Part shown: positions 1 through 44,911 of the stretch, piece by piece
Position numbering within the stretch: the stretch's first letter is position 1
Layout of the letters: every line of letters begins with the position of its first letter
Assembly: GCA_031290625.1 (NCBI GenBank)
Contig: JAITND010000007.1
Location: 1-44,911, forward strand
Source: Endomicrobium sp.
Lineage (GTDB): Bacteria > Elusimicrobiota > Endomicrobiia > Endomicrobiales > Endomicrobiaceae
Direction: 5' to 3'
DNA length: 44,911 nucleotides
The notes under the pieces: generated by a model
The model's input: only the letters and a program-made list of their open reading frames with translations
Told to the model about the DNA's origin: nothing
Databases searched by the model: none
Program-made: the position numbers and the translations under genes

Positions 1-216
1 AAAAAAGAGAACGATTCAATTAGCAGAACTCCAACAGCAAAGCCGACGGTAACGCCGCCAATTCCAACGGCAACACCAGCAAAGCCGACGGTAACGCTGC
101 CAAAGCCGACGGCAACGCCGCCAAAGCCGACCTACACCTACCCTTTCAATAAAATCAAAGCTGACCTATGGCCGGGGGGAATTTGGGACCAAATTCTAGA
201 CATGCTTACCCCTTAG
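1..216 (+). CDS. C-terminal fragment of a Pro/Thr/Lys-rich low-complexity protein (5' end outside window)
   Basis: Frame 1 is open from base 1 to TAG at 214-216: ...TPTAKPTVTPPIPTATPAKPTVTLPKPTATPPKPTYTYPFNKIKADLWPGGIWDQILDMLTP*. Confidence 0.6.
   Translation, partial: KKENDSISRTPTAKPTVTPPIPTATPAKPTVTLPKPTATPPKPTYTYPFNKIKADLWPGGIWDQILDMLTP
35..132 (+). repeat. Imperfect tandem repeat, unit approx. (g)caaagccgacggtaacgccgcca, encoding AKPTVTPP/PKPTATPP
   Basis: 'aaagccgacggtaacgc' or close variants recur around 38, 80, 102 and 123. Confidence 0.7.
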
Positions 217-289
217 TTGTACTTACAATACGGAGGAAGAACGGCTTATAACACTTAATCTCTAAAGTTAAAAAATTAGACGATCTATA

Positions 290-490
290 GATAAAATTAA
301 TTCTTTAATTATACTTAAAATACTGCGCATAACTTTTCAAAAAATTGTATAATAATTTTATCCGATAACAGTATGGACAACTTTGATCTTTTATCAACAG
401 AATTATCATTTAAATATTTTTAAAATTTTAGTTGATACCTATAATTTTTTTCAATTATGCGCAGCTTATCAACAATATACAGAACGCTAT
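290..490. promoter_or_regulatory. Candidate origin-like AT-rich region with two DnaA-box-like 9-mers (TTATCAACA at 391-399 and 466-474)
   Basis: Two identical TTATCAACA 9-mers (one mismatch from TTATCCACA) in an AT-rich intergenic region directly upstream of dnaN. Confidence 0.35.
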
Positions 491-530
491 TAAAACTAAA
501 CGCATTTTCTAGTAAAACAGGAGGAAGTAG

Positions 531-1661
531 ATGAGAGTAGTTTGTGGAAAAGAAGAGTTAACTAGAGGAATACAAACAGTATATCCTATAGCTTCATCTA
601 AAAGCGCGCTTCCAGCTCTTTCAAACTTTCTGTTTGAAACCGAAGATGGAAAAATAAAACTTTCTTCTACAGATTTAGAAATGGCAGTTAAATGTTACAT
701 TAAAGGCGAAATTTTAGAAGATGGAGGTATTACGATACCAGCTAAGAGATTTGCCGATATTATCAAGGAATTGCTTTCAGAAAATGAAATAGAGATAAGA
801 TCGGACGAAACTAACCAAATAAATATAAACTCTGGAAAATCTAAATTTAATCTTATGGGCATATCTAAAAATGAATATCCCGTAATACCGGATTTTCCAA
901 GCGAAAATAACTTTACTATTAAAAGAGAACTTTTTGCTTCAATGCTTAAAAAAGCCGTCTTTGCCGCTTCTAAAGACGCTCAAAGATACGCTTTAAACGG
1001 CGTTTATTTCATTTTAGAAGAGAACATTTTTAAAATGGCGGCTACCGACGGCAGAAGGCTTGCTTATGTAACTGCAAACGAAATACAAGGTATTAACCTT
1101 CAAACAAAAATAAAAGCTATAGTTCCTACAAAAGCGGTAACAGATATATTAAGACTTCTTTCCTCCGATATGAAAGCTGAAGAAATAAAGATTGGCATAA
1201 CAAGCAACCAAATAGCGTTGGAAATAGAAGATATAACCTTCCTTTCTACGCTTATAGAAGGCGTTTTTCCAAACTACGAGCAGGTAATACCTAAAGCCTC
1301 TGAAATAAAGGTTAAATTGAATGTAAAAAATACTTTGACTTCAGTAAAACAAATGGCTCTTTTAACCGCAGATAAAATATCGTCAGATAGGTCTTCCGCA
1401 GTAAAATTCTACTTTAACTCAAATGTTTTAAGAATTTCAGCTTCAACGGCAGGACTTGGCTCGGGAGAAGTTGAGCTGGAAATAGATTATAAAGCTGAAC
1501 CTATAGAAATAAATTTTAACCCTAATTTTATAAAAGAAGTATTGCAAAATATTGATGAAGAATCAATAATATTTGAGTTTAAAAATTCTATTAACCCGGC
1601 GACTATAGTACCTGAGAAAGACAAAAACTACCTTTGCGTAGTAATGCCCATGAGAGTCTAA
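531..1661 (+). CDS. dnaN: DNA polymerase III subunit beta (sliding clamp)
   Basis: 376 aa ORF with DnaN-like sequence (KRFADIIKELLSE, ATDGRRLAYV, C-terminal YLCVVMPMRV); followed by gyrB. Confidence 0.95.
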   Translation: MRVVCGKEELTRGIQTVYPIASSKSALPALSNFLFETEDGKIKLSSTDLEMAVKCYIKGEILEDGGITIPAKRFADIIKELLSENEIEIRSDETNQININSGKSKFNLMGISKNEYPVIPDFPSENNFTIKRELFASMLKKAVFAASKDAQRYALNGVYFILEENIFKMAATDGRRLAYVTANEIQGINLQTKIKAIVPTKAVTDILRLLSSDMKAEEIKIGITSNQIALEIEDITFLSTLIEGVFPNYEQVIPKASEIKVKLNVKNTLTSVKQMALLTADKISSDRSSAVKFYFNSNVLRISASTAGLGSGEVELEIDYKAEPIEINFNPNFIKEVLQNIDEESIIFEFKNSINPATIVPEKDKNYLCVVMPMRV

Positions 1662-1939
1662 ACGTGTCTTGGACTAAAGCGAGCGAAATAATAGAGCTTC
1701 TCAGGAAGAGGTTTGGTTTAGAAGAAGAGTTTTTTACCGTTGAACGCGTTTGGAATAAGGAAGTCGGCATAGAAGGCGTAGAGATAATAGGCTACAAAAA
1801 TGGGACTGTCTTTGCAAAAACCCAAAGTTCGGTCGCTGTAAGCGAGCTTAACTTTAGAAAAAAAGAAATAATAAAGAAAATAAACCAGTATATCGGCGGC
1901 GCCAAAGTTAAAAATATTAAAGTGAAGATAGAAGTCTAA
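1634..1939 (+). CDS. DUF721 (DciA-like) protein
   Basis: 101 aa ORF between dnaN and gyrB; W-N-x-x-VG...NGTVFAKTQSSVAVSELNFRKKEIIKKINQYIG pattern; actual start may lie downstream of 1634. Confidence 0.7.
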   Translation: MRSNAHESLNVSWTKASEIIELLRKRFGLEEEFFTVERVWNKEVGIEGVEIIGYKNGTVFAKTQSSVAVSELNFRKKEIIKKINQYIGGAKVKNIKVKIEV

Positions 1940-1963
1940 CTTAAAATGATTGCTCTATATTAA

Positions 1964-4510
<2,547 letters not shown>

Positions 4511-4668
4511 TGCGATTTGTATATAATATATTGTAGAATAATACATATAAAATATTTTGTTAGATAGTTGTTACACACAAATTAATTTGAAAGGTGCTTA
4601 TTTTGTTTTTAAATATAAGATGCAAAAACTTAATAAAGCGGTTTATTAAAATACTTTAAAGAGGAAAA

Positions 4669-5785
4669 ATGCGTCCATTTGTCCCGCAAAAGTTACCTGT
4701 TAAAAATTTGAATTGGGAAAGATTGTCATTTCTTATAGGTAAGGCGAACAGTTCGCTTTCTATGTATAGCGGTTTACTAGACGCCCTTTTGAACCCAGAA
4801 ATTTTGCTTGCGACTATTACAACTCAAGAAGCTGTCCTTTCTTCAAAAATAGAAGGAACGCAAGCGGACTTTTAGCGAAGTTTATAAATTGGAAGCAGGA
4901 GAGAAACAGGACAAAGCTAAAGAAAATGACATAACCGAGATAATAAACTATAGAAAAGCAATTACGGCTTCTTTGGAAATATTGAAGAGCAGACCGTTTG
5001 TACATTCGAATATGCTTAAGGAACTTCATAAAGTTTTATTATCTGGAGTTAGAGGTGAAAATAAAGCAAAAGGCGAATTTAGGAAAATCCAAAACTTTAT
5101 AGGTCCATATGGGTGTACTCAGGAGATGGCCGTATATGTTCCTCCCATCCCTGAAAATGTGCAGGATTGCTTGAGAGATTGGGAAAGATATGTAAATAAT
5201 GATGAACAGGAAGGTTTAGTTCAATTGGCTGTAATGCATGCCCAGTTTGAAATAATTCACCCTTTTATTGATGGCAATGGAAGAACGGGGAGAATTTTAA
5301 TACCTATTTTTTTATTTCAAAAAGGATATCTAAAAAAGCCGGTATTTTACTTGAGCGAGTACTTAGAAGCAAACAGAGACGCTTATTATGAAGCTTTACG
5401 TAATATATCAAAAAGCAATGATTGGCAGGGTTGGGTTGAGTTTTTTCTTAAAGCTATTGTAGAGCAGTCTGAGAGAAACAAGTTGAAAGTAGGAAAAATT
5501 CTAGATCTATATAAAGATATGAAAAAGAATTTTTGCGATGTCACGAAATCGCGTTACCATATAAAAATTTTGGATACGTTTTTTAAAAAGCCTATTATAA
5601 ATTTGACAATGCTTTTATCCGATTCAGGCGTTTTTAACAGAAAAACAGCCATTCAAATATTAGACAAGTTAGCCAAAAAAGGGTACGTAGAAATTTTGAA
5701 AAAAGGTTCAGGAAGTAGTCCTACAATTTATATATTCCCCGCGCTTATAAACATAATTGAAAATAAAGAAGAAAGCATTTTCTGA
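4669..5785 (+). pseudogene. Fic-domain protein, split by one +1 frameshift at a TTTT run (4870-4873)
   Basis: 4669-4875 (...TTQEAVLSSKIEGTQADF*) and 4889-5785 (contains HPFIDGNGRTGR, the Fic HPFx[D/E]GNGRxxR motif) join as ADF-SEVYKLEAGEKQ if one T is removed. Confidence 0.85.
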
Positions 5786-5929
5786 AAAGAGCTTTTAGAA
5801 GAGAGTATGGGCGAACAATGCGATTGTCGCCTTTGCGGGTATGAAAAAATAGAAAAATGCGCTAGATCCAATCGTTTCTGAGAGCGGTTATTTGAGCGTT
5901 TGGCGTGTGGAAGATATTTGCTTTCCGTA

Positions 5930-6265
5930 AAGGAAATATAAAAGTAGAGATTTATTTTTATAATGAACCTATTTAGCTTGCGTAAAATAAAATGTCGCGG
6001 TCGTTTAATACAACATCCCAAAATATCGCATTACATTCAAACAATATTTTTACTGATGGCGAACTTGTAGAAAATAAAATTTGTAAGGATTCTTACAAGT
6101 TAAGATTGAGGGCGGACGCGAAGTAAGACGAACGTCAAAAATTTGAACCTTAACGCAATAATTTCACTAGATCATCGCGTAAATTGCGCAAAGGCCGCGC
6201 AATTTAGAATTTGGGCTGCAAAAGTATAAAAGAGTACGCGGTAAAGCGTTTTGGCGAGTAAAATT
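5930..6265 (+). pseudogene. Decayed RhuM-family (virulence RhuM) gene
   Basis: Frame-broken reading gives NIKVEIYFYNEPI*LA..., NTTSQNIALHSNNIFTDGELVENKICKD, then REVRRTSKI, NLDAIISLDHRVNCAKAAQFRIWAAKVLKEYAVK-like text across frames, matching the RhuM signature (SxHIxNIFxEGEL..., xFYNLDAIISVGYRVxSxRxTQFRIWATKVLKEY). Confidence 0.7.
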
Positions 6266-6315
6266 TTATTTTGGTTTAACTATATTGTAAAACTAAATCT
6301 TATAAGAGGTTAGAA

Positions 6316-8811
6316 ATGTCAAAAGAAAAAGAAACAAAAGAAGAACAAGCGGCGATAACGCCGGCAAGCATTGTTCCTCGCAATATTGAAGACGAAATGA
6401 GGATTTCCTATATAGATTATGCCATGAGCGTAATTGTGGGAAGAGCTTTGCCTGACGTCCGCGACGGACTGAAGCCCGTTCATAGAAGAATACTTTATGC
6501 CATGAAAGAAATGGGCTTAAAGCATAATACCGCCTACAAAAAATCCGCAAGAGTTGTTGGAGACGTTTTAGGCAAGTACCATCCGCACGGCGATTCGGCT
6601 GTTTATGGCGCCGTGGTAAGAATGGCGCAGGATTTTTCTCTAAGGTATCCTATGATTGACGGACAGGGGAACTTTGGAAGCATAGACGGCGATTTTGCCG
6701 CGGCTATGCGTTACACCGAAGTAAGAATGGACGCTATTACCGAAGAGATGCTTGCAGATTTAGATAAAAACACAGTTGATTTTATACCTAACTACGACGG
6801 CTCTTTAAAAGAGCCTTTAATACTTCCTTCAAAACTTCCGAATCTTTTAATTAACGGTTCGTCAGGCATTGCGGTAGGTATGGCTACAAATATTCCTACT
6901 CATAACATAGGCGAAATCTGCGATGGATTGATTGCTTTGATAGATGATGAAGATTTGCCTGTTTCCGAACTTGCTAAACATATTAAAGGTCCTGATTTCC
7001 CGACTGGCGCGATAATTTTGGGTAAAAGCGGCGTAAAGGATTACATGGAAAAAGGCAGAGGCTCTGTAAAAATGAGAGCCAAAACTGAAATAGAAGAAAC
7101 TAAAAACGGAAGAGAAGCTATAATAGTAAATGAAATTCCATATCAGGTAAATAAAACAAATCTTATAACTTCAATCGCCGATTTGGTAAAAGACAAAAAG
7201 ATTGACGGCATTTCGGATTTGCGCGACGAGTCTGACCGCGACGGTATAAGAATTGTTATAGAGCTTAAGAGAGATGCAAATGCTCAACTTGCGTTGAACC
7301 AGCTTTACAAGCATACGCAGATGCAGTCCTCTTTTGGCGTTATAATGCTTGCGATTGTAAACAACAGTCCTAAGGTGATGAACATAAAAGAAATTTTAGT
7401 TCGCCACATTGAGCATAGAAAAATAGTTATAACAAGAAGAACAAAGTTTGACCTTCAAAAGACTGAAGCAAGAGCGCGCATATTGGAAGGTCTAAAGATA
7501 GCGATAGACAATATAGACGTTATTATTAAGATAATAAAAGAATCTCCCGATGAAGACATAGCCCGTGCAAGCCTAATGAGCGAGTTTCGTTTGACGAAAG
7601 TTCAATCAGAAGCTATTTTGGAAATGAAGATTCGCCAGCTTACGGGACTAAAGAGAAAAGAAATTGACGAAGAATATTTGGAAACTATAAAGTTTATAGA
7701 AAAACTTCGTTCAATTTTGGCGGATCCCAAAAAGATTCTTTCAATAATAAAAGACGAAACCATTGAAATAAAGAAGAAGTACGGCGACAAGAGAAGAACG
7801 CAAATAGAGGCGGCGGAAGCCGACTTTAATATTGAAGATTTAATTCAAGAAGAAGAAGTTGCGGTAACAATGTCCCATGCGGGCTATATTAAACGCATAC
7901 CGCTTGACACTTACAGAGCTCAACATAGAGGCGGACGAGGAATAACCGCAATGAACACCAAAGAAGAAGATTTTGTTGAAAACTTGTTTATTACAAGCTC
8001 GCGCGCTTATATGCTCTTCTTTACAACAAGAGGAAGATTGTATTGGACAAGAGTTTATGAAATTCCAGAAGGAACAAGAACGTCTAAAGGCAAAGCTATA
8101 GTAAATCTCTTGCAATTGCAAGGCGCAGAGGAAAAAATTACAGCCGCAATTCCTATAAGGACGTTTAATCCTAAAGACATTAAAGATGAATATTTGTTAA
8201 TGTGCAGTAGAAACGGCACGATTAAGAAAATTGCTTTGGACGAGTTTACAAATCCTAGAAAGGGCGGAATAATAGCCATTAAACTTGAAGACGGCGATAT
8301 ATTAACCGAAGTAAAAGCCATAGAGAAAAACCCTGAAGTTATAATTGCCACAAAGAAAGGCATAGCGATAAGGTTTAAAGAAAGCGACGTGCGCGCAATA
8401 GGACGCAGCGGAATGGGCGTAAATGGAATTTTGCTTGAGAAAGACGATGAAGTTATAGGCATGGAGGTGTTTTCTCCGAAAGACATTTTCTTGTCAGTTT
8501 CAGAAAATGGCTACGGAAAAAGAACAGAAGTTGGCAAATATCGTTTGCAAAAGAGAGCGGGACACGGCGTAATCAATATGCAGGCTACAGACAGAAATGG
8601 AAGCGTTATAGGTATTAAGAAAGCAAATGACGGCGAAGTGATGATTATGACGCAGAACGGCATAACTATAAGACTAAGAGTAAATAGCATTTCCGTAATA
8701 GGAAGAAATACTCAAGGGGTAAGGTTAGTAAAACTTGGCGACGGCGACAAAGTTGCGGCTCTTGCAAGCGTTATAAAAGACGACGAAAGCGAATATCCCA
8801 GGACGCCGTAA
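6316..8811 (+). CDS. gyrA: DNA gyrase subunit A (extreme C-terminus possibly frameshifted)
   Basis: GyrA motifs ([80 protein letters not shown], GRxGGxGI-type boxes in the C-terminal domain). Confidence 0.98.
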
Positions 8812-8862
8812 AAAAGCCAAAGACGAAGAAGTAAAAGAATAATTAAACAAGTTAAAATAACT

Positions 8863-8895
8863 AAAAAGCCTCCGATATAACTTCGGAGGCTTTTT
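8863..8895 (+). terminator. Rho-independent terminator after gyrA
   Basis: AAAAAGCCTCCGA-tataact-TCGGAGGCTTTTT perfect stem-loop with T tract. Confidence 0.9.
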
Positions 8896-9105
8896 ATGGT
8901 AAATGTAAAAATGGCAGCGCAATGCATATTTGCATAATTCTTGAAAAAGTATCATTTTGAATTTTAAATAACGCTATTCTATAGATAATAACTTTGGGAA
9001 CAACGCAAACTTTTGTGAAAACAAGATTGTTTATGAAAAATCAGATTGCGTTTTTATAGAGCTATAGATATGAATATCAAGTAGGAACAATTGCATAATA
9101 GATTG

Positions 9106-10491
9106 CTAAGTTTTCTTTTTTGTAATTTTGAAGGCGATATAAACCGCAAATACCCATATAGGGATAGCTATTACTTGCTTTGCCATTCCAATTTGAGAGA
9201 ATGTCATTGCCGTAAGAATAAACGCGATAAAAGCGAGCGTAATATAATTTGAATACGGATAGAACGGCGCTGGAAATAAAGTTTCTTTATTTTTACTTTT
9301 AAATTTCATATGGGATAAAGTTATAAGCGCCCAGTTTACAAGAATGCAAACAACCACAAAACTTAAAATTATTTTAAACGCTTTAAACCAGTTTGGAATA
9401 AAATAATTTAAAGGCGCAACTAAAAATGTTATTGCGCTTGAGACGAGAATTGCATTAAACGGTACGCCTCTCTTGTTTGTTTTTGCCAAAGCGCGAGGCG
9501 CGTTTTTCTGAAGAGCAAGACCGTAAAGCATGCGGCTGTTGCTGTAAATGCAGCTGTTGTATACGGACAAAGCGGCTGTAAGGACAATAAAGTTTAAAGT
9601 CCACGCCGCGTACTTAAAACCAATACGGTCAAAAATCATAACAAATGGACTCTCTAACGCGCTTAAGTCACTCCAGTGGTAAAGCGATAAAAGAACTACA
9701 AGCGAGCCGATGTAAAAAATTAAAACGCGGTAAACAACTTGGTTTATAGCTTTGGGAATAGTCTTTGTCGGGTTTTCTGTTTCTGCGGCAGTTATGCCTA
9801 TAAGTTCCAATCCGCCGAATGCGAATGTAATAATTGGCAAAGCCATTATAAGCCCAATAGCCCCGTGTGGGAAAAATCCGCTAAAAGCAGCGTCTCCTGC
9901 ATGGAGTCCGACGCAAGGAGCTTGCCATAAATTTTTAATTGTTGCGCCGACAACAAGACTTGGGTCAAAGAAAAGAATATATCCGCCCGCTAAAATCATT
10001 GCGCAAATGGCAAATATTTTTATTGAAGAAAACCAAAATTCCACCTCGCCGTAAGCTCTGACGGCTGTAAAGTTTACAATGTTTATAACTATAAAGAAAA
10101 ACAGCGCTGTTTTCCAAGTGGCGATATTAGGAAACCAATACTGCGCGTATGCGGCGACTGCAGTAAGTTCGGTTATTCCTGCAAGAGCGTATGCAAACCA
10201 ATAATTCCAGCCAACCAAAAAGCCTGGGAAATCTCCCCAATATTTGTAAGCGAAATAGCTTGAAGAACCGGCGGAAGGATCTTGCGCGTTCATTTCGCCC
10301 ATTTGTCGCATAATTAAAAATACTATTATGCCTGCGACTAAATATCCAAGAAGAACAGCTGGACCTGCAACAAAAATAGCGTTGCCTGCGCCTAAAAAGA
10401 GACCTGTGCCTACAGCTCCTCCAAGAGCTATAAACTGTATATGGCGGTTTGTAAGATTGCGTTTTAATTTGCTTTTTTCAGGGTTATGCAT
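9106..10491 (-). CDS. APC-family amino acid permease (tandem paralog 1)
   Basis: 461 aa, LKRNLTNRHIQFIALGGAVGTGLFLGAGNAI..., multi-TM. Confidence 0.9.
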   Translation of the reverse strand: MHNPEKSKLKRNLTNRHIQFIALGGAVGTGLFLGAGNAIFVAGPAVLLGYLVAGIIVFLIMRQMGEMNAQDPSAGSSSYFAYKYWGDFPGFLVGWNYWFAYALAGITELTAVAAYAQYWFPNIATWKTALFFFIVINIVNFTAVRAYGEVEFWFSSIKIFAICAMILAGGYILFFDPSLVVGATIKNLWQAPCVGLHAGDAAFSGFFPHGAIGLIMALPIITFAFGGLELIGITAAETENPTKTIPKAINQVVYRVLIFYIGSLVVLLSLYHWSDLSALESPFVMIFDRIGFKYAAWTLNFIVLTAALSVYNSCIYSNSRMLYGLALQKNAPRALAKTNKRGVPFNAILVSSAITFLVAPLNYFIPNWFKAFKIILSFVVVCILVNWALITLSHMKFKSKNKETLFPAPFYPYSNYITLAFIAFILTAMTFSQIGMAKQVIAIPIWVFAVYIAFKITKKKT

Positions 10492-10564
10492 ATTTTTAAA
10501 GTTCTTTCTCTAAGTTTATACTAAATTCATACGACATCCGCAAATATGGACGGCAAGAACTTGT

Positions 10565-10850
10565 TTAAAATTGCCAGATTGCGGCAATGCCATAGAGCGC
10601 AATACAAAATGAATGGACTTTCAACCATACGCAAGTTGCTCCAATGATATAAAGACAAAAGAACCTATGTAAAAAATCAAAATGCGACGCGCGCAACATG
10701 GTTGACAACTTTCGGGATAGTTCTTTTCGGATCCGAGACTTCCGCAACTGCGAAACCTATCGATTCTATACTGTCAAAGGCAAAGATTATAATAGGAAAT
10801 GCCATTAAAAATCCGATAAAACCGTGGGGAAAAATCTTTTAAAATAAGTG
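10565..10850 (-). pseudogene. Internal fragment of a fifth APC-family permease
   Basis: Reverse-strand reading FPHGFIGFLMAFPIIIFAFDSIESIGFAVAEVSDPKRTIPKVVNHV...ILIFYIGSFVLLSLYHWSNLR...SPF aligns across frames with the middle of the neighbouring permeases; no full ORF. Confidence 0.8.
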
Positions 10851-10905
10851 AATATTTTTCAGATCGTCCATGTCTTTTTCTCCTTCAAGTTTTGTAGGTC
10901 AGTTT

Positions 10906-12360
10906 TTACGACTGTTGCGGTTGGTTTAAATTTTTGTCTTTCCTTATTACAAGGCTATACCCTATATATACGACCAATATCCATAATGGCAAAGCTATAA
11001 CTTGCTTCGCCATTCCAAATGTCGGCACTGACATTGTAAACAGTATGAAAACTAAAAATACAAGAGTAAGGTAATTTGAAAAAGGATAAAAAGGAGATGG
11101 AAAAATAGGTTTGGTATTTTCAAGGTTCTTTTGTTTTCTAAACTTTAACTGCGATATTGATATGATAGCCCAGTTTGTAATAACGCATATAACTGAAAAA
11201 CTTATAACTATTTCAAAAGCTTTTATCCAATCAGGAACGAAATAGCTCAACGGAACCACAGAAAACGTTAAGGCTCCCGATACAAGAATTGACGGTACAG
11301 GGATGCCCCTCTTGTTTGTTTTTGTAAAAATTTTAGGAGCGTTTTTCTGCAAAGCAAGACCGTAAAGCATACGGCTGTTGCAGTAAATACAGCTATTGTA
11401 TACGGACAAAGCCGCCGTAAAAACTATAAAGTTTAAAATCCAAGCCACGTACTTAAACCCTATTTTGTCAAAAATAAGAACAAACGGGCTGTCTGACGGG
11501 CTTAGATTGCTCCAGTGATATAAAGACAAAAGTATAGCGAGAGATCCAACATAAAAAATCAAGATACGAAATACCACCTGATTTATAGCTTTGGGAATTA
11601 TGCTTTGAGGATTTTCTGTTTCTGCGGCTGTTATTCCCACAAGTTCAACGCCGTCAAAAGCAAAAATTATCATAGGAAACGTTAACATAAATCCTATAAA
11701 CCCGTGCGTGAAGAAACCTTTAAATACTGCGTTGCCTGCAAACATTCCGACCGTTGGAGCGTCCCATAAATTCTTTATAGTAGCGCCTGGGAGCAGCCCC
11801 GTATTAAAAAACAAGATGTATCCTCCCGCCAATATCATAACGCAGACAGCAATGATTTTTATTGAAGAAAACCAAAATTCCACCTCGCCGTACGCTTTTA
11901 CGGTTAAGAGATTTACGGCGTTTATAAGCAGAAAGAAAAATAATGTGGCTTTCCAAACGGCAATACCGGGAAACCAATATTGCATGTATCCGGCAACGGC
12001 GATAAGTTCAACTATGCCTACTAAAATGTAGTCAACCCAATAGTTCCAGCCTGCTAAAAACCCTGCAAATCTACCCCAATATTTGTCTGCAAAATAGCTT
12101 GAAGATCCAGCGGCAGGTTCTTGAGTGACCATTTCGCCAAGCTGTCTCATAACTAAAAATACTAAAAACCCTGCAAGAAGATACGCCAAGATAACTGAAG
12201 GTCCCGTTGAGAAAATTGCGCTTGCAGAGCCAAGGAAAAGACCTGTTCCCACGGCGCTTCCGAGAGCTATAAATTGAATATGACGGTTTTTAAGCTTACG
12301 TTTTAATCCGCCGTTTCCTTGAACCAACGTTGTATCTATACTTTGCGTTTCGGTATCCAT
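10906..12360 (-). CDS. APC-family amino acid permease (tandem paralog 2)
   Basis: 484 aa, LKRKLKNRHIQFIALGSAVGTGLFLGSASAIF..., multi-TM. Confidence 0.9.
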   Translation of the reverse strand: MDTETQSIDTTLVQGNGGLKRKLKNRHIQFIALGSAVGTGLFLGSASAIFSTGPSVILAYLLAGFLVFLVMRQLGEMVTQEPAAGSSSYFADKYWGRFAGFLAGWNYWVDYILVGIVELIAVAGYMQYWFPGIAVWKATLFFFLLINAVNLLTVKAYGEVEFWFSSIKIIAVCVMILAGGYILFFNTGLLPGATIKNLWDAPTVGMFAGNAVFKGFFTHGFIGFMLTFPMIIFAFDGVELVGITAAETENPQSIIPKAINQVVFRILIFYVGSLAILLSLYHWSNLSPSDSPFVLIFDKIGFKYVAWILNFIVFTAALSVYNSCIYCNSRMLYGLALQKNAPKIFTKTNKRGIPVPSILVSGALTFSVVPLSYFVPDWIKAFEIVISFSVICVITNWAIISISQLKFRKQKNLENTKPIFPSPFYPFSNYLTLVFLVFILFTMSVPTFGMAKQVIALPLWILVVYIGYSLVIRKDKNLNQPQQS

Positions 12361-12373
12361 AGGTAATTCCTTT

Positions 12374-13765
12374 TTATTTATTTTTGTTGAGACGTAATTT
12401 ATATCCCAAAAACACTATTAAGAGCCATACTGGTATTGCTATAACCTGTTTTGCCATTCCAATCTGTGGCAAAAACATGCCCGCAAGTATAAACGCTACG
12501 GCAATTAAAACAATATAATTAGAATAAGGATAAAACAAAGACGGAAATGTTGTCTTTCTGTTTTCAAGGTTCATTTGTTTTTTAAACTTTAAATGAGTTA
12601 TGGCTATAATGCACCAGTAAGTTACTATGCATATAACCGAGAAATTCATAATTACGTCAAACGCTTCAAAACAGTTTGGCATAAAGTAATTTAGAGGAAC
12701 AACCAAAAACGTGAGCAAACTTGTAAAAAGAACGCTGGCTATAGGAATGCCTTTTTTTGTTGTTTTTGCAAAAACTTGCGGAGCGTTTTTCTGCAAAGCA
12801 AGACCGTAAAGCATGCGGCTATTGCCGTAAATGCAACTGTTATATACGGACACCGCTGCTGTTAGAATAATAAAATTTAAAACCCAAGCCGCATAGTTAA
12901 AGCCGATTTTTTCAAAAATCATAACGAAAGGGCTTTCAGAAATGCTTAAGTTGCTCCAATGATACAAGGACAAAAGCACTACCAATGAACCAATATAAAA
13001 AATCAAGATGCGGAAAACAACCTGATTAGTGGCTTTAGGAATGTTTTTCTTAGGATCCGCGGTTTCTGCAGCTGTCATTCCTATTGTATCAAGTCCGTCA
13101 AAAGCAAAAATTATAGTTGGAAAAGCCGCCATAAGTCCTATAAACCCGTGAGGGAAAAATCCGCTAAAGGAAGCGTCTCCTGTGTGTATGCCGACGGTTG
13201 CAGTTTGCCATAAATTCTTAAGCGTCGCTCCGGGAACTAAGCTTGTGTCAAAGAGTAAAATATATGCTCCGGCAAAAATCATCGCGCATATAGCGGCTAT
13301 CTTTACAATTGAAAAAAGAAATTCGGCTTCGCCATAAGCTTTTACAGTATACAGATTAACTATAGTTATTATTACAAAGAAAAACAACGATGTTTTCCAA
13401 GTGGGAATATTGGGAAACCAGTACTGCGTGTACGCCGCGACTGCCGTTAATTCCGCAATACTTATAAGTATATACAAAATTGAGTGGTTCCACCCAGCCA
13501 AAAATCCGGAAAAAGAGTCCCAATACTTATAAGCGAAATAGCTGTAAGACCCCGGAGCAGTTTCTTCAGTGTTCATTTTGTTAAGCTGGCGAACCATAAA
13601 AAATACTAAAAAACCAGCTATCAAATAACCTAAAAGAACAGACGGACCTGCTGCAAAAATAGCGCTGCCGGCTCCTAAAAATAAGCCTGTTCCTATACTT
13701 GCGCCAAGGGCTATAAATTGAATGTGGCGGTTTGTAAGTTTACGTTTAAGTTTGTTTTGTCGCAC
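12374..13765 (-). CDS. APC-family amino acid permease (tandem paralog 3)
   Basis: Track ORF extends to 13921, but the extra N-terminus is antisense-independent read-through of the upstream paralog's 3' end; GTG at 13765 (VRQNKLKRKLTNRHIQFIALG) preceded by AAGGAT fits better. Confidence 0.85.
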   Translation of the reverse strand: MRQNKLKRKLTNRHIQFIALGASIGTGLFLGAGSAIFAAGPSVLLGYLIAGFLVFFMVRQLNKMNTEETAPGSYSYFAYKYWDSFSGFLAGWNHSILYILISIAELTAVAAYTQYWFPNIPTWKTSLFFFVIITIVNLYTVKAYGEAEFLFSIVKIAAICAMIFAGAYILLFDTSLVPGATLKNLWQTATVGIHTGDASFSGFFPHGFIGLMAAFPTIIFAFDGLDTIGMTAAETADPKKNIPKATNQVVFRILIFYIGSLVVLLSLYHWSNLSISESPFVMIFEKIGFNYAAWVLNFIILTAAVSVYNSCIYGNSRMLYGLALQKNAPQVFAKTTKKGIPIASVLFTSLLTFLVVPLNYFMPNCFEAFDVIMNFSVICIVTYWCIIAITHLKFKKQMNLENRKTTFPSLFYPYSNYIVLIAVAFILAGMFLPQIGMAKQVIAIPVWLLIVFLGYKLRLNKNK

Positions 13766-13823
13766 TTTATAATCCTTATAATACAACAAACAAACCTTGC
13801 GCGCTTTCCTTAACAAAATTAAG

Positions 13824-15233
13824 TTAGTTTGTCGTATATGCTTTTTTTCTTGATATTTTATATCCGATATAAACAGCCAGCAGCCAAATAGGCGCAGCAG
13901 CAACTTGTTTAGCCATTCCAAGCGGTGGCACTGTCATCGCCACCATGATAAGAAAATAAAATATCATCGTAATATAATTAGAATACGGATAAAAAGGAGA
14001 AGGGAACAACGTCGTATAGTTTTCCGCTTTTTTTTGTTTTTTAAACTTTAAATGCGATATTGTTATCATCCACCAATTAACAATCGCACACACTACCACA
14101 AAGCTCATTATTATTTGGAAGGCGTTGAACCAATTAGGAATAAAATAGTTTAACGGTACCACCAAAAACGTAAATAAACTTGAAAGTAAAAGCGATGCCG
14201 TAGGAACGCCTCTTTTGTTTGTTTTTGTAAAAACTTGCAGAGCGTTATTTTGTAAAGCAAGACCGTAAAGCATACGGCTGTTGCTGTAAATGCAGCTGTT
14301 GTATACAGACAAAGCCGCCGTCAAAATAATGAAGTTTAAAGTCCAAGCGGCGTATTTAAAGCCTATCTTATCAAAAATCATTACAAATGGGCTATCAGTA
14401 ATTTTTAGGTTGCTCCAATGGTACAAAGACAAAAGAACGACCAAAGAGCCTATATAAAAAACCAATATGCGAAACACCACTTGATTTACGGCTTTAGGGA
14501 TTGTAACCTTAGGATTTTCTGTTTCTGCGGCAGTTATGCCTACAAGTTCTAGTCCTCCGAAAGAGAAAGTTATTATAGGCACGGCCATTATAAACCCTAT
14601 AAACCCATGAGAAAAAAATCCGCTAAAGGAAACATCTCCCGCGTGTACGCCGACGGTCGCTGCTTGCCATAAATTTTTAAACGTTGCGCCAATAACTAAA
14701 CTTGGGTCAAAAAACAAAATGTATCCGCCTGCCAAAATCATTGCGCAAATGGCTGTTATTTTTACTATTGAAAACGCAAACTCCATCTCGCCGTAAATTT
14801 TTACCGCCGCAACGTTTACAGCGCTTATAAGGGTAAAAAAGAACAAAGCGGTTTTCCATGTGTCAAGTCCCGGAAACCAATACTGCGCATACGCGGCGAC
14901 GGCTGTAAGCTCTGCTATGCCTATCATAACATACAGTATCCAGTAGTTCCAGCCAGCCAAAAAGCCGGGGAAATCTCCCCAATATTTGTAAGCAAAATAG
15001 CTAAAGGATCCTGCCATAGGTTCTTCAGTGTCCATCTCGCCAAGTTGTCTCATAATGAAGAATGCCATAATCCCGGAAATTAAATAGCCCAATAGGACGG
15101 CCGGACCTGCTGCAAAAATAGCGCTTCCCGCGCCCAAAAAAAGCCCGGTGCCTATTGCTCCGCCTAAAGCTATAAACTGTATGTGCCGGTTTGAAAGGTT
15201 GCGCTTTAAACTGCTTTCCTGAAATTGACCCAT
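13824..15233 (-). CDS. APC-family amino acid permease (tandem paralog 4)
   Basis: 469 aa, MGQFQESSLKRNLSNRHIQFIALGGAIGTGLFLGAGSAIF... Confidence 0.9.
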   Translation of the reverse strand: MGQFQESSLKRNLSNRHIQFIALGGAIGTGLFLGAGSAIFAAGPAVLLGYLISGIMAFFIMRQLGEMDTEEPMAGSFSYFAYKYWGDFPGFLAGWNYWILYVMIGIAELTAVAAYAQYWFPGLDTWKTALFFFTLISAVNVAAVKIYGEMEFAFSIVKITAICAMILAGGYILFFDPSLVIGATFKNLWQAATVGVHAGDVSFSGFFSHGFIGFIMAVPIITFSFGGLELVGITAAETENPKVTIPKAVNQVVFRILVFYIGSLVVLLSLYHWSNLKITDSPFVMIFDKIGFKYAAWTLNFIILTAALSVYNSCIYSNSRMLYGLALQNNALQVFTKTNKRGVPTASLLLSSLFTFLVVPLNYFIPNWFNAFQIIMSFVVVCAIVNWWMITISHLKFKKQKKAENYTTLFPSPFYPYSNYITMIFYFLIMVAMTVPPLGMAKQVAAAPIWLLAVYIGYKISRKKAYTTN

Positions 15234-15450
15234 TTTTCCCTACTTAAAATTTTCAATATCACCTTGTATTATAGCAAATTAAAGTATAGAAATCTGTTGC
15301 TTAGCGCGCCGCAAACGATGCCCAATACTATTTATTAGAACCGAAGCAATGGACTGCGGCTAAATAAAAAAGAGGCTCCGCCATATGACGGGAGACTCTT
15401 GATATTAGTCAACTTATTCAACTTTCACAAATATTTCACAATTTCCTCTA

Positions 15451-15464
15451 CCCCCCCCCCCCCC
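15451..15464 (+). repeat. Homopolymeric C14 tract
   Basis: cctcta-CCCCCCCCCCCCCC-agaataag in an otherwise AT-rich intergenic region. Confidence 0.95.
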
Positions 15465-15690
15465 AGAATAAGTATAATATACGTGCGAAGATTTCGCATA
15501 TTTCTTGTTTTGCGAGTTTCTTTCTTTTGCTTGCAAAGTCGCATTGTTAGAAGTGATAAACTCAGGAAACTTTTCTCAAAAAGTTTATATTCTGGAGAGC
15601 GGCAACACAATTTAGCAACCGCGCTTTCTACTATTATATGAAGTTTCGCGCGGTATAGAGAATATTTTTAAAAAGAAGAGGCGACTTAAA

Positions 15691-16041
15691 ATGTTGAAGA
15701 AATTAGCAAGCATGTTGTTAGCGTTGTTGGTTTCAGTAAGCGGTAGAACAGAGTCGCAGGAGCAGTATCTTAGTGAAGATGAGATGAATGTTTTTGAAAA
15801 AATAAAGTTAATATTGCAAAGAAAGGGCAAAGCGGATGGAGGGACTTGCAAGGATACTGAGACGGCTTGGGAAAGATTTAAAAGAAAAGCGGATGAGTCA
15901 GCAGAGGCGCTTGTTCTTGTTCTGATCGCAAGTATGGCGATTATAGGTAAGCTTGTCCCCGAGTCCCAGCACACCCTAGTGTTCATATTATGGCTCATAG
16001 CTGGGCTGACGGTGTTTTGGGAAGGAACAAAGAGCGCTTAG
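15691..16041 (+). CDS. Small hypothetical protein with N-terminal hydrophobic leader and C-terminal two-TM segment
   Basis: 116 aa MLKKLASMLLALLVSVSG...ALVLVLIASMAIIGKLVPESQHTLVFILWLIAGLTVFWEG; GAAGAGG upstream of ATG. Confidence 0.6.
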   Translation: MLKKLASMLLALLVSVSGRTESQEQYLSEDEMNVFEKIKLILQRKGKADGGTCKDTETAWERFKRKADESAEALVLVLIASMAIIGKLVPESQHTLVFILWLIAGLTVFWEGTKSA

Positions 16042-16218
16042 CGATGTTGATTATAGGTATAGCTTATCTATATTTATGGAACTCTGGAAGGAAAAAGATA
16101 GCCTTACATAATTGAATCAAATAATCTCTCAATTTACTCTGGTCTATGAATCGCTTGATAAATTGTAATTGGAGCTTGAAACCCAGACATAAAATCAATC
16201 CCCTTATTATAAATTTGA

Positions 16219-16262
16219 AAGAATCCGGAAATTAGACTTGATTTTCGGATCCTTTCTTCTTT
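16219..16262 (+). terminator. Possible terminator-like stem-loop downstream of the 15691 ORF
   Basis: aagaatccg ... cggatcctt (8/9 pairing) followed by a pyrimidine-rich stretch tcttcttt. Confidence 0.35.
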
Positions 16263-16400
16263 GGATTAAAAAATTGTATTTTTTTGTAGCCGCGCCTTTA
16301 TTAAACGCGGAGCTGAGTTCTGGACATATATATGAAATTTTTGTAAACTCTTTCTTTAATATTTTAGTCCAAAATAACTTAAATCAAAAATAGGACATAA

Positions 16401-16940
16401 ATGTTTTGCTTAAATGTTAAACAATCAAGGGGACAAGCTCTTGTTGAAGCGGCTTTAGTCTCCCCGCTGGTTATACTTTTTCTTTTCGCAATTTTATGGT
16501 TTGCGCGCATAATGCTTACGTGGCAACAAATTTCTACGGCTGCTCGTTACGGAGCGGATCTTCTTGCATATACTCATTTCAGCGTAAAATACATAGAAAG
16601 CGATATGAAAGATTATCTTTGCGCTGCAAATACAATAGGAAGAACTATTGATCCCAAAAAACTTACCATAAGAATTGAAGCAAACGATTACAAACCTATT
16701 AAATATGATTTTGATATTACAAACTTATCAAGTTTTGCAGTTTTAAATCCTGCCAATTTGTTGAACGCGTTGAAAGCTTTTGCTCCGGGACTTAGTAAGA
16801 AGTCTTTTGTTGAAATAACTTATGCGTGCAATATTCCAAATATATTGAAAATAATAGGAACAGACAGCATAAAAATAACTGCGCGCGCGTCAGTCTTGTC
16901 AGGCGCGGGAAGCGTTGGCGCTTTACAGCGGCAAAAATAA
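16401..16940 (+). CDS. TadE/TadG-like pseudopilin
   Basis: RGQALVEAALVSPLVILFLFAILWFARIMLTWQQISTAARYGADLL: TadE-like N-terminal motif; first gene of a Tad cluster. Confidence 0.85.
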   Translation: MFCLNVKQSRGQALVEAALVSPLVILFLFAILWFARIMLTWQQISTAARYGADLLAYTHFSVKYIESDMKDYLCAANTIGRTIDPKKLTIRIEANDYKPIKYDFDITNLSSFAVLNPANLLNALKAFAPGLSKKSFVEITYACNIPNILKIIGTDSIKITARASVLSGAGSVGALQRQK

Positions 16941-16960
16941 ACTTAGGGGGACGGGACGAC

Positions 16961-17134
16961 ATGATCAACTTTGGTTGGATTAAGAGAAACAAAGGGCAGG
17001 GAATGGTTGAATATATTCTTATTGTGGCGGTTGTTGTGGGGATAGTTTTTATCGCATATAAGGCTTTTGGAAAGAAAATAAAAGGACAGTTTGAAAAAGC
17101 TGCTAAAACCGTTCAGTCGGCAGATAAAGCATAG
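16961..17134 (+). CDS. Flp/class III pilin-like protein
   Basis: MINFGWIKRNKGQGMVEYILIVAVVVGIVFIAYKAFGKKIKGQFEKAAKTVQSADKA; G|QGMVEYILIV processing-type motif; AGGGGG upstream. Confidence 0.8.
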   Translation: MINFGWIKRNKGQGMVEYILIVAVVVGIVFIAYKAFGKKIKGQFEKAAKTVQSADKA

Positions 17135-17138
17135 CGTA

Positions 17139-17972
17139 ATGAGAAAATCTATAATAGTTGCTCTTGTTTGCGCGGCGGTTTCCGCCGGATTAGCTTATTT
17201 ATTTCTGTCTGATTTAGAAATTAAGTACAAAACTATGGCGGAACCTGTGAAAGTTGTTGTTGCATGCCAAAGAATACCGCAAGGCGTTCTGATACAGTCT
17301 GACATGCTTGTTGAAAAAATGGTTCCTAAAGAATATATACAACCAAAAGCGTTTCAAGATTTAAGGAATTTATTTACAGAAGACGGTTGCGCAGTTTATA
17401 TATCTTTGAACACAATTGAAGAAAACGAGCAAATACTTTCCACTAAAGTTTCAAAAACTAATCAAGACACAGGTATAAGCAATTTGATTCCCGAAGGCAA
17501 AAAGGCGTTGTCGGTATCATTTGACTGCGAATCGTTGGAGATTGTTACTCCCGGCGGCAGAATAGATATTTTTGCAATAGTTGAATACATTGATAACGGA
17601 AAAGAAATGCAAGACGCTGTGTTTTCTGTCGCTCAAAATGTTTTAGTTTTGGCTGTAGGCGGAAATTGTATAGGCAGCGCTAAAAAATCAGAGCAAGACG
17701 ACGATTCAAACAATTTAAATTCCATAACTGTGGCGGTGTCTGTGGAAGAAATTCAGAGAATTCTTATAGCCTGCCAAAAGGGAAGTTTAAAATATGTAAT
17801 AAGACCTGTTGGCGACTTAGAAATCTCTAATATAGAACCTTTAAAACTCTCTGCTATAGTAAAAGATATTTCAAAAATATCTCCAAATTACGATAAAAGT
17901 TTGAAAACGACAAATCAAAGAGAAATTTTGGAAATAATAAACAGATACGCAAATATGAATAAACAGAAATAA
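17139..17972 (+). CDS. CpaB/RcpC family Flp pilus assembly protein (SAF domain)
   Basis: N-terminal TM, VVVACQRIPQGVLIQSDMLVEKMVPKEYIQPKAF, LIPEGKKALSVSFD...GGRIDIFAI. Confidence 0.85.
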   Translation: MRKSIIVALVCAAVSAGLAYLFLSDLEIKYKTMAEPVKVVVACQRIPQGVLIQSDMLVEKMVPKEYIQPKAFQDLRNLFTEDGCAVYISLNTIEENEQILSTKVSKTNQDTGISNLIPEGKKALSVSFDCESLEIVTPGGRIDIFAIVEYIDNGKEMQDAVFSVAQNVLVLAVGGNCIGSAKKSEQDDDSNNLNSITVAVSVEEIQRILIACQKGSLKYVIRPVGDLEISNIEPLKLSAIVKDISKISPNYDKSLKTTNQREILEIINRYANMNKQK

Positions 17973-17981
17973 GAGGTTTTG

Positions 17982-19976
17982 ATGTTTACAATAGCGTCAA
18001 GTTGCAGTTTATTCCAAAGAGATTTGCTGACTTATGGACTATCTTGCGTAGCGTCAAATAAAAAAGAGTCTTGCGTTGTTCTTGATTTTTCTATACCTGA
18101 TCCGGATTCTTTTTGGTCTGTATACGGAACCGGAATTAAGTATATTGAAGATATTTTGCCGGTTTTGTCGGGAGTTAATCCTAAGATCTTAAAAGAATAT
18201 TTATCGCCTATAGGATTGAGATCTGTTCTCGGTTTTAGAGACACAAAATTAAAAGACTCCGATATTGAAAGAATTTTATACTTAATAACAGCTCTTAAAG
18301 AAAGCTTTAAATATATTTTTGTTGTTTTGCCAGATGAAATAAGCGCAAATCTTTTAAGAATTGTTCAAGAATCCAAGTGTGTTTTGTTTCCTTATACTAC
18401 CGACGCAATATCTGTAAAAAACGTAACTTTTATTTTAAGAGAGTATTCTTGCGAGGTTTATGAAACAAATTTTGCAGCTTTAAGGCTTGACGCTGGGTAT
18501 GGGCTTAATTTCTATAATATTTTACGCGAGTCAAAAATTTTAAGATACGGTATTGAGGCAGAATTTAACTATCGCGTTCAAGAGCAAATTCTATCCCCGC
18601 AGTTCTCTTACAAAGACAAATCAAATCGTTACGTTTTAGCTTTAAACAAGACCTTGAACATTTTTGATAATTTGCAACGAGTAAGGGTTAATGGAGTATC
18701 TTCAAGTAAGTATTATCAAAATGAAAATGCTTACGGCGAACTGCGAGACGATATTCATAAGTCGCTTGTTGAAGAGATGAAGGAATATGTTGCTGAAAAC
18801 GACGGCAACAAACTAAAACAATTGGCAAAAAGCAAGATAAGTGAAATTTTGTCTAAAAGAAATCTTGTTTTGCCAATAGATATTTCAGACAAACTTTACA
18901 AAGAGCTTTGCAATGATGTCGCGGGACTTGGGGTATTGGAAGATTTCATAGAAGATTCTTCTGTTAGCGAGATAATGGTTAACGGATATAAAAATATATA
19001 TATTGAAAGGAACGGAAAAATAATAATGACTGGAATTTCGTTTCCCAATGAAGAGCGATTGAAAACGGTTATAGACAGAATAGTTTCTAAAGTAGGCAGG
19101 CATATTGACGAATCTTCGCCTATAGTTGACGCAAGACTTAAAGACGGTTCGCGCGTTAATGCCGTTATAAAACCCGTATCATTGGACGGTTCTGCGGTCA
19201 CAATAAGGAAGTTTTTAAAAAATAAACTTTCAATTGAATCTTTGGTTTCTGCAGGCAGTCTGAATGAAGCCATGCTTGAATTTTTAAAAACTGTCGTTTT
19301 GTTGAAGAGAAATATTATTATTTCAGGGGGCACTGGCACGGGTAAAACAACGCTTTTAAACGCCGTGTCGTCCTTTATTCCTAAAGAAGAGAGAATTGTT
19401 ACTATTGAAGATTCGGCGGAACTTCAACTCCAGCAGGAGCATGTCGTAAGACTTGAAAGCAGACCAAAATCAACGGAAGGAACAGGCGAGATTAACATAA
19501 GAAGGTTGGTAGTAAACGCTTTAAGAATGCGGCCTGACAGGATAATTGTTGGAGAATGTCGTTCCGGCGAAGCGCTTGATATGATTCAAGCGATGTCTAC
19601 AGGGCATGAAGGCAGTCTTACGACATTACATGCCAATTCTCCTTACGATGCTATTTCAAGACTTACGACTATGGCGTTGATGTCGGGTATGGCTTTGCCT
19701 GAGAAGTCTATTGTTTCTCAAATAGCGTCTGCAATAAATATTATAGTGCAGCTTGCTCGTTATACCGACGGCTCAAGAAAAATATCTTCAATATCAGTAA
19801 TAAATAAAACTAACGATGAGCGATTGTACGAGATTAAACCTGTTTTTCAATTTGATTTAAAAAGTTTTAACGACGGCATTCAAAAAGGAGAATTTAATTT
19901 TACTGGCTATATCCCAGATTTTATACGAAACGCGTTTCAAAAAGGTATAAATGTAAATACTGGAATATTTAAATGA
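17982..19976 (+). CDS. CpaF/TadA-type secretion ATPase with N-terminal degenerate TadZ/CpaE-like domain
   Basis: C-terminal half has GGTGTGKTTLLNAV, TIEDSAELQLQQEHVVRLESRP, RPDRIIVGECRSGEALDMIQAMSTGHEGSLTTLHANSP; N-terminal ~200 aa resembles TadZ/MinD fold (CVVLDFSIPDPDSF...) without a Walker A. Confidence 0.88.
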   Translation: MFTIASSCSLFQRDLLTYGLSCVASNKKESCVVLDFSIPDPDSFWSVYGTGIKYIEDILPVLSGVNPKILKEYLSPIGLRSVLGFRDTKLKDSDIERILYLITALKESFKYIFVVLPDEISANLLRIVQESKCVLFPYTTDAISVKNVTFILREYSCEVYETNFAALRLDAGYGLNFYNILRESKILRYGIEAEFNYRVQEQILSPQFSYKDKSNRYVLALNKTLNIFDNLQRVRVNGVSSSKYYQNENAYGELRDDIHKSLVEEMKEYVAENDGNKLKQLAKSKISEILSKRNLVLPIDISDKLYKELCNDVAGLGVLEDFIEDSSVSEIMVNGYKNIYIERNGKIIMTGISFPNEERLKTVIDRIVSKVGRHIDESSPIVDARLKDGSRVNAVIKPVSLDGSAVTIRKFLKNKLSIESLVSAGSLNEAMLEFLKTVVLLKRNIIISGGTGTGKTTLLNAVSSFIPKEERIVTIEDSAELQLQQEHVVRLESRPKSTEGTGEINIRRLVVNALRMRPDRIIVGECRSGEALDMIQAMSTGHEGSLTTLHANSPYDAISRLTTMALMSGMALPEKSIVSQIASAINIIVQLARYTDGSRKISSISVINKTNDERLYEIKPVFQFDLKSFNDGIQKGEFNFTGYIPDFIRNAFQKGINVNTGIFK

Positions 19977-20779
19977 TGAAAATACTTTTTCTTTTTTCTT
20001 TCTCATTGGTTGTATTTTGCTTTATGTATTTTCTTATAAACAAATTGAAATTTAAAATAAATAGAAAAAGGTCTTTTGATTTAAAGAAACTTTCGCAAAA
20101 TAAGAAAAGATTTTTTGTTTCTTTTATTATTTTTTTCATTTCTGCAATATTTTTTCATAATATTGTCTTTGCGTTGATTTTGAGCGTTTTATATTGTTAT
20201 TTTGACTGGTACGCTCAGGATAAAAAAATGCGAAAAAAAGTTGCTTTGATAGACAAACAGGTTATGGAAGCTTTAAACATTATAAAAAATGCCGTTAGAG
20301 CGGGGCAATCTTTACAAAATTCCATGGTTACGGCTAAGAACGAACTAAAATATCCTATAAAAAGCGAATTTGAAAAGATATCGGAAAAGTTGGCTTTTGT
20401 AGTGAGTTTTGACAAAGTTTTAGAAGAAGCTTCTAAAACCGCGATAAGTAAAGAATTTAAACTTATGATAGACGTTATCAGAGTATCAAAAGACTCAGGG
20501 GCAAGTTTAAGCGATATTTTTGACAGAATATCCGACTCTGCGTTTCAAAGAATTAACGTCCGTTCAAAAATAACAGCTTTAACAGCTCAAGGAAGAATGT
20601 CTGGAAATTTGGTAAGCGTTATCCCTTTTGTAATTATATTTATGATGTATATAATTGAACCTGAAATGATGGAATGTTTGTTTGTTACTTTGACCGGCAA
20701 TATTTTACTTCTCATAGTTGTTGTTATGGTTATTACAGGTTCGTTTGTAATAAGGAAGATGACGGAGATTGATTTCTGA
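19973..20779 (+). CDS. TadB-like type II secretion system F domain protein
   Basis: T2SSF pattern (IIKNAVRAGQSLQNSMVTAKNEL..., DVIRVSKDSGASLSDIFDRISD...KITALTAQGRMSG), multi-TM; overlaps tadA stop. Confidence 0.85.
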   Translation: MMKILFLFSFSLVVFCFMYFLINKLKFKINRKRSFDLKKLSQNKKRFFVSFIIFFISAIFFHNIVFALILSVLYCYFDWYAQDKKMRKKVALIDKQVMEALNIIKNAVRAGQSLQNSMVTAKNELKYPIKSEFEKISEKLAFVVSFDKVLEEASKTAISKEFKLMIDVIRVSKDSGASLSDIFDRISDSAFQRINVRSKITALTAQGRMSGNLVSVIPFVIIFMMYIIEPEMMECLFVTLTGNILLLIVVVMVITGSFVIRKMTEIDF

Positions 20780-21657
20780 TGATAACATTATTATGTTTTT
20801 TTTGGTTTTCCTCCGTATTTTTTGCGGTTTATTACATAGTTCCAAATGTAAAGAGAGTAGATCTTGCAAGTAAGGTTAAAAATGCCGTAGAAAAAAAGAA
20901 ATCAGGAAATTTTGTAATAACTTACTTCTTTATTGCGCTTGAGAAAGCAGCTTGTTTAGCAGAAAAAATTAAATATAAGAAGTTTGTTTCTTTTATTGAA
21001 AAAGACTATGCAATTTTAAAATTGCTCGGCAAAAAATATGGAAATATAACTCCATATAAATTTTTTGCAATACAAATATTTGCTATGTTTGCAGGAATGC
21101 TATTTACCGCGCTTTTTGTAAGTTTGCATATAATAGTTGTTCTTTCCGTTGGATTATTGTGCTTTTACTTGCCTGTTTTAAAGATTAAAGAAGAATTGAA
21201 AAAGAGAAAAGAATCTATACTTAAGCAATTGCCTGAAATGGCGGATTTGTTTTCGGTTATGCTTGCCGCAGGGCTTGATTTTTACGCCGCGGCCGGAAAA
21301 GTCGTTATGATAATGTCGGGATCTTTGATCGACGAGCTGAAAAATGCTTTGGCAAAAATCTCTTTAGGTTATGATAAAAAAGCTGCTTTTAAGGAAATGG
21401 CTGAAAACACAGGCGTTGAGCAAGTATATTCTTTTGTAAGCGCTATAAATATGGCTTTAGAATCAGGCGTAGAAATGTCCGATACTTTAAAAAGAATATC
21501 TTGCGCGTTGCGAAATGAAAGGTTTGCTTATGCGCAAAAAAAAACTCAAGAAGCTCCTGTAAAGATGCTTATTCCATTAGCGTTGTTAATCTTCCCGACA
21601 ATTTTTATAGTTATATTTGGACCGATTGCTATAAGCTTTATTAAAAATGGATTCTAG
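20779..21657 (+). CDS. TadC-like type II secretion system F domain protein
   Basis: LPEMADLFSVMLAAGLDFYAAAGKV...AINMALESGVEMSDTLKRISCALRNERFAYAQKKTQEAPVKMLIPLALLIFPTIFIVIFGP. Confidence 0.87.
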   Translation: MITLLCFFWFSSVFFAVYYIVPNVKRVDLASKVKNAVEKKKSGNFVITYFFIALEKAACLAEKIKYKKFVSFIEKDYAILKLLGKKYGNITPYKFFAIQIFAMFAGMLFTALFVSLHIIVVLSVGLLCFYLPVLKIKEELKKRKESILKQLPEMADLFSVMLAAGLDFYAAAGKVVMIMSGSLIDELKNALAKISLGYDKKAAFKEMAENTGVEQVYSFVSAINMALESGVEMSDTLKRISCALRNERFAYAQKKTQEAPVKMLIPLALLIFPTIFIVIFGPIAISFIKNGF

Positions 21658-21769
21658 CCTAGCTTCCTTTTGGATTTGTTTTTCAAAAAGTTTACGCATT
21701 TTTTTAACGATTATAATTTTGATAGATGAGCTTTGGCAGAATGTCGGATATTGTTGAAAGTACAAAAAA

Positions 21770-22786
21770 TTAATTCTCTGTTATTTTAATTACAGTTCCG
21801 ACAATCTTACTGTCTTTGTTTATAGAAACTGCAGAAATTTTATAACTTCCCGATGATCTTATAACTTTGGTTCCGGGGGTTTCGTTTGCTTTTATCGCAA
21901 GCTTAACTATATTTGGATCTTTTACAGCTTCAAGTATATGCCGTTTGTTTTTCGCAAGATTGTTTTTAATTATTTTTCCTGTAGAATCGCGGCAATACGC
22001 AACCTCGCTCGACGAAGTTAATATTATAAAAGCTAAACTATCATTAATTGACGTCGCGTATGAATATTCAATAATTTTAATCAGGCTTTCGTTGTCTTCT
22101 TCAAGTTTTTCTATTTTCTTTGAGATTTTATCTCTTTCTGTTGTAAAAATATCAGTTATTTCGTTGTATTTTTCGTCTTTTGCATTTTCCGACTTGTTTT
22201 CTAGGCTATTTTTTATTCTGTTAAAAGGGGAAAGTATAAGAAGTTTTGAAAGAAAGCAAAGAATGATAATAATAAGCGTCGTTACGGCTGAAGCTATAGA
22301 GTAATACTTTATTTGCCAATATTTGGCGATTTCTTTGCTTTTTTGAACAGAAACTATACACAGCAAAGTATAATTGTTTGATATTGGTTCTGACAAAAGA
22401 AAAAAATTGTCATCTGGCATTTTCTGAACAATTTCTTTTTTCTGCGTTACGGCTTCATTGTAAATTTGGGCATGTTTTTCAGTATTCCATTCATTTGTGT
22501 TATTGTGTATAATCACTCTGCTATTTTTATCTAGTATAAAACAAGATGTTACATTGGAAGCATTCGCTAGGTATTCAATATTTGAAATAAGACTTATATC
22601 GTCGGAGTTTTGAATTGCTTTGTTTAAATGCGGAATTGCCGCTGTAAGCGCGGTTTGAGTTTTTTCCAATATAAGATTTTGCAAATCTTTTGCTTTGTCT
22701 TTTGAAAGCAAATTTACTATCGGATAGAAAATTCCGCATATGAATAGAAGAGTAAAGAAAGACAAAAATATTATATTCTTCTTCAT
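21770..22786 (-). CDS. Two-TM membrane protein with extracytoplasmic sensor-like domain and cytoplasmic coiled-coil/PAS-like region; no kinase or GGDEF seen
   Basis: N-terminal TM, ~130 aa external segment (NASNVTSCFILDKNSRVIIHN), second TM, C-terminal cytoplasmic domain. Confidence 0.6.
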   Translation of the reverse strand: MKKNIIFLSFFTLLFICGIFYPIVNLLSKDKAKDLQNLILEKTQTALTAAIPHLNKAIQNSDDISLISNIEYLANASNVTSCFILDKNSRVIIHNNTNEWNTEKHAQIYNEAVTQKKEIVQKMPDDNFFLLSEPISNNYTLLCIVSVQKSKEIAKYWQIKYYSIASAVTTLIIIILCFLSKLLILSPFNRIKNSLENKSENAKDEKYNEITDIFTTERDKISKKIEKLEEDNESLIKIIEYSYATSINDSLAFIILTSSSEVAYCRDSTGKIIKNNLAKNKRHILEAVKDPNIVKLAIKANETPGTKVIRSSGSYKISAVSINKDSKIVGTVIKITEN

Positions 22787-22915
22787 AGATAAATTATACA
22801 ATATTTTTTTGTTACAAAGAGCTTGCCTTTTGAGTAAGCGCGGTCTGCGTTCAAAAACTATTACTTAACATCTTTGCAGCGTTGTCTAAACGTAAGATTT
22901 ACGATGGAGCGACTA

Positions 22916-23233
22916 ATGGAAAGAGTAAAGTTGAATATAAGGGTAATTAATGCAGAAAGTTTTTGTCAAAGATTTGTCGGATTTATGTTTAAGAAAGACG
23001 CTGAGTATGCATTGCTATTTAAAAATTGTAAATCAATACATACATTTTTTATGCGTTTTGATTTAGATATTATTTATTTGGATAAATACAACAAAGTTGT
23101 AAAGGTTATAAAACAATTAAAACCTTTCAAAATAGCCCTGCCTCTAAAGAATGCAGTTTCAATTCTTGAAATACCTTCAAACATCATAGAGAATATAGAT
23201 TCTGTAATTGTAAGGAAATTGATTGATTTTTAA
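22916..23233 (+). CDS. DUF192 family protein
   Basis: SFCQRFVGFMFKKDAEYALLFKNCKSIHTFFMRFDLDIIYLDKYNKVVKV...NAVSILEIP: DUF192 pattern. Confidence 0.85.
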   Translation: MERVKLNIRVINAESFCQRFVGFMFKKDAEYALLFKNCKSIHTFFMRFDLDIIYLDKYNKVVKVIKQLKPFKIALPLKNAVSILEIPSNIIENIDSVIVRKLIDF

Positions 23234-23345
23234 ATAAAAATTGAAAATCTTTCTTTTTGACTGTATTATTAAAAAATGATACAATCCTTGAGGCGAAAAA
23301 CCTTGAAATTTAAAACAAATATACAATCAGAGGAAAGCGCGGCAA

Positions 23346-24815
23346 ATGGAAAAAAAAGAACGAGATCAGAATGCAACGCCTATTGAACAAATAATTCAAC
23401 GGAGAAAACAAAAAGCAAAAGACTTTACGGCGGCTGGAATAAATCCTTATCCCGCAAAGTATTTTTTGGATAAAAATAACGCTGAGATACAAAAAGAGTT
23501 TGCATCTCTTGAAAGAGAACAAATCTCAGATGTAAAGGTTAAAGCCGCGGGAAGAGTAATGACTTACAGAAACATGGGTAAAGCGGCTTTTCTTGATATA
23601 AGAGACGGATATTGTAAAATTCAGATATACGTAAGAGCAGATAAAGTTGGGGCGGAAGAATATAAACTTTTCAAAAATATGGTCGACGCATCTGACTTTA
23701 TTGCCGTTGAAGGCATTCCTTTTAAAACAAAAACAAATGAACTCAGCATAATGGTAGAGACGTGGATGATGCTCGCTAAGGCATTTAGACCTCTCCCAGA
23801 GAAGTGGCATGGTCTTAAAGATACGGAGACAAGATACAGACAAAGATATTTGGATTTAATAGCCAACGGCGAAGTTAAAGATGTTTTTGTGAAGAGAAGC
23901 ATGGTTATTTCTGCTATAAGGCATAACCTCCAAGAATTAGGTTTTATAGAAGTGGAGACTCCAATTTTGCAGTCTTTGGCAGGCGGAGCTAACGCAAGAC
24001 CTTTTATAACCCGCCACAATGCTTTGAATATAGATTTGTTTTTGAGAATTGCGCCGGAACTCTTCTTGAAGCGTTTAGTTGTCGGCGGTATGGACAGAGT
24101 TTTTGAAATAGGCAGAAACTTTAGAAACGAAGGCGTTGATAAAGACCACAATCCTGAATTTACGATGATGGAGCTTTATCAGGCGTACGCCGATTACAAT
24201 GATATGATGGATTTGACCGAGACATTAATTAAATCCGCCGCTAAAAAAGTAAACCCTGAACTAAAGCTGGAATTTAGAAGAGCAAAGATGTTTGATTTGA
24301 TAAAAGAATATACCGGGCTTGATTTACTTCCATATGTTGAAAGCGGAAAAATGTTTGAGCAGGTTAAACATTTGAATCTTGATTTGCCTAAGGACGCTAC
24401 AGACAAAAAGATTTTAGATCGAGTTTTTGACGAAAGAGTTATGCCTAATTTAAAGAATCCTACTTTTGTTATGGACTATCCTGCCGTATATTCGCCGCTT
24501 TCAAAGGTCAAATTTGATCAACCAGAAATAGCCGAACGTTTTGAGCTTTACATAAACGGAATGGAAATAGGAAATGCATATTCTGAGCTTAACGACCCTG
24601 AATTGCAGAAAATTAGATTTGCCCAACAGATGGAAGCCAAAAAGAAAGGCGACGATGAAGGTATGCCTTATGACGAAGATTTTATTTTTGCGCTTGAACA
24701 GGGGATGCCTCCAACAGGCGGTTTAGGCATAGGCATAGACAGACTTGTTATGGCGTTGACAGGCGTGGAATCCATAAGGGAAGTGATAACTTTTCCAGCT
24801 ATGAGACCTGGGTAA
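23346..24815 (+). CDS. lysS: Lysyl-tRNA synthetase, class II
   Basis: Class II motifs: [86 protein letters not shown]. Confidence 0.97.
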
Positions 24816-24820
24816 ATTGC

Positions 24821-26050
24821 GTGAATGCAATGTCTGTTGAGTTTTTTATAGCGGTAAGATACCTAATGGCTAGGAGAAAAGCTTTTTTCTCTTTGCTCGT
24901 CGCTCTTATTGTCGTAGGCGGCACAACTTTGGGCGTTGCCGCTCTTGTTATAACCCTTGCGGTTATGAGCGGTTTTCAAAGCGATATAAGAAGTAAAATC
25001 TTAGGAATACAGCCGCACATTCTTGTAACAAAAGCCGACGGCGAATCTTTTAACGATTACGTTTCTATGGAAGATAAAATAAAAAGTAATAAAAATGTCG
25101 CAAGCGTTTCTCCATTTATATACAAGCAAGGCGTTGTAAAAGGCGTTGACTCCGCCTCTACGTCGGGCATAATAATAAAAGCCATAGATTATGCCGAAGA
25201 AAATAAAATTTTAAATATTTCAAAACAGATTATTGTTTCAGATGTTAAGTTTAACGGCGAAATTATTGGCGGGAGATCGATAATATTGGGTTGCGAGTTG
25301 GCTAAAAGCGTTTCTGCAGATGCCGGCGACGAAGTTGTTTTGATGTTTCCGACTAGCTTTGGAAGTATTCCCAAAATGTATAAATTTAATGTTTCAGCAA
25401 TAATACAGTCGGGCATGTATGATTTTGATTCCTCTTTGGGTTTTATAGATTTAAAAGAAGGGCAAAGTTTGTTTTTAATGTCTGATTCTATTACGGGTCT
25501 TGACATACATACGACTAATTTTGAAAAAGCGTCTGCGACTGCCGCCGATCTTCAAAAAGACTTGTCTTACCCTTACAAAGCAAAAGCATGGCTTGATATG
25601 AATAGAAATCTTTTTTCGGCTTTGAAGCTTGAAAAAATAATGATGTTTCTTATTTTGGGGCTTATAATAATTGTCGCCGCGTTTAACATTATTTCAAATC
25701 TTTTGCTTTTAAGCGTTCAGAAGTCAAAGGAAATAGGAATAATGTCCGCCATGGGATTTTCAAATTATTCTGTTTCAAAGATATTTTTTTACGAAGGGCT
25801 TATTGTTGGCTCGGTAGGAACGGTATTTGGGATAATTTTTGGTCTTTCAGTAAGTTTGGGATTAAAATATCTTGATATATTTAAACTTCCTAAAGGCGTT
25901 TATTACGTTGATAAACTTCCTGTTTTTATAGCCCCTTTAGATGTAGCGTTTGTGGCTGTAAGCGCTTTTTTTATTTCCGCGTTGGCTGGATTGTACCCGG
26001 CGTATCAGGTTTCAAAATTGAATCCGCTTGAAGCCATAAGATACGGTTAA
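24821..26050 (+). CDS. LolC/LolE-family lipoprotein-releasing ABC permease
   Basis: VEFFIAVRYLMARRKAFFSLLVALIVVGGTTLGVAALVITLAVMSGFQSDIRSKILGIQPHI; FtsX-like C-terminal TMs; followed by lolD. Confidence 0.93.
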   Translation: MNAMSVEFFIAVRYLMARRKAFFSLLVALIVVGGTTLGVAALVITLAVMSGFQSDIRSKILGIQPHILVTKADGESFNDYVSMEDKIKSNKNVASVSPFIYKQGVVKGVDSASTSGIIIKAIDYAEENKILNISKQIIVSDVKFNGEIIGGRSIILGCELAKSVSADAGDEVVLMFPTSFGSIPKMYKFNVSAIIQSGMYDFDSSLGFIDLKEGQSLFLMSDSITGLDIHTTNFEKASATAADLQKDLSYPYKAKAWLDMNRNLFSALKLEKIMMFLILGLIIIVAAFNIISNLLLLSVQKSKEIGIMSAMGFSNYSVSKIFFYEGLIVGSVGTVFGIIFGLSVSLGLKYLDIFKLPKGVYYVDKLPVFIAPLDVAFVAVSAFFISALAGLYPAYQVSKLNPLEAIRYG

Positions 26051-26072
26051 AGACGTTTAATCGGAATGAACT

Positions 26073-26738
26073 ATGAACATAAAAGCCGAAGGTTTGAATA
26101 AGAATTATTGTAAAAAAGACTCTTCCGTCGTGAATGTATTAAAAAACATAAATTTGGACATAACGACTGGTCAAAAAGTAGCTCTAACTGGTCCCTCTGG
26201 CGCTGGTAAAAGTACGCTTATACATATTTTGGGATTGATGGACAGGCCGTCGTCGGGTAAAGTGTACATAGACGGAATTGATTGTTTTGCCAAAAACGAC
26301 AAATATTTGCGCAATACAAGAAAAAAGAGCATAGGGTTTGTTTTTCAATTCCACTATCTTATGCCTGATTTTACAGTTTTTGAAAATATTCTTATTCCCG
26401 TTTGGAAAGATAAAGATTTAAAATTGGAACAAGCGCGCGAGCTTTTGAAAAAAGCCGGACTTTTTCACAGAAAAGATCATTATCCTTCAGAGCTTTCCGG
26501 TGGAGAACAGCAAAGAGCGGCTGTTATAAGAGCTTTAATAAATAACCCCGGCGTAATTTTTGCGGACGAGCCTACCGGTAATTTGGACAGGCGCGCAGGA
26601 CTTGAAATAGAAAGCTTGTTGTTTGCCTCTGCGGCTGATATAGGCGCTACTCTGGTTCTTGTATCCCACGATGAAAATCTTGCCGAAAAAACGGATAAAA
26701 TAATTAGGATTGTTGACGGCTGCGTATTGCAAGCATAA
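26073..26738 (+). CDS. lolD: LolD-type ABC ATPase
   Basis: GPSGAGKSTLIHILGLMDRPSSG, LSGGEQQRAAVIRALINNPGVIFADEPTGNLD. Confidence 0.93.
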   Translation: MNIKAEGLNKNYCKKDSSVVNVLKNINLDITTGQKVALTGPSGAGKSTLIHILGLMDRPSSGKVYIDGIDCFAKNDKYLRNTRKKSIGFVFQFHYLMPDFTVFENILIPVWKDKDLKLEQARELLKKAGLFHRKDHYPSELSGGEQQRAAVIRALINNPGVIFADEPTGNLDRRAGLEIESLLFASAADIGATLVLVSHDENLAEKTDKIIRIVDGCVLQA

Positions 26739-26769
26739 TTCGTATTTCGCATATATGGAGAACGGACAG

Positions 26770-27645
26770 ATGAAAATTTTTCTTGACGGGAAATTAGTTG
26801 AAAAGGAAGATGCGAAAGTTTCCGTGTTTGACCACGGCTTTCTTTACGGCGATGGTATTTTTGAAGGTATAAGAGCTTATAACGATAGAATTTTTAGATT
26901 GAAAGAGCATTTGGAAAGACTTTGGGCTTCGGCTAAAGCCGTCAATTTAGAAATTCCGATGCATAAAAAAGAAATGGAAAAGGCTTTAATAAAAACCATT
27001 TTAGCAAATAAGCTTAACGACGCGTATATAAGGCTTATCGTTACAAGGGGTCGCGGCGATTTAGGTCTTGATCCAAGGAATTGCGCAAACCCGCCTTCTG
27101 TGGTAATAATAACGGATCAGATTAAAATGTATCCTGAAGAATTCTATGAAAAAGGTATGGAAGTCGTAACGGTTTCTACCAGAAGAATAAGGCAAGATTC
27201 TTTAAGCCCAAATATCAAATCGCTTAACTATTTGAATAATATTCTTGCGAAAATGCAGGCTGTAAAAAGCGGCGTAGATGAGGCTATTATGTTAAACGCC
27301 GAAGGATATGTCGCGGAATGTACCGGCGACAATATATTTATAGTAAAAAACGGCGTTCTGTATACTCCGGACGGTTCTGAAGGCGCGTTGATAGGCATAA
27401 CTAGAGACGCAGTTATAGAGCTTGCAAAAAACAAATCAAAATTTCCTGTGAAAGAAGGACGCTTAAGCTTGTACGAGGTTTACACTGCCGATGAATGTTT
27501 TTTAACGGGGACTGCCGCCGAAATAGTTCCGGTTGTTGCCGTTGATTCAAGAGTTATTGCCGACGGAACGCCCGGCAAAATAACAGCTAAGCTTATAAAA
27601 GAGTTTAAAGCGTTAGTTCGTTCGTCAGGTACGCCCGTTAAATAG
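26770..27645 (+). CDS. ilvE: Branched-chain amino acid aminotransferase-like (class IV aminotransferase)
   Basis: MKIFLDGKLVEKEDAKVSVFDHGFLYGDGIFEGIRAYNDRIFRLKEHLERL...SLNYLNNILAKMQA; CTGDNIFIV. Confidence 0.9.
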   Translation: MKIFLDGKLVEKEDAKVSVFDHGFLYGDGIFEGIRAYNDRIFRLKEHLERLWASAKAVNLEIPMHKKEMEKALIKTILANKLNDAYIRLIVTRGRGDLGLDPRNCANPPSVVIITDQIKMYPEEFYEKGMEVVTVSTRRIRQDSLSPNIKSLNYLNNILAKMQAVKSGVDEAIMLNAEGYVAECTGDNIFIVKNGVLYTPDGSEGALIGITRDAVIELAKNKSKFPVKEGRLSLYEVYTADECFLTGTAAEIVPVVAVDSRVIADGTPGKITAKLIKEFKALVRSSGTPVK

Positions 27646-27729
27646 TTTTATTTATAGTCGGCAGAGATTTGTTTAATTAATATTAAATTATTTCTCCGCC
27701 GAAAAAACTTTATAAGTTCTAAGGCGCGT

Positions 27730-30700
27730 ATGCGAAAGGTTATAATATTTTTTATTGTCTTAGTTTTGCCGATCGCCGTATACCGCGCAAGGGGATGTCT
27801 TTTAGTTCCTTACTTGCAAAAATATGTAAGCGACAAAACCGGACGCAACGTATCTATCGGTAATTTTTCCTTATATCCGTTTAAATTAGCTTTTAAAAAC
27901 ATTGATGTGGACGGTTTCATAAAAATCCGAAAGATTACATTTAAATTAAATCTGTTTAAACTTCTGTTTAATATATTCTCGCCTATAGGAACTATAAGGC
28001 AAATTGAAGTCTCTAACCTTGAAATTGATCTAAAAGAAAACCAAACTGTTTCTAATTTAAAATCAGGAGAAAAGAAAGCTATTTTAAAACTTCCAGAAAT
28101 GGAAGTCGACGTTTACATCAATGAAGTTCTAATTAAACAAGAAACAGAATTTTTCAATATAACAGACGCTCATGTCTATGTCGATACAAATACGATAAAG
28201 TTAGATTCAGTTTTACACGCGGCGGGCAACGACATTAAACTTGAAGCTTTATTGAAACAAAAAGAAGGCTATCTTTTTGACGGAACAGTTCTTCTTACGT
28301 CTAAAAATAAGATTAATATGTTTATAACTTTCGAAGGGGTCGTTGATTTAGTATCCTTTAATTCCGATTGGAATATGGCTATTGTAAAGTTAGATTACGG
28401 AGGTTTTGATTTTGGCGGAGCTTCGGGGTCTTTATTAAAAAATGAAAAAGGCGTTGATATTAAAGTCGCTGGTAGTTTCGGAAAATTTGAAATAAACGGT
28501 TTGCTTAGCGATGCAATAAATGCATCGGCGTTTATTGATATTTCTCAAACAAGCAAATCTGTATCCGGCAAACTTAACATGAATTTTAAAAAACGAAAAG
28601 CCTTAAAAGAATTAAATCTCAAGGCTTCAAAATTAAACGCTTTTAATTTTAGCATAGGAAGTTTTGAGTTATTAAGCGGTAAAAATAATAACGGCGCGTA
28701 TAAAATTGTTTGCGACTACGGTTTGAGAAGACGGTTGGAAGCCGTTTATTTACAAGGAGGAGATTATGAAGGCAATTTAATTATAAGAGATAAAAAAGTA
28801 GGATATGTAAAAGGAAATATCAAGACGGGAACAATTACTGTTGACGCTAAAAATATCAATGTAACCGATATGCCCGTAATTCCTATTGCGTTAGAAAACG
28901 TTGATGGAAGAGTAAATATTTCTGGCAATATAAATGAAGTTTCAGGCAAGATAGATTTCTCTTTTATATCCGATATGAGAAAGGTTGGCGCCAAAGGAAC
29001 TATAATACGCAATAAAGATAAATATACTTTTGATTTTTATAAATCTGATGATTCAGTTTTGTTAAAACACGTCGTTTCATGCGGCGATATAATATCTACA
29101 GATTTTAAATTTAAAGAAATTAATATTTTAAACGTTTTACGCATTATAGGGCGTTCAGAAATAGATATTTCAGGAACGGCAGGAGGCAATATAAAATATG
29201 AAAAAGATGTTGGTATAAAACTTGATCTTAGAGTTTTTGACGGAACATTTTACGGGAATGATTTTAAGGAATTTGAAGTAAAAGGAGAAGCGGATTTAAA
29301 TAAACTAGAGATTGAACGTTTTGTTATCAAAAATGCTTCAAATACCGCTATAGCCGATATAAAAGGACTGGCGGGTTTTACAAATGAAAAGCCCGAGTCT
29401 TCTCTGTATATTGACTTAAAAGATATTATCGTACGAGGCGTTAAAATGGACGGTCATAGCGAGTTTCATGGTTATTTAAGCGATGGAAAATTGGTAAAAG
29501 GCGCGCTAAAGAGTATTGGAGCAAAGATAGGCGGCGTTTCTTTGGGAAGCATGGAAGCTGATGTAAATATTTCAACAAGAAAATTTGAGTTGTCAAATTT
29601 AAAATCTGATAATGGATTGAAAGCGACGCTATCGGCAAATTTTAAAAGAAGCAAGATAACTGGCGTTATTGATTTTAAAAATACGAATATAGAAGGAGTT
29701 TATCCTGGAGTCGTTGGTCTTTTAGATGCTTCTGTAAAATTTTCAGGCAAATTAAATAATCCTTATATTGAAGTTTTTTGTTTGTTAAAAAACGGCGCGT
29801 ATTTATCTCAACTCTTTTCTTTATCGTCTGCAATTTCTTATAAAGATGGAATCGCGAACATAAGCAAAGCGGATATTGTCTCCGGTAAGGCTAAAGTCTC
29901 TCTCAAGGGAGAATATTCAAGGGTAGGACGTCTGCAAATAAGCGTAAATAATTTAAACGAGAACATTATAAATGTATTTGCAGGAGTTACATTGCCCTTT
30001 AAGGGCGAACTTTTCGGGGAAGGAGAAATTCGCTTTTCTGATAAAAAACCAGAACTTAAGATACTTCTAAAGACTAAAGATGCTTATGTAAGTTCTTTAA
30101 AATTAAAAGATCTTAAAACTAAAATTGAAATTGTCGATAAAAACGTTACGATAAAGTCCGCTTCCGCGAAGATATCCAATAGCGAAATAAGGGTTGATAA
30201 TGGTTTTTGCGATTTAAATAACAATAAATATTTTTTGGATTTGTTTTTGCTAAATATTCATGCCGGACCGGCGGATTTATTTGGAAACGTTAAACTGTCT
30301 GGCGATATAGCAAAAGAGAGCGGGATTTCTATATTTAATGGCGTTGTTGATTTAAATAATTTGTGGCTGAATAAATATAAATTAAAGTATTATCTTTTTA
30401 ATTATTCCTTTAAAGACGGCAGATTGAAACTTTTTCAAAAACCAACTAGCGAAAATAATGATTTTGACTTATCCGGCGAAATTATTTTTGGCAATACTTT
30501 GTCAGTGAGGAAATTAAATATTGTAAAAAAGTCGTCATATTTTGATATGTCTGGAGATTTTTCAAAAGATCGCATAAATCTTGAAGCGGCGGGTTTTAAC
30601 ATTGATTGGATATTTATGGCAAATCTTTTTGACATACATGGGGAATTAGAAGGCGGCGCCGATATCTATATTAAACTTAAAGGCGAACTGAGCGATCTTG

Positions 30701-32355
30701 AAGGCAGCATGTCGGTTACTTCAACAAATGGGAATTTGATGAATGTTCCGTTTGATAAATTGAGCGTTTATATGGATTTTTATGACGGCCGCGCTTACAT
30801 AAAAGAGGCGTCTGTTGCAAAAAGAAACGGTATAAATATTGATGTAAGAGGTAGTTTCCCTATTCGTTTTGGCGAAAAAACCGCTAAAAAGTTTGTAGAT
30901 ATTGCCTATAAAGTTGAAGATAGTAAACTTAGCATCTTAAATTATCTTTCAGGCGGGTTCTTAAACCCTTTAAATGGTAGATTATTATTGAAAGGTCATA
31001 TAGGCGGAAGTTATAAAAATTTAAAAAGCAATGGCGCGCTTTCAGTTTACAACGGAATGTTTAAGGCTAATGATTACCTTGATAAGATAAAAAATGCGTC
31101 GGTTGAAATATCTCTTACTGACAATTTAATTAAAATTAATAAGTTTACTTTTAATTCAGGAGCAGGCAAAGTAAATATTGCGGGGCGAATAAAGCTTGAG
31201 AATTTTATTATAAATAATTTTGACATTAGAGCTGTTACCGAGGGAAAACGAGGAATTCCTATATCCGTACCCCAGTTGCCTGTTTCAAAATTTATGGGTT
31301 CAAAATCTGTATTGAAAGATTATTCGTCGGGCGAACCTTTGTTTGATATTAAAATTTCCGGAACTTTGGAAAAACCTTTGATTTCTGGTCATATTGTTTT
31401 GGAAAAGACAAGGTTCGCTTTTCCAGGGGAAAAAAATAACGAAAGAACCAATTTTTTGCTTCCAGCAAGCGCTGAGTTTGACTTGAATTTGCGTACCGGC
31501 GTCAATACAAAATTTGAAAAATCAATGGTTTCTGCGTTGATAAACGGAACTTTGCATATAAATGGCAGCCTTAATAATTTAAAAGCTAAAGGAATTATTG
31601 AAGTAACAAGCGGCAGATTGGATTGTTTTGGAATAGGTTTTGATATAGTGAGTTCCAAAATAGAAATAATTGACGACAATCAAATTTATGTAACTGCGGA
31701 AGGGGAAACTGATGTCCCTTCAAAAACAGGCGGCGAACCTGAGACTATAAAATTATTTGTCAAAAGGTGTAAACTATCTGAACTTTCGACGAGCGATGCA
31801 ATAAGCTTTAGCTCAAAAGACGATCCAAATATGGATTCTCAAAAAGCCTTGGCTAAAGCTGCGGGTATGGACCAAGATAAAGAAACAAACTCTTCTGCAT
31901 TTGAAATGTCGCCTGGTTTTATAGCGAAGCAACGGATATTAAGGCTTTTTGATCAGAACTTTTCAACTCCTCTGACAAGGTCGTTGTTGCGTAAAGTCGG
32001 CGTTGCGGATAGTTTTAGGATTTCTTATATCAACACAAACGATACTGTTTCTGAAGACGAAACCATGGGTCTTGCTAATTTGTTGTCTGGGACAAGGTAT
32101 ACGATGGAGAAGAACATAAGTAAAGACATTTTATTAGGATACAACTTAACTTTTGATGAATTTAATAAAAAACTTGACTTGCGACATAGCGTGGAATTGC
32201 GTTATAGATTAGCGCCGAATTTGTTTTTGAAAGGAAGTTACGAGTTTAACGATGAAGAAGGTTCTAGAGAACCGGAGAAATCAATAATGCTTCAATATCA
32301 ATTTAGATTCGGACCGTCAAAAAAACATAAAAATCAACGGGAGAAATCAAAATGA
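27730..32355 (+). CDS. TamB/DUF490-type translocation and assembly module-like giant protein
   Basis: 1541 aa, N-terminal TM, repetitive beta-rich AsmA/TamB-like body, C-terminal segment ISGTLEKPLISGHIVLEKTRFAFPG...SSKIEIIDDNQIYVTAEGETDVPS...RLAPNLFLKGSYEF. Confidence 0.85.
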   Translation: MRKVIIFFIVLVLPIAVYRARGCLLVPYLQKYVSDKTGRNVSIGNFSLYPFKLAFKNIDVDGFIKIRKITFKLNLFKLLFNIFSPIGTIRQIEVSNLEIDLKENQTVSNLKSGEKKAILKLPEMEVDVYINEVLIKQETEFFNITDAHVYVDTNTIKLDSVLHAAGNDIKLEALLKQKEGYLFDGTVLLTSKNKINMFITFEGVVDLVSFNSDWNMAIVKLDYGGFDFGGASGSLLKNEKGVDIKVAGSFGKFEINGLLSDAINASAFIDISQTSKSVSGKLNMNFKKRKALKELNLKASKLNAFNFSIGSFELLSGKNNNGAYKIVCDYGLRRRLEAVYLQGGDYEGNLIIRDKKVGYVKGNIKTGTITVDAKNINVTDMPVIPIALENVDGRVNISGNINEVSGKIDFSFISDMRKVGAKGTIIRNKDKYTFDFYKSDDSVLLKHVVSCGDIISTDFKFKEINILNVLRIIGRSEIDISGTAGGNIKYEKDVGIKLDLRVFDGTFYGNDFKEFEVKGEADLNKLEIERFVIKNASNTAIADIKGLAGFTNEKPESSLYIDLKDIIVRGVKMDGHSEFHGYLSDGKLVKGALKSIGAKIGGVSLGSMEADVNISTRKFELSNLKSDNGLKATLSANFKRSKITGVIDFKNTNIEGVYPGVVGLLDASVKFSGKLNNPYIEVFCLLKNGAYLSQLFSLSSAISYKDGIANISKADIVSGKAKVSLKGEYSRVGRLQISVNNLNENIINVFAGVTLPFKGELFGEGEIRFSDKKPELKILLKTKDAYVSSLKLKDLKTKIEIVDKNVTIKSASAKISNSEIRVDNGFCDLNNNKYFLDLFLLNIHAGPADLFGNVKLSGDIAKESGISIFNGVVDLNNLWLNKYKLKYYLFNYSFKDGRLKLFQKPTSENNDFDLSGEIIFGNTLSVRKLNIVKKSSYFDMSGDFSKDRINLEAAGFNIDWIFMANLFDIHGELEGGADIYIKLKGELSDLEGSMSVTSTNGNLMNVPFDKLSVYMDFYDGRAYIKEASVAKRNGINIDVRGSFPIRFGEKTAKKFVDIAYKVEDSKLSILNYLSGGFLNPLNGRLLLKGHIGGSYKNLKSNGALSVYNGMFKANDYLDKIKNASVEISLTDNLIKINKFTFNSGAGKVNIAGRIKLENFIINNFDIRAVTEGKRGIPISVPQLPVSKFMGSKSVLKDYSSGEPLFDIKISGTLEKPLISGHIVLEKTRFAFPGEKNNERTNFLLPASAEFDLNLRTGVNTKFEKSMVSALINGTLHINGSLNNLKAKGIIEVTSGRLDCFGIGFDIVSSKIEIIDDNQIYVTAEGETDVPSKTGGEPETIKLFVKRCKLSELSTSDAISFSSKDDPNMDSQKALAKAAGMDQDKETNSSAFEMSPGFIAKQRILRLFDQNFSTPLTRSLLRKVGVADSFRISYINTNDTVSEDETMGLANLLSGTRYTMEKNISKDILLGYNLTFDEFNKKLDLRHSVELRYRLAPNLFLKGSYEFNDEEGSREPEKSIMLQYQFRFGPSKKHKNQREKSK

Positions 32356-32840
32356 AAGTTAAGATAAAAACTATGATAGAAAATCCTTCTTAAAAGAGTT
32401 TGAAAATTTTGCCGTTAAAGGCAACGCTATTGACATGTCCGTCGGTATTATCATAGGAGCGGCTTTCGGAAAAATAGTCGATTGTTTGGTAAAAGATATA
32501 ATAATGCCGCCGATATGCTTGCTTTTAGGGGACTTTGATTTTACCAATCTCTTTATAGTTTTGAAGGAAGGGAAAACTTTAAAAGAGCCTTATGAAACGT
32601 TTGCCGCAGCTCGATGCGTAGGAGCTGTAACTATTAATATAGGATTGTTTTTAATGTTTTGATTTCGTTTGTAATAATAGCGTTTTGCGTATTTATTATG
32701 ATAAAGTTTATAACTAAGCTCAAGCGGAAGACTGATCCGGATCAGGTTAATACAAAAGAATGTCCTTTTTGTTGTTTACAATACCCGTTAGGGCTGTAAA
32801 ATGTCCGGACTGTACGGCGGATTTGAATAGTCAAAAATGA
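32352..32840 (+). pseudogene. mscL: Large-conductance mechanosensitive channel, multiply frameshifted
   Basis: Across frames: [13 protein letters not shown] / [47 protein letters not shown] / [38 protein letters not shown] / IPVRAVKCPDCTADLNSQK*. Confidence 0.9.
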
Positions 32841-33679
32841 TAATAAGAAAAAGTATTTTTGTTTTAATAATTTTGTTGATATGTGTTTTTTTTATATACG
32901 CTAAAGAATATTCGCGCATAGTTTCGCTTGCGCCTTCTGTTACAAGAAGCCTTTACGAATTAGGAGCGGAATCCTGTGTTAAAGGCATAAGCGTTTTTTG
33001 TCCTAAAGAGTCTATAAAGAAAGAGATTATAGGGACGCTTTTAGAGACTAATATAGAGAAAATAGCTTACATAAAACCAGACTTGATTATAGCTTCTAAA
33101 GACGGAAACATTAGAGCCGCTGTTGATAAATTGCAGAGGTTGGGCTTTGAAGCGTACGTAATGGAAAAGTCTGGAAGTTTTAAAGAAATATGCTCCAACT
33201 ATTATGATTTAGCTGAAAAGATTAACAAAGTAAAGGAAGCCGCCAGTATAATAAGCAAGGCTAAGGTTTACGTTGATGAGCTGCGCGTTAAGTTAAGCAA
33301 AGGCGGATCTTTAAGAGTATTTTGGGAAATAGGCAATAATCCTTTGTATACGGCAGGCGGCGAAAGTTTTGCCAATGACTATAATTTTTACAGCAATACG
33401 GTAAATGCGTACGGCGACATAAATAAAAATTATTTTCAAGTTGTTAGAGAAGATGTTATGAATCGCAACCCGGATATTATAGTATTGGTTAATTTAGGAG
33501 ACGTCGCTAAAGAAGAATTATCTTTTTGGCGTAAATACAAAATGTTAAATGCCGTTAAAAATAATAGGATTTTTATAATTGACTCAGAGGATATGTTTAC
33601 TCCTACGCCTTTAACGTTTGCTGAAAACTTATCGTTGTTAGTGAAAATTGCGTATGGAGATGTTTTTGATGGTAAATAG
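32837..33679 (+). CDS. BtuF-type periplasmic substrate-binding protein (cobalamin/Fe-siderophore ABC family)
   Basis: SRIVSLAPSVTRSLYELGAESCVKGISVFC...KPDLIIASKDGN; N-terminal signal. Confidence 0.85.
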   Translation: MIIRKSIFVLIILLICVFFIYAKEYSRIVSLAPSVTRSLYELGAESCVKGISVFCPKESIKKEIIGTLLETNIEKIAYIKPDLIIASKDGNIRAAVDKLQRLGFEAYVMEKSGSFKEICSNYYDLAEKINKVKEAASIISKAKVYVDELRVKLSKGGSLRVFWEIGNNPLYTAGGESFANDYNFYSNTVNAYGDINKNYFQVVREDVMNRNPDIIVLVNLGDVAKEELSFWRKYKMLNAVKNNRIFIIDSEDMFTPTPLTFAENLSLLVKIAYGDVFDGK

Positions 33680-34667
33680 AAGAGCGTTGTTTATTTATGC
33701 CGCAATGCTGACGCTATTGTTTTTGGCGTTCTTGTTTTCTCTAACATACAGTTTGAATGGAATATCTTTTGTTGACGCGTTAAATGCGCTTTTTAACGTT
33801 GGAGATGAAAACATAATAACAATAATTAAACTTATACGTTTCAAAAGAATAATAATGGTTTGCGTTACGGGAGCGGTTCTTGGCGGAAGCGGTTGCGTTT
33901 TTCAGGCAATACTTAAGAATCCTTTGGCGGATCCTTTTACTCTAGGTATTTCAGGAGGGGCGATTTTAGGAGCTTCCATAGCTTTTATTTCAGGGTTAGC
34001 GGCGACTGTAAGTTTTTTTACGCCTTTGTTTGCTTTTGCTGGAGCTGTGCTTTCGGTTTTTACAGTATATGTATTTGGTTTTAAAGGGAAATTTAATTCA
34101 AATATCATGATTTTATCTGGTGTTGTTGTAAGCTATGCGTTTTCTTCTCTTGTAATGCTTATGTTTTCCTTGTCTCAATCTACAGGCGTTCAACAATCAT
34201 TTATGTGGCTTATGGGTAATTTTTCAACATTTGACGAAAGACTCGCGCCATTTGTGATAATTGTTGCAGCGGTTGGGCTGACTATATTATTTTTATCGGG
34301 CAATATTATTGACGGCATATCTTTGGGGCGTGAAAAAGCCGAGACTTTAGGAAACAATGTTGAAAAGAACATAAAAATTGTATTTTTTATAACGTCTTTA
34401 ATTATTGCTGCTGTTGTGTCAGTTTGCGGCGTAATAGGCTTTGTGGGATTAATGATTCCTCATATTATGAGGATATTTGTCGGGTCAAAAGCGATGCTTT
34501 TAATACCTGCATCGGTTATAGGCGGAGCGCTCTTTTTGCTGCTTTGCGATACCTTAAGTAAAATTATATTTGCGCCTGTTGTAATACCTGCGGGAATTAT
34601 TACAAGCGTTCTTGGCGGAGCTTTTTTTATTTTTTTATTAGTAAAAGCTAAAAAGAGCGGCGTATGA
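33669..34667 (+). CDS. BtuC/FecCD-type ABC permease
   Basis: GAVLGGSGCVFQAILKNPLADPFTLGISGGAILGA...GVIGFVGLMIPHIMR: FecCD family motifs; start ATG 33669. Confidence 0.92.
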   Translation: MVNRRALFIYAAMLTLLFLAFLFSLTYSLNGISFVDALNALFNVGDENIITIIKLIRFKRIIMVCVTGAVLGGSGCVFQAILKNPLADPFTLGISGGAILGASIAFISGLAATVSFFTPLFAFAGAVLSVFTVYVFGFKGKFNSNIMILSGVVVSYAFSSLVMLMFSLSQSTGVQQSFMWLMGNFSTFDERLAPFVIIVAAVGLTILFLSGNIIDGISLGREKAETLGNNVEKNIKIVFFITSLIIAAVVSVCGVIGFVGLMIPHIMRIFVGSKAMLLIPASVIGGALFLLLCDTLSKIIFAPVVIPAGIITSVLGGAFFIFLLVKAKKSGV

Positions 34668-35437
34668 TACAAATTAAAAATATTTATGCAGGCTATTTTG
34701 GGCGCGAAGTTTTAAAAAATGTCTCTTTTGATGTGGAACGAAAAGATTTTTTTGGGATAATAGGCAAAAATGGAGCGGGGAAAAGCACTTTATTGAAAAT
34801 TTTTAGCAATCTATTGAAATCTTATAAAGGGAACGCGCTTATAGACAATAAAAATTTGGAATCTTTTAAGTCAAAAGAACTTGCAAAAAGATTATCATTT
34901 TTGCCTCAATATTCGGACATGAGTATGCCGTTTAGCGTGGTTGAGTTTATTATGTTTGCTAGATTTCCTTACATGAATATGTTCAAATTCCCGTCAAAAA
35001 GCGATTATAAAGCTATAGAGAGAGTTATGGGGTTTTTGAACATAACTAATTTGTCAGAGAGGAAAATAACGGAATTATCAGGAGGGGAAAAACAAAAAGT
35101 TTTAATAGCTCAAGTTTTGGCTCAGGAAACAGATATAATAATTTTTGACGAGCCTACCGCGCGCTTAGACATAGGCAGCCAGAACAATATTTTAAAACTG
35201 CTTAGGGATTTAAACGAAAAACATAATAAAACTATAATACTTACAATTCACGATTTAAATGCTGCGGGAGAATTTTGTAATAAACTATTGCTTTTGGAAA
35301 ATGGTTCCATATGCCGATGCGGAACCCCTGAAGAAGTCTTAAACTGCAAAGACATAGAAAGAGTATATAAAACCGTCGTTGTAGTAAAAACAAATCCAAT
35401 TTCCAACAGACCTTATGTTATTCCGGTAAGCGGATAG
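34664..35437 (+). CDS. BtuD/FecE-type ABC ATPase
   Basis: GIIGKNGAGKSTLLKIFSNLL, ELSGGEKQKVLIAQVLAQETDIIIFDEPTARLDIGSQ. Confidence 0.93.
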   Translation: MIQIKNIYAGYFGREVLKNVSFDVERKDFFGIIGKNGAGKSTLLKIFSNLLKSYKGNALIDNKNLESFKSKELAKRLSFLPQYSDMSMPFSVVEFIMFARFPYMNMFKFPSKSDYKAIERVMGFLNITNLSERKITELSGGEKQKVLIAQVLAQETDIIIFDEPTARLDIGSQNNILKLLRDLNEKHNKTIILTIHDLNAAGEFCNKLLLLENGSICRCGTPEEVLNCKDIERVYKTVVVVKTNPISNRPYVIPVSG

Positions 35438-35574
35438 AGCAAAATTTATAAAAAAGCATCCTTATAGAAGTTAGTGAAATTACAATTGCATAAGTTATTA
35501 ATATTTTGTATCATTATTATGCGATTGCGTTAAAAGACGATATGTTCTGCAAATAAATATACAAGGATAATCTC

Positions 35575-36378
35575 GTGAACTTCTCTATAAGGCAATCTTT
35601 GCAATCGTCTTTCCATGTTTTTTGCCAAAACATTTTTAAAGTTGTTCTTTTGTCGGCGGTGTCTTTTTTATTCCTTACTTTAATTCAAGTTGCGTCGTCG
35701 TTTATAACAGTAACGGGCTTTAAAGCTTTTTCCGTCGCTCAATTCTCGTCAGTTCCTCCTGTATCAAAAGGCGTTCTTTTTCTTTTCATTTTGTTTAGAG
35801 ACGCGTTGTTTGCGCTACAGGCGTTGGTATTGTTATTTTTAACAAATGCTTTTTTGCCTGCGTTTAAAGGGCGAAAAGTTGAATTAAAAAACTATTTCCC
35901 GGGTTTTAAAAAATCATGTTTATTTGTTATAGGCGTAGCTTTGCTTCTTGTCATACCTACGATATTTTCCGTCTGGGCTACATTTATCCCCGAAGCTCTT
36001 CAGTTAACTCTTTCATCTATAACTGCAGTTCTTTCCATTATGTTGTTTAGATATTTCTTTTTCTATATTGAGTTGTTGGCTGGATGTTCTCTTTTTACGT
36101 CGCTTAAAAGCAGCGCGATGGCTACAAAAGGCAATTTTTTCGGAGTAGCGGGTGTGATTGTTGCGACGATACTTATAAATTTGTTCGTTCTGTTCTCGGT
36201 AAATTTCTTTGGAATTATAATGAGCGTATTCATATTGTTTACTTTGCCTATGACGGCGTTTATTTTTGCAAATGTTTACAGCCAGTTAACGCAAAGTTCG
36301 GTTGAAGATATTGCTCAGAGAAAATCCTTGCGTATTGAAAATGAAGTTATGGAAAGCAAGGAAAAGGAACTGATATAA
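35575..36378 (+). CDS. Multi-TM integral membrane protein of unknown function
   Basis: 267 aa ORF from GTG 35575, about six hydrophobic segments. Confidence 0.65.
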   Translation: MNFSIRQSLQSSFHVFCQNIFKVVLLSAVSFLFLTLIQVASSFITVTGFKAFSVAQFSSVPPVSKGVLFLFILFRDALFALQALVLLFLTNAFLPAFKGRKVELKNYFPGFKKSCLFVIGVALLLVIPTIFSVWATFIPEALQLTLSSITAVLSIMLFRYFFFYIELLAGCSLFTSLKSSAMATKGNFFGVAGVIVATILINLFVLFSVNFFGIIMSVFILFTLPMTAFIFANVYSQLTQSSVEDIAQRKSLRIENEVMESKEKELI

Positions 36379-36389
36379 CGGAGGGCAAT

Positions 36390-36758
36390 ATGGATGAGGA
36401 TAAGCTTATTGCCGTAGTTGGCGTTTCTGAAAATCCAGATAAATTTGGCTATAAAATTTTCAACGATTTGCTTAGCGCGGGCTTCAAAGCCGTAGCGGTT
36501 GGCGTCAGAGGCGGAAGCGTAGCTGGACAAACTGTATATAAATCTTTAAAAGATTTGTCGTCAAAGCCCGATATAGTTTTAACTGTGGTACCCCCTGTAG
36601 GCACGGACAAAACAGTTGATGACGCTATAGAGCTTGGAATAAAAGAAGTTTGGATGCAGCCAGGATCCGTGTCTGAGACGGCATTAAAAAAAGCGAAAGC
36701 TGCAGGGGTTAAGGTTACTGACCGCAGGTGTTTTATGGCAGCTCACGGAGTTTGGTGA
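36390..36758 (+). CDS. CoA-binding domain protein (YccU-like)
   Basis: IAVVGVSENPDKFGYKIFNDLLSAGFKAVAVGVRGGSVAGQTVYKSLKDLSSKPDIVLTVVPP...VWMQPGSVSETALKKAKAAGVKVTDRRCFM. Confidence 0.88.
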   Translation: MDEDKLIAVVGVSENPDKFGYKIFNDLLSAGFKAVAVGVRGGSVAGQTVYKSLKDLSSKPDIVLTVVPPVGTDKTVDDAIELGIKEVWMQPGSVSETALKKAKAAGVKVTDRRCFMAAHGVW

Positions 36759-36990
36759 TTTAAATTATTATGGGAAAATATATATTATATAAAGAGAAAT
36801 CTTTACGTAATAGGCGGTGTGGAAACAAATAATTTTGAGGTCCAAAAATAGGATGTTTTTGGCGGAAAGCGGTGGAAGTTTTGCCTAAAGAAACGGTAAA
36901 ATTATGCAATATATCGCGATTACGAAAGAGATTTTAAAGGAAACTATGCTATAGGCATTGCTGTGGATGCGGATAAAGGATTATATCATC

Positions 36991-38259
36991 ATGAAAAAGA
37001 CTCTTTGTTTTCCAAACATGAAAAAACTAGTTAGTTTGTTGTTAGTGGGAATGTTATTGTTTTCGTCAGTTAAACCGGCTGGCGCTTTGACTTGGGACGA
37101 GCTGAATAGGCGCACCAATAACGTTCCTAATGAGTTCCTAGTTAAGTTCATAATAGGGACTTTAATATCGGGTTTGCTTCATAAATATTGGTTCGCATTA
37201 ACCTCACTTTCTAAGACTATAAAAAGGAGAAGGTCGCCAATATCTAGCGAAGATATTCTTAAACATTTTGATGAAAGGGTTACTGGGCAAGCAAAAACAA
37301 AAAGAACTTTGGCTATAGCCGGGTATAATCATTATAAAAGAGTCTTAGATGGAGTTAAATTTCAGAGAGCTAATCTTTTAATTCTTGGACCTACTGGCTG
37401 TGGGAAAACTTTTTTAGCTCAGACTATGGCAAATCTTTTAAACTTACCTTTTGTGATTGCAGATTCTAAGGATATTGATTCAGCGAATAATAATAGGAAT
37501 CCGATTGATACTATTTTTTCTAGACTTTTAGACGCATCCCATTATGACGTTAAACTTGCTGAGAAAGGTATTGTTTTTTTGGATGAGATAGATAAAATAA
37601 AAGATACCAGATTAACGTCTTCTGTGGAAGCGCAGAAGCGGCTTTTAAAAATTTTAGAAGGAACTAAATTTACGACCGAGCATGTCTATTACGACGTAAT
37701 CAACGGTCGTAATCAACGCGAAAGTTTAACAATAGACACGTCAAATATTCTCTTCGTATGCAGTGGAGCTTTTGTTGGTCTTGAGGATATAATAAAGCAA
37801 AGAACAGATAATGTTAATGCGACTCTTTCCGAAGTTAACGATAAGGATCTTATAGAGTTCGGATTTATTCCTGAATTCGTTGGAAGGATTCCTATTGTTT
37901 CAGTTATGGATCCTCTTAACACTTCCGATCTCCTTAGTATATTAAGTGAATCTAAAAACTGTTTGGTAAAACAGTACAAAGCGAGATGCGCTTCTGAGAA
38001 TGTAGAATTGGAATTTGAGAAAGAAGCTTTGGAGAAGATAGCTGAAAAAGCTGTCAAAAAACAGTTAGGAGCAAGAGGTTTAGTATCCGTACTGGAAGAT
38101 CTTATGGAAGATGTATTTTATAAAATCACAACCAATCGCTTAGTAAGAAAATGTATTATTACAGCTGAAAGCGTTGAGAAAGGAGAAAGTCCGATGTTTG
38201 AGTATGCCTCTCCCCCTCCGCCAAGTAAAAGCTTTTGGCAAAGACTATTTAGAACCTGA
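36991..38259 (+). CDS. Membrane-anchored ClpX-derived AAA+ ATPase lacking ZBD, GYVG, RKH and IGF loops
   Basis: ClpX-like backbone: DERVTGQAKTKRTLAIAGYNHYKR, LLILGPTGCGKTFLAQTMANLLNLPFVIAD, AEKGIVFLDEIDKI, IDTSNILFVCSGAFVGLEDII, DLIEFGFIPEFVGRIPIV, LVKQYKARCASENVELEFEKEALEKIAEKA, GARGL; N-terminus MKKLVSLLLVGMLLFSSVKPAGA and FLVKFIIGTLISGLLHKYWFAL are hydrophobic. AAGGA upstream of ATG 36991. Confidence 0.9.
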   Translation: MKKTLCFPNMKKLVSLLLVGMLLFSSVKPAGALTWDELNRRTNNVPNEFLVKFIIGTLISGLLHKYWFALTSLSKTIKRRRSPISSEDILKHFDERVTGQAKTKRTLAIAGYNHYKRVLDGVKFQRANLLILGPTGCGKTFLAQTMANLLNLPFVIADSKDIDSANNNRNPIDTIFSRLLDASHYDVKLAEKGIVFLDEIDKIKDTRLTSSVEAQKRLLKILEGTKFTTEHVYYDVINGRNQRESLTIDTSNILFVCSGAFVGLEDIIKQRTDNVNATLSEVNDKDLIEFGFIPEFVGRIPIVSVMDPLNTSDLLSILSESKNCLVKQYKARCASENVELEFEKEALEKIAEKAVKKQLGARGLVSVLEDLMEDVFYKITTNRLVRKCIITAESVEKGESPMFEYASPPPPSKSFWQRLFRT

Positions 38260-38632
38260 GTTTATCGTATATAGGGAAAAAAGGTATTTAAGAGTGAACA
38301 AACTCAAAAAGTGGAATCAAAGAATAAACTCAGGAGGGTATCTAGTACCTGAGATAAAGGAATCTAACCTAGAGGTATAACAGAGATGAGAATATAATTT
38401 TTGTCAAAAAGACATATCAGAAAAAAGAAATAAAAGTTAACAAACAACTTTAAGATTGGATAGTATGCGGTTTTTGACGTAGACGTTGCAGTTGAAAATT
38501 CTATAGCTGAATGCTGAAAAAAGATTTGGTCTATGTCTCTTGAGAGAGCGTACGCTTTTGATTTTGAACAGTATAAACTCGGTGGAACAATTCAAATTTA
38601 TATCGCTCTAAAGACGACAAAGGCGGGAAGCG

Positions 38633-39304
38633 ATGACGTTAAGTTTTAAAGCGGTGTTTTTTGACATGGACGGGATTATTGTAGATTCTATGCCGTACCA
38701 CTTTGTTTCTTGGTTTGAAGCTGCAAGAAAATATGGCGTACATCTTAACCCCATGATTATTTTTAGCATGGAAGGATCCAAATATGCAGATGTTTTAGCT
38801 CTTGCGTTTGCCAGATCAAACAAGCCTTTAACGCCTGAAATAATAAATCAAATTCCTCAAGAAAGAGAAGAACTGTTTAAAGGATATTTCAGAAGATATA
38901 TTTTTGAAGGTATACCCGAATTTATAAAATCATTAAAAAATCAAGGTGTTTTAGTTGGGCTTGTTACTGGTTCATATTATAGAGAAGTTGAAAGAATATT
39001 ACTAAAAGAATTGTTTGATTTGTTTGATACTGTTGTCGCTGGGGATTGCGTAAACAAAGGCAAGCCTGACCCGGAGCCTTATCTTACTGCGGCGCGTAAT
39101 CTAAAAGTTGTTCCTAAAGATTGTCTAGTTGTGGAAAATGCGCCTTATGGCGTTAAAGCTGCAAAAACAGCTGGAATGACATGCTTTGCTGTGGCTACAA
39201 GCTTACCAAAAGAATATCTTTCGCAGGCAGATAGCGTTTTTGGGACTCACGAAGAATTGTATAAATATTTTGAATGCCGCCAGCGTAAGTCTGACTGTAG
39301 TTAG
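38633..39304 (+). CDS. HAD-superfamily phosphatase (beta-phosphoglucomutase-like)
   Basis: FKAVFFDMDGIIVDSMPYHFVSW, VGLVTGSYYREVERIL, CVNKGKPDPEPYLTAARNL, CLVVENAPYGVKAAKTAGM. Confidence 0.93.
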   Translation: MTLSFKAVFFDMDGIIVDSMPYHFVSWFEAARKYGVHLNPMIIFSMEGSKYADVLALAFARSNKPLTPEIINQIPQEREELFKGYFRRYIFEGIPEFIKSLKNQGVLVGLVTGSYYREVERILLKELFDLFDTVVAGDCVNKGKPDPEPYLTAARNLKVVPKDCLVVENAPYGVKAAKTAGMTCFAVATSLPKEYLSQADSVFGTHEELYKYFECRQRKSDCS

Positions 39305-39441
39305 TTGAAGGTACGTCGCTACTTTCCTGTATTGAGAACGCTTGTTAAGACGAAGAAAATTAAAAGACTTATCCTTTTTTTTCTGCTCTATGAATAATTT
39401 ACTCTGATAATTTTTATTGAAGATAAAGATAAGGCTGGCGA

Positions 39442-39458
39442 CCGGGGATGGACCCCGG
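39442..39458 (+). other. GC-rich hairpin CCGGGG-atgga-CCCCGG
   Basis: Perfect 6-bp stem with 5-nt loop in an AT-rich spacer. Confidence 0.6.
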
Positions 39459-39489
39459 AATTTCGGAAAGTTGGGGCAGTCTGAGTTTG

Positions 39490-39510
39490 CGCCGATTCGA
39501 AATGTCGGCG
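39490..39510 (+). other. GC-rich hairpin CGCCGA-ttcgaaatg-TCGGCG
   Basis: Perfect 6-bp stem with 9-nt loop, 32 nt after the previous hairpin. Confidence 0.6.
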
Positions 39511-39544
39511 GTGTACGGGATATATATATAGGGGGGTGGTATAC

Positions 39545-39610
39545 ATGTCAGTATTGTTATGCTTTGTAATTGGTTTTGCCGCACTGGATTTGTACATTGA
39601 TTCTTTATAG
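39545..39610 (+). CDS. Possible 21-aa hydrophobic peptide
   Basis: ATG preceded by GGGGGGTGG: MSVLLCFVIGFAALDLYIDSL*; too short for confidence. Confidence 0.25.
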   Translation: MSVLLCFVIGFAALDLYIDSL

Positions 39611-39863
39611 GGGTGAGGGAATGTTAGATTTTTGCCTCATCGTTTTTTTATAGTGTGTAAGGTATGCGCAAAAGGGGGATGGAAGTTTGTTAGAACTTTT
39701 TGGCGTCATTTCTCTTAATAGTGTTTAATTTTTTATATGTTTAATATGTAATGTGGATAGCTTTTTTGAGAAAAATTACCCCCTCCATTTATAAATTTTT
39801 AGATTTCGGAAAGGAAATAACAATGTCCGCCGCGCTAAATGTATATACGAAAAGAGGCGCTAA

Positions 39864-40112
39864 ATGTTTGGAACGATAATAAGCGCGTTTTTACTTTTAA
39901 TGCATTTTTATGGGTTTTTTTATATTAGTCAAATGCGGCGCGATGCAGCGGCGCGTCCATGACCGGTACCGCCGCAAATAGCATTTGGATTGCCCGCGGA
40001 CCCGCCATTGCCTGCCGCGCCGGATGAAGATTGGACTAGACAGAGAGTTTCACGTCCACATATGCCTCAAGCGTGGCGTGGTATAGCTAGGTATCTTGGC
40101 ATCAATATATAA
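39864..40112 (+). other. Short open frame with single in-frame TGA (39960-39962), N-terminal TM then Pro/Trp/Arg-rich tail
   Basis: MFGTIISAFLLLMHFYGFFYISQMRRDAAARP*PVPPQIAFGLPADPPLPAAPDEDWTRQRVSRPHMPQAWRGIARYLGINI*; both halves in the same frame. Confidence 0.35.
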
Positions 40113-40113
40113 A

Positions 40114-40129
40114 TGTTTCACGTGGAACA
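40114..40129. promoter_or_regulatory. parS site
   Basis: TGTTTCACGTGGAACA; reverse complement TGTTCCACGTGAAACA fits TGTTNCACGTGAAACA exactly. Confidence 0.9.
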
Positions 40130-40189
40130 TAGCGCCCTGTTACGAATTTTTAGATTATAAAATAAACATTAAAGAGGATAAGGCGAGTT

Positions 40190-41507
40190 ATGAGAAAAAT
40201 TAGCAGAGGTTTTGTTTATTTTTTCGGAGCTTTAGGCGGACTTCTTTTTGGATATGACACGGGCGTTATATCGGGAGCGATTCTGTTCATCAAAAACGAT
40301 ATGTCGTTAAGCTCTATTGCTCAAGGCGTTGTGGTAAGCGCAATACTGCTTGGAGCGCCATAGTTGGCGCTGCTGTAATAGGGTCGTTTTCGGACAAATA
40401 CGGACATAGAAAAATGGTATTGTTGTTTGCTGTAATCTTTGCAGTAGGCGCAATCTTTTCCACTCTTTCTGGCAATGCCGTAATGTTAACAATTTCAAGA
40501 ATAATACTAGGGACTGCCGTTGGCGGTGCTTCTGCGTTGGTTCCTTTGTATTTGGCAGAAATGTCGCCTGCCAAGTATAGAGGATCTCTTTCCACTTTAA
40601 ATCAACTAATGATTACAATAGGTATTTTGTCTGCATATATGGTGTATAATGCTTGGCTTTGCAGCTATTCCCGCCGCGCTATTGTTTATAGGTGCTTTGT
40701 ATTTGCCGGAAAGCCCCAGATGGCTTATAAGCAAAGGTTTTGAAGATAAAGCTGTTGAGATTTTAAGAGCTGTTAGGATTAAAGCAGCGCCAAAAGAAAT
40801 AGACGAAGAAATATTTGAAATTAAAGAAGCAAATGTTAAAGAAAGCGGTGTGTTTAAAGATTTAATGCAAAAGCGGATGAGACCTGTATTGGTAATAGGT
40901 ATAGGGCTTGCCGTGTTTCATCCAGTTTATAGGGATAAATACTGTTATTTATTATGCCCCTACAATTTTTTCAGATATTGGACTTGGCGATATTTCTGCA
41001 ATTTTAAGCACCGTTGGAATAGGCGTATTAAATGTTTTGATTACTATACTTGCTTTATTTATTATGGACAAAATTGACAGAAAGAAAATGCTTATTATGG
41101 GAAGTTCAGTCATGGCGGCGTCTTTGATTTTGTTGTGCATCGTTCGCAGTTTCCTGTTGCAAGCGGCAATATTTTGGGATATATTACGTTGGCTTTTTTG
41201 TGCGCGTACATATTTTTCTTTGCCCTTACCTGTGGACCCGTTATGTGGATAATGATAGGCGAAGTCTTCCCTTTCAAGGCGAGAGGTTTGTCGCAGGCGT
41301 TAGTAGTGTTGCCAACTGGACGGCAAATCTGGGTCGCTTTAGTATTTCCATTTTTCTTTGAGAAGTTGGGCAATGCATTATTTCTGTTTTTTGCGATTAT
41401 GGCGATATTTGTCAATATTCTTCATCAAATATAAGGTTTTTGAAACAAGAGGAAAGTCCCTTGAGTCTATAGAAATGACGCTATACAATAAGTCAAGAAA
41501 TATGTAG
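40190..41507 (+). pseudogene. Sugar-porter-family MFS transporter, multiply frameshifted
   Basis: Across frames: [150 protein letters not shown]. Confidence 0.93.
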
Positions 41508-42105
41508 CCTGTCTGAAATTTATCCGCAATATTCCATTTTATTCACATCTCAAAAAGATGTCTAATTCCACATTGTAATTCTTATGTCAATCGCAAAAGA
41601 TTTACAATTTTTTCAAAATCCATAACTACTCAAACTTCAAACGCGTCGCGCTGTTGAGAGAAAGCTAAAATCATTGCGCGAATTGACTTGAAGTAAAAAA
41701 AGCCCTTATCATGTTTAGAGGATAGAGGAGACAACGCCTCTTTGAGACAGATTGAAAAAGGCGAAGACTCTTTGCAATTGGAAGAAGTGCGCATAAGGAG
41801 ATATGCTACTATATTCTTGAGATCTCAAGAAGCAGAAGTAGATGAGGTTACTTCGGTTGAGAAAGATTCTCTTTTTGTTGCGCGAACTGGAATTGCTAAT
41901 GAAGCAAAGAGATCTACAGGTTTTATAGTGTTGTTTCAATGGGTTTTTATACATGGACTTAGTAATTTAAAGAATAATTAGTTATAGCCTTTGTATTTGG
42001 TTTTCCAAAGCTCAGGAGCGGTTTGTTGGCTAAGTCAATTTTTCCTATCCGATAAACTCAGGCTTTATACTGGTTGGAATATATAAAATTTTACGGAATT
42101 ATCAC

Positions 42106-42134
42106 TTGACGTACTGACATTTATTTGCTATAAT
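42106..42134 (+). promoter_or_regulatory. Strong sigma70-type promoter
   Basis: TTGACG (42106-42111), 17-nt spacer, TATAAT (42129-42134). Confidence 0.7.
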
Positions 42135-42170
42135 ACAGTCGCAAAAGAAAAGAAATAGAGGAAATAGCAA

Positions 42171-42248
42171 ATGAATTTCTTAGATTTCAACAAACAATTC
42201 CCGACGAAACTTGCCGTCATTAACCGCGTTTTTCCAAAGCCGCTCTAA
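42171..42248 (+). pseudogene. Truncated start of a gene, possibly an IS1595-like transposase N-terminus
   Basis: GAGGAAATAGCAA-ATG: MNFLDFNKQFPTKLAVINRVFPKPL*; N-terminal style resembles IS1595-family transposases; call is weak. Confidence 0.3.
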
Positions 42249-42288
42249 ACCCGCCTACGTCGCAAAATAAATCTATAAATTTATACAT
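42220..42288 (-). pseudogene. N-terminal remnant of a DNA C5-cytosine methyltransferase
   Basis: MYKFIDLFCDVGGFRAALEKRG* matches the KFIDLFCGIGGFRxALExxG SAM-binding motif I start of C5 MTases, then stops. Confidence 0.65.
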
Positions 42289-43005
42289 ATAACGTCTTCT
42301 TTAATATTTATCAAAAATTTCTTCGCCCCTTTCGTTCCTATGATTGTACTTAAAAAACAGCCTCGCCGATATATTTAACTGGCCGCGCTCATCCACTGAT
42401 ATATAAGTTTGCATTCTTGAATCAGCGAGATCTCTCGCGTATGTCTATCGTGAGCGTGATTAAAGTGTGTCACATACTCCACGAATGGTGCTAGTACGTT
42501 AGCCTCTCTTTGCTCCTTTTCGCTATAGGAAGCTCTGCATCCCGCGCTTCCCCTTCGCCTCATTAAGCCTTAAAAAACGGACAGCCGCCTCGTAGGCGAG
42601 CGTCGGTTCTTGCGGATGTATCCTCAGGCTGAAATACAGCCCGCTTACTCCACAGCGACTCTCGGTCTTCTTGGGATAGATCGCATTCTTGTATAGAATC
42701 TGCTCTCTACTTCGCGGATTTGTTCTTCATCATATCTATGAGCGCGTAGAATTTGACGGAGTTTTGCAGGTGAAATTGTCCCAGCTTACAAATACTTTCT
42801 CTATCTACTGCGCTTTCAAAGAACATTTTTCAGTATGCTAAGAAATAATTTCGAAATTTTATATAACTTGTTAAAATAGTATACCCTTGGCTTTGTTTTT
42901 AAAGTTTGAGAACTTTTATATAATGCTATTGAGGAAGAATTTAAGAGTAAGGCGGACTTCTACATGAAACAATGTTTGACTATAGCTTGCAAAATAGTAT
43001 AATCT

Positions 43006-43021
43006 TGTTTCACGTGAAACA
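43006..43021. promoter_or_regulatory. parS site
   Basis: TGTTTCACGTGAAACA, perfect palindrome. Confidence 0.95.
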
Positions 43022-43123
43022 CTTCATGCGACATAGTTACAAACGGAGCGTTAAATGCAATAGATGACGTTATATCTGGAATATTTACTTCATGCGACAT
43101 AGTTACAAACGGAGCGTTAAATG
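43021..43123 (+). repeat. 37-bp direct repeat (43021-43057 and 43087-43123) duplicating the parA leader/start codon
   Basis: acttcatgcgacatagttacaaacggagcgttaaatg present twice, 66 bp apart; second copy ends in the parA ATG. Confidence 0.97.
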
Positions 43124-43891
43124 AGCAAAGTAATTGCGATAGCCAATCAAAAGGGCGGTGTCGGCAAGACTACGACGGCAATCAATCTAGCGGCTAGTCT
43201 GGCCAGCCTAGGGCAAGAATGTTTGTTAATTGACATGGACCCGCAGGGCAACGCTACAAGCGGATTGGGCGTAAATAAAAATACTTTGGAAAAAACTTTA
43301 TACGATGTCTTAATTGACGAAGTTCTTCTTGAGGACGTTCTTCAAGACACGGCGATAGATTGGCTTGACGTCGCACCTTCAAATACCAATCTTAGCGGAG
43401 CAGAAATAGAGTTAGTTACCATGGAAAGTAGAGATAAAAGGCTAAGAATGGCTTTGGATAAATTCCAAAAAATATATAAATATATAATTATAGACTGTCC
43501 TCCATCTCTAGGGCTGCTTACCATAAACTCTCTTGTCGCTGCTGGTACTGTTTTAATCCCCATGCAGTGTGAATTTTTTGCCCTTGAAGGACTTGGGCAG
43601 CTTTCAAAAACTATTTTTGCTTTGATGCAGGAGTATAAGTTGGATTTGGAAGGCGTTTTGTTTACCATGTTTGACTCAAGGACTAATCTTGCGGCGCAAG
43701 TAGTTGAAGAAGTAAAGAAGTTTTTTAACGATAAAATCTACGATACAAGAATCCCAAGAACAATAAAACTTGCCGAAGCGCCAAGTTTTGGCAAGCCCGC
43801 CATATTGTACGACCCAAACGGCAAAGGCGCTCAGACATACTTAGATTTAGCAAAAGAGTTTCTTTCAAAACAAAAAGGTAAGGATAAGTAA
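43121..43891 (+). CDS. parA: Chromosome partitioning ATPase ParA/Soj
   Basis: MSKVIAIANQKGGVGKTTTAINLAASLASLGQECLLIDMDPQGNATSGLG. Confidence 0.97.
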   Translation: MSKVIAIANQKGGVGKTTTAINLAASLASLGQECLLIDMDPQGNATSGLGVNKNTLEKTLYDVLIDEVLLEDVLQDTAIDWLDVAPSNTNLSGAEIELVTMESRDKRLRMALDKFQKIYKYIIIDCPPSLGLLTINSLVAAGTVLIPMQCEFFALEGLGQLSKTIFALMQEYKLDLEGVLFTMFDSRTNLAAQVVEEVKKFFNDKIYDTRIPRTIKLAEAPSFGKPAILYDPNGKGAQTYLDLAKEFLSKQKGKDK

Positions 43892-43907
43892 AGTTTCACG
43901 TGAAACA
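43892..43907. promoter_or_regulatory. parS site (one mismatch)
   Basis: AGTTTCACGTGAAACA between parA and parB. Confidence 0.85.
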
Positions 43908-43937
43908 ATCATTTATAGAAAAACAGAGGAATGTAAT

Positions 43938-44792
43938 ATGCAAAAAAAAGCGTTAGGCAGAGGTCTTGAATCCTTAATTCCGTCAATAAACAAATCTCAA
44001 AGGGGAGAATCTGTTATAACAATACCATTAAGTAAAATCAAGCCCAACAGATTTCAGCCTAGAAAGAAATTTAATGAAGAAAAACTTAAAGATCTTGCAG
44101 ATTCAATAAAAAAGCATGGTCTTGCGCAGCCTATTTTAGTTACCGAGTCTGTACTTCCCGGAGAGTACGAAATTATCGCGGGGGAAAGAAGATTCAGAGC
44201 TTCAAAACTTGCCGGAAAGAAAGATATAAAAGCAATAGTCAAGCAGTCTGCCGACGACAAGCAACGTTTTGGCTTAGCCTTGATTGAAAATATTCAAAGA
44301 GAAAATTTAGATCCTATAGAAGAAGCAAAAGCATTTAAAAGGCTTATAGAAGAGTTTGAGCATACTCACGAGCAAATAGCGGAAGTTATAGGCAGAGAAA
44401 GGTCTGTAGTGTCAAATACTTTAAGGCTACTGTCGCTTCCTGAAGACGTACAGTCTTTGATTTCTGAAGAAAGAATCTCTTCAGGACATGGCAAAATGCT
44501 TGCAGGAATAGAAAGCAAAGAAGAGATAATCCGCATAGTAAACCGTATATTAAACGAGAATCTTTCTGTAAGAACTGTTGAAAAGTTGGTTTTTGAACTA
44601 AAGCCTGAGAAAAAGGCTGCTAAACAAAAGAAACAAGAAGTAGAGCTTGCGCAGTTAAAAGAAGAACTTCAAAGAAAATTCGGCGCTAAAGTAAATATCG
44701 CAGGCAACAGCAAGAAAGGCAAAATAGAAATTCATTATTCTTCTTTGGCAGACCTTGAAAGGATAATCAACGAACTAAAAATTGTTTTTTAG
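43938..44792 (+). CDS. parB: Chromosome partitioning protein ParB/Spo0J
   Basis: KALGRGLESLIP, IKPNRFQPRKKFNEEKLKDLADSIKKHGLAQPILV, YEIIAGERRFRASKLAG, ALIENIQRENLDPIEEAKAFKRL. Confidence 0.97.
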   Translation: MQKKALGRGLESLIPSINKSQRGESVITIPLSKIKPNRFQPRKKFNEEKLKDLADSIKKHGLAQPILVTESVLPGEYEIIAGERRFRASKLAGKKDIKAIVKQSADDKQRFGLALIENIQRENLDPIEEAKAFKRLIEEFEHTHEQIAEVIGRERSVVSNTLRLLSLPEDVQSLISEERISSGHGKMLAGIESKEEIIRIVNRILNENLSVRTVEKLVFELKPEKKAAKQKKQEVELAQLKEELQRKFGAKVNIAGNSKKGKIEIHYSSLADLERIINELKIVF

Positions 44793-44865
44793 GAATCGCA
44801 TATCTATCCAACGACAATCCTAATTGTGTTAACGCAAAAAATTGGCCTTGTGAGGCTCCAGGTAC

Positions 44866-44911
44866 ATGGCGGGGGGGGAGGGCGGCCGAGGCGGCGGGGC
44901 GGAGGGGGCGG
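44866..44911. other. Probable sequencing/assembly artefact (poly-G-rich end)
   Basis: atggcggggggggagggcggccgaggcggcggggcggagggggcgg: G/C-only in an AT-rich genome, exactly at the sequence end. Confidence 0.75.

Follow-up and report, generated by a model that had tools for sequence, protein, structure and literature searches.

A leader-bearing ClpX-type AAA+ protein from Endomicrobium with complete ATP-site motifs and without the zinc domain and the channel and docking loops

Introduction

Few molecular machines of bacteria are as conserved as ClpX. Structural work on this protein has established that the tyrosine of pore-1 grips and pulls the substrate, that pore-2 and the RKH loop touch it, and that the IGF loop docks ClpP (PMC7112952). 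Yeast mitochondrial ClpX (Mcx1) operates in an organism without ClpP, and its client is unfolded or activated and not degraded (PMC8361296, PMC7077987). TorsinA, a AAA+ protein related to Clp/HSP100, carries a signal sequence and a hydrophobic segment and is devoid of aromatic pore loops; torsins have no arginine finger and require cofactors (PMC5425593).

Here we describe an open reading frame that shares features with each of these proteins. It is located in a stretch of 44,911 nucleotides from an Endomicrobium sp., referred to as the window, which is contig 52 of an assembly of 1.18 Mb in 55 contigs, estimated to be 89% complete. The bacterium is probably a symbiont, as judged by its small genome and its gene content. 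The window protein resembles canonical bacterial ClpX in its AAA+ core, with Walker A and B, arginine finger, sensor 2 and small domain, and falls inside the clpX tree of the genus, but it lacks the zinc domain and the GYVG, RDVSGEG, RKH and IGF elements, possesses a leader and scores under the family cut-off. Mcx1, which we compare by description and not by sequence, is a ClpX-type protein that acts without ClpP, as is predicted for the window protein; it is, however, a mitochondrial unfoldase that still pulls its client, whereas the window protein has lost the channel grip and belongs to a cell that contains ClpP. With TorsinA it has in common a leader with a hydrophobic segment and the absence of aromatic pore loops, but it retains an arginine finger (PEFVGR), and the origin of torsins is separate from ClpX. 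In FtsH and other membrane AAA+ proteases, too, N-terminal hydrophobic segments precede the AAA+ domain; in contrast, the AAA+ domain of the window protein is of the ClpX type, and Pfam and NCBIfam scans revealed no zinc metalloprotease domain behind it. A ClpX paralogue of this kind did not turn up in a literature search, whose sole match for Endomicrobium and ClpX was incidental.

Results and Discussion

ATPase core and family identity

The frame is uninterrupted on the forward strand from an ATG at 36991 to a stop codon ending at 38259 and encodes 422 amino acids. The NCBIfam ClpX profile PRK05342 matches residues 82-406 with 322.7 bits and TIGR00382 gives 296.9 bits, so that the curated cut-offs of 359 and 370.75 are not reached. 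The HslU profile scores 133.9 bits against a cut-off of 362.45. Its best relatives of solved structure are ClpX chains (E about 1e-70), and no family match was obtained for residues 1-81 in the Pfam and NCBIfam scans. Aligned with 35 canonical ClpX sequences from its phylum, the protein shows Walker A (GPTGCGKT, residues 133-140, 37387-37410), Walker B (IVFLDE, residues 194-199, 37570-37587), the arginine-finger motif (PEFVGR, residues 294-299, 37870-37887) and sensor 2 (GARGL, residues 360-364, 38068-38082), all on the forward strand. The initial annotation had described a core close to ClpX from GPTGCGKT, GIVFLDEIDKI, IPEFVGRIP and GARGL, and all four were found. Judged by its sequence, the window protein descends from ClpX. 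A single-sequence AlphaFold2 model was uninformative (pLDDT 35.7) and was left out of the evidence.

Canonical clpX and a second leader-bearing paralogue

The same genome contains a canonical clpX (C27:17493-18740) between clpP and lon and downstream of tig, in the order tig-clpP-clpX-lon; the separate clpX and clpP for which the initial annotation had proposed a search are therefore both present. This coexistence would allow the window protein to act as a modified subunit, which joins canonical ClpX rings, recruits a fraction of these to the membrane and reduces their ClpP binding, and the residues of the ATP site and arginine finger, which meet at ClpX subunit interfaces, are retained. The core is, however, only about 48-49% identical to that of the canonical ClpX of this genome, and we regard such mixed rings as very improbable. 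In some members of the genus the canonical clpX is a pseudogene (L086, G091:C6:40948-41877; L084, G145:C26:5700-6900); in G145 it lies within an otherwise preserved tig-clpP-lon neighbourhood, where the clpP frame is also shortened.

A second leader-bearing ClpX paralogue is encoded on the minus strand of contig C8 (133-1431). The two leader-bearing products share 63% identity, and their DNA is 89% identical in the leader block (36975-37086) and 79% in the core, while the linker (residues about 33-80) is unalignable. Where the contig stops, the 3′ end of the C8 copy (L008:1-140) merges into a UvrD-like helicase frame that is truncated (IDEFQDLSGYDLDLLDVLF), and the last residues of this copy are therefore not homologous with the window copy. 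In the phylogenetic tree the two copies are joined with 100/100 support and are both placed inside the clpX sequences of the genus (support 100/99); the stem of the pair is long, and the tree singles out no one clpX as its parent. We envisage that a clpX duplicate confined to this lineage was stripped of its N-terminal zinc domain and acquired a signal-like leader, and that this gene would then have duplicated once more and relocated within the genome.

Loss of the zinc domain and of the channel and docking loops

In the alignment the C4 zinc-binding domain is missing, and the leader and linker stand in its place. At the pore-1 position, IDSANNNRNPIDTI replaces the canonical segment (residues 162-175, 37474-37515); the longer pore-1 segment of canonical ClpX reads KDIDSANNNRNPIDTIFSRL in the window protein, and the aromatic GYVG is gone. 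The canonical pore-2 segment SITRDVSGEGVQQ has shrunk to TRLTSSVEAQK with the loss of RDVSGEG (residues about 202-216, 37594-37638), a change that adds to the altered elements listed by the initial annotation. The RKH-loop position is rewritten (residues about 226-245, 37666-37725), and the IGF-type ClpP-docking loop is deleted at the junction R271/T272 (37801-37806), where a net 18 residues surrounding LGF, the IGF equivalent of the canonical ClpX of the same genome, have disappeared. Across the zinc domain and loops, 40 columns are invariant in ClpX and the window protein keeps 3 of them, compared to 61 of 73 such columns elsewhere in the core. A replaced zinc domain, altered functional loops and an absent IGF loop had been noticed in the initial annotation, and the alignment agrees on each.

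The C8 copy has lost the same loops with other replacements, for example ILYGGDSIENI opposite IDSANNNRNPIDTI, and its ATP motifs are intact as well. Loop loss is thus a trait of a small family and not the damage of a single copy, a possibility that the initial annotation had raised against its own interpretation. Columns kept in both paralogues amount to 54/73 outside the loops and 1/40 in the zinc domain and loops (Fisher P 9e-15). Two very small, highly reduced genomes of the genus (G151 and G159; L079, L080) encode ClpX proteins without the zinc domain that keep GYVG, RKH and IGF-type loops, so loss of the zinc domain alone does not cause the loop losses.

Because the ATP site, arginine finger and sensor 2 are complete, the product most likely still assembles into a complete or partial ring that hydrolyses ATP. 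Given what the loops do in ClpX, docking to ClpP would not be expected with the IGF loop gone, and the usual ClpX adaptors and tags would presumably not be used since both the zinc domain and the RKH loop are lost. Processive threading of substrates, for which the aromatic grip of pore-1 and the pore-2 loop are missing, is probably no longer performed. Our preferred reading, to which we give slightly less than an even chance, is a lineage-specific, rapidly evolving and ClpP-independent remodeller or scaffold at the membrane, driven in a torsin-like manner by conformational change of the ring. It is supported by the combination of leader, intact ATP motifs and loss of the same loops in both paralogues, by the concentration of lost columns in the zinc domain and loops and by the separate canonical clpX and clpP. 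The more specific proposal of a bacterial counterpart of torsins, that is, a ClpX-derived, leader-targeted AAA+ ATPase without ClpP or threading whose role at the membrane depends on assembly of the ring or a change in its conformation while its loops diversify between the two copies, appears rather unlikely.

Leader and membrane topology

The signal-like leader (residues 1-32, MKKTLCFPNMKKLVSLLLVGMLLFSSVKPAGA, 36991-37086, forward strand) has lysines, a hydrophobic core (KD 1.75) and an A-G-A end. It is the most similar block of the two paralogues, with 88% identical residues and a dN/dS of 0.36, the latter from few sites, and this similarity speaks in favor of the remodeller. A second hydrophobic stretch followed by KTIKRRR (residues 49-81, 37135-37233, forward strand) is marginal, its best 19-residue window reaching KD 1.47, and the unalignable linker of the C8 copy peaks at KD 0.32 and has no second hydrophobic helix. 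Of the membrane hairpin predicted by the initial annotation, the leader is upheld and shared with the C8 copy, but the second helix is not a conserved trait. At most one copy would therefore form a hairpin that leaves the AAA+ domain inside, and for the window copy this is plausible. By the same token, the loss of docking and gripping loops behind the membrane-tethered, ClpP-independent remodeller proposed by the initial annotation is upheld, but its anchor is only partly backed.

The leader may direct the protein to, or through, the inner membrane, and in the window copy the second helix and KTIKRRR would keep the ATPase in the cytoplasm, the site of ATP. If the leader were instead a cleaved signal peptide, the AAA+ domain could act beyond the inner membrane, either in the periplasm or, should the symbiont live inside host cells, on their side, which provides ATP. 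The lysines, hydrophobic core and A-G-A end suit such an exported protein, as does the lack of a further hydrophobic helix in the C8 copy; but ATP is not expected in the periplasm, the second hydrophobic stretch and KTIKRRR of the window copy point the other way, and an export route was not identified, which leaves export improbable. Two small proteins with a leader and a membrane helix (window 15691-16041 and L054:519-857) have in common the motif C[KE]DTET[AT]W[EQ]R[FV]KRKA; the one in the window adjoins Tad-pilus-like genes.

Distribution and insertion site

Intact leader-type relatives were not found in 42 other genomes of the genus, many of them incomplete, nor among the matches listed at E up to 1e-30 from 296 genomes of the phylum. 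One scan of viral contigs found no relative, and a scan of genome contigs returned two distant relatives only, one of them HslU-like. A putative third copy on contig C10 (VYNHYRK...) was rejected, as its hmmsearch E was 2 and the similarity extended over a hairpin-like inverted repeat; ClpX-like fragments in G145 (C26), G091 (C6) and G073 (C10) are closer to canonical clpX and were rejected as leader types. A defence-system or phage origin was likewise dismissed, with PADLOC and PHROGs matches being generic AAA+ or weak except for phrog_4339, a family of unknown function that matches with 221.7 bits; the phage and plasmid matches listed all start no earlier than residue 70, and none exceeds 44% identity.

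The closest sister genome, G073, differs from the window genome by a dS of 0.13 in canonical clpX. At the window locus it has the same neighbours side by side, and no gene separates them. In the alignment the two flanks share 8 bases, TATATCGC, which occur twice in the window (36910-36917 and 38599-38606) and once at the empty site (G073:C8:34696). This arrangement looks like a target-site duplication around a recent insertion of 1,689 bp (36918-38606). The 1.69-kb insert contains no transposase and no evident inverted repeats, its flanks have no other convincing copies in the genome, and no promoter is evident in the short inserted stretch upstream of the frame. At the locus that corresponds to the C8 paralogue, the G073 sequence still matches over about 470 bp of upstream DNA and ATGAAAAAGAC before it diverges, and on its contig C22 (L088, near 3270) a relic comprises upstream DNA and about 19 leader codons that are not followed by any ClpX part. 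Because of this remnant and this relic, the leader gene was probably present before the two species separated and was lost in G073. The lack of an intact copy in G073, together with a second helix not common to the C8 copy and the missing promoter, weakens the remodeller reading.

Selection on the two copies

Between the window and C8 copies the NG86 dN/dS of the core is 0.87 (bootstrap 0.62-1.29). At comparable divergence, canonical clpX yields 0.24 between the window genome and G073, a significant difference from the copies (Fisher P 1.6e-5), and two flanking genes 0.21 and 0.26. Outside the loops the nonsynonymous and synonymous rates of the copies do not differ significantly, and since the paralogue split ClpX-invariant positions were not significantly better conserved (59/73) than variable ones (138/192; P 0.16), which together with the ratio of 0.87 also weakens the remodeller. 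On the other hand, both frames are whole and changed in length in-frame only, and a neutral simulation with the same number of substitutions, a simple model with uniform sites and an assumed mutation bias, produced a mean of 7.2 stops in the two copies and zero stops in 0.1% of runs, which supports it. The initial annotation had deduced selection from the intact frame and had named a dN/dS near 1 or disruption in sister strains as signs of a pseudogene. The stop-free pair (P about 0.001) lends weight to its deduction, but the ratio of 0.87 and the want of an intact counterpart in G073, which is empty at the window locus and diverged at the C8 locus, do not. A fair reading is that selection still demands a complete protein with its ATP site preserved, though the constraint is weak or shifts.

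These data bear most directly on a strong rival, relaxed evolution, according to which the paralogues are transitional, dispensable, nearly unconstrained and heading to loss, with the loop losses as decay of unneeded functions. The elevated dN/dS relative to canonical clpX, the empty or broken sites in G073 and the decay of canonical clpX itself in some relatives fit this explanation; the whole frames with only in-frame length changes (improbable under the simple neutral model), the intact ATP motifs of both copies and the clustering of changes in the zinc domain and channel loops do not. There is a serious chance that the window gene is a transient duplicate, and we consider relaxation quite possible, if clearly short of an even chance. 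The pair probably represents either a novel membrane-associated device powered by ATP or a set of ClpX duplicates on the way to loss.

In both copies the substrate- and protease-facing parts of ClpX are lost and all ATP-site motifs are kept, in a lineage whose other members have shrinking genomes. If functional, the pair would present a ClpX-type ring whose ATP hydrolysis is uncoupled from both threading and proteolysis, and would illustrate a route from an unfoldase to a membrane device. If not, it would clearly exemplify the duplicate of a housekeeping AAA+ gene that has gained a leader and has not yet been lost. Elsewhere in the window, four successive amino-acid-permease-like ORFs occupy the minus strand at 9106-15233, and a sugar-transporter-like gene at 40414-41434 is split into several frames.
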